Below, piece after piece: positions 1 to 64,000 of a stretch of DNA of 64,000 nucleotides (positions are counted from its first letter, which is position 1; every line of letters starts with the position of its first letter). The stretch spans positions 186,001-250,000 of the forward strand of contig NZ_ARVX01000001.1 in the NCBI RefSeq assembly GCF_000384375.1, read 5' to 3'. The stretch comes from Methylotenera versatilis 79 (GTDB lineage: Bacteria; Pseudomonadota; Gammaproteobacteria; Burkholderiales; Methylophilaceae). The notes beneath the pieces were generated by a model. The model saw nothing but the letters and a program-made list of their open reading frames with translations, had not been told where the DNA came from and made no database searches. Made by a program: the position numbers and the translations under genes.

Positions 1-3000
1 TGAAGCACAGCGCATTGCCGAAGTGGGAAGCTGGGATTTGATTATTGATCAAAAGAAACTTTCTTGGTCAAAAGAAGTGTTCCGAATTTTCGGACAAGAT
101 GATTCAGAGCCTGAGCAATCATTTGAAGGTTTTTTATCTGCCGTACACCCTGAAGATTGCGTTGGCCTCTTGCAAGCTCAAGAGCTTGCGCTCAAACAAC
201 TCAAACCCCTTGATTTTGAACATAGAATTATTAGGCCGAACGGCGAGGTTCGATTTGTTCATGAAAAAGGTCGTCTAATCTTTAGTGAGCATGATAATAA
301 ACTTCATTTTATAGGTACTGTGCAAGATATCACTGAACGAAATAAAAAATATTTTGAATTAGCGATGTTGAATCGTGTACTGCAAATGTCAAGTGCAAGT
401 AATGATGCGCTTTTACATGTGACTGATGAATCCGAGCTTTTTTTAAAAGTCTGCCAAATTGCCGTAAATATTGGAAATTATGCTTGTGCCTGGGTTGGTA
501 TTACTGGCAATCCAATTGGCAACACTTTCTCGTCTTCAATACATTACGCAAGACAAGATATTAATCAGGTTAATGAATACCACGGGATTGCACATGAAAT
601 ATCTTTTCAAGACCCGTTAGACCCCATTCTTCTGTCTGTTCAAAATAATGAATTTATTTTTATACAGGATACTTCTCAAAATGAAAGGTTAACACCTAGT
701 TTAATTGCAGCTAATCTTTCAGGCTTCAAAGGAATGATTTGCCTACCACTGGTTCATTTGCATGAAACATTTGGCGTTCTGGTACTTTATTCAGATGATA
801 TTCGTCAAATACCAGATGCAGAAATAAAATTATTGAAAGAAATGGGGAATAACTTAGCATTCGGTGTACGAAATATCCACATACAAAACGATAGGAATCG
901 TTTACAAAATGCCATGATGAAAGTAGCAACTAGTGTTTCTACAAATAACACCCCTGCGTTCTTTAAACATCTTGTTTCAAATATGGTTGAAGCACTTGAT
1001 GCGGATGGCGCAATTGTTTCAAGGTTGAACGCAAACAAAACAGAAGCTACGACCATTATCAATTTTAATGATGGGGAGTTTCTTGATAATTTTGTCTATT
1101 TTTTATCTGAGGTAGAGCATGCTACTGCCAACGATAATGAAAGTAATATCTTTACATGCAAATTACATAACGAAGAAAACCATTTCTTTAACATCCATAA
1201 ATGGCCAACAAGCACTTGTTTTGGAAGCGATTTAAAGAATAGCAACGGCCATTTGATTGGTTCTATTTTTGTTTTCTTTAAAGAAGAGCCTAAAAATACA
1301 AAATTTATAGAATCTACCTCACAGATTTTTGCTGCCAGAGCGGCAGCTGAACTGGAGCGTCAAGACAGTGACTCAATAATTCAAGAACAAGCCTCACTTT
1401 TAGATAAAACCCATGACGCTATTTTGGTTTTAGATATCGACCATAAAATTCAGTTCTGGAGTAAAGGTGCAGAGCGACTATATGGTTGGAAGGCCAATGA
1501 AGTAGTCGGTTTGAATATAGAAACAATTTTCATTAATGAAACCATTGATTTGCAACATGCCCTTAAAAGGGTTAAGGCTCAAAAAGAATGGAATGGAGAA
1601 TTGCATCAACATAAAAAAGACGGTAGCAAAATTATTGTAGATGGCAGATGGACGTTAGTCTTTAATGAAGGAGCGCAGCCTCACGCCATTTTGGGTATCA
1701 ATACTGATGTGACACAAAAAAAGGTTGCAGCCGATGAAATACAGCAACTCGCTTTTTATGATGTGCTAACTCAGCTTCCGAACCGACAACTCCTCAGAAA
1801 TAGATTACAGCATCTGTTTGAATCTCGTGACAGGCTAAGAAATGCTTGGGTATTATTATTTATTGATTTAGATAATTTTAAAACACTTAATGACACCATG
1901 GGGCACGACAAAGGAGATATGCTCTTGCAAGAAGTTGCTAGAAGACTTACTAATTGTGTTCGTAAAAGTGATACGGTAGCACGATTGGGGGGTGACGAAT
2001 TTGTCATACTATTTGAAAGTGTTGGCAATGCAGATGTGATTACCCAAGCAACAATTGTAGGTGAGAAAGTTTTGTCTTGCTTCCACGAACCATTTTCATT
2101 AGGTGGATATCCTTATTACAGCTCTCCTAGTGTTGGAATTACGCTATTTGACGAGAACTGTCAGAATGCCGATGATTTACTTAAGCATGCAGATATCGCT
2201 ATGTATCAAGCTAAATTTGGTGGGAAAAACTCTCTTAGGTTTTTCAACCCCGACATGCGAACTGCGGTGACCGCTAAACTTGAATTAGAAGCAGATTTAC
2301 GGTCTAGTTTTAAGCAACAAGAGTTTACTTTGTACTATCAGCCACAAGTCGATGATGCAGGTAAAGTAACTGGGGTTGAAGCATTACTTCGATGGTTTCA
2401 TAAAGAGCGGGGGGCAGTATCTCCTCTTGATTTCATTCCAATTGCAGAGGAAACGGGGCTAATTTTCCCTTTAGGCTGCTGGGTCATGCACACGGCTTGC
2501 GAACAATTGTCAGATTGGTCTTCAGACTCAGTTTTTCAAAATATATCAATCGCAGTAAATGTAAGTGCACGTCAATTTAGGCATCCAGAATTTGTAAGTC
2601 AGGTTTTAAATGCCCTAACCTCAACTGGGGCAAATCCATATTTATTGAAATTAGAGCTTACTGAAAGCTTACTGTTAGAAAATGTTGAAGAAACAATCAG
2701 TAAAATGACAGAGTTGAAAAAATATGGCGTATGTTTTTCTTTAGATGACTTCGGAACTGGTTATTCGTCACTGTATTATCTTAAACGACTTCCTTTGGAT
2801 CAACTCAAAATTGACCGATCATTTGTAAATGATGTGTTAACAGATACGAATGATAATGTAATAGTTAAAACGATCATTGCATTAGGTAAAAGTTTAGGTT
2901 TAGAGGTCATTGCCGAAGGTGTGGAAACTTCAGAGCAAAGAGATTTTTTACTATCCCATGATTGTAATGCTCATCAAGGTTATTTTTTTAGTAAGCCGTT

Positions 3001-3094
3001 ACCTACTTCGTTACTCAATGACTTTATTAAACAACAAAATGGAATGAATAACTCTGATCAAGAAGATTTACCAAAAAATACTTTTGCTGTGTAA
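1..3094 (+). CDS. PAS-GAF-PAS-GGDEF-EAL cyclic-di-GMP signalling protein (5' end outside window)
   Basis: The reading frame is open to the left edge: the bases before the GTG at 23 translate as EAQRIAE and run straight into VGSWDL, a usual PAS start, so the gene begins outside the window. Counting from 23, the order is PAS (about 1-107), one or two GAF-like sensor regions (120-445), a second PAS (455-570), GGDEF (580-740) and EAL (760-1000). The GGDEF motif is intact (RLGGDEF, near residue 656). Five residues before it is RKSD, a product-binding I-site. The EAL part keeps EALLRW, NVSARQF, DDFGTGYSS, the Lys of LKIDRSF and AEGVET. Both making and breaking c-di-GMP are therefore possible. No membrane segment is visible in the part seen. 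The family call is firm; the net activity is unknown. Confidence 0.93.
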   Translation, partial: EAQRIAEVGSWDLIIDQKKLSWSKEVFRIFGQDDSEPEQSFEGFLSAVHPEDCVGLLQAQELALKQLKPLDFEHRIIRPNGEVRFVHEKGRLIFSEHDNKLHFIGTVQDITERNKKYFELAMLNRVLQMSSASNDALLHVTDESELFLKVCQIAVNIGNYACAWVGITGNPIGNTFSSSIHYARQDINQVNEYHGIAHEISFQDPLDPILLSVQNNEFIFIQDTSQNERLTPSLIAANLSGFKGMICLPLVHLHETFGVLVLYSDDIRQIPDAEIKLLKEMGNNLAFGVRNIHIQNDRNRLQNAMMKVATSVSTNNTPAFFKHLVSNMVEALDADGAIVSRLNANKTEATTIINFNDGEFLDNFVYFLSEVEHATANDNESNIFTCKLHNEENHFFNIHKWPTSTCFGSDLKNSNGHLIGSIFVFFKEEPKNTKFIESTSQIFAARAAAELERQDSDSIIQEQASLLDKTHDAILVLDIDHKIQFWSKGAERLYGWKANEVVGLNIETIFINETIDLQHALKRVKAQKEWNGELHQHKKDGSKIIVDGRWTLVFNEGAQPHAILGINTDVTQKKVAADEIQQLAFYDVLTQLPNRQLLRNRLQHLFESRDRLRNAWVLLFIDLDNFKTLNDTMGHDKGDMLLQEVARRLTNCVRKSDTVARLGGDEFVILFESVGNADVITQATIVGEKVLSCFHEPFSLGGYPYYSSPSVGITLFDENCQNADDLLKHADIAMYQAKFGGKNSLRFFNPDMRTAVTAKLELEADLRSSFKQQEFTLYYQPQVDDAGKVTGVEALLRWFHKERGAVSPLDFIPIAEETGLIFPLGCWVMHTACEQLSDWSSDSVFQNISIAVNVSARQFRHPEFVSQVLNALTSTGANPYLLKLELTESLLLENVEETISKMTELKKYGVCFSLDDFGTGYSSLYYLKRLPLDQLKIDRSFVNDVLTDTNDNVIVKTIIALGKSLGLEVIAEGVETSEQRDFLLSHDCNAHQGYFFSKPLPTSLLNDFIKQQNGMNNSDQEDLPKNTFAV

Positions 3095-3354
3095 GTATTA
3101 ACCTGAAATTAGAGATGAAGTCGTACGGTAAAACCGTTTAAAAACATGTAAGAACAAACCCAAATAATCGCCTCTCGTATAAATTAAACTTTAAATAAAA
3201 CAGCGATTTATTTCTTTTACCTCCATGAAAAATTGGTCAAATGTTAACAAAAGTAACAGTTGTAAGTAATATGTAAAAAAATTCAAGTAATAAATATTGC
3301 TTCCGTTAAGTCTCTTTGAATACCCAATCTTATTTCAATGTTCATGGAGAAAAT

Positions 3355-3594
3355 ATGTCTTATATCAGTCGCATCCTCATCGCATCATCATTGTTCGCAG
3401 CAAGCTCACTCGCATTCAGTGCAGAAGTTTGTAAAGTGTCTATGATGGGTCGCGTATGCTTTGAAGAAGGTAGCGCAGAAGCTACTGCCGCGCACATGAA
3501 AGGTGACGCTGTCGGTGAAGTTTCTAAGAAGAAAAAATTAGAAGCTAGCGCAGAAATAGACACTGCTAAAAAAGTAGCAGTAAATACTAAATAG
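3355..3594 (+). CDS. small secreted lysine-rich protein, function unknown
   Basis: A 79-residue product starting at the ATG at 3355, which has GGAG 7 bases upstream. A TTG 13 codons earlier (3316) has no such site and would spoil the signal peptide. Residues 1-22 form a clear Sec signal (ISRILIASSLFAASSLAFSA), probably cut before EVCKV. The mature part is about 57 residues, holds two cysteines (VCKVSMMGRVCFEE) that could form a disulfide, and ends in a charged Lys/Ala-rich tail. A terminator follows directly and the gene stands alone. I recognise no family; a small periplasmic protein is the most that can be said. Confidence 0.7.
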   Translation: MSYISRILIASSLFAASSLAFSAEVCKVSMMGRVCFEEGSAEATAAHMKGDAVGEVSKKKKLEASAEIDTAKKVAVNTK

Positions 3595-3613
3595 TATCCA
3601 TAAGCTGTGAATC

Positions 3614-3642
3614 AGGCTTGCGCATATGCAAGCCTTTTTTAT
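3614..3642 (+). terminator. Rho-independent terminator of the small secreted protein gene
   Basis: AGGCTTG and CAAGCCT pair perfectly around an 8-base loop and are followed by a run of T. It lies 20 bases after the stop codon. Confidence 0.85.
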
Positions 3643-3800
3643 TAGCGCTTCCCAATTCCACATCTAAATCTGAGGAACTCAAAATGGGAAACTTTATATA
3701 GAGTATTTATACCTTTCTTTTCAATAGACCAAAATCTAGCATGAGCGAATAGAGTGCTGTTAACTATCTTTAAAGAAATTAACTGCTCACTGGAGACAAA

Positions 3801-6359
3801 ATGACTGTTAAACAAAAAATGTACCTATTGCTATTAACCGCCACGATAGGATTGGTTTCACTGGCGGGTCTGGCAAGGTTCCAATTGGACCGTGTTTACG
3901 ACATTACCAACTATTCGAATGTGCGTTCAATTCCAAGTATTGAAGCGCTTGATAATATTCTGGCAGAATTTGAAACGCTGAACGGTTTGATATGGCAACA
4001 TATGGCTACTACTGATAATGCAGATATGGGCCAGATCGAGCAGGAAGTCGCCGAGGTGCATCAAGAACTCAGCAGCAGTCTCGCAAATTATGAAAAGCAA
4101 TTTATCGCCGATGTCCAAGATAAAAAGTTACTACAGTTGGATAAAGCGGTTATGTCTGAGTACGATGCCATGGGTGGTAATGTATTGACTACATCTCTTG
4201 CAAATAACAAGGAGGCGGCGAGAGACCTTCTCCTGCAAGGCCGCCCGATAATCAAGAAAATGCAAACAGCTCTTGATAATCATCGTAAATATAATATTAA
4301 GCTAGGTGCGGATAGTGCTTCCCAGGCTGCTTCCATTAAAACACAAGCTTCGCTACTACTCATTGGAATTGCCGCCACCATATTAGCGTTAACTGTGGGT
4401 ATGGGACTATTCCTGACACACAGTCTCCTGAAGCAACTAGGCGAAGAGCCTGCGCGACTTGCACAGATTGCTAATGCCTTTGCCGAAGGTGATCTTAATA
4501 CTTCAATACAGATCCACCCAAATGATCGCAGTAGCATTGCTTATGCGATGAGTGTTTTGAAAAAAATGCTGACCGATCTGATTGATTCACTCAACCACGT
4601 GAGTTCTCAACACGATCAAGGTGAGATTGATACTAAACTGCAAACCGATCGATTTAAAGGTCATTATGCAGAAATGGCAGTCGGTATCAATCGTATGACA
4701 ACCGGACATATTGAATCAAATCGTAAAGCTATGGCCGTCGTCAAAGCATTCGGTGAAGGCGATTTTTCTGCAAAACTGGCTTTGTTCCCAGGTAAGCAAC
4801 GCGTGATCAACGAGACCATTGAAGAAGTACGGGAAAATCTGCAGTTACTTATTGAAGATGCAGACTCTTTAGTTCAAGCAGCTATTGCAGGAGAATTATC
4901 GACCCGTGCCGATGCAAATCGTCATAAAGGTGATTTTAGAAAAATTATTGCCGGTGTAAATCAAACTTTGGATGCCGTAATTACGCCGATCAATACCGCT
5001 TCTCAATATATCGCTCGTATCGCGAGTGGAGACATTCCGGAGACAATTAATGAAAATTACAGCGGCGACTTCAATGTATTAAAAGAAAGCCTCAATACCT
5101 GCATTCATGCTATCAATAGGTTAGTCGCGGATGCCACCATGCTTTCTGAAGCTGCAACTCATGGCAAACTAAACACTCGTGCCGATGCAACGGCGCATAC
5201 TGGTGATTTTAAAAAGATTATTACTGGCGTAAACGAAACTTTGGACGCCGTGATTTCTCCGTTGAATGCCGCTGCTGATTGCATATCCCGGATTGCTAAA
5301 GGCGATATTCCTGATCCTATCTCTAAAACGTATGCGGGTGAGTTTGATACGCTCAAACAGAATCTGAATACCTGTATTTCTGCAGTTAATGCCTTGATCC
5401 AAGATGCACAAATGCTTGCCAATGCAGCGAAAGAAGGGAAAGTTTATATGCGTGCAGATGAAGGCAAGCACCAAGGCGACTACCAGCGCATCATTCGCGG
5501 TGTTAATACCACGCTGGAGCTCATTACTACGCCAATTAGAGCTGCTAAGGAGGCCGCTGACGCTATCAACACCGCAGCCCGTGAAATTTCCATAGGCAAC
5601 AACGACCTGTCACAACGTACTGAGGCGCAAGCATCGGCGTTGGAAGAAACAGCATCAAGCATGGAGCAGCTTGCCGGTGCAGTTAAGCATACATCATTGA
5701 ACGCCAATGAAGCCAATATACTCGCTACTGAAGCTTCAACAATCGTGGCTCGCGGTAGCAGCGCGGTGGATCAAGTAGTGAATCGCATGGTGGATATCCA
5801 GACCAGTTCAAAAATGATTGAAGACATTACTTCGGTCATCGACAGCATTGCCTTCCAGACTAATATCCTCGCACTGAACGCAGCGGTTGAAGCTGCTCGT
5901 GCAGGTGAACAAGGCAAAGGTTTCGCGGTTGTGGCTTCAGAAGTTCGCAGCTTGGCGCAACGTTCTTCTGCAGCTGCCAAAGAAATCAAAAATTTGATTT
6001 CTGATTCAGTGGATAAAGTTAACGATGGTAGTCGGCTTGCACTTGCTGCCGGTGAAACCATGGCTGAGATTTTAAATTCTGTCCAAAAGGTAACCGTCAT
6101 CATGGCAGATATTGCTTCATCATCTGCGGAACAAAGCTCTGGCATTAATCAGGTGAATGCTGCAGTTATGCAAATGGATAATGCCACTCAGCAGAATGCA
6201 GCTTTAGTGGAAGAAGCTGCTGCTGCTGCTGAAACCTTATTAGATCAAGCGGCTAAGCTGGTAACTTCTGTTGAAGCATTCGAAATCAGCCCTTCATCTA
6301 ACGTGAAGAATAATTCAGCACACTATGGTCTCAAGATAGTTTCTGGGCTATCGCATTAA
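3801..6359 (+). CDS. methyl-accepting chemotaxis protein with tandem HAMP-like repeats
   Basis: Inner-membrane chemoreceptor of 852 residues; start supported by GGAG 5 bases upstream. A first membrane helix (about 7-28) and a second (about 185-210) bracket a periplasmic domain of about 155 residues, the size of a four-helix-bundle sensor. After a HAMP region come three related cytoplasmic units with a period of 92 residues, beginning near 349, 441 and 533. Each carries GDF/GDY..II.GVN.TL and most carry SGDIP or KGDIP, as in poly-HAMP receptors. The signalling tip is intact ([20 protein letters not shown], about 696-715). There is no C-terminal CheR-binding pentapeptide. No che genes lie nearby, so it is an orphan receptor; its ligand is unknown. 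Confidence 0.95.
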
Positions 6360-6387
6360 GGACAAATTTAAACCAGTTTATATAAGC

Positions 6388-6414
6388 CACCCATTACCTC
6401 TATCAAAATGGGTG
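6388..6414. terminator. possible weak terminator between the chemoreceptor gene and the yeeE-type genes
   Basis: CACCCATT and AATGGGTG form a perfect 8-bp stem around 11 bases. It sits between convergent genes, but there is no clear T run on either side, so the call is weak. Confidence 0.35.
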
Positions 6415-6491
6415 AAGTCCAAACATCTTAAATTTGGTTAATATTTTCTTGTTAACTTTCTTATTCATAAAATTTTTCAAATGGTTGTTAA

Positions 6492-6935
6492 TTAATTTTG
6501 ACGCATATTAAATAAAATTTCATGAATAAGAATCCCAACAATTAACGCAGCGAAAAATATAATGCCCTTGTGAATATTGAGTCCTAAAATGACGATTGCT
6601 GGGCCAGGACATATGCCAGACAAGCCCCATCCAATTCCAAACAAACTACTACCTACGATTAATTTTTGATCAATCTCGGTCTTTTTCACTGTGTGAAATT
6701 CGTCACCTAAAATGGCTGATGGCTTATCTTCTGTATAACGAAAAGCCAAATAAGCAATTGGAATGGCGCCTATCATCACAAACATTAATGATGGATCCCA
6801 ACTGCCAGTAATATCTAGAAATGCTAATACTTTATTAGGATCTGCCATGCCTGAAATTAATAAACCAAGCGCAAATATAACGCCAGATATAAATGCGACA
6901 AAGTGTTTGGCAAATGCTGAATTAAATTTTTCCAT
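6492..6935 (-). CDS. YeeE/YedE-family membrane protein (DUF6691-type half)
   Basis: A hydrophobic protein of 147 residues with about four membrane helices. The motif GWGLSGICPGPAI near residue 102 is the hallmark of the second half of the YeeE/YedE sulfur-transport family. Members carry thiosulfate-like or other sulfur compounds across the inner membrane; which substrate this pair handles cannot be read from the sequence. It begins 17 bases after the stop of the other half (6953-7384) on the same strand, so the two are almost certainly co-transcribed and probably act together as a split transporter. Confidence 0.85.
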   Translation of the reverse strand: MEKFNSAFAKHFVAFISGVIFALGLLISGMADPNKVLAFLDITGSWDPSLMFVMIGAIPIAYLAFRYTEDKPSAILGDEFHTVKKTEIDQKLIVGSSLFGIGWGLSGICPGPAIVILGLNIHKGIIFFAALIVGILIHEILFNMRQN

Positions 6936-6952
6936 AGACTAATTTGATAGCG

Positions 6953-7384
6953 CTACAAAAAGAATTTCTTTACTAAATATACCGTTAACATGCCGAAAGC
7001 CATAAAAGTGAAAGTAGCGATAATGGATCTTTTTGATAATCTAGCAATGCCACATATGCCGTGGCCACTAGTACAGCCTGAGCCATAACGACTGCCAAAA
7101 CCGACTAATATGCCTGAAAAAATCAACACGACTATTGAGGTATCGATACTGATTTCTTGTTTGGCAAAAAATAGTCGCCACAAAACTGAAGTGAATAGCA
7201 TGCCAAAAACAAATGATAATTGCCAGAAACCGCGGTCTAGCCACGGCCGAAGCGCACCACTTAATACGGATGAAATGCCGGCAATTCGGCCATTAAAAAC
7301 ATATAAAAACGTAACGGATAAGCCTAATATTACTCCGCCGAAATAAGATAAATACGGCGTGAAGTTGGCGTAATCAATGGTCAT
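6953..7384 (-). CDS. YeeE/YedE-family membrane protein (first half)
   Basis: Inner-membrane protein of 143 residues with about four helices. It contains GSGCTSGHGICG near residue 101, the conserved Cys/Gly motif of YeeE/YedE transporters. Start chosen at the ATG at 7384; the preceding in-frame TTG at 7387 is less likely, and a GGA lies about 10 bases upstream. It follows the FadL-type gene by 24 bases and precedes its partner half by 17 bases on the same strand. This suggests an operon of outer-membrane porin plus inner-membrane sulfur-compound carrier. The family is clear, the substrate is not. Confidence 0.86.
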   Translation of the reverse strand: MTIDYANFTPYLSYFGGVILGLSVTFLYVFNGRIAGISSVLSGALRPWLDRGFWQLSFVFGMLFTSVLWRLFFAKQEISIDTSIVVLIFSGILVGFGSRYGSGCTSGHGICGIARLSKRSIIATFTFMAFGMLTVYLVKKFFL

Positions 7385-7408
7385 CAAGCGATTCCAAATA
7401 ATTTAAAC

Positions 7409-8668
7409 TTAGAGTTTCCATCCATAAGCAATCCCTAGCGAGTTTTGATACATTTTTAAATCAGCTTCTCCGCCACCCAAACCGCTAGGTGGAAAACCTG
7501 GCGGGATAGAGTTTGAGCCATTCACTGTATTCTCAAATGCGTGTGTGTACACAAATGACAACTCACTTTTGTTCGCTAAGACCCAAGTTGCACCTAGTGA
7601 AAGATGATCTTTCACCACCGCTGGGGCTAAGGTATTGAGTAAAGTATCACCTTTTCCAATTGGCTGATCAACATGATTTAAGCCTGCTCTAAGCGTTAAG
7701 TCGTCGCTATAAGCATAGCTGAATCCTAACTTATAAATGTTAGCATCTTTCCAGCCAAAACCTGCGCCATTATCTGAACCCAAGCCATTCGGCAAATTCT
7801 GCAATGATGCATTGCCCACCGCATCCACTTCATTGTAATTAATGCGTTGATAATCCGCTGCAATCGTTAATTTAGGCGTCGCTTTAACGGCAATACCTAC
7901 ACCATAAGTGGAAGGAATATCAAAATCCCCTTGTTCAGCAAATAGCCCTTTGTATTTATCGAATTTGGTCATATAAGTGCGACTTTGATAAGTTGCGCCT
8001 AACGTAACGGTATCGGTTATTTCGCCAATCCAGCCAACATGCAAACCTGCGCCATAAGAATTATCGTGTCCACGATTGGTTAAGTCATTCGGAGAAGTAC
8101 TAAACCCACTAAAACCCTGTAGCCCTTTGACTTCAAAGCGTTGGTAGGCTAAATTAACCGAAACACCGATTGTCTGTGATGGCGTCACTTTCCAAGTTGC
8201 TGTTGGTGCTGCAAATACTTGAATGAGATCAACTCCAGCGCTTCCTTGGCTGCCAAATAACGGGATGCCATCTTTGTAATCTGAATTCATGCCGCCGTTA
8301 CCGTACACACTAACCCCTAGCGTTAAGTTAGGGTTAACTTGGCGGTTATAACCAAATTCAGGAATAAAAAAGTGCTTGGTATCATTCGCGCTATACGTGC
8401 CATCCACGCCCGGAAAAGCGTTACCTGAAATTTCGGCTTCTCTCTCTGGTTTGAACCAAGTTAAACCAAAATCCACCCTGTCTCCGACAAGTCCAAGTCC
8501 GGCAGGATTGGTCGCTGCAGCTAAAGCATCTTGAGGAAAAGCAATCCCCACGCCGCCTATCCCCTGTGACTTAACACCATAACCATGCGAAAAATAACCA
8601 TCGGTAGCAAATGATTCTGCTGAAAATATAATGAGCAATAAAGGAAGAAGCTTGGCAGAGCTGGTCAT
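7409..8668 (-). CDS. OmpP1/FadL-family outer membrane transporter
   Basis: A 419-residue protein with a signal peptide ending at ESFA and a mature start TDGYFSHGYG, followed by GVGIAFPQDALAAATNPAGL, the typical N-terminal hatch segment of FadL/TodX porins. The rest is rich in alternating beta-strand sequence and ends in an aromatic-containing strand. FadL relatives let hydrophobic molecules cross the outer membrane. The ATG at 8668 is preferred (GTGAG upstream) over a GTG at 8680. It leads an apparent operon with the two YeeE/YedE halves, so its cargo may be a sulfur compound or hydrocarbon rather than a fatty acid; that is inference. Confidence 0.9.
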   Translation of the reverse strand: MTSSAKLLPLLLIIFSAESFATDGYFSHGYGVKSQGIGGVGIAFPQDALAAATNPAGLGLVGDRVDFGLTWFKPEREAEISGNAFPGVDGTYSANDTKHFFIPEFGYNRQVNPNLTLGVSVYGNGGMNSDYKDGIPLFGSQGSAGVDLIQVFAAPTATWKVTPSQTIGVSVNLAYQRFEVKGLQGFSGFSTSPNDLTNRGHDNSYGAGLHVGWIGEITDTVTLGATYQSRTYMTKFDKYKGLFAEQGDFDIPSTYGVGIAVKATPKLTIAADYQRINYNEVDAVGNASLQNLPNGLGSDNGAGFGWKDANIYKLGFSYAYSDDLTLRAGLNHVDQPIGKGDTLLNTLAPAVVKDHLSLGATWVLANKSELSFVYTHAFENTVNGSNSIPPGFPPSGLGGGEADLKMYQNSLGIAYGWKL

Positions 8669-8901
8669 ATTGATACTCACATTTAAAAAGTTAAATGTAA
8701 TTTACCAAAATTATGCATATACCAATAAATACTATTAAATTATATTTATATTCTAATTAGCTATTTAGATTGGATATTTGTTAATGATTAACTCCCTCCT
8801 TAACATTTCTTAAAATTTTCTGATTGACGACTTTAACTTTCAATATAACGAAGCTTTCTCTACTATCTAATACAATCTGATTAAACCAAGTAAAAAGAAA
8901 A

Positions 8902-9402
8902 ATGAGCATTGTCACTAGCTTTTCACCGATATCAAATAAATCAGCCCAAGTACTGATTTTAGGCAGCATGCCTGGGTTAGCTTCACTTAAAGCCAATCAA
9001 TATTATGCGCATCCGCGTAATAGTTTTTGGCGCATTGTGGCTGACATTTACGGTTTTAACGCAGAGTCTGAATACAACATTAGAGTGCAGAATTTAAAGG
9101 TATCTGGGATAGCAGTTTGGGATGTCTTGCAAAGCTGCGAACGATCAGGCAGCTTGGATAGTGCCATCATCAGCGGGTCGCGCATTTGCAATGACTTCGA
9201 GTTGTTTTTCGAACAACACCCGCACATCAAGTTAATCGCTTTTAACGGATCAGAAGCTGAAAAGAGTTTTAATCAATTTATTTTACCTAAAATGGGCTTA
9301 AGAGAGTTTAACTATAGTCGCCTTCCATCATCCAGCCCTGCTCATACACAAGCTTTAGAACAAAAAATCGCGGCATGGAGGAAAAGTTTGTTGGTAGATT
9401 AA
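8902..9402 (+). CDS. hypoxanthine (deoxyinosine)-DNA glycosylase, UDG family 6
   Basis: A 166-residue cytosolic protein of the uracil-DNA glycosylase fold. LILGSMPGLASL near the N-terminus and QYYAHPRNSFWRI after it are the signature of the hypoxanthine-DNA glycosylase branch; LPSSSPAHT near the C-terminus matches the second conserved loop (S-S-P-A/N-H). Such enzymes remove hypoxanthine, produced by adenine deamination, starting base excision repair. The GSMPG loop differs from the GQDPYH of family 1 and the GINPG of Mug enzymes, which argues against those assignments. It is a lone gene, divergent from the FadL operon. Confidence 0.85.
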   Translation: MSIVTSFSPISNKSAQVLILGSMPGLASLKANQYYAHPRNSFWRIVADIYGFNAESEYNIRVQNLKVSGIAVWDVLQSCERSGSLDSAIISGSRICNDFELFFEQHPHIKLIAFNGSEAEKSFNQFILPKMGLREFNYSRLPSSSPAHTQALEQKIAAWRKSLLVD

Positions 9403-9602
9403 TTGAGCAATCGTATAACTAATTGATAGTCAGAAATAGGCTGCGCTTTTTATTCCTAGATGATTAAATTAGAATGAAACGAAAATATGGATTTAATTGG
9501 CAGATTGCTCTGTGCGAAACTTTGCTGGAATCTGCAATAGTTTCAGAACACAGGTATTATTAATCAGAGATGTACATTTGCGCACGGTTCTTGGAGTTCG
9601 TA

Positions 9603-10988
9603 ATGGAAAACAAATCTAACAATAAACGCATGATCAGCAACTCGACTAAAACCGAAGTAGCGAATCATGATTCGCCTATTGAAAACGTCCTATTTACTCA
9701 GAATACAAAAATTCAAGCAGTCATCAACTTATTAAGGGAGTTATTCAGTCAATATGATGGCAATCTTACAATGCGATTATGGAATGGTATCGAAGTAAAG
9801 TTAGGCAGAATTGCCGAAGAAAGTCCAAAAGCTTCATTTACACTGGTTTGTCTTAACCCAAATATTGTACGAAATATGGTGCTTGGTAGAGATCCACTCC
9901 GATTAGCAGATGCATATTTTCACGGAGACATTGATATTGAAGGGGATTTTTTCGCCGCTGTACTTTTAAAAGACCAGTTACATGCGATCAAAATGCCACT
10001 ATGGAAGCAATTAAAAACAATGATAAGTGCGCTACGTTTGCCCGCGCATATCGACGCACTGGATTCGAGCAACACGCTCACCTATGACCATAAAATCAAA
10101 ATACATAATAAAATAGAAAATCGTCAGGCAATACAGTTTCATTATGATGTTTCGAATGACTTTTATGCACTATGGCTGGATGATGCAATGGTGTATTCTT
10201 GTGCCTACTTTGAGCATTACGATGCTACTTTAGAGCAAGCCCAACAAGCAAAACTTGAACATATCTGTCGTAAGTTACTATTAAAACCAGGTGAGCTGTT
10301 GCTTGATATTGGTTGCGGATGGGGTGCATTAATTATTTATGCAGCGCAACATTATGGTGTTAAAGCGCACGGCATCACACTGAGTCAAAAGCAATTCGAA
10401 TTGGCAACCACACGCGTCAAACAAGCTGGATTAGAAAACCAAGTTACGGTGAGTTTATGCGATTACCGTGATATTAAAGGCACCGGTGCTTATGACAAGA
10501 TTGTTAGTGTGGGAATGTTCGAACATGTTGGCTTAAAAAATTTACCCTTATATTTTTCAACTGTTTATCAACTATTAAAACCTTCTGGACTATTCTTGAA
10601 CCACGGCATTACGCATGATGTAGAAGGTTGGGAAAAGACCTTATCGACAGAGTTTATTAATCGTTATATTTTTCCTGATGGTCAATTAGACACTGTGAGC
10701 AACATCCAACGCACGATGGAAAGAGCGAAATTTGAAATCGATGATGTGGAATCATTACGTCCACATTATGCTTTAACGCTAAGACAATGGGTTTCTCGTT
10801 TAGAAAATCATCACCAAGAAGCACTTCAATATGTGACTGAATCTACCTACAGAGTTTGGCGGCTATATATGGCTGCATGTGCGTTGGAGTTTGAATCAGG
10901 CGAAATCGGTATCTATCAAATATTGGCCAATAAGCGCGAGTCTGGTCAATCCTGCTTACCTTTAACTCGCAGACATATTTATATTTAA
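9603..10988 (+). CDS. cfa: cyclopropane-fatty-acyl-phospholipid synthase
   Basis: A 461-residue enzyme that transfers a methylene group from S-adenosylmethionine to double bonds of membrane phospholipid acyl chains. The AdoMet site is LLDIGCGWGALIIYAA (near residue 231) followed by GITLSQKQ. The active-site segment VGMFEHVG and the C-terminal RMWRLY-like stretch (YRVWRLYMAACA) are also present. Start chosen at ATG 9603, which has GGAG 6 bases upstream; an ATG 11 codons earlier lacks a good site. The length is longer than E. coli Cfa (about 380) because of an extra polar N-terminal stretch of about 35 residues before the usual domain. It stands alone. Confidence 0.93.
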   Translation: MENKSNNKRMISNSTKTEVANHDSPIENVLFTQNTKIQAVINLLRELFSQYDGNLTMRLWNGIEVKLGRIAEESPKASFTLVCLNPNIVRNMVLGRDPLRLADAYFHGDIDIEGDFFAAVLLKDQLHAIKMPLWKQLKTMISALRLPAHIDALDSSNTLTYDHKIKIHNKIENRQAIQFHYDVSNDFYALWLDDAMVYSCAYFEHYDATLEQAQQAKLEHICRKLLLKPGELLLDIGCGWGALIIYAAQHYGVKAHGITLSQKQFELATTRVKQAGLENQVTVSLCDYRDIKGTGAYDKIVSVGMFEHVGLKNLPLYFSTVYQLLKPSGLFLNHGITHDVEGWEKTLSTEFINRYIFPDGQLDTVSNIQRTMERAKFEIDDVESLRPHYALTLRQWVSRLENHHQEALQYVTESTYRVWRLYMAACALEFESGEIGIYQILANKRESGQSCLPLTRRHIYI

Positions 10989-11037
10989 AATATCTGAAGC
11001 AGCATTATTAAATCCAAGCGCCCTTAGGGGCTTGTAA

Positions 11038-11100
11038 ATGAAGGAGGCTGGGAAACTCCTTGTAACTATTCTTATGGTAGTTGTGATAGTGATTTATTAA
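11038..11100 (+). CDS. possible 20-residue single-span membrane peptide
   Basis: ATG at 11038 opens a 20-codon frame: a short charged head (MKEAGK), then LLVTILMVVVIVIY, then TAA. AGGGG lies 7 bases before the ATG. The head-plus-hydrophobic-span layout resembles known bacterial small membrane proteins and type I toxins, but so short a frame may be chance. The rest of the gap 10989-11279 shows nothing else I can name. Confidence 0.25.
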   Translation: MKEAGKLLVTILMVVVIVIY

Positions 11101-11279
11101 ATAAAGCACTTTAATTCGTAGTTGTTGACACAAGCGCTTATCTACAAAGCTTGTAGTTTCCTAACTAAAATTAAATAGTTTAAAACTCCATATTTTAAGT
11201 TAGCTGATTTCCAGCTTTCGGCTCATAGCGGCCATAAATGTAATTTAAGATTTAATTGATTATTGATACTTTCAGAGTG

Positions 11280-12599
11280 TTAATTGAGTATTTTATAGTT
11301 CTGGTTTTCATCTTTTGGTAAATGGATCACACCAGTATTAAAATTGTATTCAAACACATCACCATAACGTCCCCATTCAATTGCAATACTCAATGCGCGC
11401 TCCGCTTCAGCTTGGTTAAGTGTGAAACGCAATAATTTAAGAAATAGATCTTCAGGAAGATCACCAGATGAATCTTGTTCTAAGCCATGTCTGATATAGG
11501 CGATAAGTGGAACGTTTTCCAAAACCTGTTTGTAGAAAGTCTTTTGACGTTCTGACTTAATTGAATGAACATAATCAATACCAAGCTGAGTAATTACAAT
11601 GTCGCCTTGAACCAGATGTACAAAGCCTAAGAGCGTTAAGGCTCGTGAAACCTCTAGCAGCTCCTTATCTGTGAGTTCTGTATCTTCTGCGAGCTGTGGT
11701 AAGTCGGCACGACCATTAAAAGGCTCCTCAGTAAGTAGCTCAAGCACTCCTTCCATACGATGAATATCTGCTTCTGGCAATCGATCACCTAATTGCAATT
11801 TTATTTCTACTTCAGTCACACGGCCGGCACGAGAAGAACCAGCAGTCATTAGCGCATAGACGTTATCGATTAGAGAACGTACTTCTTGGCTTTCAACCGC
11901 TCTAGGATGTGCCAGTGTAATTGGCAACTCAGCTCGAACGCGTCCGGGATCGCTAGCAAAAATAAGTACTCGGTCAGCCATCATCACAGCCTCCTCAATA
12001 TTATGAGAGACTATTAGGATTGATTTTGTAGGTATCTTTTTATTATTCCAAAGAGCTAAAATATCCTCACGTAAACGCTCACCTGTTAATACATCCAATG
12101 CTGAGAATGCTTCATCCATTAGCAATACTTCAGGTTCTAATACTAATGCGCGAGCTATACCGACTCTTTGACGCATACCTCCAGATAACTCACGTGGAAG
12201 TGCACCTTCAAAACCAGATAAGCCTATCATTTCAATCGCAGCCTGGGCACGTCGTACCCTTTCTTTCATCGGTACGCCTTGTGCTTCTAAACCAAGCTCA
12301 ACATTTTTTTGTACAGTAAGCCATGGGAATAGAGCAAATGATTGAAATACCATGCTAATGCCGCGAGCAGCGCCATAGATAGGCAGTCCTTTATATAGCA
12401 CTTGACCTATATCCGCTGGGATTAAGCCCGCCATAATGCGCAACATAGTAGATTTTCCTGACCCAGATTGGCCGAGTAGCGCGACAATCTCTCCTTCATT
12501 CAGCGTAAAGTCCACCCCTTGCAAGACCAAGCGTGTCGAGCCGTCAGCAGAATGAAAAGATTTATCTACTGAGTTAAGTTCAATAATGGTTGTACTCAT
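11280..12599 (-). CDS. NitT/TauT-type ABC transporter ATPase with AAA-associated C-terminal domain
   Basis: ATP-binding subunit, 439 residues. Walker A is GQSGSGKST (about residue 43), the signature LSGGMRQR (about 138), Walker [13 protein letters not shown] (about 158), with an H-loop SHNIEEA. The first 260 residues are like the nitrate/taurine/sulfonate importer ATPases. The extra 170 residues (about 265-439) match the layout of the AAA-associated C-terminal domain found on a subset of these proteins, probably regulatory. It begins 12 bases after the permease gene ends, so they form one operon. No substrate-binding protein is encoded next to it; the substrate is unknown. Confidence 0.9.
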
Positions 12600-12611
12600 A
12601 ATACTAAGTCC

Positions 12612-14342
12612 TTAGAAGTGCAATCGATTTTCGGCCATACGATAAAGTCTGCGCCAGATGAAATGGTTAAATCCCATGACAAAAATACACATGATGCCAA
12701 TTCCCAAAGCAATGCGTGGAAAATCTCCGATAGCAGTCATTTCGGCAATATAACTACCAATGCCATGTGCTTTTAAAGTGGTATGACCCCAAGTAACGTA
12801 CTCAGCCACAATACTGGCGTTCCAAGATCCACCAGTTGCAGTAATGGCGCCTGTAACAAAACTTGGGAAAATGGCTGGTAATAAATATCTTCGCCATTTT
12901 AGCCAACCACTTAAGCCTAGGTTTTGTGCAGCATAGCGAAGCTCAGTGGGTATGGTCGTAGCGCCAGCAATGACATTGAATAAAAGATACCATTGAGTGC
13001 CGAGTATCATTAGGGGTGAGAGCCAAATATCAGGATTAAGCTTGAAATGTACAACCAGCACTACGGCACCAGGGAACATCAAGTTAGCTGGGAAAGCAGC
13101 CATGAATTGGGCAATAGCCTGCACTTTTGAAGATATGTTCGGTCGCATTCCGACCCAAATACCAATTGGAATCCAGATTGCAGCAGCAAGCACAATCAGG
13201 ATAACAACACGAGTCAATGTATAAAGACCTAGAATGAATACGTGCCCGGCTTCGCTCCAGCCAACCTCAGTATGGATAAAGTGAATGAGCAGCCAAAGTG
13301 CATAAAAAGTGCCTGCAGCTATTATTGCGTCCCATATCCGTTCACTCACTGACGATTGTTTGCTAGATCTAGCGCGAATCGAGGTGCCATCGTATGTTTT
13401 TTTGAATAGGAGGAAGGTTATTTGAAGCAATCCACCTAATTTTTTTAAAATGATTTCTACCCAGCTCGTTCTATGTAACCAAGTTAACAGCCAAGAGTCT
13501 TGAGCCGTGGCGCTGCTAGATTCTTCAAAACGAAACTTGTCTGCCCAAGCAATTAATGGTCTAAAGAAAAGCTGATCGTAGAGTAATATACCAATTAGCA
13601 TAGCTCCAATCGCCCAGCCAATGGCATGTAAATTTTGTTGTTCAATTGCCAGCGCAATATAAGAACCTATACCGGGTAATTTAATGTTCTGATTTGATAC
13701 AGAGATTGCCTCAGATGCTACTACGAAGAACCAGCCGCCTGACATTGACATCATCATATTCCATAACAAGCTGGGCATGGAAAAAGGCAAATCTAATCGC
13801 CAAAAACGTTGCCATCCGGATAGCTGAAATACTTTTGCTGCTTCCGCTAATTCCGCTGGAACTGTTCGAAAGCTTTGATAGGCGCTAAAGGCCATATTCC
13901 AAGCCTGTGATGTAAAAATGGCGAAGATAGCAGCACATTCCACGCCCAGTAAGCTACCAGGAAACATGGCAATAAACATTGTGACAGTAATCGACAAAAA
14001 ACCCAGCACAGGTATCGACTGAAGAATATCCAAAAGAGGTACTAGGACTTTTTCAGCAATTTTATATTTAACCGTCAATGCTGCAAAGATGCAACTAAAC
14101 ACCATGGAAGCAGCTAATGCAATAAACATCCTTAGCGTGGTGCGTAGCAGGTAATAAGGTAGATTCACTGGGTCTAATGATAAAGGCAATGCTTCACCTA
14201 GCTGGAATGGGCGACTCATTTGTTGAGCCCCATAAGCCAGTAGAACAAGAAATGCTAATACCATTGGCAGCAAAATCCAGTCCCAACGCTTGCCGCCAGC
14301 CTCTAATACCTGCCTAGGGAAAAACTGTTTACCTTTGCTCAT
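12612..14342 (-). CDS. ABC transporter permease, two fused BPD-type permease domains
   Basis: Inner-membrane protein of 576 residues made of two MetI-like permease halves in one chain. Each half has 5-6 helices and an EAA-type loop for contact with the ATPase: PAELAEAAKVFQLSGWQRF in the first and PTELRYAAQNLGLSGWLKW in the second. A polar linker of about 60 residues joins them. A normal importer uses two separate permease chains, so a single copy of this protein could form the whole channel. It is the first gene of a two-gene operon with the ATPase. The missing binding protein may be encoded elsewhere. Confidence 0.9.
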   Translation of the reverse strand: MSKGKQFFPRQVLEAGGKRWDWILLPMVLAFLVLLAYGAQQMSRPFQLGEALPLSLDPVNLPYYLLRTTLRMFIALAASMVFSCIFAALTVKYKIAEKVLVPLLDILQSIPVLGFLSITVTMFIAMFPGSLLGVECAAIFAIFTSQAWNMAFSAYQSFRTVPAELAEAAKVFQLSGWQRFWRLDLPFSMPSLLWNMMMSMSGGWFFVVASEAISVSNQNIKLPGIGSYIALAIEQQNLHAIGWAIGAMLIGILLYDQLFFRPLIAWADKFRFEESSSATAQDSWLLTWLHRTSWVEIILKKLGGLLQITFLLFKKTYDGTSIRARSSKQSSVSERIWDAIIAAGTFYALWLLIHFIHTEVGWSEAGHVFILGLYTLTRVVILIVLAAAIWIPIGIWVGMRPNISSKVQAIAQFMAAFPANLMFPGAVVLVVHFKLNPDIWLSPLMILGTQWYLLFNVIAGATTIPTELRYAAQNLGLSGWLKWRRYLLPAIFPSFVTGAITATGGSWNASIVAEYVTWGHTTLKAHGIGSYIAEMTAIGDFPRIALGIGIMCIFVMGFNHFIWRRLYRMAENRLHF

Positions 14343-14543
14343 GGCTCATTTTATTTTAGACATATTCATTAGCATGGTGTATCCAAACGTAGTCTGGCAA
14401 AGTTAACAGGTCCTCAATCATCGCTATATCCTGGATGTTGTACGCTGATAATCTGCTGACAGCCAAACCAATTTACTTAATTTAAGATGATAAAAGGCTT
14501 CGATAGCATTCTCTGTTTGATAGTTTAAATTACCATCACCTAA

Positions 14544-14826
14544 AAAGAAACCTTACCACCTGCTGCCAAATACTCATGATGTGCTCTGGATAACAATAGA
14601 CGAAGACAGTATTAGTGTTTCGGGTGAGAATCTGTCAAATAAAATGGTTATCTTTGACTCAAACCCTGCGCCATTAACCCTGCAAGCGCATGGAGCAGTT
14701 AATTTTGTGCTTGGTTCAGCAGCGAAGCATCCACATACTTTAATTACTGGGCACTATTCGGTTTATACAATCGATGATGCGCTGAGAATAGGAGAAGAAG
14801 GTATTCAGATAATACGCAACACTTAG
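14544..14826 (+). pseudogene. decayed 3' fragment of a pirin-family gene
   Basis: An 81-codon frame from GTG 14581 reads VNFVLGSAAKHPHTLITGHY followed by SVYTIDDAL and GEEGI. To my recollection this is the C-terminal end of pirin-family cupins (usual length about 290). The preceding frame (14544-14576) reads KETLPPAAKYS, which would join it naturally, but a one-base shift near 14577 and a stop at 14541 break the reading. Upstream of that nothing recognisable remains. I read it as the tail of a degraded gene. The rest of the 14343-15219 gap holds only AT-rich sequence and a DnaA-box-like site. Confidence 0.55.
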
Positions 14827-15081
14827 GACTGAAGAATGGATATGAAGCGATACCTATAGGGACTCAATGAGCTAAAGAGAAGTGAGATGACATGAATATT
14901 GATCGGCTGCTTTGTGCCGCTAATCGTCAGTTACTGTAAGAATATACTTCTGCCTCTATGTGAAATATAAACATGATAATTTTGTCTATTTAATAAAATT
15001 TATTGATTACTATTTATACTGTTTTAATAAAATTTTTTCAAATCAGTATCTTAACTACTCTATCCACTGACAATCACAGAG

Positions 15082-15100
15082 TTATCCACAGATTTTGTGG
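15082..15100 (+). other. isolated perfect DnaA-box sequence inside a small inverted repeat
   Basis: TTATCCACA at 15082-15090 equals the high-affinity E. coli DnaA box. Its end takes part in CCACA-N5-TGTGG (15086-15100). The 100 bases before it are very AT-rich. There is only one perfect box and no replication gene nearby, so it is not evidence for an origin. Confidence 0.3.
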
Positions 15101-15219
15101 AGAGAAAACATATGAGCTGATTAAATATTTTATGTCGATATATAGGATTAGTTGAACAACATAATTCGGCCCGAAGCAGACAATCACTCAAGGGTTTGAT
15201 GGCTTGGTAATAATGAATC

Positions 15220-15873
15220 TCATGCCTCATTGTTACTGATCATTAAATTGTATTGATCTTGGGTTATTTGACCACTTTCTTCAACGGCCACTTTATCATC
15301 TGGAAGTAGGCTTTCGTAGACCGAGTCTAATCTTTTCCACTGAGCTAGTCGTGAAGTCTTATTTGTGTTTGGTGTGTAAGGAGATTGCGATACTTTCTTA
15401 TATCTATGTATATATCTTGGGCAGTTAACCCAAATTTCTGTTGGATTTATCCGAATTAAAAATTCCGCTTTTGGGAATATTTGTAAATCCGGCTGTTCAT
15501 CAATCTTTGCAATCCCTTGAACTCGTAATCTGCGAGGTGTTTCAAAGTCGATGAACAACAATCCAACGTTCTCATTTTTTAATAAATTACCGACGGAAAG
15601 AAACATCCCATTCCCGTCATAGTTAGGAAAAATAAGCTCATTATCTATTACCTTTACAAAACCCACAGGTCCGCCTTTATATGAAACTGTGGGTTCTCCC
15701 CTTGAGTTTAATGTAGATAAAAAGAACATATCCCTTGTTAAAATAAATTCAGCATCTTCCTTGGTAAAAACTTCATGGACGATTAACTCTTCTTGTTTAT
15801 CCGCAAGTGCTCTAGTCCCAAACTTATCCTGTATGACGCGATGCTCAGATAAGTAAAGTTTGCTATTTTTCAT
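15220..15873 (-). CDS. pyridoxamine 5'-phosphate oxidase-family (FMN-binding split barrel) protein
   Basis: A 217-residue cytosolic protein. FFLSTLNSRGEPTVSYKGG, LIFPNYDGNGMFLSVGNL and GLLFIDFETPRRLRVQG form the split-barrel pattern of the PPOX family, which binds flavin (or sometimes haem or F420). Here the family is often annotated as a general-stress or pyridoxamine-oxidase-like flavoprotein; the actual reaction is unknown. Start taken at the ATG at 15873, which has a GGA 9 bases upstream; another ATG lies at 15891. Either start overlaps the end of the symporter gene, implying translational coupling and a shared role in the IclR-controlled operon. Confidence 0.8.
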   Translation of the reverse strand: MKNSKLYLSEHRVIQDKFGTRALADKQEELIVHEVFTKEDAEFILTRDMFFLSTLNSRGEPTVSYKGGPVGFVKVIDNELIFPNYDGNGMFLSVGNLLKNENVGLLFIDFETPRRLRVQGIAKIDEQPDLQIFPKAEFLIRINPTEIWVNCPRYIHRYKKVSQSPYTPNTNKTSRLAQWKRLDSVYESLLPDDKVAVEESGQITQDQYNLMISNNEA

Positions 15874-17368
15874 AATGAAGTCCAGCCTCATATTGGCTTG
15901 GCTTTATTTCTGAAACCATTGCAAACAACTCATCGACCCGCTGCTTCTCTTTAGTATCCTGCGGAATCAGGTAGGCTAGCGTGACATATATAAATACATT
16001 CACTCCCAGCGCGACCGCGCCTGATGTTAACCCATAAGCCCATGGCAAGTTTCCGTGATAAATAAGCTCTAAAATAACGGCAACGATAAAACCAATCGAC
16101 ATACTGGCAATTGCACCATACTTATTACCCCGCTTCCAAAAGATACCCAGAAACTGCGGCACAGCAAGTTGAATGATGCCTTGATAGGCAAGCACGCCTA
16201 ATGTAAATAAAGATGGAAGCTCTAAACACGATAACCAAGATGCCAGTATTGTCAGCAGCAACATGCCAACTTTAGAGAAAATGATCAGTTGCTTTGTATT
16301 TAATTTGAAATAATTGCCAATCAGGTCATTTGCAATTTGCGAACCAGTCGCCTGAATATTGCCATCTATATGCCCCATTGTGGCGGCCAAGAGAATCACA
16401 CCAGCAAGACCCAATAAAACTAGCCCTCCGGCCTCTTGAGAAACGATGAACCAGACATCGTTTGGGCTTTGATTTACTGAGGGTAATGCGCCTGAAAGCA
16501 TGCCAAAAATCAACAGTGATGCACAGAAGATAAGAGATAAAGGCACAGCCAAAGCAGCAGATTTTTTGAGACTTTTAACGCCATTGGAAGTGAAAAGTCT
16601 TACAAAAATATAAGGCCAGCACCAGCCACCCAATGCGCCTGTTAAAACCAAACTAAAAAGATATAAAGAGCCTTCTTTAGAGTCTGGACCAGGGATTGAA
16701 AGTTTGGCAGGTGCAAGGCTGGCAAATGAAATATCTTTGACCATGACAAGCCAAATGATTAGCCCTATTAGCATTACGGTGCCCAATATATAAGCCACGA
16801 TACCTTGATAGAAGTCAGATATCACAACGCCTTTCATCCCAATGCGCACTGTCCATATCTGTCTAATGGCTATCACAACCACGCCGAAAACTAACGCTTG
16901 TGTAAAGGTCATATTTCCCAGTGAGATGTAGCGAAACATTTCCCCAAGTGCCTGCATACCCAAAACTAACCAAGGGATACCGGAAATGATGCCAATAATC
17001 GCAGTAATCGTTCTGATGTGTGTGGAGTTATACCTTAAGGCAAAAAGGTCTGGCTGCGTTTTTAGGTCAAATACTTTACCCCACGTCCATACTGGTTTTG
17101 CCATTAAATACATCAATATCACTGTCAGTAAGCTATACGTCAGCACATAAAAAGAGATGATGCCACTTGCCGCTGCCATGCCACCAAATGCAGTAAACAT
17201 TGCGCCTGGATACCAAGTGTTAAGAAACGACATTGCTTGATAGCGAGCCCCGAAAGACCTATCGCCCACCGCGTAATTTGTGAAAGATTTATCGTCAACC
17301 TTTATGCGTTGCAGGATAACGATTAAACCTGCAAAAAATACCAGCATTATTCCGAATGTGATGAGCAT
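15863..17368 (-). CDS. sodium:solute symporter family protein
   Basis: Inner-membrane carrier of 501 residues with about 13 hydrophobic helices. The N-terminus (FTNYAVGDRSFGARYQAMSF after the first helix) and the stretch TWYPGAMFTAFGGMAA are typical of the SSS family of Na+-driven uptake carriers for sugars, organic acids or amino acids. Its ATG shares one base with the stop of the small DUF3311-like gene (TAATG), the usual arrangement for this pair. The operon starts near 17586 and faces the divergent IclR gene, whose probable operator lies between them. The substrate is probably an aromatic or organic acid, by analogy with other IclR-linked carriers; this is inference. Confidence 0.9.
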   Translation of the reverse strand: MLITFGIMLVFFAGLIVILQRIKVDDKSFTNYAVGDRSFGARYQAMSFLNTWYPGAMFTAFGGMAAASGIISFYVLTYSLLTVILMYLMAKPVWTWGKVFDLKTQPDLFALRYNSTHIRTITAIIGIISGIPWLVLGMQALGEMFRYISLGNMTFTQALVFGVVVIAIRQIWTVRIGMKGVVISDFYQGIVAYILGTVMLIGLIIWLVMVKDISFASLAPAKLSIPGPDSKEGSLYLFSLVLTGALGGWCWPYIFVRLFTSNGVKSLKKSAALAVPLSLIFCASLLIFGMLSGALPSVNQSPNDVWFIVSQEAGGLVLLGLAGVILLAATMGHIDGNIQATGSQIANDLIGNYFKLNTKQLIIFSKVGMLLLTILASWLSCLELPSLFTLGVLAYQGIIQLAVPQFLGIFWKRGNKYGAIASMSIGFIVAVILELIYHGNLPWAYGLTSGAVALGVNVFIYVTLAYLIPQDTKEKQRVDELFAMVSEIKPSQYEAGLHYEK

Positions 17369-17586
17369 TATTGCAACTCCTCACTATTGGACTCTTCCCA
17401 ATAGGCATACAGAATACTTAATGTAACGGAGATGCTTATAGACATAAAATATATAAATGATGCTGGCAATCCCAGTACAAAATCCTGACTCTTACCTACA
17501 GCCCAGTACAAAGGTGGATATAGACAAACAAACAAGTTAATCAGAAACCAAGCTCTGACAATATGATAATGAGAGATATTCGGCAT
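17368..17586 (-). CDS. small DUF3311-like membrane partner of the symporter
   Basis: A 72-residue protein with two membrane helices (about 9-28 and 40-60), the second rich in Ile/Ser. Its position directly before, and overlapping by one base, a sodium:solute symporter gene is characteristic of DUF3311-type small subunits, which appear to assist the carrier. It is the first gene of the operon 17586 to 15220. The family assignment rests on size, helix layout and context more than on sequence motifs. Confidence 0.75.
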   Translation of the reverse strand: MPNISHYHIVRAWFLINLFVCLYPPLYWAVGKSQDFVLGLPASFIYFMSISISVTLSILYAYWEESNSEELQ

Positions 17587-17619
17587 TACATTTCCTCTTA
17601 TAATTTTATATCTACTATT

Positions 17620-17632
17620 CGGTCATTTATTT
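17620..17632 (-). promoter_or_regulatory. third half-site of the probable IclR operator, before the symporter operon
   Basis: CGGTCATTTATTT at 17620 is an exact copy of the right arm of the palindrome at 17701-17731. It lies 34 bases before the first ATG of the symporter operon, where bound protein could block transcription. Confidence 0.6.
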
Positions 17633-17700
17633 TTAATAATCACCTGCACAATGCTTAAATATAATATTAAAATGAATAAATATAGTCAATTTAAGGTATT

Positions 17701-17731
17701 AAATAAATGACCGATAAACGGTCATTTATTT
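17701..17731 (+). promoter_or_regulatory. probable IclR-family operator (13-bp perfect inverted repeat)
   Basis: AAATAAATGACCG and CGGTCATTTATTT are perfect inverted copies with a 5-base spacer. The site ends 15 bases before the iclR-type ATG and lies between divergent genes. It is therefore well placed for autoregulation and for control of the symporter operon. Confidence 0.75.
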
Positions 17732-17746
17732 AAATAGAAAGCAATA

Positions 17747-18541
17747 ATGAATCAATCTCAACCTAAAAGTAAATCATCTGAGCATAAAGTCGGTAGTCTT
17801 CCACGAGCAGCTGTGATTCTGAGCTCTATTGCAAGAGGATCTAGAAAGGGAAGTCTATTGACTGAGCTTATATCAAGAGAGTCTTTACCACGTACCACGG
17901 TCGTGAGAACCCTTGATGCACTTATGGATCTTGGCTGGGTCGTAAAAGATGTACGCACTCATCGATTTAACTTAGGTCTTGACCTTGCTGCTTTAGGATC
18001 TTCTGCGATTGCACGCAACCCATTAGAGCGTGTTGCAGAAACTGAATTAAGTCTACTGGCAGAGAAATTAAATCAGGTGGTTTACTTGACAATCAGAACT
18101 GGTCTGGACATGGTGTGTATAGGGAAATATGAAAGCAAATCACCAATTCAAATTGGTAGAGGCGACGTGGGTTTGCGCGGTCCATTTGGAATGACGCAAA
18201 GTTGTATGGGCATGATGGCTCGCATGCCTGCTGACGAAGTTTATAAAATTATTGAAGCTAACTTAGCCAGATACCATAGGATTGAAGGATTTGATGAAAC
18301 TGGATTTAGGCAGACCATAGAAGATGCTTTAAATAATGGTTTCGGCACTTATGACAATATCGTGCTTGATAGGACAACAAGTGGTATTGGAGTGGCCATA
18401 GCAGATTCATCAGGCTACCCAATAGCAAGTATTGGTACAACCTTTTTAACTGGATGGCTAACTGAAGAACAAAGACAAAATTGCATCCTAGAAATGAAAA
18501 AGTCTGCTGAAAAAATTCAAGCGTTAATGTTTGAGTTTTAA
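17747..18541 (+). CDS. IclR-family transcriptional regulator
   Basis: A 264-residue DNA-binding protein. Residues about 20-80 form the winged helix-turn-helix (SLPRTTVVRTLDALMDLGWV). Residues about 95-262 form the IclR effector domain, recognisable from the conserved RTGLDMVCIGKYES, GRGDVGLRGPFGMTQSCMG, and DNIVLDRTTSGIGVAIADSS. IclR proteins sense small organic acids or aromatics. The gene is divergent from the symporter-PPOX operon, and three copies of a 13-base half-site lie in the intervening 160 bases, so it most likely controls both directions. Confidence 0.93.
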   Translation: MNQSQPKSKSSEHKVGSLPRAAVILSSIARGSRKGSLLTELISRESLPRTTVVRTLDALMDLGWVVKDVRTHRFNLGLDLAALGSSAIARNPLERVAETELSLLAEKLNQVVYLTIRTGLDMVCIGKYESKSPIQIGRGDVGLRGPFGMTQSCMGMMARMPADEVYKIIEANLARYHRIEGFDETGFRQTIEDALNNGFGTYDNIVLDRTTSGIGVAIADSSGYPIASIGTTFLTGWLTEEQRQNCILEMKKSAEKIQALMFEF

Positions 18542-18779
18542 TGCCAGCTTTGGGCAGAACTAATCACATTTGCTTACAGCCAGTTAGCTTACCGAGCTGT
18601 GACCATTTAACAACTGACTTTTAGCAATCCTAAGCGGCATTCAATTATGCTAAATTCCCCACTTCAAAGCATCTTCATTTAAAATTATTTGAATTAATGC
18701 TCCATCTCTATAATTACTGTTATGACAGTTTGCAATCGCCACTCGAATTTCAGAGCCTAAAAATTTAAGGAATTTCACT

Positions 18780-19100
18780 ATGAAACGCTTTCACATCGCG
18801 ATTGCCGTTCAAGATCTTAAGGAATCGATTGCCGACTATACCGAGCGCTTGAACCAAACACCAATCGCAATAGTTGAAGGGAAATATGCAATGTGGAGAA
18901 CAGACTTGTTGAATTTCTCTATCAATCAAATTCCAGAGCGCGCAGGTCAGCTTCGACACCTTGGCTTTGAAGACGATGCAACTCAAGGATTTACAAGCGT
19001 GACCGATGTCAATGGCATTGAGTGGGAATCGTTTTCGCAGAAGGAGCAAGACGAGCGCATTGTTGAGATGTACGGAGTTCCGGTTGGGAGCCAAAATTAG
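18780..19100 (+). CDS. VOC (glyoxalase/bleomycin-resistance fold) protein
   Basis: A compact 106-residue protein starting MKRFHIAIAVQDLKESIADY, the first strand and helix of a vicinal-oxygen-chelate module with a metal-binding type His at position 5. It continues with LRHLGFED and ends with VTDVNGIEWESF, where the conserved Glu of a VOC module would sit. One module of about 105 residues would need to dimerise to build an active site. The substrate cannot be predicted. It is followed by 280 bases without a convincing gene. Confidence 0.75.
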   Translation: MKRFHIAIAVQDLKESIADYTERLNQTPIAIVEGKYAMWRTDLLNFSINQIPERAGQLRHLGFEDDATQGFTSVTDVNGIEWESFSQKEQDERIVEMYGVPVGSQN

Positions 19101-19380
19101 AACCGATCTCCTAATAAACATATGTTATGTACATTGATTTTAAAACTCGGAATGCAATTTTTTCGGTGAAGGGTGACTGTGCGTGACGATACCCAACCCT
19201 TCGTTCGAGTTGATAACTGCCAGCAGGCCGGCATTAACGCCTTAACTCAAATGTTGACTGACTGCTCTGAGCCGAGTTTTACCGTTTCAATAAAAGACAA
19301 TAAGCGGCCTAAAGCAGACATTCATCTATCTTTACCCCCTATTGTTACTAGCTTAGTCATCTCAATTAAATACGCATAGA

Positions 19381-20367
19381 TTATCGTTGCGATAAAGCTG
19401 AGTAATCATGCCTATACTGATTTGGGGTGCAGCCGTATTTTTGCTTAAATGTACGACTGAAATGTGAAAGATCATTGAAGCCCCAGTTTAGAGCAATCTC
19501 CGAAATATTGTGGTTTGTATGTAATAAGTGTAACAAATCTTTACTACACCTCTCTAGACGACGCTGTAAGATATAGCGCATCAGTGATGTATTATAGTCA
19601 TTCAAAAGATCGTTTATATATCGGGCAGAAAATCCAGTCCCTGCTACGACCATTGCCGTATCAAGTATTGGGTCTGACAAGTGTCTTTCAACAAAATCTT
19701 TAATACTATGGAGAGCAGCTGAGCGACTACGTGATAAGGAGTAGCTTTGGGAATTTAAGGATGCAAGTGATAACGTAAACAAATCAAGGGATTGTTCAGA
19801 TAATGCAGAAATACCCCAATCACTCATATTCTCTGTTTCTCGCACAATACTCTGAATAAAGCTGGCTGTAATTGCGCCTATGCCTAAATTGCCAGGAATA
19901 CGTAGTGCAGTACAGTGCTCCACTCCCGGAAGCCTCGCACGCATCATGGCTCTTGGAATGGTAATGAGGATTTTTGAGAAACTTCGAGAGCTGCTGATTT
20001 GGTGAGGACGAGTGGCATCATAAATCGTCATGTCGCCAGAGTTCAGAAAAACTTCGCGCCCGTCCTGTTCTAAGCGATACCCTCCAGAAAGAAGAACGAC
20101 ACCAAGGTAATTATCTTGACTGTCATGATAAGGCTCGTGCTTTTTGCGATGAATCGTGAGTGCATTTGATCGTATCACTGACAAACGCAGCTTATCTAGG
20201 TTATAGAGAGACATTTCATTAAACACATTGACATTCGCATGTGGAATAACTTCCACCTTTGTATATTCACGACTAATAATGTCTTGTAACCATTCGCGCC
20301 TGTTAATTTTATCTACGCTAGCTGTAGATAAAATTACTTTTGGTAGTTTATTCAGCTTGGCTTCCAT
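19381..20367 (-). CDS. AraC-family transcriptional regulator
   Basis: A 328-residue regulator. The C-terminal 100 residues carry two helix-turn-helix motifs; the final one, ISEIALNWGFNDLSHFSRTF followed by KQKYGCTPNQYR, is the AraC hallmark. The N-terminal 200 residues resemble the AraC-binding-like (cupin) domain of regulators such as those of aromatic catabolism (GDMTIYDATRPHQI). It is divergent from the membrane protein/cytochrome b561 genes that start at 20600. It may regulate them, but no operator is clear to me in the 230-base gap. Confidence 0.9.
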   Translation of the reverse strand: MEAKLNKLPKVILSTASVDKINRREWLQDIISREYTKVEVIPHANVNVFNEMSLYNLDKLRLSVIRSNALTIHRKKHEPYHDSQDNYLGVVLLSGGYRLEQDGREVFLNSGDMTIYDATRPHQISSSRSFSKILITIPRAMMRARLPGVEHCTALRIPGNLGIGAITASFIQSIVRETENMSDWGISALSEQSLDLFTLSLASLNSQSYSLSRSRSAALHSIKDFVERHLSDPILDTAMVVAGTGFSARYINDLLNDYNTSLMRYILQRRLERCSKDLLHLLHTNHNISEIALNWGFNDLSHFSRTFKQKYGCTPNQYRHDYSALSQR

Positions 20368-20599
20368 TGAAATTTACCTTATGAGCTTTTACGTTACAGC
20401 AATATATTATCCCAATATCCTACACATCTAAATAATATCGACTCAATTTGGCAAAACTTCCGTTTCAGTCAAGTTTCTGTGCCGCCATAGGCAGGAAATT
20501 AATGAAACTCTCCTTTACGCTATGTTATGACTGATTAATTGCCAAAACTATAGTGAAAGATATTCACAGTCATAAATAAAAAAACTTAAGGGAGTGAAA

Positions 20600-21010
20600 A
20601 TGATTGAAGATAAACACGCGGGTAATGTAATTTTACTTAGGGTTGCATGTATTAGCCTATTAATAGCACTGGTACTAGCGTGGTGTCTGGTTTTCACAAA
20701 AGGAATGAAACTTCCTTTCTTCCTGAATATATTTGAAAATACAGACAAGCTTTTATCAGCTCACTTAGACTTTTTGATGATGACAATGCTATTGCTGGGC
20801 TTTTATGCCTCCAAAATCACATTGCCTAAATATGCCATCTGGCCTATGGCAATTGGATCAATTGGTAACCCTACGGCATTCATACTGAATTCAGTATTTC
20901 CTAATTCAACTTCACCACTAATCAGCATTTTTATTTTCACCACCATAACATTGACAACCATTGGCTTTGGTCTGGCAGCAATCAAAGTACTTAGATATTC
21001 ACTTAAATAA
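20600..21010 (+). CDS. four-helix membrane protein, function unknown
   Basis: A 136-residue protein with four predicted membrane helices (about 10-30, 50-70, 78-97, 105-130). Start at ATG 20600, with GGAG 5 bases upstream; the in-frame GTG at 20594 overlaps that site. The second helix begins SAHLDFLMMTMLLLG. A His at the start of a helix in a four-helix protein of this size recalls the haem-b styrene-oxide-isomerase/hydroxylaminobenzene-mutase group, but the similarity I can see is too slight to claim. It is followed after 44 bases by a cytochrome b561 gene, so a redox role is plausible. Confidence 0.6.
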   Translation: MIEDKHAGNVILLRVACISLLIALVLAWCLVFTKGMKLPFFLNIFENTDKLLSAHLDFLMMTMLLLGFYASKITLPKYAIWPMAIGSIGNPTAFILNSVFPNSTSPLISIFIFTTITLTTIGFGLAAIKVLRYSLK

Positions 21011-21054
21011 AACGTTAACCAATTAGACCTCAAACATGTGGGTTATTGCGGACT

Positions 21055-21588
21055 ATGATAAATAATATGAATATTAAAAACACGAAAACCCAGTACGGCT
21101 TAATTGCAAGAATATTACATTGGACAAGTGTCATGTTATTGCTTGCGCTCATTGTTGTGGCAAGCCAATTTGAAGCGATGTTAGCAAGTCCAGAAAAATT
21201 AAAACTGACTACTTTGCATTCGTCGCTTGGGCTAGTTTTCTTTTTAGTTATATTGGCACGTTTAACTTGGCGTAACGTTAATCACAACCCCATTAAATCG
21301 TACAGTATTAAAAGTTGGCAAAAATTAACCGCCATTTCTCTGCATAGATGTATTTATATCGTTTTAATCGCACAGTGTGTTGCTGGCTTCGTGATGCTAA
21401 TCACGATAGGAAAGCCTCTTCAACTATTTAATTTATTTGAGTTAAACCCTTTTATTGAAAAACACACATTGCTTAATAATTTTGCGTTGAATATTCATTT
21501 CTTTATTTCAATCATGATTTACCCTTTGCTGGCAATACATATCGGCGCAGCTATCTATCACCAAATATTCGGGTTAACAGATGACTAA
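21055..21588 (+). CDS. cytochrome b561 family protein
   Basis: Inner-membrane di-haem protein of 177 residues with four helices. The histidines expected to hold the haems are visible in ARILHWTSV (helix 1), TTLHSSLG (helix 2) and the C-terminal helix with LNIHFF and LAIHIGAAIYH. This matches YodB/YceJ-like b561 proteins that pass electrons between quinol and periplasmic partners. The ATG at 21055 is chosen over a TTG at 21046; the ribosome site is weak. It follows the four-helix protein gene and is likely co-transcribed with it. Confidence 0.88.
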   Translation: MINNMNIKNTKTQYGLIARILHWTSVMLLLALIVVASQFEAMLASPEKLKLTTLHSSLGLVFFLVILARLTWRNVNHNPIKSYSIKSWQKLTAISLHRCIYIVLIAQCVAGFVMLITIGKPLQLFNLFELNPFIEKHTLLNNFALNIHFFISIMIYPLLAIHIGAAIYHQIFGLTDD

Positions 21589-21683
21589 ATAAACTGACAT
21601 GTCTTCCGCTGGCCCAGTTTTTTAGCTCTTTATTGCGAATTAATGTCGCAAAACATTTTTTAACACATTGAAACTTTTCGTTA

Positions 21684-21710
21684 CTAGCACTCTCATAACC
21701 AGAGTGCTAA
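21684..21710 (+). promoter_or_regulatory. CIRCE operator (HrcA site) upstream of rpoH
   Basis: CTAGCACTC-N9-GAGTGCTAA matches the CIRCE consensus TTAGCACTC-N9-GAGTGCTAA at 17 of 18 positions with the exact 9-base spacing. It ends 43 bases before the rpoH start. HrcA, the heat-shock repressor, binds this element, so rpoH is probably repressed by HrcA. Confidence 0.88.
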
Positions 21711-21733
21711 AATGTTATTTCAGTAATTACTTA

Positions 21734-21757
21734 ATGATTAAAGGAGTTTTATCATAA
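21734..21757 (+). other. seven-codon leader frame ending on the rpoH start
   Basis: ATG at 21734 reads MIKGVLS then TAA. The TAA (21755-21757) overlaps the presumed AUA start of rpoH at 21754. It could couple translation of rpoH to the leader, or be chance. Its own ribosome site is not evident. Confidence 0.25.
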
Positions 21758-22605
21758 ACGCTTTAACAATACCGTCAATTTCATCTCTTGATAGCTTTGA
21801 TCAGTACATGCGTGCGATTAAAGCCTTCCCGCTATTGAGCGCAGAGGAAGAATATGATTTGGCCACTAAGCTCAAAAATAATAACGACTTAGACGCAGCG
21901 CAAACATTGATTGTTTCGCATCTGCGTTTGGTTGCTAGTATTGCGCGTGGTTATTTAGGTTATGGTTTGCCACAATCAGACCTTATTCAAGAAGGCAATA
22001 TCGGCCTGATGAAAGCGGTTAAACGCTTTGATCCAGACCGTGGTGTGCGCTTAGTTTCTTTTGCGATGCATTGGATTAAAGCAGAAATGAATGAGTATAT
22101 TGTACGTAACTGGCGCTTGGTTAAAACAGCGACCACCAAAGCACAACGTAAATTATTCTTTAATTTGCGTAGCATGAAAAAAGGTTTTGGTAGCCTGCAT
22201 ACAGATGAAGTGAATCGTATTGCACTAGAATTAAATGTGAAGCCAGAAGAAGTGATGGAAATGGAATATCGCCTGAATGGGCAAGAGATTTCATTAGACG
22301 CACACATGGATGATGATGGCGACGAAAACTTTAGCCCGATTGCTTATTTAGAAGATGAAGGCCCTGAGCCATCAGAATTCTTGGCGAACAAACAAGCTGA
22401 ACAGTTGCAATCCGCCAGCTTAAGTAAAGCGTTAATGAGCTTGGATGAGCGTAGCCGCCGCGTACTAGAAGCACGTTGGTTAACGGAAAGTGCAACGCTC
22501 ACTTTGCACGATTTAGCTGCTGAGTTTGGTGTTTCTGCAGAGCGTATTCGCCAGATTGAACAGAAAGCAATGCAAAAGATTAAAGGCGCGATGTTAGCTG
22601 CTTAA
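21754..22605 (+). CDS. rpoH: RNA polymerase sigma factor RpoH (sigma-32), apparent AUA start
   Basis: Heat-shock sigma factor. LPQSDLIQEGNIGLMKAVKR and VSFAMHWIKAEM form region 2, the RpoH box QRKLFFNLRS is present, and region 4 is EFGVSAERIRQIEQKAMQKI. From an AUA at 21754 the product has 283 residues, equal to the E. coli protein (284), and its first residues (NALTIPSISSLDSF) align with the E. coli N-terminus. AAGGAG sits 7 bases before the AUA. Back to the stop at 21739 the frame holds no ATG, GTG or TTG; the next ATG (21808) would remove the conserved SLDS segment. The gene thus has a rare start codon, or the base is a mutation or error. It is preceded by CIRCE and followed by a terminator. 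Confidence 0.93.
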   Translation: MNALTIPSISSLDSFDQYMRAIKAFPLLSAEEEYDLATKLKNNNDLDAAQTLIVSHLRLVASIARGYLGYGLPQSDLIQEGNIGLMKAVKRFDPDRGVRLVSFAMHWIKAEMNEYIVRNWRLVKTATTKAQRKLFFNLRSMKKGFGSLHTDEVNRIALELNVKPEEVMEMEYRLNGQEISLDAHMDDDGDENFSPIAYLEDEGPEPSEFLANKQAEQLQSASLSKALMSLDERSRRVLEARWLTESATLTLHDLAAEFGVSAERIRQIEQKAMQKIKGAMLAA

Positions 22606-22633
22606 TTGAGTTAACTTTTTAATGCCTGCAATA

Positions 22634-22660
22634 AAAAAGCCGACTAAATGTCGGCTTTTT
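22634..22660 (+). terminator. Rho-independent terminator after rpoH
   Basis: AAAAAGCCGAC and GTCGGCTTTTT pair perfectly around TAAAT, giving an 11-bp stem with a T tract. It could also work for the opposite strand. Confidence 0.9.
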
Positions 22661-22764
22661 ATTTACTTAACAACTTTATTAGCTTAATTTTTAACTTTAT
22701 ATTTTTTACCTAAACAAATATTTAGTAAAAAATAATGAGTCTTAGAATAAGCAAGTTTAGATAT

Positions 22765-24723
22765 CTAAGCTACTTTTGCCTCTGGTTCATTTTCAAAAGC
22801 CAGCGCATTGCCCATATGTTGACGCAACACTTTTAAATCGGTCATTTGCGCACGAATACTTTTTTCGATATTTTCTAATTCCAAAATGCGATCCTCCAGT
22901 GTATCCGTCGCTTTATAAATCCGTTTAATACTTTCTAAACGACGACGCAATTGCAATTGATGCTCACGCACTTGTGATTCCATCGGCGCAATCACCGCTT
23001 TTAACCAATTTTCCACATCACGATTCGCTACTTCATACACATGAATTACGCGACTTGCCAGCGTTTCAAAAAATTTAGTGGTTAAGGTCATTTTCTCATT
23101 GGCAATCATATTAAAAGCGGTATTAAACTGCTCTTTGTATGCGCGCTCTAATTTTGCCAGCTCTTTTTGATAACGCAGAGTTGAGAATGCTGGCGGTTCC
23201 GATTTACGCAAACCATGCTCTTTTGAAAACTTATCGTACATCACATCCATCATTTTCTTAATCTCATCAATCTGCGCATCCGATGAAACTAGGCGACCTT
23301 TAAGATCTAAGAAAAAGTTATCCATCGCCTCACGAATTGTTTTGGTAAAACTGGCTTTAATCATAGTTTCACGCGTGGTGTGAACCTGCACTTTCAGTGC
23401 TTCCATGCCCAACAAAGTGAATAGTTTATTGGTTTGCTGTGAAAACACGCTGCGCAATGCTTGAAAGCGTTGTAAACCCTTTTCAAAGTTTTCTTTGTCC
23501 ACTTTGACTTTGTTCATCATGTGTTCGACAACGTCTTCATTTTTGCCACGCAAACCACGCAACTCATCCAGTTGCTCAACCACGCCCGCAACACGCGATT
23601 CTAAAATCATATTTGAATTAGCGATTAAATCTTCAATCTCGTTCTTGGTATTATCGCGAACAATTTCTTTTTTGGATGGGATCAATTCATCAGACAACGC
23701 TTTTTCAAGCTCTGGCAAACGACTTTGTATTAACAATTCCTCATCGCCATTAATTTTAGCCAGCAAACCTTTTTGTGCCGATGTCGGGAAAATTTGATTA
23801 TTTTCTAAGCCGAGTAATTCAGCGCTGGTTTTAATTTGCTTGTTAATCTCTTTTTCAATCTCTTTTTCGTTCTTAAGCTCATCCCACAAGCCATCAATCT
23901 TATTCAATACAGCTAGACGACCTTTTTGTTTCCAGCGTGTGCCGCTAATATATTGGCGCCATACGTCAATTTCAGATTTCGTCACACCTGTATCAGCCGC
24001 TAAAATAAATAACACTGCATGTGCATTTGGCAACATATTAAGTGTTAACTCAGGCTCTGTACCAATCGCATTTAAGCCTGGCGTATCTAAAATCACCAAA
24101 CCTTGCTCAAGCAAAGGATGCGGGAAATTGATCATGGCATAACGCCAGCAAGGAATATCAATGCTGCCATCTTTGTTTAAACTCATGGCATCGTCACTGC
24201 TGTTTGGATCATATAGGCCAAATTTTTCGGCTTCTTCAGCGGTCACGCGCTTAGTACTGCTAACTTCTTTAAATGCAGCAATCATGCTGTCGTTATTATC
24301 GACATTAAACTCAACCACTTTCCACTCATCTGGATAGCGCTTATATTCCGTGGTAGTTGCATCTGACGAGCGTGTTTCAATCGGCAACATAGCGATAGAG
24401 GTGGGTTTGCTGGCATCGTACAACAATTCAGTGGGGCACATCGTGGTACGGCCAGCGCTAGATGGTAATAAACGTTGACCGTAATCTGCAAAGAAAATTG
24501 CGTTAATTAACTCAGATTTACCGCGAGAAAACTCAGCTACAAAAGCAACGTTCAGCTTATCTTCACGTAAGCGCTCTAATAAATTAGTAATGCGTTGATC
24601 AATTTGTGCATCATTCAACTCTTGCTCATTCAGCCAGCTACGATAATCACAAATGCTATCAACTAGCGCTTTTCGCCATTCTGAATATGCCGCAAATTGA
24701 TGCGCTAATTTATTTTCTGCCAT
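22765..24723 (-). CDS. dynamin-family GTPase
   Basis: A large GTPase of 652 residues from the ATG at 24723, which has AGGGG 5 bases upstream; an in-frame start 61 codons earlier has no such support and would add a low-quality leader. G1 is FSRGKSELINAIF, G2 lies in GRTTMCPTE, G3 is LDTPGLNAIG and G4 is LNKIDGLWDEL. After the GTPase domain (about 50-330) comes a long helical stalk to the end, including charged coiled-coil stretches. Bacterial dynamin-like proteins remodel or protect membranes and can be encoded in pairs; here the gene is single. No membrane helix is evident. Convergent with rpoH, divergent from DUF971. Confidence 0.9.
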   Translation of the reverse strand: MAENKLAHQFAAYSEWRKALVDSICDYRSWLNEQELNDAQIDQRITNLLERLREDKLNVAFVAEFSRGKSELINAIFFADYGQRLLPSSAGRTTMCPTELLYDASKPTSIAMLPIETRSSDATTTEYKRYPDEWKVVEFNVDNNDSMIAAFKEVSSTKRVTAEEAEKFGLYDPNSSDDAMSLNKDGSIDIPCWRYAMINFPHPLLEQGLVILDTPGLNAIGTEPELTLNMLPNAHAVLFILAADTGVTKSEIDVWRQYISGTRWKQKGRLAVLNKIDGLWDELKNEKEIEKEINKQIKTSAELLGLENNQIFPTSAQKGLLAKINGDEELLIQSRLPELEKALSDELIPSKKEIVRDNTKNEIEDLIANSNMILESRVAGVVEQLDELRGLRGKNEDVVEHMMNKVKVDKENFEKGLQRFQALRSVFSQQTNKLFTLLGMEALKVQVHTTRETMIKASFTKTIREAMDNFFLDLKGRLVSSDAQIDEIKKMMDVMYDKFSKEHGLRKSEPPAFSTLRYQKELAKLERAYKEQFNTAFNMIANEKMTLTTKFFETLASRVIHVYEVANRDVENWLKAVIAPMESQVREHQLQLRRRLESIKRIYKATDTLEDRILELENIEKSIRAQMTDLKVLRQHMGNALAFENEPEAKVA

Positions 24724-25006
24724 TATTGCCCCTAACAAAATGTTTTTAGGATTTATTCTTCTGTTATACCTAAACTTTTTACCGAACTTTGCTACTTTAT
24801 CGCTCGAAAGTACTGTATCACATCGTTGATTACATTTAAATAAATCAGCACCATTATCGCGTGTAATTGATTTGGTTTCTGATGAAAGGTTAATATTTAA
24901 CGACAAGCGGTTAATTAACCAGATTATTTGTGGTTAAAACCGCTAATCTATTGGGCGTGATGCATGTTCTGTTATCATTCTGATTTGATTATTTCACAGT
25001 GCATAA

Positions 25007-25384
25007 ATGAGCGGTTTAAACCTACATTCGCCACGTCCTATCGATATTCGCTTGCATCAGGCATCGCGTTTGCTTGAGATTAAATTCGATAACAATATGG
25101 AGTGCATGCTGTCTTGTGAATTTTTGCGGGTATATTCACCATCTGCCGAGGTTCGTGGCCACGGTGCCGGACAAGAAACGCTACAAATTGGTAAAGAAGA
25201 TGTGAATATTAGCGCTATCGAACCTGTCGGCAATTATGCAGTCAAGCTGGTATTTAGTGACGGCCACGATACAGGCTTGTATTCATGGGATTATCTGTAC
25301 GAATTGGCTGAAAATTATCAAGCAATGTGGCAAGACTATGTATCTAAACTTGAGATGGCTGGACACAAAAGAAAAGACTTTTAA
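25007..25384 (+). CDS. DUF971 domain protein
   Basis: A 125-residue protein consisting of one DUF971 (gamma-butyrobetaine hydroxylase N-terminal-like) domain. Signs are the early [20 protein letters not shown], the central [20 protein letters not shown] and [11 protein letters not shown]. Small DUF971 proteins have been linked to iron-sulfur metabolism, and the gene lies directly before ubiE in many betaproteobacteria. The next gene begins 47 bases later, so it is the likely first gene of the ubiE-ubiJ-ubiB cluster. The function is not established. Confidence 0.87.
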
Positions 25385-25431
25385 ACACTAGAATAGTCAC
25401 AATTAAAAGTAAGCAAATGCAAGGAAAAAAC

Positions 25432-26169
25432 ATGACTGATAAAACCACTCACTTTGGCTTTAAAACGATTAATGAGCCAGAAAAACAGCAAAAAGTTGGT
25501 GAAGTATTTCACTCTGTCGCCAGTAAATATGATGTGATGAACGACGTGATGTCTGCTGGTTTACATCGCGTTTGGAAGCGCTTTGCAGTGGACATCAGCG
25601 GTGTAAAAGCAGGCGATCATGTACTGGATATCGCTGGCGGTAGCGGTGATTTATCTAAGTTATTTGCAAAAAAAGTGGGTAAAGATGGCTCAGTCACTTT
25701 AACGGATATTAACGCATCCATGCTAGCTGTTGGACGCGATCGTATGATAGACGCAGGACTCAATGTGCCCGCAATGCAGTGTAATGCCGAACAATTGCCA
25801 TTTGCTGATAACAGCTTTGATTGTGTGATTGTAGCGTTTGGCTTGCGGAATATGACGCACAAGGACATTGCGTTAAAAGAAATGCAACGTGTGTTAAAAA
25901 TTGGCGGCAGACTGTTGGTGTTGGAATTTTCGACAGTGTGGCAGCCATTGCAAAAACTGTACGATGTATATTCATTTAAATTATTGCCGTTTATGGGCAA
26001 ATTAATCGCCAAAGATGCAGAAAGTTATCAGTATTTAGCTGAAAGTATTCGCATGCATCCAGACCAAGAAACCTTGAAGCAAATGATGCATGATGCGGGT
26101 TTTGGCAAAGTGGATTATCACAATTTGAATGCTGGTGTTGTGGCCTTACATAAAGGCTATAAAACTTAA
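25432..26169 (+). CDS. ubiE: ubiquinone/menaquinone biosynthesis C-methyltransferase
   Basis: A 245-residue SAM-dependent methyltransferase that adds the C-2 methyl group of ubiquinone. Family marks are THFGFKTI near the start, [20 protein letters not shown], the AdoMet loop [15 protein letters not shown], and [12 protein letters not shown]. Start chosen at 25432, behind AAGGA; an ATG five codons earlier overlaps that site. It is followed by ubiJ (99-base gap) and ubiB, the conserved proteobacterial trio. Confidence 0.96.
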
Positions 26170-26268
26170 CCTTTTAAAAAGCTTAACTTTTAAATTCTAT
26201 TCTTTGAGACTATTTTTTAAATCATATTCACTTAAATCGTTTAAATTCAACCTGAATTAATCAAACCC

Positions 26269-26868
26269 ATGCTAAAGCCTCTAGTCACACGTTTTTTGCA
26301 ACATATCACCAATCAAAATAATTGGTCGCGCGCCTATTTGGTCAGCTTTGCGGGCAAAGTTGTGCAGTTTGATTTTGTTTTAGCCAAAACTAATCTCGCC
26401 ATTTTGGAAGATGGTAGCTTAAGCCTTGCAGGAGAAACGGCGCAACCAGATGCCTTTATTCACATTCCGCCCAGCTTGGCATTGCGTTTACTGGCTAAAG
26501 ACGAAGCAGCAAAATTGCAAATTAAAATCGATGGTGATACGCACCTTGCCACGGAGCTCAGCAAAATATTGCAGCAAATGCGCTGGGATATTGAAGAGGA
26601 TTTAAGCCATTTAGTGGGCGATATTACCGCCAGTAAATTGGGTGAAACGACGCAAAAAGTGCTGCATGAAAGCAAAAAGCAAACTGTGAATTTAGCGGAA
26701 ATGCTGACCGAGTATTGGCAAGAAGAAAAGCCTGTGGTTGCAAAAAAACGCCATATTGAACAGTTTAATCATGATGTTGATAGCCTTAAAAGTGACATCG
26801 CGCGTTTTGAAAAAAAACTGCAAAAGCTAGCTCAACAAATACCAATAACAAACCTAACAGAAAGTTAA
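26269..26868 (+). CDS. ubiJ: ubiquinone biosynthesis accessory factor UbiJ
   Basis: A 199-residue protein of the SCP2 lipid-binding type. Residues about 15-110 form the sterol-carrier-like domain (PDAFIHIPPSLALRLLA, LKIDGDTHLATELSKIL in outline), followed by RWDIEEDLSHLVGDITA and a C-terminal coiled coil (about 165-195). With UbiK it organises the cytosolic Ubi complex that works on lipid-bound intermediates. Identified by its domain layout and its place between ubiE and ubiB; 9 bases separate it from ubiB. Confidence 0.9.
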   Translation: MLKPLVTRFLQHITNQNNWSRAYLVSFAGKVVQFDFVLAKTNLAILEDGSLSLAGETAQPDAFIHIPPSLALRLLAKDEAAKLQIKIDGDTHLATELSKILQQMRWDIEEDLSHLVGDITASKLGETTQKVLHESKKQTVNLAEMLTEYWQEEKPVVAKKRHIEQFNHDVDSLKSDIARFEKKLQKLAQQIPITNLTES

Positions 26869-26877
26869 CCCGATTAA

Positions 26878-28449
26878 ATGCATTATTTTCGGCTATTTGT
26901 CATCATTTTCATTCTGTTAAAGTTTGGCTTGGATGAATTTATCGGTGAACACATTACGTTTAAGCCATTACACAAAGTCATTAAAGTGGTCTTTTTTTGG
27001 CGCAATACCACCTTACCAAGAGGCGTAAGATTACGTTTAGCACTGGAAAAGTTAGGTCCACTTTTTGTTAAGTTTGGACAAATGCTTTCAACCCGCCGCG
27101 ATTTGTTGCCACCAGATGTCGCAGACGAACTAGCCAAGTTACAAGACCAAGTGCCACCTTTTGCTTTTGAAGAAGTACAAAAAAGTATTGAGGCCGCGTT
27201 TGGTTTACCACTGGATTCAATCTATAGCCAATTCGACACCATCGCGGTTGCCAGCGCATCGGTCGCACAAGTGCATTTCGCGCATTTACATGATGGGCAA
27301 GAAGTGGCGGTTAAAGTATTACGACCTGGTATCGCGAAAGTCATCAGCCAAGATTTATTACTGTTGAAATCATTGGCTTGGCTACTACAAACGATTTCAA
27401 GTGAAGGCAAACGTTTGAAGCCTTTAGAAGTGGTGGATGAGTTTGCGCGCCACACAAAACATGAGTTAGATCTGACTTTAGAAGCCGCCAACTGTAGTCA
27501 GTTAGCACGCAATTTCGCGCCGAAAGACGACGTACGCGCACGTTTACTCATCCCCGAAGTATATTGGGATTATTGCCGCAAAGACGTGATGACCATGCAG
27601 CGCATGTATGGCACGCCGATTAGTCAAATTGAAGTTTTGCGCGCTAATAATATTGATATCACAAAACTTGCACACGATGGCGTTGAGATATTTTTCACAC
27701 AGGTGTTTCGCGATGGATTTTTTCATGCGGATATGCACCCAGGCAATATTCAAGTCGCCAACGAAGGACCAAATAAAGGTAAATATATTGCGCTCGATTT
27801 TGGCATCATGGGTAGCTTAAGTGATATCGACAAATATTATCTGGCTCGTAATTTTCTGGCATTTTTTAATCGGGATTATCGGGATGTAGCGGTTGCGCAT
27901 ATTGAATCTGGCTGGGTGCCAAAAGATACCAATATTGAAGAGCTGGAAACCGCAGTTCGCGCAATTTGTGAGCCGATTTTTGACAAACCACTTAAAGATA
28001 TTTCCTTTGGTCGCACGCTATTAAGTCTTTTCCAAATGTCGCGACGCTTTGGTGTGGTGATTCAACCGCAACTGGTGATGCTGCAAAAAACGCTATTGAA
28101 TATTGAAGGATTAGGGCGCGATTTAGACCCTAATATTGATTTATGGCAAACAGCAAAACCGTTTTTAAATCGCTGGATGAGTGAACAAATCGGCTGGCGT
28201 AGCATTGCCAATACATTCAAAAAAGAGCTGCCTTTTATCCTGAAAAACACACCACAAATGCCGCGATTAGTGCATCAATTTTTAACGCAGCAAACGCTTG
28301 CAGAGCAAGACGTACCGATACACCAAACGATTCATACGTTAATCAAAGTGCAAAAAAATCAGGCACGTTGGCAAAAGTGGATGACTATCGCAATCGTGGT
28401 GCTGGTTTTGCTACAATCTCTCAGTTTGGTGATTTTTTTGCTTCATTAA
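26878..28449 (+). CDS. ubiB: ubiquinone biosynthesis atypical kinase/ATPase UbiB
   Basis: A 523-residue membrane-bound atypical kinase of the ABC1/ADCK family needed for ubiquinone synthesis. Visible marks are the KxGQ motif (FVKFGQMLSTRRDLLP, near residue 64), the Ala-rich loop VASASVAQVHFA, the Lys in VAVKVLRPG, FFHADMHPGNIQV for the catalytic loop, and LDFGIMGSL for the metal-binding Asp. The last 25 residues form a membrane helix (IAIVVLVLLQSLSLVIFLL). Length and order match E. coli UbiB. It follows ubiJ by 9 bases. Confidence 0.96.
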   Translation: MHYFRLFVIIFILLKFGLDEFIGEHITFKPLHKVIKVVFFWRNTTLPRGVRLRLALEKLGPLFVKFGQMLSTRRDLLPPDVADELAKLQDQVPPFAFEEVQKSIEAAFGLPLDSIYSQFDTIAVASASVAQVHFAHLHDGQEVAVKVLRPGIAKVISQDLLLLKSLAWLLQTISSEGKRLKPLEVVDEFARHTKHELDLTLEAANCSQLARNFAPKDDVRARLLIPEVYWDYCRKDVMTMQRMYGTPISQIEVLRANNIDITKLAHDGVEIFFTQVFRDGFFHADMHPGNIQVANEGPNKGKYIALDFGIMGSLSDIDKYYLARNFLAFFNRDYRDVAVAHIESGWVPKDTNIEELETAVRAICEPIFDKPLKDISFGRTLLSLFQMSRRFGVVIQPQLVMLQKTLLNIEGLGRDLDPNIDLWQTAKPFLNRWMSEQIGWRSIANTFKKELPFILKNTPQMPRLVHQFLTQQTLAEQDVPIHQTIHTLIKVQKNQARWQKWMTIAIVVLVLLQSLSLVIFLLH

Positions 28450-28502
28450 TTTTGTACTTAGCTGAATTAAGTTTAGTTGAATAAGTTTTAAGGGAAATAT
28501 TC

Positions 28503-29972
28503 GTGCTGATTTGGTTTGTTATTGCCTACTTGCTTGTTTCTATTGGTATTGGCTTAGCAGCCGCAACCCGCGTTAAAAACACAAAAGATTACGCTGTCGC
28601 TGGCCGACACTTACCGCTTCCCATCGTAATGGCAACGGTTTTTGCCACTTGGTTTGGTGCAGAAGCGGTATTCGGTGTTTCTGCAACATTTGTACGTGAA
28701 GGTTTAAATGGCGTGGCGGCCGATCCATTTGGCTCTAGCATGTGTTTGATTATTGCCGGTTTTTTCTTCTCCACTCAACTATACAAACTGAATATCATTA
28801 CGCTGGGTGATTTTTACCGTATGCGCTACAACCGTACGGTTGAAGTGCTAACGACCATTGCAATCGTTGTTTCCTATTTAGGCTGGGTAGCCGCGCAAAT
28901 CAAAGCATTAGGCTTGATTTTTAATATGATCACCAACGGTGTAGTCAGTGAAGAAGCTGGTATGATTTTGGGCACCGCCATTGTGTTAACTTACACCACG
29001 CTGGGCGGCATGCTTTCAGTGGCCATATTAGATTTTGTGCAAATGATCGTCGTGATTGGCGGCCTGCTTTATATCGGCAGTATTGTTTCAGGCATGACTG
29101 GCGGCGTAGCACCTGTGATTGAGCACGCGAGAGCCGCAGGTAAACTGGATTTCTTTCCTAAAGGTGCAGACGTTTGGGTATGGATTACTTTCTTAGGCGG
29201 CTGGGTAACGATGATGCTTGGTAGCATTCCGCAACAAGATGTATTCCAGCGCATCACTTCTGCCAAAAGTGCAAAAATCGCATTGTGGGGTTCTATTTTA
29301 GGTGCTTCCGTATATTTCTGTTTTACTTTTGTGCCTATGTTTATCGCCTATTCTGCCACGTTAATCGACCCAGCAGTATTTGGAAAATTAGTGGTAGAAG
29401 ACTCCCAACGCGTATTACCTACTTTGGTGTTACAACACACGCCGCTTATCGCACAAGCCATCTTTTTTGGTGCCGTTTTATCTGCCATTATGAGCTGTTC
29501 ATCCGCCACCCTGCTTGCACCTTCTATCACCTTTGCAGAAAACGTTGTGCGCGGTTATATGCCAGATATGAACGATAAAGCCTTTCTGCGTGTGATGCGG
29601 ATTTGCTTGGTGTGTTTTGCACTTTGCGTTTTGCTGTATGCACTTAATTCACAAAACTCCATTTTTGGCATGGTGGAATCCGCTTACAAAATCACGCTAG
29701 CAGGCGCATTTATCCCACTTGTTTTTGGTGCATTTTGGAAGCGTGCTACTAGTCAGGGCGCTTTGGGCGCTATTATCGGCGGCATCGGCAGTTGGGTAAT
29801 TATTGAGGTATTGGTTGGTGAGAAAAGCCTGATCCCACCACAACTGATAGGACTTGCAATCAGCGCGATTGCGATGATTATTGGCTCATTAATACCACAA
29901 AAAATTGGGAAAATACCTAGTAAGCCAGCAGGCTATTTGCATGAGCATGCAGCAAGGCCACATCAGCATTAA
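28503..29972 (+). CDS. sodium:solute symporter family protein
   Basis: A 489-residue inner-membrane carrier with about 13 helices. KDYAVAGRHLPLPIVMATVF after the first helix, FATWFGAEAVFG and GDFYRMRYNRTVE are typical of the SSS family. The C-terminal tail is His-rich (LHEHAARPHQH), which could bind metal. It lies 53 bases after ubiB on the same strand and is convergent with the glycosyltransferase gene 3 bases away. The substrate is unknown. It is unlike the other symporter of this window in having no DUF3311 partner. Confidence 0.9.
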   Translation: MLIWFVIAYLLVSIGIGLAAATRVKNTKDYAVAGRHLPLPIVMATVFATWFGAEAVFGVSATFVREGLNGVAADPFGSSMCLIIAGFFFSTQLYKLNIITLGDFYRMRYNRTVEVLTTIAIVVSYLGWVAAQIKALGLIFNMITNGVVSEEAGMILGTAIVLTYTTLGGMLSVAILDFVQMIVVIGGLLYIGSIVSGMTGGVAPVIEHARAAGKLDFFPKGADVWVWITFLGGWVTMMLGSIPQQDVFQRITSAKSAKIALWGSILGASVYFCFTFVPMFIAYSATLIDPAVFGKLVVEDSQRVLPTLVLQHTPLIAQAIFFGAVLSAIMSCSSATLLAPSITFAENVVRGYMPDMNDKAFLRVMRICLVCFALCVLLYALNSQNSIFGMVESAYKITLAGAFIPLVFGAFWKRATSQGALGAIIGGIGSWVIIEVLVGEKSLIPPQLIGLAISAIAMIIGSLIPQKIGKIPSKPAGYLHEHAARPHQH

Positions 29973-29975
29973 AGT

Positions 29976-31226
29976 CTATTTAGCTTTATTTGAATAATCG
30001 TTCAACGCCTGATTAATCAACTTAAGGCGCTTCATATGCATTTGTGTGTGTGTCATATTTCTAACGTAATCAACACATTGTCTGCTCATATTCAATAATG
30101 TACTGCGTTCTTTAATGTTGTGAATAAGCTGAGCTTTTAATTCTGCACTATCACCTGTTTTGAAGAAATAACCCGTTTTTTGATCCTCTACGCACTGCAA
30201 TAAACCCGCCGTATCTGAGCAAAGTACTGGTAAAGCCTGAGAAAATGCATCAAACACATTTCTTGGTTGCTCATCCGATAAACTGGGTATCACCATCAAA
30301 TCGTAATCGTGTAAAAGCTTAAAAAAATCTGGACCATACTTTACAGTGCCGCGCAAACGTATCGATTCTGATTTTTGATTATGCTCAATCAAATCCGCAC
30401 ACTCTTGCAGCAAGCTGCCCTCACCATAAATATCCAAACTTAGCTGATGCCCTGCATCGATTAATTCACTTGCAGCTTTAATAAGCAGCAAAATGCCTTT
30501 CTCAAATACCAAACGTCCTACAAATACTAGTTTTATCGGTTGCGTAATCTCAAGTTTCTTACGTTCAATCAAAGCATTCAAATCATTTTCAGCCAAGATA
30601 TTTTCTGCATCAATCCAAGTAGCTGGAATGACGAAACCCTTATTCTGATATTTACCAAGCAGAGATTTTTTATAAGCTTCTTGTGTAAAGGTACTTAAAT
30701 CTGCACTTTGTACGCATAATCGATTCACATATTCCCAAACTGCTGATTTTACTTTTCGCTTTAATCCATGCGTTTGGCCTATAGGCAGTCGCCAAAAAGC
30801 CGACTCTACATTGATGAAATGAAAACGTTTTTTAAACAATAATATGGGGCAAATAATCCATGCTTCAGGAATCGGCCAGCCAGCAACTGCACTATGAATA
30901 ATGGTTGTGCTATCGATCTCTTTCCATAGAATAGATATGGTTTTAGGCAACAACTGCAAAGCGTGTAATGTATTTCTAGGTTTCGGTAGCAATGCGAATC
31001 GTACATTTTTAAGTTTAGGATTATTTTCAATCACCACGGCATCTGCAGGTGAATTTTCATCAGAAAAATATGAAATCAAAGTGAGATTTTCGATGTAGTG
31101 TGTGTGCTCAATTAAGTCTTTTGCCCAAGCCAATGATACGCAAAGCTGATTTTCAGCATTACGCATATAAGGCACAGAAAATAGCACCAGTAAATATGGG
31201 TCGGATAGCTTAGGCTGATTCATCAT
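29976..31226 (-). CDS. glycosyltransferase family 4 protein
   Basis: A cytosolic GT-B fold enzyme of 416 residues. The C-terminal half carries KLVFVGRLVFEKGILLLIKA, LDIYGEGSLL, IRLRGTVKYG and VIPSLSDEQPRNVFDAFSQA, the order expected for GT4 retaining transferases; the Glu after the SLSDE stretch would bind the sugar nucleotide. The donor and acceptor are unknown and no polysaccharide cluster surrounds it. GTG at 31229 and two ATGs (31226, 31223) are all possible starts; no ribosome site decides. Confidence 0.88.
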   Translation of the reverse strand: MMNQPKLSDPYLLVLFSVPYMRNAENQLCVSLAWAKDLIEHTHYIENLTLISYFSDENSPADAVVIENNPKLKNVRFALLPKPRNTLHALQLLPKTISILWKEIDSTTIIHSAVAGWPIPEAWIICPILLFKKRFHFINVESAFWRLPIGQTHGLKRKVKSAVWEYVNRLCVQSADLSTFTQEAYKKSLLGKYQNKGFVIPATWIDAENILAENDLNALIERKKLEITQPIKLVFVGRLVFEKGILLLIKAASELIDAGHQLSLDIYGEGSLLQECADLIEHNQKSESIRLRGTVKYGPDFFKLLHDYDLMVIPSLSDEQPRNVFDAFSQALPVLCSDTAGLLQCVEDQKTGYFFKTGDSAELKAQLIHNIKERSTLLNMSRQCVDYVRNMTHTQMHMKRLKLINQALNDYSNKAK

Positions 31227-31323
31227 CACTATTTTTCAGAAATATTAGCTTTAACTATGTTAATGCCTAATCTAATTTGAGAGTAATTTTAAGTTTAAAA
31301 ATAGCGATATATCACTTATTTAA

Positions 31324-32157
31324 CTATTTTAGACAGTTAACTGCTTTAGGTTGGCAACTTTCACAATAAAAAGTAGAGCGTTGCCCCAAGCGAATATTTT
31401 TAATCGGGTTTGCGCAAATCTTACATGGCTCATTTGTACGGCCATACACAAAATAATCTTGCTGAAAATATCCTGGATTACCGTCTGCGCCAAAAAAGTC
31501 ACGCAAACTGCTGCCGCCTGCATTCAGCGAGTCGTTTAGCGTAGCCTTAATCTCTTGTACCAGCTTCTCACATTGCAAAAATGTGAGTTGTTTTGCTGGC
31601 GTCTCTGGGTGGATGCGGGCACGGAATAAAGATTCTGACGCATAGATATTGCCGACGCCTACTACTAAATGGCTATCCATAATGGTGACTTTAATAGCGG
31701 CATTTCGGCTGCGGATTTGATCAAATAAATATTGTGCGCTAAAGTCTGCTTCAAGCGGTTCTGGGCCAAGAGTGGTGATTAAACTATGTGTGTGCGGATG
31801 CTCACCTGCCCACAACACCGCGCCAAATCGACGTGGATCACGCAAGCGTAATACACGGCCATCATCAAAAGCGATGTCAAAATGGTCATGCTTTTCGGGT
31901 GGATAATCACGTTCTAATAAGCAAATACGGCCAGACATGCCTAAATGCAGCAGCAAAGTACCCGATTCAAATTCCGCTAGAATATACTTCGCGCGACGCG
32001 TTAAATTAAGTAGTTTTTGCTGATATAAAGTTTGCGGCAAATGCACGGGAATGGGCCAGCGCATACTGCCATTGCGAATGGTGACGGATTTAACCGTTTG
32101 ATTAATCAGTGGAATTAAACCACGCCGCGTAATTTCTACCTCTGGTAATTCAGGCAT
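31324..32157 (-). CDS. mutM: formamidopyrimidine-DNA glycosylase MutM (Fpg)
   Basis: A 277-residue DNA repair enzyme that removes 8-oxoguanine and formamidopyrimidines. The product starts MPELPEVEITRRGL, with the catalytic Pro2 and Glu3. The helix-two-turn-helix segment SLRDFFGADGNPGYF and a C-terminal zinc finger (CKIC, 16 residues, CESC) complete the family pattern. It lies 16 bases after the DUF4340 gene on the same strand and may be read with the Gld-type operon. Confidence 0.97.
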   Translation of the reverse strand: MPELPEVEITRRGLIPLINQTVKSVTIRNGSMRWPIPVHLPQTLYQQKLLNLTRRAKYILAEFESGTLLLHLGMSGRICLLERDYPPEKHDHFDIAFDDGRVLRLRDPRRFGAVLWAGEHPHTHSLITTLGPEPLEADFSAQYLFDQIRSRNAAIKVTIMDSHLVVGVGNIYASESLFRARIHPETPAKQLTFLQCEKLVQEIKATLNDSLNAGGSSLRDFFGADGNPGYFQQDYFVYGRTNEPCKICANPIKNIRLGQRSTFYCESCQPKAVNCLK

Positions 32158-32173
32158 GGTTTAAATACAGGCG

Positions 32174-33067
32174 TTATTTTAAATTAAGTGGTGGATTCAA
32201 CATGGTAAATCCAACATCGTTACTAAAGTGGTACAAAATACCTTCGTCAGGTCTGCCTAGTAACAATTCCGGGGATTCTTGAATTTTATCAAAACGTATT
32301 TTTTTGCCATCTTTCAGCTTTACTTCAAAAGATGGATATACCGTTTTACGATCTGGAACATAAAGCTCTACTGATTTGGCTGGACTTTGCTTCCAAGTAA
32401 AATCTAGCCACTCGTTCAATTCGTTTTGCGTTGGCTTTGCTTTAGGTGCGTTAGTCTTCCATTGACTATCTACTAAGTCCACGTTTAAACCAAGCTCTTC
32501 CCATTGCTCTAAGTGCGAAAAGTTAAAACCACTTATTTGTTTTAATTCTGCTGGTCCGAGCGGTAATTTATCGACTAATTCGATTGCTTGCACGCTTGCC
32601 GCTTCTGAATAGCCTGCTTGAATCAGATAAACGGCGTCTTTATAACCCAAATATTGTTGATCTGTCACGGGATTATGCGTGCCGAAAATAAACTCTTCGG
32701 TGCCGCTACTACTGGTTAATTGTATTTTTAACTCTGGATTATTCAAGCCGTATTTGGCTAAATCACTGGCAGAGAATTTTTCTACACTGGTCGCAGCAAT
32801 AATCGACAAAATACGTTGTACTGACATTTGATCCGCACGCGCTTTGTAAGGTGCTGTCATGCGCCAAAATCCATCTACTTTTTCAAAAGCCGTTGCTTTA
32901 ACTGCAGGGAACTCGACTTTAATTGCATTGAAATCTGCTAGTTTTAGTTCTGAAACCGCATGTTGCGTACGCGCATCAATTTTGACTTGTGGACGAAGAT
33001 ACAAAAAAGCCACCAAACCACCGACCACCGCCAGCATTACTAAATTAAGTAACCATCTATTTTTCAT
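32174..33067 (-). CDS. DUF4340 domain protein
   Basis: A 297-residue protein with one N-terminal membrane anchor (about 7-24, WLLNLVMLAVVGGLVAFLYL) and a long periplasmic part containing repeated DUF4340-like elements (EKVDGFWRMTAPYKARADQM; SQWKTNAPKAKPTQNELNEW). Such proteins are regularly encoded after GldA/GldF/GldG-like ABC genes, as here, and may form an extracytoplasmic part of that transporter. The exact role is unknown. Confidence 0.85.
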   Translation of the reverse strand: MKNRWLLNLVMLAVVGGLVAFLYLRPQVKIDARTQHAVSELKLADFNAIKVEFPAVKATAFEKVDGFWRMTAPYKARADQMSVQRILSIIAATSVEKFSASDLAKYGLNNPELKIQLTSSSGTEEFIFGTHNPVTDQQYLGYKDAVYLIQAGYSEAASVQAIELVDKLPLGPAELKQISGFNFSHLEQWEELGLNVDLVDSQWKTNAPKAKPTQNELNEWLDFTWKQSPAKSVELYVPDRKTVYPSFEVKLKDGKKIRFDKIQESPELLLGRPDEGILYHFSNDVGFTMLNPPLNLK

Positions 33068-33164
33068 TTAACTTATTCCCTGCTTTATTGCGAAACTTAT
33101 TCATTACTACCAAATATTTTTGCCCATTTTTAGTTTTTAATACTTTTAATGGGTTAAGTATCGC

Positions 33165-34559
33165 TTAAGCTTTTCTACGTTTCCACCACAACCAAAAGCC
33201 TGCTACAAAAAAAGCTAATGGAATAAAATATTGGAAGCTATGGAATACTGTCCATGCAACTGCACGACCTTTGTCGTCATTAGGTATCGTGACATTGATA
33301 TCTTTCAACGGCATCGGTTGAATGGTAATGAGCTTGTCGTCGCCAGCTAACCAGTTCACGATATTCACGCCAAAATCTAAATTTCCGCCGTTGGTAATAA
33401 ACGTATTAGATAAGAAATTAGCATTCCCCATTACCACTACACGTTGGCCTTTTTTGCCATATTCGCGCTCTAAAGCCACGCCAATGTTAATTGGGCCACG
33501 CTTATCTACTTTCTCATCAAACACGACTTTTTTATTATTGACGCCTGATTTGATTAACTCAGACTCTAACCAGCCATTAGGCGCCACTTCTACCAAACGC
33601 CCTACTTTCCAACCAAACTCATCTGACGCATGTGCATCAATCTCATGCGCTTCTGGGAACAGCGTTCTTAATTGGAAATTACGTGTAATCGCATGATCGC
33701 CATATAAAGATGCAAATGCCACTTTCGCATCCGCGCCATATTGTGCTGCCGTCATATCTACAGCAATACCTGGTGAAACGGTAAAGCCTAAATAATCGGC
33801 CACTTCTTTCATGCCACGCAAATTATTGTCATCCAACAACCACAATAAATTACCGCCCGATTCTAAATACGCCTTGATTTTTTTCGCTTCAATCTCACTG
33901 ACATCCACTTGCGGACTAGCGATTACCAACATCGCGCCATTGGCTGGCACGGCTTGCGCAATGGTTAAATCTGGATTGGCAAATTTAAAGCCTTTTGCTT
34001 CCAATTGTTTACCGAATTCACCAATATCGTGATTTTTAATACCTTGCAAATGACGTTCGCCATGCCCATCCAAAAACATAATCGGCCGTGTGTTTGTGCG
34101 CGCTAAACGCACTAACAAGTTGGTCATTTCTTGCTCTGCAATCGGTGGCGAAATATGTTCGGTGCGCTTGTTGTACTCCACAACCACTTCGCCATCTTGT
34201 TTAATGCCCGCTTCTTGTGCCAATTTTGGCTCTTCTGAAGGGTTAATAAAGGTCAGTGTAATATTCTTTTTCTCACGTTGATAACGCGCCACAAAATCTT
34301 TAACGCCTTTTCTAAAGGTATCGCCGCGATTCGCATCATCAAGTGTCGCGTAAACGGTAATATTCACAGGCTCTTTCATCTGCTTCAATATGTTCGCACT
34401 ACCTTTTGTGAGGATGTTGCGATTGGCTTGCGTAACATCTTTTGCGTAGTGATATTGGCTGGTTAAATAGCCAATCAACACAATTAACAAGATAAATAAC
34501 ACCACAAACAGCCAGCTTTGCGCCAGCATTTGAAAACGTAAATTGCGATTAATTTTCAT
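33165..34559 (-). CDS. GldG-like ABC-type transport protein
   Basis: A 464-residue protein with an N-terminal membrane helix (about 13-32), a large extracytoplasmic domain and a C-terminal helix (FQYFIPLAFFVAGFWLWW) followed by a Lys/Arg tail. The central segments TNTRPIMFLDGHGERHLQGI and MLVIASPQVDVSEIEAKKI are typical of the GldG/IFT52-like domain of uncharacterised ABC exporters. It lies 13 bases after the permease gene. In Bacteroidetes GldG works in gliding; here the motility meaning does not apply and the substrate is unknown. Confidence 0.88.
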   Translation of the reverse strand: MKINRNLRFQMLAQSWLFVVLFILLIVLIGYLTSQYHYAKDVTQANRNILTKGSANILKQMKEPVNITVYATLDDANRGDTFRKGVKDFVARYQREKKNITLTFINPSEEPKLAQEAGIKQDGEVVVEYNKRTEHISPPIAEQEMTNLLVRLARTNTRPIMFLDGHGERHLQGIKNHDIGEFGKQLEAKGFKFANPDLTIAQAVPANGAMLVIASPQVDVSEIEAKKIKAYLESGGNLLWLLDDNNLRGMKEVADYLGFTVSPGIAVDMTAAQYGADAKVAFASLYGDHAITRNFQLRTLFPEAHEIDAHASDEFGWKVGRLVEVAPNGWLESELIKSGVNNKKVVFDEKVDKRGPINIGVALEREYGKKGQRVVVMGNANFLSNTFITNGGNLDFGVNIVNWLAGDDKLITIQPMPLKDINVTIPNDDKGRAVAWTVFHSFQYFIPLAFFVAGFWLWWKRRKA

Positions 34560-34572
34560 ACAAAAAGTCCAA

Positions 34573-35319
34573 TTAGCCTCTTAACCGGTCTGCATCCAAA
34601 CGGCGAATCGTTAATATTAAAAAGGTCGTAGTAAATAAAACAAAGTACGCGACATCTGCGGTATCAATCAAACCACCAGCAAATGATTGGAAATGGTTCA
34701 TTAAGGATAAATGCGCCAATGTATTGCTTGGATCACCTGCGAAAAAGCGATCTAAAATCATTAACGCAAATAGCGCAATAAAGCTCAAAATAGCGGCCAC
34801 AACAGGCTGCGAAGTTAAGCTGGAGAAATACAAACCCAACGCAGAAAAACTAGCCACTAATAAAAACAAGCCTAATGAGTTGGCTAAAATATAACCAAAA
34901 TCTATCTCAGACCAAATATTCAGCGTAAATAACATCAGTGCGATATACACAATTAATATGCTTAAAAAAGCCACAAGACCGACGAACTTTCCCAGTACGA
35001 TTTCAGTTAACGACAGCGGCGCGCTAAATAAGAACGGCAAAGTTTGGCTACGGCGTTCTTCACTGATTAAGCGCATAGAAAGTAGCGGCACCGCGAATAA
35101 CATGATAAACGAAGCTAATCCATACACCGTTTGACCGACAAACTGGGTTACACCGTAGCGCTCTGCGGGACGGATGGCGCCAGACATCACTTCAAAATAA
35201 TCATTAACGCCGTTTAAAAAATAAGTGCCGAATGCAAACATCAACAGGGCCAGAATAATCCAGCCCATCGGTGAAGCAAATACACTTTTAAGTTCTTTTC
35301 TTGCCACATTTAAAATCAT
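34573..35319 (-). CDS. ABC-2 type transporter permease (GldF-like)
   Basis: A 248-residue inner-membrane protein with six helices. It has the ABC-2 pattern: a first helix after an amphipathic start, GLASFIMLFAVPLLSMRLIS, EERRSQTLPFLFSAPLS and LGKFVGLVAFLSILIVY. It is the membrane partner of the ATPase encoded 9 bases upstream and precedes the GldG-like gene. The substrate is unknown. Confidence 0.9.
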   Translation of the reverse strand: MILNVARKELKSVFASPMGWIILALLMFAFGTYFLNGVNDYFEVMSGAIRPAERYGVTQFVGQTVYGLASFIMLFAVPLLSMRLISEERRSQTLPFLFSAPLSLTEIVLGKFVGLVAFLSILIVYIALMLFTLNIWSEIDFGYILANSLGLFLLVASFSALGLYFSSLTSQPVVAAILSFIALFALMILDRFFAGDPSNTLAHLSLMNHFQSFAGGLIDTADVAYFVLFTTTFLILTIRRLDADRLRG

Positions 35320-35328
35320 GTAATTTCC

Positions 35329-36279
35329 TTAAGCGACCGGAGTTTCTATTACTGCTGCATCTTGGTAAGTCAATTGCATAAACACATCTTCTAAGCTAGT
35401 TTGATCTGGCGCAATTTGATACAAACCCCAACCATTTTTAACAGCTGCCTGCACAATCGATTCATGCGGAGTTGCATTTTCTGCAAAACGCACGCGCATC
35501 ATGTTGTTTTCCAAGGTTTCTGCCTCAGTAACGCCGGCAATTTTCAATAAATCTGTAGGCGCTGGCGCATTGTTAAAGCCAATCAGCAATTTATTACCCA
35601 CGCGTTGACGTTTTAACACGTCAATTCCGCCGTTAAACACTAACTTACCTTTGTCGATAATCTGGACGTGATCACAGACAATTTCAACTTCTGGCAAAAT
35701 ATGCGTAGATAAAATCACACTATGGTCTGAGCCAATTTCGCGGATTAAGGTACGAATATCACGGATTTGAATCGGATCTAGGCCGACAGTTGGCTCATCT
35801 AAAATAACCACCATTGGATTATGAATAATGGCCTGCGCAATACCAACACGTTGCTGATAGCCATTTGAAAGATTTTCGATTAAACGCTTGCTCATGTGCG
35901 TTAAGCCACAGCGTTCTTTGGCATTTTGTACTGCTTTTTTGATATTACGACTAGATACCCTATGTAAACGCGCAGCGATTGTTAAATATTCGTCTACGGT
36001 AAATTCTTTATATAGCGGACGCATTTCAGGCAAATAACCAATTAATGCTTTGGCTTCTTTGGGATTTTCAATCATATCAATGCCACAGATTTTCACAGAA
36101 CCAGCGCTGGGCGCCAAGTTACCTGTCAGCATTTTCATGGTGGTGGACTTACCTGCGCCGTTCGGGCCTAAAAAACCGAGCACTTGGCCTTGGGTAAGAT
36201 TAAAGCTCACATTACTGACTGCCTCGCGGCCGCCGTACAATCGCGTAAGCTCTACCGCTTCTACTGTTAAATTGGTCAT
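35329..36279 (-). CDS. ABC transporter ATPase (GldA-like)
   Basis: A 316-residue ATPase and first gene of the operon ATPase-permease-GldG-DUF4340-mutM. Walker A is GPNGAGKST (about residue 38), the signature LSNGYQQRVG (about 136), Walker B VVILDEPTVGLD (about 157), with the switch His in STHILPEVE. The C-terminal 90 residues form the small extra domain usual in ABC-2 ATPases. It drives the export or assembly function of its operon; the substrate is unknown. Confidence 0.93.
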   Translation of the reverse strand: MTNLTVEAVELTRLYGGREAVSNVSFNLTQGQVLGFLGPNGAGKSTTMKMLTGNLAPSAGSVKICGIDMIENPKEAKALIGYLPEMRPLYKEFTVDEYLTIAARLHRVSSRNIKKAVQNAKERCGLTHMSKRLIENLSNGYQQRVGIAQAIIHNPMVVILDEPTVGLDPIQIRDIRTLIREIGSDHSVILSTHILPEVEIVCDHVQIIDKGKLVFNGGIDVLKRQRVGNKLLIGFNNAPAPTDLLKIAGVTEAETLENNMMRVRFAENATPHESIVQAAVKNGWGLYQIAPDQTSLEDVFMQLTYQDAAVIETPVA

Positions 36280-36567
36280 GATGATTGTCTTATCATTGCT
36301 TAAAACGAATCGCCTTATGAAACAAAATCGCTAGATTAGTTTCAGGCAAAAAGTTATAGTCTTAATTAAATACAAACGAAATATTGCTTAACCTTTAATT
36401 ATGGATGAACTTGCATTAACTGTCACGGACTAAACATAAATAACAAATTGATGATTCTTAATTAATGATTTTGAATCAAGTTATTTTGAACCAAGCCCAA
36501 AGAAATTGAAAAGTTAAACTAAATAAAGTTAAATCAAGTTAATGAAAGTATCTGGAAACTTAAAATA

Positions 36568-38280
36568 ATGCCCAAAATTAAAAAACTCAATATGAAAAAG
36601 ATAGTTGTTGCAATTCTGATATCTACCGCGTCATTTGGCGTCTCATCTGCTTATGCTGAGTCGGCTAAACCAAGCATTATTCAGCCAACCATCACCACAG
36701 CAACGCCTGAGTTTGTATACACTTATTTATTAGGTGAAATTGCGGGCCAACGTGGTGACGTGACTTTGGCTAGCCAATTATTTTTAGATTTAGCCAAAAA
36801 AACACGCGATCCGCGTTTGGCAGAACGTTCAGCGCGCGCTGCCGCTTATGCCAATCAACCAGCCATTGCTTTACAAGCCTCTACTTTATGGGTGGAGTTA
36901 GACCCTAGTTCGATTGAAGCACAACAAGCTTCTAGCCAATTGTTAGTCGCAAGCGGCAACTTTAAGCAAGCAAAACCACATATTGAAAAGTTATTAGCCA
37001 AACCAGATACACGTGCAAATGGCTTTTTATATTTGAATACTTTACTGGCGAATCAAAAAGATAAAAACGAAGTTTTACAAGCTGTTCAAGAGCTGGCAGC
37101 GCCTTATCCAACCTTGCCAGAAGCACAATTTGCGATTGCACAAGCGGCGTTAATCGCAGATAAGCCTGCAATTGCCGAAACAGCACTTGCAACAGCAAAC
37201 CAACTACGTCCAGGTTGGGAAGCTGCAGCGCTAATGCAAGGCCAAATGTTATTTAGAGAATCACCAGATAAAGCCGCTAACTTCTATCAAGGCTTTTTAA
37301 AACAATACCCACAAGCCAACGACGTGCGCATGTCTTATGCCAAATTATTGGTGAATCAAAAGCGTTTTGAGGAAGCAAAACCAGAGTTTGTTAAGTTAAT
37401 CGATGCTGCGCAAGGTAGCCCAGAGATTAGCGCAGTGGTTGGTTTGTTGTCGCTAGAGTCAAGCGACTACGCGAGTGCAGACAAGTATTTTGAACAATCC
37501 ATCGCGAATGGTTTTAAAGAACCTGAGCAACTGTATTTATACTTAGGCCGTAGCAGCGAACTACAAAAACAAGACGCCAAAGCTTTAGTTTGGTACGACA
37601 AAGTATCAGCAACTAGTGAGCGTTATTTAGAAAGCCGACTTTCTGCCGCGAATGTGATTGCGCGCACAAAAAGTCTAGATGCCGCTATCAAAATGCTGGA
37701 TGACGTGAATGAACTGACTCCAGAGCAACAAACCATTGTGATTCAAACTCAAGCCAATATGTTGGGGCAAGCTAAGCGCAACCAAGAATCGTTTGATTTA
37801 ATGACTAAGGCCGTTAGCAATCTGCCGAACTCGCCAGAACTTATTTATGATTACGCGATGGCAGCGGAGCGTCTTGGAAAATTGGATGTGATGGAAACCG
37901 AATTACGCAAAGTGATTCTCATGAAACCAGATTATGCTGCCGCTTATAATGCGCTTGGCTATTCTTATGCAGACCGAAATATTAAGCTAGATGAAGCCAA
38001 ATCATTAATAGAAACCGCGCTTAAGTTACAACCGAATGACCACTACATGCTGGATAGTTTAGGCTGGGTACATTATCGTTTGGGTAATTTAGCACTTGCT
38101 GTTGAACATTTGCGTAAAGCTTATGATATGCAAGATGATCCAGAAATTGCTGCGCATTTGGGCGAAGTTTTATGGAAACAAGGCATGCAAGAAGAAGCGA
38201 AGAGAATTTGGGGACTTGCACTTAAAGAGCATCCAGCCAATGATTTATTGGTTGCAACTGCTAAAAAATTCAAATCTTAA
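36568..38280 (+). CDS. periplasmic tetratricopeptide repeat protein
   Basis: A 570-residue protein with a signal peptide (about 10-30, ending SSAYA), then about twelve degenerate TPR helix pairs to the C-terminus. Clear ones include YAAAYNALGYSYADRNIKL and HYMLDSLGWVHYRLGNLALA. The gene lies directly before lolB-ispE, an arrangement common in betaproteobacteria, and ends 45 bases before lolB. It probably acts as an envelope scaffold. ATG 36568 is taken as start; GGA lies 11 bases before, and ATG 36592 is a weaker alternative. Confidence 0.88.
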   Translation: MPKIKKLNMKKIVVAILISTASFGVSSAYAESAKPSIIQPTITTATPEFVYTYLLGEIAGQRGDVTLASQLFLDLAKKTRDPRLAERSARAAAYANQPAIALQASTLWVELDPSSIEAQQASSQLLVASGNFKQAKPHIEKLLAKPDTRANGFLYLNTLLANQKDKNEVLQAVQELAAPYPTLPEAQFAIAQAALIADKPAIAETALATANQLRPGWEAAALMQGQMLFRESPDKAANFYQGFLKQYPQANDVRMSYAKLLVNQKRFEEAKPEFVKLIDAAQGSPEISAVVGLLSLESSDYASADKYFEQSIANGFKEPEQLYLYLGRSSELQKQDAKALVWYDKVSATSERYLESRLSAANVIARTKSLDAAIKMLDDVNELTPEQQTIVIQTQANMLGQAKRNQESFDLMTKAVSNLPNSPELIYDYAMAAERLGKLDVMETELRKVILMKPDYAAAYNALGYSYADRNIKLDEAKSLIETALKLQPNDHYMLDSLGWVHYRLGNLALAVEHLRKAYDMQDDPEIAAHLGEVLWKQGMQEEAKRIWGLALKEHPANDLLVATAKKFKS

Positions 38281-38325
38281 TGCTTTAAATAAGCTTAAAT
38301 TTAAACTATTTTTAAAGAGTTATAT

Positions 38326-38940
38326 TTGCTTTTTAATCGTCACTTAATGGTTGCCGCAGGCTTGTTACTACTGAACGCCTGCGCAACCATTAACCCACCG
38401 CCGCTAACGCAATCAACGACATCTATTACAAATCATCAGCAACATCTAGCTAAATTAGCCCAAATCAAAGGCTTTGAATTAAAGGGGCGTTTAGGTGTAG
38501 TTACCCAAAAACAAGGCTTTTCTGGCGGCATTGATTGGCAGCATGCACAAAGCACCGACAATGTTGATGTCTATTCACCGGTTGGCGGTAAAGTGGCAAA
38601 TATCAGCAAACAGTCAACTGGCGTTTCACTGACTAAACAAGATGGTCAAAAAGTGTACGCTCAAGATGTAGAAAGCTTAACCGAAACCACATTGGGCTTT
38701 AAATTACCTTTATCAGGCTTAAGTGATTGGGTTCTTGGCAAACCAACAGCTAGCAATATTAATAGCAGCACTTGGGATGAAAATGGCCGCCTGCTTACTT
38801 TAAAACAAGAGGGTTGGGATATTAGTTATGAAAACTATGTTGAAAATAACGGTGTATTTTTACCCAATAGAATCGTGTTAAAAAGTGAAAAAGTTAACCT
38901 GAAATTATTAGTAGAAAAATGGATTGACATTTCTAATTAA
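38326..38940 (+). CDS. lolB: outer membrane lipoprotein insertion factor LolB
   Basis: A 204-residue lipoprotein that receives lipoproteins from LolA and inserts them into the outer membrane. The N-terminus is a lipoprotein signal with the lipobox LLNAC, Cys at 19. The body contains GFELKGRLGVVTQKQGFSGG and a hydrophobic stretch LPLSGLSDWVLG, both in the LolB pattern. TTG at 38326 is the chosen start because AGAG lies 6 bases before it; the ATG at 38347 has no ribosome site and leaves a signal without basic residues. It lies between the TPR gene and ispE. Confidence 0.92.
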   Translation: MLFNRHLMVAAGLLLLNACATINPPPLTQSTTSITNHQQHLAKLAQIKGFELKGRLGVVTQKQGFSGGIDWQHAQSTDNVDVYSPVGGKVANISKQSTGVSLTKQDGQKVYAQDVESLTETTLGFKLPLSGLSDWVLGKPTASNINSSTWDENGRLLTLKQEGWDISYENYVENNGVFLPNRIVLKSEKVNLKLLVEKWIDISN

Positions 38941-39054
38941 TAAGATCCCAAGCAATAATTTCAGTGAGCAAGCGTTAAAATAAATAGCGACTAATCTTTC
39001 ATTTCTATACTATCGAAATAAAATAGCAAAAAACCTTACGAATCCAAAAAGATA

Positions 39055-39915
39055 ATGCAAGACTTTCAAACCTTTTTAGCGCCAGCCAAAATCAATTTGT
39101 TTTTGCATATCACTGGCCGTCGCGCAGATGGTTATCACACGTTACAAAGCGTGTTTCAATTGCTGGATTTTTATGACAGTATCCATATTAAAGTAAACAA
39201 TACAGGTGAAATTAAACGCTTAAATACTTTGGTTAACGTGCCAGAATCACAAGATTTATGTGTATGTGCGGCATTGGCATTGCAGCTTGCCACGGGATGC
39301 AAGCAAGGCGCAGAAATCCATATTGAAAAACGAATCCCGATGGGCGGCGGCTTGGGCGGTGGCAGTTCGGATGCTGCAACGATTTTATTAGCACTTAACC
39401 ATTTATGGCAGCTCAAATTAAATCGCACCCAATTGATGCAAATTGGCTTAAGTTTAGGCGCAGATGTGCCAGTCTTTATCTTTGGCCAAACCGCTTGGGC
39501 TGAAGGCATTGGAGAGATTTTATCTCCTGTAAATTTACCTGAATCGCAACAACAATCCTACTATGTTGTATTAACACCAGATGCACAGGTATCAACTGCG
39601 CAAGTTTTTACTAATCCGAGATTGACAAGAGACACGAAACCATTGAAAATAGCGGACTTTTCAAGCGGTGAGAATTCTAGCAGTTTTAGAAATACCCTTG
39701 AAACGATTGTGTGTGAAGATTTTCCTGCAGTTGCAACTACCCTTGATTGGCTGAAACCTTATGGTGAAGCAAAAATGAGTGGATCGGGTGCATCTGTATT
39801 TGTAGCGGTAAATTCAAAACAAGTTGCGGATAAAATTTTAGCCAGCAAACCTGCTAATACAACAGGGTTTGTTGCAAAAAGTTTAATCAAACATCCGCAC
39901 TATGGTTTAGTTTGA
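39055..39915 (+). CDS. ispE: 4-diphosphocytidyl-2-C-methyl-D-erythritol kinase
   Basis: A 286-residue GHMP-family kinase of the MEP isoprenoid pathway; it phosphorylates the 2-hydroxyl of CDP-methylerythritol. Marks are the N-terminal PAKINLFLHITGRRADGYH, the glycine-rich ATP loop IPMGGGLGGGSSDAAT (about residue 95) and the C-terminal AKMSGSGASVF loop. It is followed after 31 bases by a tRNA-Gln gene and then prs, the widespread betaproteobacterial order. Confidence 0.96.
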   Translation: MQDFQTFLAPAKINLFLHITGRRADGYHTLQSVFQLLDFYDSIHIKVNNTGEIKRLNTLVNVPESQDLCVCAALALQLATGCKQGAEIHIEKRIPMGGGLGGGSSDAATILLALNHLWQLKLNRTQLMQIGLSLGADVPVFIFGQTAWAEGIGEILSPVNLPESQQQSYYVVLTPDAQVSTAQVFTNPRLTRDTKPLKIADFSSGENSSSFRNTLETIVCEDFPAVATTLDWLKPYGEAKMSGSGASVFVAVNSKQVADKILASKPANTTGFVAKSLIKHPHYGLV

Positions 39916-39946
39916 ATTGCCGCTTAAAAAAGATTAAAAGTTTTAT

Positions 39947-40023
39947 TGGGGAGTCGCCAAGTTGGTTAAGGCACTGGGTTTTGATCCCAGCATCCGAAGG
40001 TTCGAGTCCTTCCTCCTCAGCCA
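39947..40023 (+). tRNA. tRNA-Gln (anticodon UUG)
   Basis: A 77-base cloverleaf including an encoded CCA. The acceptor arms are TGGGGAG and CTCCTCA with discriminator G. The anticodon stem CTGGG/CCCAG holds the loop TTTTGAT, giving TTG. The T-arm reads GAAGGTTCGAGTCCTTC. It probably shares the ispE transcript. Confidence 0.97.
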
Positions 40024-40030
40024 ATATTTA

Positions 40031-40055
40031 GTGTGCAGACGTAGTCTGCATACAC
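40031..40055 (+). other. stem-loop after tRNA-Gln
   Basis: GTGTGCAGAC and GTCTGCATACAC pair around three bases with one bulge. Together with the terminator just downstream it probably marks the processed 3' end of the tRNA transcript. Confidence 0.5.
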
Positions 40056-40061
40056 AAAAAG

Positions 40062-40096
40062 AAAGCGTGTAGATTAATGGATTTACACGCTTTTAC
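40062..40096 (+). terminator. Rho-independent terminator after tRNA-Gln
   Basis: AAAGCGTGTA and TACACGCTTT form a perfect 10-bp stem with a 12-base loop, followed by a T-rich stretch. Confidence 0.8.
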
Positions 40097-40220
40097 TTTT
40101 TAAAGCCGTTAAAATGATTAATGCCTTTAAAAGCATTCAATATAATAAAAACGTAATAAATAACTAACGCTTAAGTATCTAGATTTTTAATATTAGAAAT
40201 AATATATAAAGGGCAGCATT

Positions 40221-41171
40221 TTGAGTAACGGCAACATGATGGTTTTTACAGGCAATGCCAATCCAGAGCTTGCGCAGCAAGTAGCTACACACCTGGGCAT
40301 TCAACTTGGCCGTGCCGATGTTGGCCGCTTTAGTGATGGCGAAGTAATGCTTGAATTGTTGGAAAACGTGCGCGGTAAAGATGTATTTGTGCTGCAATCC
40401 ACTAGCCATCCGACTAACGATACGCTGATGGAAGTAATGGTCATGGTCGATGCGCTACGTCGCTCATCTGCTGGCCGCATTACTGCTGCAATCCCTTATT
40501 TAGGTTATTCACGCCAAGATCGCCGTCCGCGTTCTGCCCGCGTTGCGATTACTGCAAAAGTGGTCGCAAATATGTTAACTAGCGTTGGTGTTAATCGCTT
40601 ATTAACGATGGATTTGCACTCTGACCAAATTCAAGGTTTTTTTGATATTCCTGTTGATAATATCTACGCAACACCTATTTTGCTGGACGATTTACTCAAG
40701 CAAAAATATGAAGATTTAGTCATCGTTTCACCAGACGTTGGTGGTGTAGTTCGTGCGCGTGCTTGTGCTAAGCAATTAAACTCTGACTTAGCGATTATTG
40801 ATAAACGTCGCCCAAAAGCGAACGTCGCTAAAGTGATGAACATTATTGGTGAGGTTTCTGGCCGTACCTGCGTGATTATGGATGACATGGTAGATACTGC
40901 AAATACGCTGTGCGAAGCTGCCGCTGCTTTAAAAAACCAAGGTGCAAAACGCGTATTAGCTTATGCGACACACCCAGTATTATCAGGCACTGCGGTAGAT
41001 CGCATTATGAATTCAGAATTAGATGAATTAGTTGTGACCAATACGATTAAATTAAGCCCTGCTTCTGCTAACTGTACAAAAATTCGCCAGTTAAGCGTTG
41101 CCGGTTTATTAGCAGAAACCATTAAACGTATTAGCCAAGAAGAGTCTGTTTCTTCTTTATTTATGGATTAA
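40221..41171 (+). CDS. prs: ribose-phosphate pyrophosphokinase
   Basis: A 316-residue enzyme making PRPP from ribose-5-phosphate and ATP, the precursor for nucleotides, His and Trp. Visible marks: [25 protein letters not shown], the ATP site [14 protein letters not shown], the PRPP loop [13 protein letters not shown] and [12 protein letters not shown] at 40221 is the likely start, with AAGGG 8 bases upstream; ATG at 40236 is the alternative. It has its own terminator and is followed by rplY. Confidence 0.96.
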
Positions 41172-41187
41172 CCTTTTAGTTTTAACC

Positions 41188-41216
41188 CTGTTTTCTGGTC
41201 GCGGAAAACAGTTTTT
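41188..41216 (+). terminator. Rho-independent terminator after prs
   Basis: CTGTTTTC and GAAAACAG pair around 8 bases and are followed by five T. Confidence 0.8.
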
Positions 41217-41281
41217 GTGTAGTACCGCTGTTATTTATTTAAACTTAACCAAATAAAAGCAGCAAAATAAGGAGTAATAAA

Positions 41282-41920
41282 ATGAGTATCGAAATTAATG
41301 CAGTCAAGCGTGATGTTAAAGGTACGGGTGCGAGCCGCCGTGCACGTCGCGCTGGCAATGTACCAGGTGTGGTTTATGGCGCTGGTAAAGATGCCGTGAA
41401 CCTTGAGTTAAATCATAAAGAGTTGTTCTTACAATTCCGTCATGAAGCTTTTCATGCATCTATTTTAAGTTTGATTGTAGATGGCAAAAAAGAAAATGTT
41501 TTATTACGTGACTATCAAATGCATCCAGTGCGCAATACAATCCAACACATTGATTTTCAACGTGTTTCAGCGACTGAAAAAATTCACGTTAAAGTGCCTT
41601 TCCACTTCTTAAATGCAGATGTTGCGCCAGGCGTTAAGCTAGGTGGCGGCATTGTTGCGCATATCTTAACTGAGGCAGATGTAAGCTGCTTACCTAAAGA
41701 TTTGCCAGAGTTTATCGAGGTAGATTTAGCTGCTTTAGAAATGGGCGATTCAGTGCATTTATCACAAATTACATTACCAAAAGGTGCTGAGTTTGTTCAA
41801 TTAGCGCATGGTACAGACGCCGCTGTTGCTGCGATTGCTAAAACTCGTGGTGGCGCTGCTGACGAAAATGACGCTACTGATGAGGCAGCACCAGAAGCAC
41901 CAGCTGCCGCAGCTGAGTAA
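41282..41920 (+). CDS. rplY: 50S ribosomal protein L25/general stress protein Ctc
   Basis: A 212-residue 5S rRNA-binding protein of the long (Ctc/TL5) form. Residues 1-90 are the L25 domain (NAVKRDVKGTGASRRARRAG, PGVVYGAGKD) and about 95-185 the second beta domain (KVPFHFLNADVAPGVKLGG). The tail is an Ala/Pro/Glu-rich low-complexity stretch. AAGGAG lies just before the ATG. It sits between prs and pth as usual in proteobacteria. Confidence 0.96.
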   Translation: MSIEINAVKRDVKGTGASRRARRAGNVPGVVYGAGKDAVNLELNHKELFLQFRHEAFHASILSLIVDGKKENVLLRDYQMHPVRNTIQHIDFQRVSATEKIHVKVPFHFLNADVAPGVKLGGGIVAHILTEADVSCLPKDLPEFIEVDLAALEMGDSVHLSQITLPKGAEFVQLAHGTDAAVAAIAKTRGGAADENDATDEAAPEAPAAAAE

Positions 41921-41940
41921 TTCATTTCTGAAATTATTAA

Positions 41941-41976
41941 ACGCGCGCTTAATCTATTAAGTGCGCGTTTTTTATT
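41941..41976 (+). terminator. Rho-independent terminator between rplY and pth
   Basis: ACGCGC-g-CTTAAT and ATTAAG-t-GCGCGT form a long stem with a two-base loop and a run of T. It ends almost on the pth start codon, so pth either has its own promoter inside this stretch or depends on read-through. Confidence 0.85.
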
Positions 41977-41979
41977 GAT

Positions 41980-42579
41980 ATGACACAAATGGACAGCATT
42001 AAATTATTCGTTGGATTAGGTAATCCTGGCGACAAATATGAAGCGACACGCCACAATGCAGGCTTTTGGTGGGTGGATCAACTCGCGGCTGGCACGAATA
42101 GTAAATTAGCAGTAGAGCCCAAATTTTTTGGGGTTGCAGGCAGGTTAAGTACCAGTAAATTTGCATTAGCAACTGATGTTTGGCTGATTAAACCCACTAC
42201 TTTTATGAACGCTAGTGGAAAATCCGTTGCTGCGATTGCCAACTATTACAAAATTTTACCCACGCAAATACTGGTGATTCATGATGAATTAGATTTGCCG
42301 CCAGAAACGGTTAAGCTAAAAAAAGGCGGCGGCCATGGCGGACATAATGGTTTAAAAGATATTACTGCCGCATTAGGAACCGCTGACTTTTGGCGTTTAC
42401 GTTTAGGTATCGGCCACCCGGGCGATAGAAATGAAGTCGTTAATTTTGTACTCAAAACGCCATTAAAAGATGAACAGAATGCCATTAATCAGTGCATTGA
42501 TAAAAGCATAGAAATTGTACCGCAATTACTAAACGGGGATTTTGAGGATGCAATGTTAAAATTGCATACTAAGGTTTAA
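41980..42579 (+). CDS. pth: peptidyl-tRNA hydrolase
   Basis: A 199-residue enzyme that frees stalled peptidyl-tRNAs. LFVGLGNPGDKYEATRHNAG holds the catalytic His and conserved Asn residues; IHDELDLPPETVKLKKGGG and HGGHNGLKDI complete the site; KPTTFMNASGKSV is the conserved loop. ATG 41980 and ATG 41989 are both possible starts and neither has a ribosome site, because the rplY terminator occupies the leader. The second start matches the usual family N-terminus better. Confidence 0.95.
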   Translation: MTQMDSIKLFVGLGNPGDKYEATRHNAGFWWVDQLAAGTNSKLAVEPKFFGVAGRLSTSKFALATDVWLIKPTTFMNASGKSVAAIANYYKILPTQILVIHDELDLPPETVKLKKGGGHGGHNGLKDITAALGTADFWRLRLGIGHPGDRNEVVNFVLKTPLKDEQNAINQCIDKSIEIVPQLLNGDFEDAMLKLHTKV

Positions 42580-42618
42580 GTATACAAACTTAACTTTGCA
42601 ATAACTTAGTTTCTCAAA

Positions 42619-42745
42619 TTTTCCAACTGTATTTTCGTTTAGTACAAGGCGGCAAGGATTGAGTGGCTGAGTACAGCACATTAAGTACGGCGAAGCTGCG
42701 AAAACGCAGCCAACGCAGCAATCAACGAAAAGACAGACTGGAAAA
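42619..42745. repeat. 127-bp inverted-repeat (MITE- or REP-like) element before ychF
   Basis: The two ends are imperfect inverted copies: TTTTCCA-N6-TTTTCGTT at 42619-42639 and AACGAAAA-N7-TGGAAAA at 42724-42745. Inside, GCTGCG-AAAA-CGCAGC is a perfect hairpin, and GGATTG/CAATC and GGCTG/CAGCC pair outside it. The whole can fold into one long hairpin. It ends 3 bases before the ychF ATG, so it forms the gene's leader and supplies CTGGA as ribosome site. Copies elsewhere cannot be checked here. Confidence 0.6.
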
Positions 42746-42748
42746 AAC

Positions 42749-43834
42749 ATGAAGTGCGGAATTGTTGGCCTACCCAACGTAGGAAAATCCACCTTATTTA
42801 ACGCGATTACCAAAGCGGGGATCGCTGCAGAGAACTACCCTTTTTGCACGATTGAGCCAAACGTTGGCATCGTAGAAGTGCCTGACCCACGCATGCAGCC
42901 GCTGATTGACATTGTGAAGCCACAAAAAGTACAGCCAGCGATTGTTGAATTTGTTGATATTGCTGGCTTAGTTGCTGGTGCATCAAAAGGCGAAGGCTTG
43001 GGTAATAAATTTCTAGCCAACATCCGCGAAACCGATGCCATCGCGCATGTGGTTCGCTGTTTTGAAGATGCAAACGTGATTCACGTATCTAACAAAATTG
43101 ATCCATTATCAGATATTGAAGTCATTAATACCGAACTCGCACTTGCCGATATGGAAACCGTTGAAAAAACCATGCAACGCGAAAGTAAAAAAGCCAAAAG
43201 TGGAGATAAAGAAGCAATTGCTTTAGTAGCGGTATTAGACAAAGTATTGCCATGCTTGAACGAAGCCAAAGCCGTGCGCACTTTGAATTTAGATGCGGAT
43301 GAATTACAGCTGTTAAAACCACTCTGCCTCATTACCGTAAAACCAGTGATGTATTTAGCTAACGTAGATGAATCTGGCTTTGAAAATAATCCGCTTTTGG
43401 ACAAAGTTAACGCCCTTGGCAAAGCAGAAAATGCACCTGTAGTGTGTATTTGCGCCAAAATTGAAGGCGAAATCTCAGAGTTGGATGACGAAGACAAACT
43501 GTTATTTTTAAGCGAACTAGGACAAGACGAACCAGGCTTAAACCGCGTAATTCGCGCCGCTTATGATTTACTAGGCTTGCAAACCTACTTCACCGCTGGC
43601 GTGCAAGAAGTGCGCGCTTGGACCGTTAAAAAAGGCGCAACAGCCCCACAAGCTGCAGGTGTCATCCACACCGATTTTGAACGCGGCTTTATTCGCGCAG
43701 AAGTGATTCAATACGATGAGTACGTTAAAAATAAAGGTGAACAAGGTAGTAAAGAAGCTGGCAAGATGCGCTTAGAAGGCAAAGAATATATCGTGCAAGA
43801 CGGCGATGTGATGCACTTTAGGTTTAATGTTTAG
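42749..43834 (+). CDS. ychF: redox-regulated ATPase YchF (Obg family)
   Basis: A 361-residue translation-associated P-loop protein that prefers ATP. G1 is [19 protein letters not shown]3 lies in [18 protein letters not shown], and the G4 position reads NVDE instead of NKxD, as expected for YchF. The coiled-coil arm (about 130-200) and the C-terminal TGS domain (about 278-361, [15 protein letters not shown] onward) are complete. It is preceded by an unusual inverted-repeat leader and followed by the tRNA-Met gene. Confidence 0.96.
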
Positions 43835-43870
43835 CTCAGAGCGTTTTATCGTATAAAAACAAAAGTAATT

Positions 43871-43899
43871 TTGACAATCAAGCGCTAAAACACTAGAAT
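43871..43899 (+). promoter_or_regulatory. sigma-70 promoter of the tRNA-Met gene
   Basis: TTGACA at 43871, exactly 17 bases, then TAGAAT at 43894. A GC-rich stretch (GCGCCC) follows, as in stringently controlled stable-RNA promoters. The tRNA starts 50 bases after the -10. Confidence 0.8.
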
Positions 43900-43948
43900 T
43901 GCGCCCTTGTCGAAAATTTAATAATCATAGTTTTCACAACAGTTTTCT

Positions 43949-44025
43949 GGTGATGTAGCTCAGCTGGTTAGAGCACAGGATTCATAATCCTGGGGTCGAG
44001 GGTTCAAGTCCCTCTTTCACCACCA
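43949..44025 (+). tRNA. tRNA-Met (anticodon CAU), integration site of the element
   Basis: A 77-base cloverleaf with encoded CCA. The anticodon stem CAGGA/TCCTG holds TTCATAA. The acceptor arms GGTGATG and TTTCACC pair with a T6-T67 mismatch and a G7-T66 wobble. The G1-C72 pair argues for elongator rather than initiator tRNA. The 39 bases from 43980 recur at 53856, so the 3' half belongs to the element's attachment repeat. Confidence 0.93.
43980..44018 (+). repeat. left attachment repeat (attL) of the element
   Basis: The 39 bases spanning the anticodon arm to the acceptor stem of tRNA-Met are identical to 53856-53894. After the shared part the left copy continues ACCACCA and the right copy CCACCA. 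Confidence 0.93.
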
Positions 44026-44031
44026 CTTGCA

Positions 44032-44063
44032 ACGCCCCTTTCGAGAGATTGGGGCGTTTTTCT
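44032..44063 (+). terminator. terminator after tRNA-Met
   Basis: ACGCCCC and GGGGCGT form a 7-bp stem with a 12-base loop, followed by a T run. It lies inside the element, so the element supplied the terminator for the rebuilt tRNA gene. Confidence 0.8.
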
Positions 44064-44080
44064 TTGTACTGATTTTCTCG

Positions 44081-44102
44081 ATTAGTAGCCACCTAGTAGC
44101 CA
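44081..44102 (+). repeat. left pair of probable integrase arm-type sites
   Basis: TAGTAGCCA occurs twice with an 11-base period. The whole 22-base unit is repeated exactly at 53705-53726, near the integrase gene. It lies 63 bases inside attL, suiting arm-type sites of a tyrosine recombinase. Confidence 0.65.
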
Positions 44103-44159
44103 TAAATGTATTATATCCCCAATTAGTTTATAAAAATATCAGTTAAAAAGGGTAAGCTC

Positions 44160-45581
44160 ATGTTGTGGACTACTGCTTTAAACCTGCCTTTAAAACAGTC
44201 AGAAGTTGACTTTTTGATACCCGAGTTAGATCACGACCTAAACTTATACGTTGACCCCCTACTTTTTCATCGAAGCAGCATACCTGAATATCAAGCTGTT
44301 CATGCATGTATCCATGAGTTTTTTAGCATATGTATAGATCAAGTAAAAAAAGGAAATATTGAGGTTGCCAGAAAAATGTTGGACTTTCCAGAGGTTCACG
44401 AAACTATGCTTGGTACTTCAAAATCTAGCCATAAGGGTAGAGGAATGGGCAAAGTTAGGGGAGGAATTATTTTAAATGAGATTATTGCAAACAAAGATGT
44501 TCAAACTAAGGGCATAACGCACATAGCTGAAATGCAACTCCTGATAGAAGGTGTTGGTTATGACTTAATAAGTGATATGTGCACAAATATTGCAAAACAT
44601 TTTTTTATAGAATATACCCAAAAACAATGCCAGCAATACGAAATTGAAATGGAAAAAAACCTTTGTCTTGAGCATGTTTTTAATTGGGAAGAATTAGAAT
44701 GGGACGACATTCATATTGATTTACCTACACATCCTGAATCTAAACATCCAATTTTATTGGTTCCTAGAACAGTTGTTCGTAGATTCCCAATATTTGATTA
44801 TGCAGGATTTTGGGACACTACTTATCGTTACATATTAAGAGCAAATATGCTTGAATCCGCAGTTCACGCAATCGGCAAAGAACCAAAAGTGTTGTGGAAG
44901 GATGTTAAAGAAAAGTATGAGTTTTCAAAAAAACATGTAGTTGAAGTCCTTCATGAGAATCCAGAGTTAAGGCATCAATATGTTGATCAATTCGAAAGGA
45001 AATTTAGTAGTGGGATAAGTCCTGTGGATTTATTCAAAATTCAAGGAAATGAGAATTTCAATACTCCAATTAATGATTTAATTACAGAACTTAAAACAAT
45101 TGAATCAGGTAATAAGGACGCAAAAAGGTATGAGAAACTAGTCTTAAGAATTTTAACTAGATTATTCTCCCCTCTACTTAACAACCCTGATCCACAAAGT
45201 TCATCTCATGATGGTAGGGAGATTATTGACATAACTTACTACAATGGAGCAAATGAAGGCTTTTGGAATGATGCAAAAATTCTTTGGCGTGCTACCACAA
45301 TTACTTTTGAATTAAAAAATATGGATGACCTTTCAAATGAGGAGTTTTTCCAAATAGCTGCTAGATTGAACGATATTCGTGGAATGATTGGTTTTTTGAT
45401 CAGTAGAAAAAAAGATCATCTTGATATTCAAAGAGCCTACAGACGATTGGATAAAGAACGAAAAGTAATTTTATGTCTGACAGATGAGGATTTGATAAAC
45501 ATGTTAGAAATGGACGCAAATGGTAAAAATGCAACGGAATATATACAAGCCATTTATAGAGAGTTCATAGATAAATCATAA
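44160..45581 (+). CDS. large uncharacterised protein with PD-(D/E)XK-like C-terminus (defence candidate)
   Basis: A 473-residue soluble protein with AAGGG 8 bases before its ATG. I do not recognise the N-terminal 300 residues; they begin LNLPLKQSEVDFLIPELDHD and include a Gly/Lys-rich stretch SSHKGRGMGKVRGG near residue 93. The C-terminal part (about 318-470) has the layout of a restriction-endonuclease fold: a helix (YEKLVLRILTRLFSPLL), DGREIIDITYYN with a candidate Asp, then TITFELKNMDD with the E-x-K triad end. It is the first gene inside the element, alone on its strand and isolated from the replication module. A single-gene anti-phage nuclease is the reading I favour; this is inference. 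Confidence 0.7.
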   Translation: MLWTTALNLPLKQSEVDFLIPELDHDLNLYVDPLLFHRSSIPEYQAVHACIHEFFSICIDQVKKGNIEVARKMLDFPEVHETMLGTSKSSHKGRGMGKVRGGIILNEIIANKDVQTKGITHIAEMQLLIEGVGYDLISDMCTNIAKHFFIEYTQKQCQQYEIEMEKNLCLEHVFNWEELEWDDIHIDLPTHPESKHPILLVPRTVVRRFPIFDYAGFWDTTYRYILRANMLESAVHAIGKEPKVLWKDVKEKYEFSKKHVVEVLHENPELRHQYVDQFERKFSSGISPVDLFKIQGNENFNTPINDLITELKTIESGNKDAKRYEKLVLRILTRLFSPLLNNPDPQSSSHDGREIIDITYYNGANEGFWNDAKILWRATTITFELKNMDDLSNEEFFQIAARLNDIRGMIGFLISRKKDHLDIQRAYRRLDKERKVILCLTDEDLINMLEMDANGKNATEYIQAIYREFIDKS

Positions 45582-45638
45582 AATTTTCAATAGTAATTAT
45601 TGTTCTTAAATGTCCTTTATATCTAGTCTAAAGGACGC

Positions 45639-45692
45639 GGTGACAATCCGCGCCGTGCGCCGCTGGCGCGTGCGCGCGGTGCGTTTGTCACC
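45639..45692. other. GC-rich hairpin after the HUH initiator gene, possible rolling-circle origin or strong terminator
   Basis: GGTGACAA and TTGTCACC bracket 38 bases that are almost pure G and C in AT-rich surroundings. The inside (CCGCGC...GCGCGG) pairs again. The structure starts 5 bases past the stop codon of the initiator gene. Its position suits either a terminator or a single- or double-strand origin acted on by that initiator; no T run follows on the gene's strand. Confidence 0.55.
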
Positions 45693-45696
45693 TTGC

Positions 45697-46647
45697 CTAA
45701 AACGGTGTTGGTAAAGAGTTATTTTCGTTCGGTAAATATCTAAAAAATATCATTGCTGCATTTCTGTCTGTAATAAATAAACTTTGATCTTTAGTCGCTT
45801 CTATCATTACAGCAGGATCAAAACGTACATAAAGCTCTTGTACTGCTTCTGCCAATGTCTCAGCGCGCATCCATTCACCGCTTGATTCTGGCAGCTTAAT
45901 GCTTCTAGGCACCCAGTAACGCTTACGATTAAATTGATGATGTTCTAGATAACTCTTAGTAATGTATTTAGAGATATAACGAGCGATGCCTACAGTCTGC
46001 TTAATTGGATCAGTAGAGCGTCTTTTCTGCTGCTTTAAGTCTACATTGCCAAGCGCTTCACTCCCTCGCTCATTGCCTTTACCACCTAGCGCAATCTGCC
46101 AACAACGTCTTAACAAGTCTGCTTTCACAAATCCATTGATGGCAGCATGAATATGATAGTGGTCTCCGCTTTTGTGTAGCTCTGGTACAGCAATATAATC
46201 AAACTTAGAGTCGGCAGCTACCAGCACACGCATAAATCGTTTCCAGGTGGCAATCACTTGATCGTAATCCTTGAGTAATCCTCTACTAGTTAAAGTTAAT
46301 AAACGGTCTGCACGAATCTCGATAGCAAAGTGACGTACTTTTCTGGCAGCACGAAAAGCGGCTTTTTCTCGATCACGCAAAATATCTGCTTCGTCACGTT
46401 CTTTTGGTGCGGTTCGTAAACCACGATCGCGATTAGCATTTACTAAACGGTTTAAAACATTACGATTCACCAATACTGCTTTTGCTTCAAATCCACCTTT
46501 TGTAAAAGGTTGAATTTTTAATCGCCACTGTAAATCTTGATCAAATATCGGCTGGTTAATGGTTTGACCCCACATATAGGGATGTTCAGGAGGCAATACA
46601 GCATGCTGATGGTCTTCTGTTAAGTCAAAGCGATCTAAATCAATCAT
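45697..46647 (-). CDS. HUH-family rolling-circle replication initiator (inovirus Gp2-like)
   Basis: A 316-residue endonuclease that would nick one strand at an origin. The HUH motif is DHYHIHAAING (about residue 166), and a catalytic-helix motif follows in IARYISKYITKSYLE (about 226), with two tyrosines. An N-terminal stretch rich in Arg (about 85-110) probably binds DNA. The family occurs in filamentous phages and in integrated elements with AlpA-like genes. Its ATG overlaps the stop of the helix-turn-helix gene by four bases (ATGA), so both are translated together. The element may therefore replicate by rolling circle after excision. Confidence 0.8.
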   Translation of the reverse strand: MIDLDRFDLTEDHQHAVLPPEHPYMWGQTINQPIFDQDLQWRLKIQPFTKGGFEAKAVLVNRNVLNRLVNANRDRGLRTAPKERDEADILRDREKAAFRAARKVRHFAIEIRADRLLTLTSRGLLKDYDQVIATWKRFMRVLVAADSKFDYIAVPELHKSGDHYHIHAAINGFVKADLLRRCWQIALGGKGNERGSEALGNVDLKQQKRRSTDPIKQTVGIARYISKYITKSYLEHHQFNRKRYWVPRSIKLPESSGEWMRAETLAEAVQELYVRFDPAVMIEATKDQSLFITDRNAAMIFFRYLPNENNSLPTPF

Positions 46648-46853
46648 TTCGCCACCTCTAATATAGATTGATGACGTTGACTATTAACATAGGCCTCTAG
46701 ATCATCTAGACGATAACGTACAGCACGAGAACCGATTTTGACAAATGGCACTCTTGCACCTGCCCATCGATCACGCTCTAAAAAAGCGATACTGACATTG
46801 AGAAATTTAGCAGCTTGCGGCGTGCTAAGTAAAACTGTTTGATGTTGCATCAT
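46644..46853 (-). CDS. small helix-turn-helix (excisionase-like) protein
   Basis: A 69-residue DNA-binding protein. LLSTPQAAKFLNVSIAFLER is a MerR/excisionase-type helix-turn-helix, followed by the wing VPFVKIGSRAVRYRLDDLEAYV. The start is the ATG at 46853, which has AGGAG 5 bases upstream; a longer frame to 46910 has no such support. It overlaps the initiator gene by four bases. It probably controls the initiator or excision. A second protein of this general type is encoded at 52202. Confidence 0.85.
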   Translation of the reverse strand: MMQHQTVLLSTPQAAKFLNVSIAFLERDRWAGARVPFVKIGSRAVRYRLDDLEAYVNSQRHQSILEVAK

Positions 46854-46973
46854 ATTGACTCCTAAAAATTGATATTGGAGACAATAGATTGATGCAGTAC
46901 GAGGTAGCAAAAAACTATCTAAAAATTCATAACCATTTCTTTATTTTCAGAAACAGTTTTAGTTTTTTACTAA

Positions 46974-47624
46974 CTACTTGATTTTTATAGGCCTTCCACC
47001 CTCTTTAATTTGATCTGGCGCAAAGGGTCTGGCCCATTTTTTAAAAGACTCAAGAGAAAAAACGTTGGGGTTTCCAAACTGCTTCATGATTGGATCATTG
47101 TAAATTTGTTCATAGGATTTGTTTGGGGAGATTTTCCAAAGCTTCTTAGCTAGTTCTAGACAGGCTACTCTATTTTTACGGCGTTCTGTTAAGTCGTTAT
47201 ACCAATTCTCATTTTCATCATCAGAAGAGTCATATTCAGAATTAGCAATCACTGTCTGAGACTTGTTATCCCAAATATATGGAACAGGTAAATATTCTTT
47301 TTCGCACCAGCTTATAACATGAGTTCGCCTTACATATATTGAATTCAAATATGACTTATCAAAAAAATCATTATTAATGCATGCTCTTAAAATTTTAAAA
47401 TGACGAAAATCAATTAACCAAGCTAATAATGAGTCATCAATCAAAATTACACGTTTTTTATTTCGCGCGGGCAACTGATTCCTGAAAATAGCCGCTGTAA
47501 TTCTATGGATATTTAACTTCACTTCCCCTGGAAGTTTATCAATTTCAGTTGACTCTGGATCGCTATTGGCCCACTTGTGGGCTAAATTCCAAACTGTTTG
47601 GTAATCATTGCTATCTAAATACAT
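46974..47624 (-). CDS. unknown protein, probable partner of the EVE-HNH protein
   Basis: A 216-residue soluble protein I do not recognise. It has an acidic low-complexity middle (EYDSSDDENENWYNDLTERR, about 130-149) followed by a helical part with VACLELAKKLWKIS and a basic end (GGRPIKIK). The gene starts 12 bases after the EVE-HNH gene ends on the same strand, so they are probably co-expressed. The C-terminal part resembles a helix-turn-helix-like arrangement, but not clearly enough to call. A regulatory or DNA-contacting partner is possible. Confidence 0.6.
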   Translation of the reverse strand: MYLDSNDYQTVWNLAHKWANSDPESTEIDKLPGEVKLNIHRITAAIFRNQLPARNKKRVILIDDSLLAWLIDFRHFKILRACINNDFFDKSYLNSIYVRRTHVISWCEKEYLPVPYIWDNKSQTVIANSEYDSSDDENENWYNDLTERRKNRVACLELAKKLWKISPNKSYEQIYNDPIMKQFGNPNVFSLESFKKWARPFAPDQIKEGGRPIKIK

Positions 47625-47636
47625 ATTTATCCAATG

Positions 47637-48569
47637 CTAATTTTTTAAGAAAACATGATTACGATGATATTCAAGATAGTTTGATTGATCAGGATTAAAT
47701 CTGCCCAGATTGATTACATTTTTAATGTTCCAAAGCTGTAAAATATCTGCATCTAGATTTTTGGATACGAGCATAACTCCATCATTGCTAAATGATATTA
47801 ACCCCTTATCAAATAAATAATCAATGTGCGGAGATAGCATTAAACCATTGTTACCATCTAACTTTTCTAAATCTGTAGACTTACACCACGGCTTAATATG
47901 ACTAGCTCTTAGGTAGCTTTTTTTAGAAACTCCAGTAATCCTACATGCTTTCTCAATCATCCCTACTCTAGATCTAAATAATCCCTGACCACGCCTAGCT
48001 TTAATCAACTGATGCTTTTCAGTTTCGGGGATATCTTTTCGATTAAGTAGTTTTTCCTCTGCTACATTTTGGTCGTCTTCATGACCAACTGTAAACTCAG
48101 CTCGATCTATTATCTTTTCAATTTGATCGCTTAAAAGAACATTAAGCACTTTACTCATAGTAATAGGCACACTAGCCAAATATACTTGGTTACCATTACC
48201 ATTTGCTTGCAGGGGTGAATACTTATCTGGCAGTGTAGGTAGTAATAAATCCATATGATTTGCTGGTTTAATTGGAGTTTCTAATTCCTGGAAGTCTACT
48301 TCTACAAACCACCCATCATCATTCCAATTTAAACCCGCATTTCCAAACTCATTAGGTTTGATTGAAGAAACTGCTTTATTTACTACGATGCCAATAGCCT
48401 TAATATAAGTATCGCAAAATGAATAAATAACATCTCCAGGCATAACTAGCGTCATATTGATATAAAACTGATTCCTTTGCCCATTAGAGTTCGTTTTCGG
48501 TGACCACATATAGCCGCCACCCACTTCATGCTTGTAAGTTTGATTTTGATTCACCCACCAATACTTCAT
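47637..48569 (-). CDS. EVE-like/HNH endonuclease, probable modification-dependent restriction enzyme
   Basis: A 310-residue protein of two parts. Residues 1-100 (KYWWVNQNQTY, GQRNQFYINM, VMPGDVIYSF, IKAIGIV) follow the pattern of EVE/PUA-like modules that read modified bases. Residues about 195-300 form an HNH nuclease of the HNH_2 type: LRASHIKPWCKS, GNNGLMLSPHIDYLFDKG, with the His-Asn-His set intact. Proteins joining a modified-base reader to HNH act as type IV restriction enzymes. It is divergent from the nuclease-helicase gene 91 bases away and followed by an unknown partner gene. Confidence 0.78.
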   Translation of the reverse strand: MKYWWVNQNQTYKHEVGGGYMWSPKTNSNGQRNQFYINMTLVMPGDVIYSFCDTYIKAIGIVVNKAVSSIKPNEFGNAGLNWNDDGWFVEVDFQELETPIKPANHMDLLLPTLPDKYSPLQANGNGNQVYLASVPITMSKVLNVLLSDQIEKIIDRAEFTVGHEDDQNVAEEKLLNRKDIPETEKHQLIKARRGQGLFRSRVGMIEKACRITGVSKKSYLRASHIKPWCKSTDLEKLDGNNGLMLSPHIDYLFDKGLISFSNDGVMLVSKNLDADILQLWNIKNVINLGRFNPDQSNYLEYHRNHVFLKN

Positions 48570-48660
48570 AAATAATCCCTCTTGTGTTTATTATTGATCT
48601 TTTGACTTATCATGTTGCGTAATAATGGCCGCAATGACTAAATAATAAAAGGTAATACTC

Positions 48661-50520
48661 ATGATTGTCTATTCAGGAACAAAACATACTTTCTCAGAGC
48701 ATGTTAAAAACAATGAAATTGCTGAAAAAATTCATGAATCCTTTATTTCCACAATGGGCCAAAAATCTAGCCCTGGTGAAATCAGATCATGGGAAAACTC
48801 CATGATGTACATGTGCAATGTATTAAATGATGATGAAATTCCTCACAATGCTGGTGTTGCGATTGAATATAAAATTCCAACTAGCTCTAAAAGAATTGAC
48901 TTCATTCTAACTGGCGCAAACCACTTGGAAGAAGAAATCGCCGTAATCATTGAGTTGAAACAATGGGATAAAATTCAAACAACAGATGAAGATGGAATTG
49001 TTGAAACATTCGTGGGTGGTGGTATAAGAAGAGTTACACACCCATCTTATCAAGCTTGGTCATATGCAAGGCTAATTAAAGATTTCTCTGAAATTGTTCA
49101 GCAAGATAAAATTGAAATCATACCTTGTGCTTATTTACATAACTACCATCAAGACGATGTAATCAGAGCCCCATTCTATGAGGATTATATTAATAAGGCG
49201 CCACTATTTTTAAGAAAAGAGTCTGGTGAGCTAACCAATTTTATTAAAAAGTTTATCAAATCAGGTGATCAAAAAAACACTCTGTTTAAAATCGACAATG
49301 GCAAAATTAAACCTTCTAAAAGTTTAGCAGACAGTCTTGATTCCTTGCTTAAGGGTAATCAAGAGTTTGTTATGATCGATGAGCAAAAAGTCGTTTTCGA
49401 ACAGGCATTAACGCTGGCTAAAAAGTCCAATAGTAAGAATAAAAAAGTCTTAATAGTTGAAGGCGGACCAGGGACGGGGAAGTCAGTGGTAGCAATCAAC
49501 CTGTTAGTGGCCATTACAAAACTCAAAAAACTTACTCAATACATTACTAGAAACTCCGCACCTAGGCAGGTTTACGAAAGCAAATTAGCGGGATCATTTA
49601 AAAAATCACATATTTCTAATTTATTTTCAGGATCGGGGAGCTATCACGATGTTAAATCTGGAATATTCGATGCACTAATTGTTGATGAGGCGCATCGTTT
49701 AAATGAAAAATCTGGCATGTTTAAAAACAAAGGGGAAAATCAGGTTAAAGAAATAATTCGAGCATCTAACTTTAGTGTGTTCTTTATAGATGAAGATCAA
49801 AAAGTAACCATTCATGATATTGGAGAAAAAGAAGAAATCAGGAAATGGGCCAGTCTAGAAGGTGCTGAAGTGTTTGAAACTGCCCTTACTTCACAATTTA
49901 GATGTAATGGTTCTGACGGTTATCTGGCTTGGCTTGATAATGCATTGCAGATTAAGGAAACAGCGAATACATCTATTGAAGATATTGAATATGACCTTAG
50001 AGTTTTCGACTCGCCTAGTGAATTAAGAAATACTATTTACGAGAAAAATAAGACTAATAATAAAGCTAGATTAGTTGCGGGTTATTGCTGGAAATGGCTA
50101 AGTAAAAATAATCCATTAATGGACGATATCGTATTCCCAGAATATGACTTCAGTGCAAAATGGAATTTATCTGACGATGGAATGTTATGGATTGTAAAAA
50201 AAGACTCTGTTAAGGAAATTGGTTGTATCCACACTTGTCAAGGTCTAGAGGTCGACTATATAGGCGTGATCATTGGGCCGGATTTAATTGTAAGAAATGG
50301 CCAAGTATTGACTGATCCGAGCAAAAGAGCAGCAGAAGACTCCTCTGTTAGAGGATATAAAAAACTAATGAAGGAAGATCCAACTTTTGCAGGACCACTA
50401 GTAGATAAAATTATTAAAAACACCTACAGAACGTTAATGACAAGAGGTCAAAAAGGTTGTTATGTTTACTCAACCGATGAAGAGACTCAAGAGTATTTTA
50501 GGCAGTTAATGCAAAGTTAA
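48661..50520 (+). CDS. DUF2075-type nuclease-helicase
   Basis: A 619-residue protein. Residues about 75-105 hold a PD-(D/E)XK nuclease core: KRIDFILTGA with the Asp, then AVIIELKQWDK with E-x-K. The helicase part starts with Walker A VEGGPGTGKSVVAI (about 272), has Walker B ALIVDEAHRLNEKSG (about 340), FFIDEDQKVTIHD, and ends with superfamily-1 motifs CIHTCQGLEVDYIGV and RTLMTRGQKGCYVY. Such one-chain nuclease-helicases are found in defence islands, and at least one (staphylococcal Nhi, from memory) blocks phages. It has its own ribosome site and faces away from the EVE-HNH gene. Confidence 0.85.
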   Translation: MIVYSGTKHTFSEHVKNNEIAEKIHESFISTMGQKSSPGEIRSWENSMMYMCNVLNDDEIPHNAGVAIEYKIPTSSKRIDFILTGANHLEEEIAVIIELKQWDKIQTTDEDGIVETFVGGGIRRVTHPSYQAWSYARLIKDFSEIVQQDKIEIIPCAYLHNYHQDDVIRAPFYEDYINKAPLFLRKESGELTNFIKKFIKSGDQKNTLFKIDNGKIKPSKSLADSLDSLLKGNQEFVMIDEQKVVFEQALTLAKKSNSKNKKVLIVEGGPGTGKSVVAINLLVAITKLKKLTQYITRNSAPRQVYESKLAGSFKKSHISNLFSGSGSYHDVKSGIFDALIVDEAHRLNEKSGMFKNKGENQVKEIIRASNFSVFFIDEDQKVTIHDIGEKEEIRKWASLEGAEVFETALTSQFRCNGSDGYLAWLDNALQIKETANTSIEDIEYDLRVFDSPSELRNTIYEKNKTNNKARLVAGYCWKWLSKNNPLMDDIVFPEYDFSAKWNLSDDGMLWIVKKDSVKEIGCIHTCQGLEVDYIGVIIGPDLIVRNGQVLTDPSKRAAEDSSVRGYKKLMKEDPTFAGPLVDKIIKNTYRTLMTRGQKGCYVYSTDEETQEYFRQLMQS

Positions 50521-50537
50521 AAATCACATATGTAACC

Positions 50538-51104
50538 TTAGGACATATGCATATACATCCAGTCACCCCCTATTTTTACACAAAAGGAATTGGGTACAAA
50601 TAAAGCGGACTTAGGAGCAAGGTCTTTAATCTCTTCCCCGTAATATAAAACCAAAAATAATAATAACGCAGCGACGGCATTTAAAAGATTTTTCAGGGTT
50701 GCTTCGTGGAAAAATTCAGATCTTTGATGCTTCACATTATTATTTGCCTTCCACCATAATGGAGATGTGTTTTCGGTTTCCCAGTTACTCCATGGTTTTA
50801 AAGTCAGTCCAAATCTTGGTACTAATACCTTAGCTTTATAGATTGCGGGGAATTCAGCCACAATTTCTCTTTGATAACTTTGTATTCCTTTTGCTCTGGA
50901 TTGTGGATCTATTCCCTTACATATCAACTTCGCTATCACATCTACTTCAGCGGCTGTCGTCATCAAAAGCCTGGCTATTTCTAGCGAGTAACACTTGTAA
51001 TTAATTTCTGATAGTTCAACCCATCTCGATAATTTTGAAATGTCTTCCTCAATGCTAAGAAAATAATTCCAATGCGAAAAGGTCTTGTGTTGTTCTATTC
51101 CCAA
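50538..51104 (-). CDS. helical, HEPN-like protein encoded after a MazG-like gene
   Basis: A 188-residue mostly helical protein. It begins at a TTG with AGGGG 7 bases upstream. The segment WWKANNNVKHQRSEFFHEAT and the hydrophobic helix LKNLLNAVAALLLFLVLYYG that follows are reminiscent of HEPN-type hypothetical proteins with an N-x-K-H-x-R motif. The standard catalytic R-x4-6-H of HEPN nucleases is not evident. It starts 28 bases after the MazG-like gene ends, same strand. The pairing suggests a shared job in nucleotide or RNA handling. The assignment is tentative. Confidence 0.5.
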   Translation of the reverse strand: MGIEQHKTFSHWNYFLSIEEDISKLSRWVELSEINYKCYSLEIARLLMTTAAEVDVIAKLICKGIDPQSRAKGIQSYQREIVAEFPAIYKAKVLVPRFGLTLKPWSNWETENTSPLWWKANNNVKHQRSEFFHEATLKNLLNAVAALLLFLVLYYGEEIKDLAPKSALFVPNSFCVKIGGDWMYMHMS

Positions 51105-51131
51105 TCAAATCCCCTAAATAAAATCTAAATT

Positions 51132-51461
51132 TTAAATCTCGTTATACTTTTTATTACTTCCTTTTGATTTTTCGATTGGATATTTGAGTGCATTTTTAGT
51201 AATCTTTTCTTGAATTATCTTGCTCACATCAAACCCGTATTTGTTAGCGATTAAAAATGCAAATGAAAACACATCGGCTAACTCATCTTTAACTTTAGCA
51301 ACATCTGCATCATCAACACTTTTCCAAAGAAACACCTCTAATAACTCACCCGCTTCAATATTAAGTGCTATAGCTAAATCTTTTGGATTATGAAATTGGT
51401 CCCAATCTCTATCATCTCTAAACTTGATTAGATGTTTTGTGATTTCTTGAATATCTGACAT
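51132..51461 (-). CDS. MazG-like nucleotide pyrophosphohydrolase
   Basis: A 109-residue protein of the all-alpha NTP pyrophosphatase group. The metal-binding set is visible: IEAGELLEVFLW for the first E-x-x-E pair and VKDELADVFSFAFLIANKYG for the second E-x-x-D pair, followed by KITKNALKYP. These enzymes hydrolyse NTPs or dNTPs to the monophosphate, often non-canonical ones. The small size fits the dCTPase/iMazG-like branch. It is the first gene of a two-gene unit with the helical protein downstream. Confidence 0.88.
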   Translation of the reverse strand: MSDIQEITKHLIKFRDDRDWDQFHNPKDLAIALNIEAGELLEVFLWKSVDDADVAKVKDELADVFSFAFLIANKYGFDVSKIIQEKITKNALKYPIEKSKGSNKKYNEI

Positions 51462-51583
51462 TTGATAATTTCCAATAATTTTTCATTTAACAACAATTTC
51501 AATTTAGTACCCGGATGTTTTCTATCAAAAGACAATTGAGAAATTCTTGCTTTTCTCGTCAACTGAATAGTAAGTTTTACCGG

Positions 51584-52108
51584 CTACTGGATATCTGTTG
51601 ACCATGTTGCCTCAAAATGCCGACGAGCTTTAGCATAATCATTTCCGCAAATTAGTGCATCTCGATCAGGATTATCTTTTTCGCAGCCTCTTGCTGGTTT
51701 ATATGACTCCGCCCAAGCTTCTTCTTTCTTAGACCGCTCATTTATTTTGTTTTCAATCGCAGCGCGCTTTTCAAAGTCTATTTGTTGTGCAGCTAGTTTT
51801 TGCTGTCTTAACTCCTCTGCTTGTAATCTAATTCGCTCTTCTGTTTTCTCTCTCATAGCCTCATTTCGCAACTGAATATTCCTCATTTGCTGCTGACTTT
51901 GTGCATTAATTATTTGCATTTGCTGATTAAAAATTTCAAGCGCTTGCCTAACTTGCCACTCGATATACGCCGCTCGTATGAACCAAGCTACCAAAATTGC
52001 TGCTAGCACTGCTAAGAAAATACTTATAGGATTAACTTCATTTTTCGGAGGGGCATCAAAAAATGTACGCTGCTGATAACTCTTAATATCTTCCTTATCT
52101 AACTGCAT
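51584..52108 (-). CDS. membrane-anchored coiled-coil protein, unknown
   Basis: A 174-residue protein. A membrane helix lies at about 27-46 (ISIFLAVLAAILVAWFIRAA) and a long Gln/Glu/Arg-rich coiled coil at about 58-130. The C-terminal domain has two cysteines (GCEKDNPDRDALICGNDYA) and could be disulfide-bonded if exported. The ATG at 52108 is chosen because AAGGAA lies 6 bases before; the ATG at 52114 overlaps that site. No family recognised. It lies between the MazG unit and the AlpA-like gene of the element. Confidence 0.65.
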   Translation of the reverse strand: MQLDKEDIKSYQQRTFFDAPPKNEVNPISIFLAVLAAILVAWFIRAAYIEWQVRQALEIFNQQMQIINAQSQQQMRNIQLRNEAMREKTEERIRLQAEELRQQKLAAQQIDFEKRAAIENKINERSKKEEAWAESYKPARGCEKDNPDRDALICGNDYAKARRHFEATWSTDIQ

Positions 52109-52201
52109 AATCATTTCCTTATTTTTATTAAATTAAATAATACTGCTAATTAGGTCTAAATTGATATATCGAAGTTACCAGAGCGTTTTTAACTCATGCA
52201 A

Positions 52202-52393
52202 TCAAGCTAAATTATTTCCTTCCCTATCTGAAATCCATTGGTTTATTACACTTAACCTCCAAACACTCGTTCTTTCAGTTAACTTAATTTGTTTTGGAAA
52301 TTTATCTTCTTTCATCAACTTGTATATAGTGCTTCTAGCTATTCCCAACATCACAGTCAATTCTTTAATACGGATGTAGCGATCTTCTAACAT
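52202..52393 (-). CDS. AlpA-family regulator/excisionase
   Basis: A 63-residue DNA-binding protein: YIRIKELTVMLGIARSTIYK is an AlpA-type helix-turn-helix, followed by the wing FPKQIKLTERTSVWRLSVIN and WISDRE. AlpA relatives activate prophage excision genes or act as directionality factors. It lies 37 bases downstream of the integrase gene on the same strand, as is common. Confidence 0.9.
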   Translation of the reverse strand: MLEDRYIRIKELTVMLGIARSTIYKLMKEDKFPKQIKLTERTSVWRLSVINQWISDREGNNLA

Positions 52394-52430
52394 AGTTAAA
52401 CCTCCTAAATTTTAGAATGTGAAATTGATA

Positions 52431-53669
52431 TCAAGCACCGATACTCTTTTGAAGGAAAACAATAGGAGCACTTTCTTTACGTCCCATACAAATCAGCATG
52501 TAGTCTGTGATTTTTTGCATAGGGGCACGTAACCTCTCCACATCAGTGATAATGTATCCAGCGGTGACATCATTCGTCATTTTATGATTAAGTAATCTTT
52601 TTAGAGAGTACGCAGAAATATCTAAGCTTTCGGCAATCGTAATAAATGTGCGCCTAAGGTCATGCGTACTAAAATTAACACCGCTTTCATTTACTACTTT
52701 TGCAATCTGCTTTTTAGGGTCAACTAAGTAACCAATATTCGTCTCGTTTGGGAATACATATTTAGTTTTGGCTTCAGCTTTCCTTTTTGTCAGTAAATCA
52801 AACAAAAAGTCTGTTAATGGCAACACGTGATCTGTGTGATTTTTGGTGTCTTTAATCACGAAAGTTTTATCTTTTAGATCGACTCGATTCCAAGTTAACT
52901 TAGCGGCTTCATTTCGCCTTAAGCCTGTCATTATTACAAATAATAAAAAATCTCTTACAACTTCACGATTAGGAGCAATCGAATCGTTTGATAAACTCAT
53001 GACAGCACGATACCAAGGGGCTAAATCATAGTGTTTAATAAGCGTGTTTTTTCTGACTGGACGATGCCAAGCACGCAACTGGGTAATTCTAACAACAGGG
53101 TTGTGTCTAAAGATTGAGTCGCCGTTACTATCCTCATATTTCATAATGGCATAGTTCATGACCGCTCTAAAGTTGCGCATGGTCTTATTAGCCTGAGATG
53201 TGCTTGTTTTACCTATCTTACGAAACTTCAGCTCAACCATATCTTTAGATATTTCTATGGCTGGTTTATTCATCCAGTCAGAAAGATAAAATTCAAAGGT
53301 ATGTCGATAGTCTTGGATAGTACTGGGCTGTAAATTGCCTCGCGCTTCAATATAGTTTTCTAACACTTCGGCTAGTGTAACTAGTTTGGCTTTTCTGGCT
53401 TTTTCTTCATCATGTGGATTTTTACCTCTAGATATTTCAGCCAAATAAGATTTTGCTTGTGATCGTGCTTCATCTAGCGATACAACGTTATGTCTTGCAA
53501 TAGATTTTCTGATCGTTTTACTGTGTAGTTTAGCCTCAGCAAAATAAACCTTAGCTGACTTTCCAACCCTTAATCCAAAACCTAAAAGTTCTGAGTCACG
53601 ATAAAAGACTTGACCTGATTTTTCGAATGCAACTTTATCAACAAATGATTTAGTTAGTTTATGCAACAT
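52431..53669 (-). CDS. tyrosine recombinase (site-specific integrase)
   Basis: A 412-residue phage-type integrase. The N-terminal part (RDSELLGFGLRVGKSAKVYF) is the DUF4102-like arm-binding domain. The core-binding domain follows (about 98-190). The catalytic set is complete: Arg in MTGLRRNEAAKLTW, Lys in IKDTKNHTDHVLPL, His-x-x-Arg in STHDLRRTFI, His in LLNHKMTND and Tyr in AGYIITD. It lies next to the right att copy, so it integrated this element in tRNA-Met. Long repeats of TAGTAGCCA at both ends would serve as its arm sites. Confidence 0.95.
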   Translation of the reverse strand: MLHKLTKSFVDKVAFEKSGQVFYRDSELLGFGLRVGKSAKVYFAEAKLHSKTIRKSIARHNVVSLDEARSQAKSYLAEISRGKNPHDEEKARKAKLVTLAEVLENYIEARGNLQPSTIQDYRHTFEFYLSDWMNKPAIEISKDMVELKFRKIGKTSTSQANKTMRNFRAVMNYAIMKYEDSNGDSIFRHNPVVRITQLRAWHRPVRKNTLIKHYDLAPWYRAVMSLSNDSIAPNREVVRDFLLFVIMTGLRRNEAAKLTWNRVDLKDKTFVIKDTKNHTDHVLPLTDFLFDLLTKRKAEAKTKYVFPNETNIGYLVDPKKQIAKVVNESGVNFSTHDLRRTFITIAESLDISAYSLKRLLNHKMTNDVTAGYIITDVERLRAPMQKITDYMLICMGRKESAPIVFLQKSIGA

Positions 53670-53704
53670 TTTTATACTCCGTTCTACTATTTTCTCGTTA
53701 AAAA

Positions 53705-53726
53705 ATTAGTAGCCACCTAGTAGCCA
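53705..53726 (+). repeat. right pair of probable integrase arm-type sites
   Basis: Exact copy of 44081-44102, with two TAGTAGCCA units 11 bases apart. It lies 35 bases before the integrase start codon, so binding could also repress the integrase gene. Confidence 0.65.
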
Positions 53727-53783
53727 AAATCGAGAAAAGTACTTAAAACGCAGTATAACTATGTAAAATTTGGTAGCAATCGT

Positions 53784-53794
53784 TTGGCTACTAA
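53784..53794 (-). repeat. inverted copy of the integrase arm-type unit
   Basis: TTGGCTACTAA is the reverse complement of TTAGTAGCCAA. It lies between the direct pair and attR. Confidence 0.5.
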
Positions 53795-53855
53795 GTTAAT
53801 GTTTATTAAAAGAAAAAAGCACAATTTCAATTACAAAACAAATACTTAGAGTCAA

Positions 53856-53894
53856 ATTCATAATCCTGGGGTCGAGGGTTCAAGTCCCTCTTTC
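53856..53894 (+). repeat. right attachment repeat (attR), 3' half of tRNA-Met
   Basis: Identical to 43980-44018. There is no D-arm before it, so it is a tRNA remnant and not a gene. It ends CCCACCA, one base shorter than the functional copy. Confidence 0.93.
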
Positions 53895-53904
53895 CCACCA
53901 ATTC

Positions 53905-53930
53905 AAGGCCATATCTTCGGATATGGCCTT
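53905..53930 (+). terminator. original tRNA-Met terminator, now after attR
   Basis: AAGGCCATATC-TTCG-GATATGGCCTT is an 11-bp stem with a stable UUCG loop, followed by a T-rich stretch. Its place right after the tRNA remnant suggests it ended the tRNA transcript before integration. Confidence 0.85.
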
Positions 53931-54078
53931 TTCTTTTACTCATTTCTAATTAGCTTAGCAGTAATTAATCTATTTGCGTTTTAAACGCACGCTGCGTTAT
54001 TAAGTGAAACGATTTATTTCATTAGCCTGTCTTAAACCTCTAGGCTATAAAAGTTTAAACGATGTTTAGACTAGTCGT

Positions 54079-54180
54079 GTGGTGCAATTAGAGGCCTCTA
54101 CTTTGGATAAAAATGTGACTGAAAACGCCGCTAAAAAATTGGCAGCGACTATTATTGATAAACTAAAATCTGTTAATTAA
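54079..54180 (+). pseudogene. C-terminal remnant of an unidentified gene
   Basis: An open frame of 33 codons reads VVQLEASTLDKNVTENAAKK, then LAATIIDKLKSVN and TAA. It has good coding character (amphipathic helix), but a stop four codons before its first GTG and no start or ribosome site. The missing front is not found between attR and 54078. It resembles the end of a small envelope protein, family unknown. Damage when the element inserted or shortly after is possible. Confidence 0.4.
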
Positions 54181-54223
54181 GCAAACTATTAGCATCAATT
54201 AATCAGTAAATAAAGGCAAATTA

Positions 54224-54916
54224 ATGAGTCAATATCAAGTATTAATCACAGGCGCAAACCGTGGCATTGGTTTGGAGTTTACTAAGCAATATGCGGCTGA
54301 TGGCTGGAAAGTGCTGGCATGTTGTCGCGATCCAGAATCGGCTGACGCATTGCAGACGTTGGCAAGTACTAGCAAAAATGTACAAGTGGTCGCGCTTGAT
54401 GTTGGCAATTTCAGCCAAATTGATAGCCTTGCGTTGCAATTAAAAGATGAGGTAATTGATGTGTTAATTAATAACGCTGGCGTATATCCGCAAAGCACTT
54501 TTGGCGACACTAATTACGATGATTGGGCGGCAGCATTCAAGATTAACAGTATGACTTCGTTAAAAATGGCTGAAGCATTTGTTCAGCATATTACTCGCAG
54601 TCAGCTAAAAAAAATCGCTACGCTTACCAGCAAAATGGGCAGTATTGATGATAATTCTGGTGGCGAAAGTTATATTTATCGCAGTAGTAAAACGGCGGTA
54701 AATATGGTGATGAAAAGTCTATCGATTGATTTGAAACCTTATGGCATAAGCGTTGTGACATTGCATCCTGGCTGGGTACAAACGGATATGGGCGGTGCGA
54801 ATGGTTTGATTAATACGCAAACCAGCGTGACAGGATTACGGCGCGTGATTGATGCGCTAAGTTTAGAAAGCACAGGTAAATTTATTGCTTATGATGGAAA
54901 GTCGATTAATTGGTAA
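54224..54916 (+). CDS. short-chain dehydrogenase/reductase (CsgA-like SDR)
   Basis: A 230-residue NAD(P)-dependent oxidoreductase of the classical SDR fold. The cofactor loop is ITGANRGIGLEFTKQ at the start, NNAGVYPQS is the NAG motif, Ser in LTSKMGSI and the YRSSK catalytic pair (Tyr-x-x-x-Lys) are present, followed by LHPGWVQTDMGG. The substrate is unknown. It is convergent with the FemAB-like gene; GTTTGTAC/GTACAAAC between them (54963-54988) may be a shared terminator. Confidence 0.92.
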   Translation: MSQYQVLITGANRGIGLEFTKQYAADGWKVLACCRDPESADALQTLASTSKNVQVVALDVGNFSQIDSLALQLKDEVIDVLINNAGVYPQSTFGDTNYDDWAAAFKINSMTSLKMAEAFVQHITRSQLKKIATLTSKMGSIDDNSGGESYIYRSSKTAVNMVMKSLSIDLKPYGISVVTLHPGWVQTDMGGANGLINTQTSVTGLRRVIDALSLESTGKFIAYDGKSINW

Positions 54917-54988
54917 GTCTGTAATCTAAGACTTTTAAAAACCGATTGCTTTATAACGATATGTTTGTACGCGTTTTATTGTACAAAC

Positions 54989-56182
54989 TTATAAAGTTGC
55001 GTGTTTAAAAGGTGCGCGCTCTTCTAACTCATTGGTGTATTCAGCTATTCCGTGCGCTTCGCGGTTTAAATAAATTTTAATAGCGCGTTCAAAATCTGGG
55101 TGAGCGATTTTATGATAAGAGTAAGTTGGGCGCGGTTTAAAGCCACGTGCTAATTTGTGTTCGCCTTGCGCGCCACCTTCAAAAAAAGTGATATTTTCTG
55201 TAATGCAAAATTGCTGCGCTTGGTAATAACATAGCTCAAAATGTAAGCCTGATACAAACTGCATGGCGCCCCAATAACGGCCGTATAACGTGGTTTGATT
55301 ATAAATATTCAGTGTGCAAGCGATTGGGTTTCCATCTAATTCCGCCACAATTAATAGAATATTATTCGGCATGGTTCTGTCGATTTCTGCAAAAAAAAGA
55401 CGTGTTAAGTAAGGTGTGGAATGGTGCTCGCGGTAAGTATTGGTGTAACACTGGTAGAAAAAATCCCAATCTTGCTCAGTGGCCTCAAACCCTTTAATTT
55501 GCCTACAAACGATACCAATCTGTGAGATTTTCTTACGTTCTTGATGAATTTTTTTGCGTTTATCATGACTTAATGTGGCTAAAAATGCTTCAAAGTGCTG
55601 ATAATTTTTATTCTGCCACCTAAATTGCACGCCAACACGCTTTAACCAGCCACTTGCCTGCAACTGTTGCGCATCGGTTTCATCTGGGAAAAGCACATGC
55701 GCACTGGAAAGCTGATGTTTATCCATCACGCTTTCCAATGCTTCAATCATCATAGTCTGCAACTCGGGTTGTTCGGTTAAAAATCGCCTGCTGGTAATGG
55801 GCGAGAAAGGAATCGCCGACAGTAGTTTGGGATAATAATTAAATCCACTACGTTGATAAGCATCCGCCCAAGCCCAATCAAATACATATTCGCCATAGGA
55901 ATGCGTCTTTAAATACAGAGGCATTGCGGCAACTAATTTTTGGTCTAACTTAACCACTAAAGGTTGCGGATTCCACCCAGTGCCCTGCCCGACCGAGCCT
56001 GAGTTTTCTAACGCGCTTAAAAATGCGTGACTGAGTAACGGCGTACCATCAGTTAATGCATCCCAATCAGCAGCTGGTATCTCGCTTAAACTATCTACAA
56101 TTTCCACATGAAAATTTGGCGTAGTTTGAGTGTTAACTTTTTTTGCAGATGCTTGTTTTGAGTTGTCTTGCGGGGAAGTCAT
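54989..56182 (-). CDS. FemAB/GNAT-type acyltransferase (COG3146, 'peptidogalycan biosynthesis')
   Basis: A 397-residue cytosolic protein of the FemAB-like double-GNAT group. Family marks include VKLDQKLVAAMPLYLKTHSY, GEYVFDWAWADAYQRSGFNY, FYQCYTNTYREH and FFEGGAQGEHKLARGFKP. The true reaction is unknown; relatives probably transfer an amino acid or acyl group. Start taken at ATG 56182; a TTG precedes it. Confidence 0.88.
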   Translation of the reverse strand: MTSPQDNSKQASAKKVNTQTTPNFHVEIVDSLSEIPAADWDALTDGTPLLSHAFLSALENSGSVGQGTGWNPQPLVVKLDQKLVAAMPLYLKTHSYGEYVFDWAWADAYQRSGFNYYPKLLSAIPFSPITSRRFLTEQPELQTMMIEALESVMDKHQLSSAHVLFPDETDAQQLQASGWLKRVGVQFRWQNKNYQHFEAFLATLSHDKRKKIHQERKKISQIGIVCRQIKGFEATEQDWDFFYQCYTNTYREHHSTPYLTRLFFAEIDRTMPNNILLIVAELDGNPIACTLNIYNQTTLYGRYWGAMQFVSGLHFELCYYQAQQFCITENITFFEGGAQGEHKLARGFKPRPTYSYHKIAHPDFERAIKIYLNREAHGIAEYTNELEERAPFKHATL

Positions 56183-56357
56183 CAATACTTTTTAAATGGA
56201 TTCTAAAATCAACATACTACATTACTCATTGATGTATTGATGAAAAACCGAGAGTGAAGACTGAGGTAAAAATGACTAGTAAAATGATGTTAACTAGTTG
56301 AGTGGTGATATTTTAAGTGATTGAATAAACTCAAGACTAAATAAACCTTAGATGAGC

Positions 56358-56933
56358 TTAGCTTGGACGTTTACGAATATTAGCCGCTTGCTTATTATCT
56401 TTAGCTTTACTTTTTTCTTTAATCGCAGTTTCAGCGTCTTGAATTTTTTGCGCTTCCATTCTAGCTTCTGCAGATTTTTGACGTTCTATTAATTTTGCTT
56501 GTGCGAGCTGTAGCTCTTCTAAAGTAATGACACCATCTTCATCTACATCGACATAGCTAAAATGACGGGCGATCTGCGGCAAACATAAAGTGGCTTCTTC
56601 GCGGTCTAGTGAATCATCATTGTCTTTATTACATTCGTTAAATCGCTTTTCAATGCTTTCTTGCATCGCTTTGCGTTTTAGTTCGATTTGAGTATGTTCT
56701 GGGTCAGTCGATCTTGCATAATCCGCCAATGCTTTGCGCAAACGGGCACGATCATCAGGGCTAAAGTTATATTCTAGCGTTTTCTCTAAACCGCTTTCAT
56801 CAGCCTCTTCAACCAACGATCGATCACTCAACAGGCCGTTCTTATTTTCGGCTGAAACAGTCGTTGCAAGCAAAGTGCCAAACAATGCTAGCATCGATAA
56901 AGCTGGGGTTAGATAATGTGCTTTTAAAACCAT
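56358..56933 (-). CDS. secreted EF-hand calcium-binding protein
   Basis: A 191-residue protein with a signal peptide (about 8-28, ending TTVSA). Two EF-hand loops are visible: NKDNDDSLDREE (about 108) and DVDEDGVITLEE (about 136), each with Asp/Asn at the metal positions and Glu at position 12. The C-terminal third is a highly charged Lys/Glu/Ala helix. It is likely periplasmic; function unknown. A 280-base gap with the ompR promoter region lies upstream. Confidence 0.85.
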   Translation of the reverse strand: MVLKAHYLTPALSMLALFGTLLATTVSAENKNGLLSDRSLVEEADESGLEKTLEYNFSPDDRARLRKALADYARSTDPEHTQIELKRKAMQESIEKRFNECNKDNDDSLDREEATLCLPQIARHFSYVDVDEDGVITLEELQLAQAKLIERQKSAEARMEAQKIQDAETAIKEKSKAKDNKQAANIRKRPS

Positions 56934-57062
56934 TGTTTAATGAATTCTCATTCTTTCTAACATGATTTAGTTAACAGTGTATAGGTTTGAAAAAACTGAC
57001 CAACCATCAAGATTTGCAATCATGAATCAGCATTGTTAATGCAATGTTTCATAACTATCAAT

Positions 57063-57081
57063 ATTTGTAACCATTTGTAAC
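57063..57081 (+). promoter_or_regulatory. tandem 10-bp repeat upstream of ompR, possible OmpR box
   Basis: ATTTGTAAC occurs at 57063 and again at 57073, a period of exactly 10 bases, and contains the GTAAC core. OmpR binds tandem 10-bp half-sites, so this may be an autoregulatory site. It lies 132 bases before the ATG. The rest of the gap 56934-57213 is AT-rich with no other feature. Confidence 0.45.
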
Positions 57082-57213
57082 ACTTGATTATTTAAAATTA
57101 AGGCGTTTGAAAATGCCGAAAAATTTTCACTTTTCTAGATTTATTCATCATGAGAACATATACTACGTATCCAGTAACGTTTAAGTTGCTCATTCAATCA
57201 TATGAAAGCGTAA

Positions 57214-57942
57214 ATGATGGCTGAAAATAACAAAAAAATCTTGATGGTAGATGATGACTTACGCATGCGCGAGCTGCTACAACGTTATTTAACCGAGCAA
57301 GGTTTTAATATCAAAACCGTATCCGATTCTAAAGAAATGGATGCTACGCTAGCCAATGAATCATTCGATTTATTAGTGCTAGATTTAATGCTGCCTGGTG
57401 AAGATGGTTTAGCCATTTGCAGACGCTTGCGTGGCAGCAAATTCACCTCACCGATCATCATGCTCACCGCGCGTGGTGACGAAGTAGATCGCATTATTGG
57501 CTTAGAAATGGGCGCTGATGATTATTTACCAAAACCATTCAATCCGCGTGAATTGCTTGCGCGTATCAACGCAGTATTGCGTCGCCACGAATATAGCCCA
57601 GAATCTGAAAATATTGGCAAGTTAGAATCGTTTAGTTTTGGCGAGTTTGTGTTTGATCCATCTACCCGCAGTTTAAGTCGTAACGGCATGCCAATCACTA
57701 TTACCAGCGGTGAGTTTGCTTTGCTTAAAGTATTTACCGAACACCCACGCCAACCACTTTCACGCGATAGACTGATGCAATTAGCACGTGGTCGCGAGTT
57801 GGATGTATTCGATCGGAGTATTGACGTACAAGTATCACGCCTGCGCCGCATTGTAGAGCCTGATCCAGCGCGTCCACGTTATTTACAAACTATGTGGGGA
57901 TTTGGTTACGTATTTATTCCTGATGGTGAAGCGTCGCACTAA
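57214..57942 (+). CDS. ompR: OmpR-type response regulator
   Basis: A 242-residue two-component regulator. The receiver domain (about 8-120) has the acidic pair in LMVDDDLRMRE, the phosphorylated Asp in LLVLDLMLPGEDG (near 57), Thr in IMLTARG and Lys in YLPKPFNPRE. The DNA-binding winged helix (about 140-238) ends with RYLQTMWGFGYVF. The stretch VDRIIGLEMGADDYL matches the OmpR subgroup. ATG 57214 and 57217 are both possible starts. The sensor kinase gene follows after 50 bases. Confidence 0.93.
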   Translation: MMAENNKKILMVDDDLRMRELLQRYLTEQGFNIKTVSDSKEMDATLANESFDLLVLDLMLPGEDGLAICRRLRGSKFTSPIIMLTARGDEVDRIIGLEMGADDYLPKPFNPRELLARINAVLRRHEYSPESENIGKLESFSFGEFVFDPSTRSLSRNGMPITITSGEFALLKVFTEHPRQPLSRDRLMQLARGRELDVFDRSIDVQVSRLRRIVEPDPARPRYLQTMWGFGYVFIPDGEASH

Positions 57943-57992
57943 GTTTTTCCACCATAGTCATAAACTCCACTATCGAATCTTAAAATTCCGCA

Positions 57993-59300
57993 TTGAGACT
58001 CTTACCACGCAGATTGCTTTCCCGTTTAATGCTACTTATCGCCATATTATTGGCGGTAAGTATCTATGCGTCGCTTAAAATCTTTGATTATTTTGACCGT
58101 GAACCGCGCGCAACCACCGCTGCTTTACAAGCGGTAACTATTGTAAATTACACGCGCGCGTCTCTTATCGCCGCGCATGAAAATCGTCGTTTGGCTTTAC
58201 TATCAGAACTATCTGGTCGCGAAGGCGTTCGGGTATATGCAGCAGATTTTTTGGAAGATATCGAGCCATTACCTAACGACCCGTTTATTAATTTAATCGC
58301 GGAAAAAATCCGTGAGCGTTTGGGTGTAGAAACCATTATCACGGTTAATCACTACGGTATTCCAGGCTTATGGATTAGTTTTAATGTAGAGCAGGATGAT
58401 TTTTGGGTAGTGATTCCAAAAATTCAAGTTGATAGGCCTTTCCCTTGGCATTGGTTAGGCTGGGGCGCAGTGGTTGGTTTACTTTCATTACTAGGCGCTT
58501 ATTTGATTGCAGCACGAATTAATCGGCCGCTTAATTTATTGGTGCATGCCGCAGATAGATTACGTAACGGCGAACCTGCGCCGCGCTTGCCTGAGGACAG
58601 CGTAGATGAGTTGCGCGATGTAAGTCGCACATTTAACGAAATGGCGGATTCTTTAGTGCGGCTGGATAATGAACGTACACTATTGCTGGCGGGTGTTTCA
58701 CACGACATTCGCACTCCACTTGCACGATTAAGGTTAGCTGTAGAAATGCTGCCTGAGAACACCAACAGCATGAAAGCTGGCATGATTGAAGATATCGCCG
58801 ATATGGATAATATCATTCATCAATTTTTAGATTTTGTGCGTGGGGTTGAGGGCGAGCCTACCAAAATGATGGATATTAACGGTTTGCTGCATGCATTATC
58901 TGAGCGCCAAGCGCGTGCTGGCCGGAATCTTAAACTGAAACTAACGTCTACTTATTTCATCCCTTTGCGCCCATTGGCGATTCAACGTTTGCTGGATAAT
59001 TTAGTCGGTAATGCTTACGCTTATTCCAAAGGTGATGTTGAAGTGACCAGCAGAATCACTGCTGAAAAAATCGTCATTAGCGTGCTGGATAACGGCCCAG
59101 GCATACCGCCGGAACATGCAGAAAGGTTGTTACGCCCATTTGAACGCATGGACAGTGCGCGGAATAAAAACGAAGGTGGCAGCGGTTTAGGTTTAGCGAT
59201 TTGCAACCGCATTGCCAAGCTGCATCGTGGTAGTTTAGAGTTGGTTAATCGCCCCGAAGGCGGATTAGAAGCTAAGTTAACCCTGCCAATACAGCAATAA
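57993..59300 (+). CDS. envZ: EnvZ-like sensor histidine kinase
   Basis: A 435-residue inner-membrane kinase, partner of the OmpR-type protein. Helices lie at about 12-30 and 152-170, with a periplasmic domain of about 120 residues between. HAMP follows (about 172-225), then the H-box LAGVSHDIRTPLARLRL (His near 235), N-box LLDNLVGNAYAYS, G1 VLDNGPGIPPEH and G2 GGSGLGLAICNRI. TTG at 57993 is the likely start; no strong ribosome site is seen, and the 50-base spacing suggests read-through from ompR. Confidence 0.9.
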   Translation: MRLLPRRLLSRLMLLIAILLAVSIYASLKIFDYFDREPRATTAALQAVTIVNYTRASLIAAHENRRLALLSELSGREGVRVYAADFLEDIEPLPNDPFINLIAEKIRERLGVETIITVNHYGIPGLWISFNVEQDDFWVVIPKIQVDRPFPWHWLGWGAVVGLLSLLGAYLIAARINRPLNLLVHAADRLRNGEPAPRLPEDSVDELRDVSRTFNEMADSLVRLDNERTLLLAGVSHDIRTPLARLRLAVEMLPENTNSMKAGMIEDIADMDNIIHQFLDFVRGVEGEPTKMMDINGLLHALSERQARAGRNLKLKLTSTYFIPLRPLAIQRLLDNLVGNAYAYSKGDVEVTSRITAEKIVISVLDNGPGIPPEHAERLLRPFERMDSARNKNEGGSGLGLAICNRIAKLHRGSLELVNRPEGGLEAKLTLPIQQ

Positions 59301-59382
59301 TTCAACAATAATAGATGTTAATCAATTCAGTTAAAAATACTTAACTGTATAAAAACGACCATTATTTGCGACAAAACTAATT

Positions 59383-60768
59383 TTAAACTGGATTAAACCA
59401 ATTCAATTTTTCACGCAATTGCACCACTTCACCGATAATCGTTAAACAAGGCGGTTTCATTTCAGCAATCGCGACTTTTTCGGCCAAATCTGCCAATGTT
59501 GCAGTAACTACTCTTTGGCGTTGTGTGGTGCCTTGTTGTACCACGGCAACTGGCATTGTCGCTGGCACGCCATGTTCAATCAGCTTTTCGCATATCTCTT
59601 TTAAGCCAACCAGGCCCATATAAATAACCACCGTTTGGCGCGGGCGAGACATCGCAACCCAATCCAAGTCCAAAGTGCCGTCTTTAAGGTGACCTGTAAT
59701 AAATAGACAAGCTTGCGCGTAATCGCGATGCGTTAATGGAATACCTGCATAGCTTGAAACCCCATTGGCAGCAGTAATGCCAGGCACGACTTGAAACGGC
59801 ACGCCATGTTGCATCAGTGTTTCAATTTCCTCACCGCCACGCCCAAAAATAAATGGGTCACCGCCTTTTAAACGCAATACACGCTTACCTGCTAAAGCTA
59901 ATCTGGCAAGCAACTCGTTAATTTCCTCTTGCGGCATCGTGTGCTGATCGCGCGATTTGCCTACGTAAATCAACTCTGCATCGCGACGTACTAACTCCAT
60001 CACTTCGGGGCTGACGAGCTTATCGTATACGCAAACATCACATTGCTGCATCAATCTTAACGCTCTAAATGTCAGCAAATCTGGATCGCCAGGGCCACCG
60101 CCCACTAAAAACACTTCGCCCTTATTGGCGGTTGCATCGGCATTATTGATTATATTTTGTAGCAACTCGCGCGCGGCTTGCTCTTGCCCGGATAACACAC
60201 GTTCGACCATTGGGCCTTGCAACACGCCTTCCCAAAAACGGCGGCGCAGTTGCGTGGTCGCAAACTTATCTTTTACTTGCTCACGAAACTCGCCTGCAAT
60301 GGCAGCAATTCGGCCGTAAGTAGCTGGCAACATGGTTTCAATTTTGGTGCGGATATAGCGCGCAAGTACTGGCGCGTTGCCTTCAGATGAAATCGCAATG
60401 ACTACCGGACTGCGATCAATAATCGAACCCATGGTAAATGTACATAAATCAGGCGCATCAACCACGTTAACAGGGATATTTTGCGCTTTTGCAGCGATTG
60501 AAACTGCAATATTGACCGCCTCATCATCGGTAGCAGCAATCACCAAGCATGCGCTTTCAATCTGCTTTTCTTCAAAATTAGCTTGAACATATTTAATCTG
60601 CCCAGCTTTTGCCATCTCTAATAATTCAGTACAGATTTCAGGTGAATATAAAGTAATTGCCGCGTGCGCTTTAAGCAACATTGTCACTTTGCGTGTTGCA
60701 ACGTCACCGCCGCCAATCACCACACAATGGCGGTTGGTAATATTAAAAAAAATGGGCAATGCTTGCAT
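59383..60768 (-). CDS. cysG: sirohaem synthase CysG (multifunctional)
   Basis: A 461-residue fused enzyme. Residues 1-200 are the precorrin-2 dehydrogenase/sirohydrochlorin ferrochelatase part, with the NAD loop VVIGGGDVATRKV, and residues about 215-455 the uroporphyrinogen-III C-methyltransferase part, with VFLVGGGPGDPDLLTFRAL, VYDKLVSPEVM and LKGGDPFIFGRGGEE. Together they make sirohaem from uroporphyrinogen III for sulfite and nitrite reductases. Lone gene, convergent with envZ and divergent from miaB. Confidence 0.96.
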   Translation of the reverse strand: MQALPIFFNITNRHCVVIGGGDVATRKVTMLLKAHAAITLYSPEICTELLEMAKAGQIKYVQANFEEKQIESACLVIAATDDEAVNIAVSIAAKAQNIPVNVVDAPDLCTFTMGSIIDRSPVVIAISSEGNAPVLARYIRTKIETMLPATYGRIAAIAGEFREQVKDKFATTQLRRRFWEGVLQGPMVERVLSGQEQAARELLQNIINNADATANKGEVFLVGGGPGDPDLLTFRALRLMQQCDVCVYDKLVSPEVMELVRRDAELIYVGKSRDQHTMPQEEINELLARLALAGKRVLRLKGGDPFIFGRGGEEIETLMQHGVPFQVVPGITAANGVSSYAGIPLTHRDYAQACLFITGHLKDGTLDLDWVAMSRPRQTVVIYMGLVGLKEICEKLIEHGVPATMPVAVVQQGTTQRQRVVTATLADLAEKVAIAEMKPPCLTIIGEVVQLREKLNWFNPV

Positions 60769-60839
60769 GAAAATGACTTTGAATACGTTGATGCTATTTT
60801 ACCTGCTACTACTCAAATACGCTAAAATTATGCTTTGAT

Positions 60840-62243
60840 TTGCATGAATTTAACCCCTTGAACGATATAAAAGACAATTTAGTTTTACCCAAAATTTTGC
60901 CGAAAAAGGTGTTCATTAAAACCTTTGGTTGCCAGATGAATGAATACGATTCGTCGCGCATGGCAGACATGTTGAATGCTGATAATGGCATGACACAAAC
61001 TGATAATGTGGATGAAGCCGATGTTATTTTGCTCAACACTTGTTCGGTGCGCGAAAAAGCTGAGGAGAAAGTATTCAGCCACTTAGGTCGATTTATTCCG
61101 CTTAAAGCGAAAAATCCCAATTTAGTGATTGGCGTGGGCGGTTGCGTGGCGTCGCAAGAAGGAGACAATATCATCAAGCGCGCACCTTATGTGGATGTGG
61201 TTTTTGGACCGCAAACTCTACATCGCTTGCCTGAGATGATTAAAAATTCTCAATCCAGCGGAAAATCTCAGGTGGATATTAGCTTTCCAGAAATTGAAAA
61301 ATTTGATCATCTGCCACCACCGCGTGTGGAAGGCGTGGCTGCATTTTTAAGCATTATGGAAGGCTGTAGTAAATATTGCAGTTTTTGCGTGGTGCCTTAT
61401 ACCCGTGGAGAAGAAGTGTCACGTCCATTTGAGGCTATCTTGTTGGAAGCGGTGCAATTGGCAGATTTAGGCGTTAAGGAAATTACCCTACTTGGCCAGA
61501 ACGTAAATGCTTACCGTGCACAATATATTACAGAGCATGATGATATTGAAGCCGATTTAGCCATGTTGATTGAAACGATTGCAGAGATTCCACAAATCGA
61601 GCGCATACGTTTTACCACTAGCCACCCGAATGAAATGAATCAGCGACTAATTGATTGCTTTGCTAACGTGCCGAAACTGGCGATTCAGTTACATTTGCCT
61701 GTGCAAGCAGGCTCTGACCGCATCTTGATGGCAATGAAGCGTAATTACACGGCTTTGCAATATAAATCCATCATTCGTAAATTAAAGACAGCCAGCCCAA
61801 ATCTGACATTCACTTCTGATTTTATTATCGGTTTCCCCGGTGAAACTGAGGCGGATTTTGCGGCAACTGCCAAATTGATGCAAGACGTTGGCTTTGATTA
61901 CAGCTTTAGTTTTTTATACAGCCCACGGCCAGGAACGCCGGCGGCATTTATCAAAGATGACACGCCGCAAGATGTTAAGTTGGCGCGATTGAGTAAATTG
62001 CAGGCAATCAATGAAGCGCAAGGCGATGCCATCAGCCGTAACATGTTAGGCACCATTCAACGCGTGCTGATTGATGGCGCATCACGCAAACATGCTGAAC
62101 TATTAGCAGGCAAGACGGACAATAATCGTGTGGTGGATATTGCTGGCAGCAGTGATTTAATTAACACGTTTGTGAACGTTAAAATCACCGATGTATCCAA
62201 TCCTAAACGATTACAAGGCCAGATAATAGAAAAGACTGTTTAA
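60840..62243 (+). CDS. miaB: tRNA-2-methylthio-N6-dimethylallyladenosine synthase
   Basis: A 467-residue radical-SAM enzyme that thiomethylates i6A37 in tRNAs. Two iron-sulfur clusters are predicted: [25 protein letters not shown] and [11 protein letters not shown] supply the N-terminal one, and [15 protein letters not shown] the radical-SAM one. A TRAM domain ends the protein. No ATG exists before the conserved core, so the start is a TTG, at 60840 or at the one just before PKKVFIKTF; neither has a ribosome site. The 3-base gap to phoH shows an operon. Confidence 0.95.
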
Positions 62244-62246
62244 TCA

Positions 62247-63191
62247 ATGGAAATTACGTTACAACCTGAAGACAATGTGCGTTTGGCAAACCTTTGCGGC
62301 GCATTGGATGAAAATATTAAACAGATTGAAACCGCACTTGAGGTAAATATTAATCGCCGTGGCGGCACATTCAATATATCTGGCAAGGTAGACAATATGC
62401 GGCTGGCGGCACAGATGATAGAAAACTTCTACGTCCGCGCAAAAAAACCGCTTGAGTTAGAAGATGTGCAATTGGGCCTGGTTGAAATTGATAAATTAAA
62501 GCCAGAAGATGTATCAAGTACAGCAATGCCGGTTTTAATGACGCGGCGCGGCGATTTACATGGTCGCACGCCACGCCAAGTTTCTTATTTGCAGCAAATT
62601 CAGGATCACGATATTACCTTTGGCATTGGCCCAGCGGGTACAGGAAAAACCTATTTAGCTGTTGCCAGCGCAATTGATGCAATGACGCGCGACCGTGTGA
62701 AACGTATCGTTTTAGTACGCCCAGCGGTTGAAGCTGGTGAAAAACTAGGCTTTTTACCAGGTGATTTAAATCAAAAAGTCGACCCATATTTGCGGCCTTT
62801 ATATGACGCATTGTACGATTTAGCAGGTTATGACACGGTGAATAAAATGTTCGAGCGCGGCGCGATTGAGGTCGCACCGTTGGCTTACATGCGCGGCAGA
62901 ACATTGAACCAAAGCTTTATTATTCTGGATGAAGCGCAAAATACGACGCCAGAACAGATGAAAATGTTTTTAACGCGGATTGGCTTTGGCACAAAAGCCG
63001 TTATAACGGGCGATGTGACGCAAATTGATTTACAGCGTCACCAAAAAAGCGGCTTGGTTGAAGCGCAAAAAATATTGAAAGATGTTAAAGGCATTGCGAT
63101 GACGCACTTTTTATCTGCCGATGTCGTCCGCCACCCTTTGGTACAAAAGATTATCAATGCCTACGAAGAATATGAGCTTAAAAATACTTAA
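62247..63191 (+). CDS. PhoH family protein (PhoH-like ATPase)
   Basis: A 314-residue P-loop ATPase. The N-terminal 100 residues hold a KH-like fold, then Walker A FGIGPAGTGKTYLAVA (about 130), Walker B FIILDEAQNTTPEQ (about 225) and VITGDVTQIDLQRHQKSGL. PhoH-like proteins (YbeZ in E. coli) are linked to ribosome maturation with YbeY, and in proteobacteria they follow miaB as here. The ybeY gene does not follow, which is unusual; see the next 270 bases, which hold only a palindrome and the fba promoter region. Confidence 0.93.
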   Translation: MEITLQPEDNVRLANLCGALDENIKQIETALEVNINRRGGTFNISGKVDNMRLAAQMIENFYVRAKKPLELEDVQLGLVEIDKLKPEDVSSTAMPVLMTRRGDLHGRTPRQVSYLQQIQDHDITFGIGPAGTGKTYLAVASAIDAMTRDRVKRIVLVRPAVEAGEKLGFLPGDLNQKVDPYLRPLYDALYDLAGYDTVNKMFERGAIEVAPLAYMRGRTLNQSFIILDEAQNTTPEQMKMFLTRIGFGTKAVITGDVTQIDLQRHQKSGLVEAQKILKDVKGIAMTHFLSADVVRHPLVQKIINAYEEYELKNT

Positions 63192-63322
63192 TTAAGTGAT
63201 TGAGTGTTTTGTTTCAAAGCTTTTACATAAACTTTTTATCTGCTTTCATCATCAGAATATTAGTGATGTAGATGACGAATAACTAGCTTATCTATTAACC
63301 AGTTTACCAAGCAATCTATTTT

Positions 63323-63344
63323 TTATGTCTTATATAAGACATAA
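63323..63344. promoter_or_regulatory. 22-bp perfect palindrome upstream of fba
   Basis: The core GTCTTATATAAGAC extends to 22 perfectly symmetric bases. It lies 115 bases before the fba ATG in a gene-free stretch. It is very likely the binding site of a dimeric regulator, but I cannot name which. Confidence 0.6.
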
Positions 63345-63459
63345 GTGTTATCATCATATTAAGCACATGAACAAAATGAATGCGCTTAAAACAGCCCGAA
63401 ACAGTATTGCGCACAAAATGCATTCAATCACTTAACCTTTAAAATCGATAGAGGACATC

Positions 63460-64000
63460 ATGGCACTGGTTTCACTACGTCAATTATTAGATCACGCCGC
63501 TGAATTTAGCTACGGCATTCCCGCTTTTAATGTGAATAACATGGAGCAGGTGCAGGCGATTATGCAAGCGGCAGATTCCACCAACAGCCCGGTTATTTTG
63601 CAAGCTTCTGCTGGCGCGCGCCAATATGCGGGCGAAGCTTTTCTGCGGCATTTAGTCTTAGCGGCCATCGAATCTTATCCGCATATTCCTGTGGTGATGC
63701 ATCAAGATCACGGCCATACGCCTGCCATCTGTATTCAAGCGATGCGTTCAGGGTTTTCCAGCGTGATGATGGACGGCTCGCTAATGGAAGATGCTAAAAC
63801 GCCATCTACTTATCAATACAATGTAGATGTGTCCAAAAAAGTGGTGGAATTCGCGCACGCGATTGGTGTTTCAGTTGAGGCAGAGTTAGGTGTGCTTGGC
63901 TCGCTAGAAACAGGTTTAGCGGGTGAAGAAGATGGTTCTGGTGCTGAAGGCGTTTTAGATCAATCTCAACTGTTAACTGACCCTGAAGAAGCGGCCGATT
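63460..64000 (+). CDS. fba: class II fructose-bisphosphate aldolase (3' end outside window)
   Basis: The first 180 codons of a zinc-dependent aldolase that splits or forms fructose-1,6-bisphosphate. The start ATG at 63460 has GAGGA 4 bases upstream. Marks: [18 protein letters not shown] at the start, VVMHQDHGH with a catalytic Asp and a zinc His (about 80), [10 protein letters not shown] and [11 protein letters not shown]. It follows the pattern of the long (CbbA/FbaA-type) class II enzymes with a [13 protein letters not shown] loop. In a RuMP methylotroph it would serve the cleavage part of formaldehyde assimilation; that is inference. Confidence 0.95.

Follow-up and report, generated by a model that had tools for sequence, protein, structure and literature searches.

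A 9.9-kb segment of the Methylotenera versatilis 79 genome, which combines integration, rolling-circle replication and nuclease genes, raises the question of whether it constitutes a mobile element and of what such an element would carry. The segment spans positions 43980-53894 of the window, the 64,000-nt stretch of contig NZ_ARVX01000001.1 analysed here, to which all coordinates refer (Table 1). We find that it is most probably (roughly 0.8) an integrative mobile element that is copied by rolling-circle replication and bears exchangeable anti-phage genes.

Table 1. Annotated features of the element and its insertion site, in window coordinates.
Feature	Coordinates	Strand	Evidence
tRNA-Met(CAT), integration site	43949..44025	+	ARAGORN; intact, contains left 39-bp repeat
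attL core (39-bp direct repeat)	43980..44018	+	repeat comparison
Likely integrase arm-type site, TAGTAGCCA twice, spaced 11 bp	44081..44105	+	96% identical copy at opposite end
PDC-M36A-like protein, 473 aa, cargo on tRNA side	44160..45581	+	PADLOC PDC-M36A 2.5e-61; phrog_27295 1.3e-47
Putative rolling-circle origin, GC hairpin and GTCCTTTA...TAAAGGAC inverted repeat	45606..45696	-	conservation, fold
HUH rolling-circle replication initiator (Rep), inovirus G2P-like	45697..46647	-	PF23343 6.4e-10; phrog_3419 5.8e-42
HTH_17/excisionase-like DNA-binding protein, core	46644..46910	-	PF12728 7.1e-8
216-aa core protein	46974..47624	-	homologues precede HUH Reps
EVE-HNH modification-dependent restriction endonuclease, VcaM4I type (predicted activity)	47637..48569	-	PDB 6yex, conserved pocket
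PD-(D/E)XK nuclease fused to Schlafen-group-3 (DUF2075) helicase	48661..50520	+	PF09848 1.6e-103
188-aa protein, cargo	50538..51104	-	phrog_19461 1.4e-9
MazG-like nucleotide pyrophosphohydrolase	51132..51461	-	PF12643 1.2e-19
176-aa protein, N-terminal membrane segment and coiled coil	51584..52114	-	N-terminal match to 127-aa L052 protein
AlpA-type excisionase/regulator	52202..52393	-	phrog_2790 2.7e-13
Tyrosine integrase	52431..53669	-	PF00589 1.3e-16; PF13356 (Arm-DNA-bind_3)
Second likely arm-type site	53705..53729	+	repeat comparison, motif pairs
attR core (39-bp direct repeat)	53856..53894	+	repeat comparison

The ends of the segment are two copies, 39 bp long and 100% identical, of the 3' half of tRNA-Met(CAT). 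The 3' part and terminator of the intact tRNA gene come from the element, and the former terminator lies beyond attR (~53899-53930). In one relative (G009), an intact tRNA-Met is followed immediately by AATTCAAGGCCACATCTTCGGATGTGGCC, the same sequence found here past the right repeat; since this joins the tRNA directly to the right flank, the segment is not ancestral. No insert-free allele with exactly matching flanks was found: in the genus, ychF and the right-hand SDR gene lie kilobases apart or on separate contigs. By these sequence comparisons, the segment inserted site-specifically within the 3' half of the tRNA-Met gene and restored the tRNA. The left junction (43946-44100) resembles at 85-86% those of two related elements, from Methylophilus methylotrophus (L052, in the same tRNA-Met) and, as a remnant, from Methylophilus sp. 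14 (L053). Motif pairs of the likely arm-type sites lie at 44083/44094 and 53707/53718, and the site on the attL side is retained in L052. The tRNA-Met site is crowded, with other elements often sitting there.

The hallmarks of an integrative element with an HUH replication module are present in the segment: a tyrosine integrase with its catalytic residues (R248, HxxR at 336-339 and Y372), att repeats in a tRNA gene, and a two-tyrosine HUH Rep (HYH 163-165, Y224/Y228). The GC hairpin just 3' of rep folds with a z-score of -5.9, and none of 200 shuffled sequences was equally stable. Together with the AlpA-type gene, these features bear out the bounded mobile unit proposed in the initial annotation. 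In agreement with its statement that virion and conjugation genes are missing, none was recognised among the main ORFs of the element. Pfam matches under the cut-off, such as Flu_NS2 and Flavi_capsid, were dismissed as noise.

Three further proteins had been listed as riders of no known function, of which only the 188-aa protein looks like cargo. The 216-aa protein is instead part of the core, because its homologues precede HUH Reps in ~14 related elements. The Reps behind these homologues are of at least three types, indicating that modules have been exchanged between elements. The protein is helical, with a basic GRPxK tail, and probably binds DNA; it gave no convincing Pfam or PHROG match. 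The 176-aa membrane protein is probably also a backbone gene, its N-terminus matching a 127-aa protein of L052 (4e-7 in a two-sequence comparison). Searches of PDB sequences returned nothing convincing for the 216-aa family, Rep, the PDC-M36A-like protein, the 188-aa protein or the helicase. AlphaFold models of the 216-aa protein (two-sequence input, pLDDT 48) and of the PDC-M36A-like protein (single-sequence input, pLDDT 37.5) were too poor for fold searches.

Comparison with related elements outlines a constant backbone with variable cargo. The L052 element encodes homologues of the integrase (71% identity), Rep (71%), the HTH_17 protein (69%) and the 216-aa protein (26%), and shares the putative origin. 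The hairpin and inverted-repeat region is kept in both L052 and L053, and homology ends there, giving way to other cargo: GmrSD-like/HEC-06 and TumE genes in L052, and PARIS-like AriA/AriB genes in L053. Homologues of the HTH_17 gene occur in L052, L056 and L062-L066; L052, L056, L062, L064, L104 and L108 contain tRNA repeats that are exact and 45-59 bp long. Cargo in the wider family includes Cas9 (L056), REase_II (L063) and PDC-S06 (L101), with type III methylase and restriction matches (L105) and to MTase_II and CARF (L103). Cargo thus differs among elements that share integrase and Rep, and the combination of constant backbone and swapped cargo makes the element look like a shuttle for bacterial immunity.

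All the enzymes noted in the initial annotation, namely at least three nuclease-type proteins, a helicase and a MazG-like protein, are present. The proposal that they represent new anti-phage genes holds in part: an anti-phage cargo is supported, but one nuclease belongs to a characterised type. Its product matches PDB 6yex along its full length (residues 1-309, 1.7e-102), with an HNH_2 domain (4.8e-11), and by this similarity is a VcaM4I-type EVE-HNH modification-dependent nuclease. It agrees with VcaM4I (PMC7897488) in length, domain order and the base-flipping pocket residues P24, W82 and Y130, but differs from it at many residues, and its activity here is predicted. The PDC-M36A-like protein, which has a C-terminal PD-(D/E)XK-like motif (DIT...FELK) and no phage match, aligns along its full length with a PADLOC model that denotes a candidate defence role only. 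The 188-aa protein is possibly HEPN-like, as suggested by a single RSEFFH motif.

The most novel part of the element is a candidate two-gene defence module that pairs the MazG-like gene with the DUF2075 nuclease-helicase. The latter presents nuclease (D80...ELK), Walker A and DEAH motifs. The two genes adjoin in 9 of 13 other loci, which span the Pseudomonadota, Bacteroidota, Bacillota and one haloarchaeon. The PADLOC model PDC-S41 matches the N-terminal half of the nuclease-helicase, covering only ~270 of its 619 residues, and, unlike the pair described here, is a single-gene model without a MazG partner. No description of this module was found in the papers searched, nor did the names PDC-M36 and PDC-S41 turn up in any paper.

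The features described above suggest how the element may operate. Integrase and AlpA would excise a circle, Rep would nick the conserved hairpin and inverted-repeat region and copy it, and the 216-aa and HTH_17 proteins beside Rep would act as core replication or control factors accompanying several Rep families. Copies would then move through an outside helper, most likely a DNA-packaging phage and less likely a conjugation system. The EVE-HNH nuclease would act against DNA carrying 5mC or 5hmC and, together with the PDC-M36A-like nuclease and the MazG/nuclease-helicase pair, would shield the host from other phages, and therefore protect the element too.

Naming the helper turns this account into that of a true phage satellite, induced and packaged by a helper phage, copied by rolling circle and excluding rivals through its cargo in the manner of PICMIs and of the Pseudomonas island I55, a possibility for which we see even odds. 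Its gene logic is that of the PICMI satellites (PMC10803314), likewise very small, with int, alpA, their own replication gene, cargo and rolling-circle-like replication, and of the Pseudomonas tmRNA islands I23/I44/I55 (PMC12595487), which also combine a tyrosine integrase, AlpA, an inovirus Gp2-like replication protein, an HTH protein and swapped defence cargo with no recognised transfer genes. Transduction by a jumbo phage is documented for one of these islands (PMC10803314, PMC12595487). The element nonetheless belongs to neither group. PICMIs encode a DUF3987/DUF5906 primase and integrate next to fis in Vibrionaceae, whereas here an HUH Rep, no primase match, a tRNA-Met site and a Methylophilaceae-like host are found. 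The Pseudomonas islands occupy tmRNA, with a 14-bp repeat in the I55 group, and measure 23-55 kb, in contrast with a 39-bp repeat and 9.9 kb here. The YqaJ/RadC core genes of the I55 group were not detected in the scanned ORFs (Pfam/NCBIfam), and the element differs from these islands in gene order and in the 216-aa core protein beside Rep. Against a satellite, IMG/VR pattern scans with Rep, the nuclease-helicase, the integrase, the 216-aa family and PDC-M36A recovered no relatives; with integrase, Rep and the 216-aa family not recovered from these viral contigs, nothing shows packaging, and neither a helper nor a packaging signal (pac/cos) was identified. Searches of the host genome for a terminase (phrog_2), Zot and VirB4 also gave no convincing match. 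Two phrog_2 hits (1.6e-4 and 2.0e-4) were rejected as P-loop matches, both being weak and one of them corresponding to the helicase of the element itself.

An inovirus-derived element, whose Rep and hairpin would stem from a filamentous phage and whose single-stranded copies a helper inovirus would package, is unlikely. The GC hairpin and the best phage match of Rep, an Inoviridae genome, agree with such an origin, phage matches being weak and of inovirus type only, and in a family relative a homologous Rep belongs to what looks like an inovirus prophage (L058), which is located at tmRNA and has Zot-like and secretin-like ORFs. The element shares only this Rep family with inoviruses, however, lacking coat, adsorption, Zot and secretin genes, and sister elements with a P2 gpA-type Rep argue for a Rep that was swapped in. 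HUH initiators and relaxases have a common chemistry, and ICEs can mobilise certain rolling-circle replicons, so Rep could double as the relaxase of an IME-like element moved by a conjugation system; this appears improbable, given that the scanned ORFs contain no relaxase-family or coupling-protein match and the host genome no convincing VirB4 match. We likewise doubt that the segment is a decaying, immobile island storing defence genes in a tRNA hotspot: related elements at the crowded site have decayed (L053, L055), yet here no backbone ORF is interrupted, the catalytic motifs are in place, and both att cores and arm-type sites are preserved intact. We also rejected the idea of a remnant left by one prophage, because the module order recurs across elements at several tRNAs.

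An integrative rolling-circle element with exchangeable anti-phage cargo hence remains the preferred reading. Tentatively, and at somewhat less than even odds, it may represent an undescribed betaproteobacterial family of rolling-circle elements that integrate into tRNA genes, have as their defining genes an integrase, the 216-aa protein and an exchangeable HUH Rep, and act as defence shuttles or satellites, and the MazG-like and PD-(D/E)XK-DUF2075 proteins may form a new two-gene anti-phage system, conserved across bacteria and archaea, that joins nucleotide hydrolysis to DNA degradation. If so, this would be a new family of very small defence-carrying elements, missed by pattern scans of viral contigs and set apart by replication gene and att site from those published satellite groups with which we compared it. 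HUH initiators of different types would swap behind one conserved partner gene, and the MazG-like protein and nuclease-helicase would constitute a testable candidate immune pair in bacteria and archaea.

The two 39-bp repeats that the initial annotation had placed at the ends of the element proved to be 100% alike on sequence comparison of the window, with the left copy lying within an intact tRNA-Met(CAT) gene. The right copy forms the end of a broken tRNA 3' half, with TTTCCCACCA in place of TTTCACCACCA, and a terminator-like hairpin follows it. Most 1-kb windows of the element present a G+C content of 34-37%, versus 38-45% in the flanks. In a relative's genome (G009), AATTCAAGGCCACATCTTCGGATGTGGCC lies directly 3' of an intact tRNA-Met, and virtually the same sequence is found beyond the window's right repeat, indicating that tRNA-Met formerly ran straight into the right-flank sequence. 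The G009 tRNA-Met followed by AATTCAAGGCCACATCTTCGGATGTGGCC does not adjoin ychF and hence counts as junction evidence rather than as an insert-free allele of the element's locus; no such allele was found among the relatives examined. The element supplied a substitute 3' end for tRNA-Met. Close to each end are paired TAGTAGCCA motifs that resemble arm-type sites for the integrase. In other relatives (L054, L055, L070 and L121), the tRNA-Met beside ychF is a hotspot occupied by unrelated integrases, primase-type elements and restriction genes. An element without the same integrase at this tRNA in L054 encodes an AlpA homologue (1151-1324; 72% identity to that of the window), which could be a remnant or a shared regulator.

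The proposed integrase, AlpA-like gene, HUH initiator and GC hairpin were all recovered, and motif inspection revealed that the integrase keeps its catalytic motifs. From the right end, the backbone encompasses the integrase, the AlpA-type gene, a 176-aa membrane protein, a 216-aa protein, HTH_17, the HUH replication initiator (Rep) and a putative origin region, in which the GC hairpin (fold z -5.9) adjoins an inverted repeat (GTCCTTTA...TAAAGGAC). This region is kept in Methylophilus methylotrophus (L052) and in a remnant in Methylophilus sp. 14 (L053). Homology of both loci to the window stops at one common point (window about 45606), beyond which the gene set differs in each of the three. 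The integrase-Rep pair, which it had been suggested to seek in other genomes, is present in L052, in an element of about 6.6 kb at the same tRNA-Met (integrase 71%, Rep 71% and HTH 69% identity) with different cargo, comprising TumE together with its HTH partner as well as a gene of GmrSD/HEC-06 type (1.5e-222). L053 retains only the tRNA junction, the origin and the end of rep from the backbone, and carries AriA- and AriB-like genes (PARIS).

A survey of a sample of genomes, using the 216-aa family and the integrase as queries, identified related elements elsewhere in the order, located at tRNA-Lys, tRNA-Thr, tRNA-Arg and tRNA-Phe, several of them bounded by exact tRNA repeats (45-59 bp). Their genes run integrase, 216-aa protein, (HTH), Rep in one arrangement and 216-aa protein, Rep, integrase in the other, which has a second type of integrase. 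Three Rep types occur in the family: inovirus G2P-like, P2 gpA-like (PF05840) and a third type that matches no Pfam family. The window 216-aa protein clusters with gpA-type elements (support 99/99), while the nearest integrase and Rep are those of L052, so modules have been exchanged. The 10.2-kb element at tRNA-Lys in a family relative (L056 1560-11734) has as cargo a repeat array, Cas9 (7.7e-62) and ORFs resembling Cas1 and Cas2, apparently a mobile CRISPR-Cas9. Other relatives carry type II restriction (L063), PDC-S06 (L101), matches to type III methylase and restriction (L105) or methyltransferase/CARF matches (L103). Large cargo genes of sister elements (L102 2882-7825 and L064 4050-5423; 974, 663 and 457 aa) are possible new defence genes, the 974- and 663-aa genes having no PADLOC match. 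The window's own genome holds a second element of about 5.8 kb (G000:C1 about 588085-593971; L080 6086-11971) at tRNA-Phe, where the 87-bp repeat is perfect. It encodes an integrase of its own, a Rep of the third type and a protein distantly homologous to the 216-aa one. An apparent inovirus prophage occupies a tmRNA site in a family relative (L058 4393-14036); its Rep shares about 31% identity with that of the window, and some of its ORFs are Zot-like and secretin-like.

Features of the element and its integration site (window positions)
Feature	Coordinates	Evidence
tRNA-Met(CAT)	43949-44025	
Left 39-bp repeat	43980-44018	
PDC-M36A-like protein	44160-45581	PADLOC candidate PDC-M36A 2.5e-61; PD-(D/E)XK-like C-terminus
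216-aa protein	46974-47624	
EVE-HNH nuclease	47637-48569	full-length match to crystallised VcaM4I, 1.7e-102
PD-(D/E)XK nuclease + Schlafen-group-3 helicase	48661-50520	domain and motif matches
MazG-like enzyme	51132-51461	
Right 39-bp repeat	53856-53894	

The EVE-HNH protein retains all three base-pocket residues of VcaM4I and is expected to cut 5mC/5hmC DNA. A single RSEFFH motif in the 188-aa cargo protein is weakly suggestive of HEPN. The two models tried, for the 216-aa and PDC-M36A-like proteins, yielded no usable structure prediction. In the window, the MazG-like gene and the nuclease-helicase lie on opposite strands with the 188-aa gene between them. Each of the five Pseudomonadota genomes sampled that encode a close homologue of the nuclease-helicase has a MazG homologue beside it, and so do four of the eight plasmid loci examined (Marivirga, Halalkalicoccus, Priestia and Halomonas). 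By informal estimate, genes with one or only a few copies in each genome would be neighbours much less often than in these 9 of 13 loci. The literature searched contained no paper linking a MazG-like enzyme with a DUF2075 nuclease-helicase.

The element resembles PICMIs (PMC10803314) and Pseudomonas tmRNA islands (PMC12595487) in its way of working, but lacks the defining features tested, namely primase and fis for the former, and the tmRNA site and YqaJ/RadC for the latter. It also differs from IMEs in having no recognised relaxase, and from inoviruses in having no structural genes. A jumbo phage mobilises one of the tmRNA islands, I55 (PMC12595487). Gene order shared with Methylophilus points to a Methylophilaceae host for the element. 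Searches of the window's own genome for terminase (phrog_2), Zot and VirB4 returned no convincing gene, and IMG/VR pattern scans no matches to the element. From its anatomy, we infer excision, copying, transfer and defence: the integrase and AlpA would excise a circle, which Rep would then replicate from the conserved putative origin region, an outside helper would carry the element, and the cargo would protect the host.
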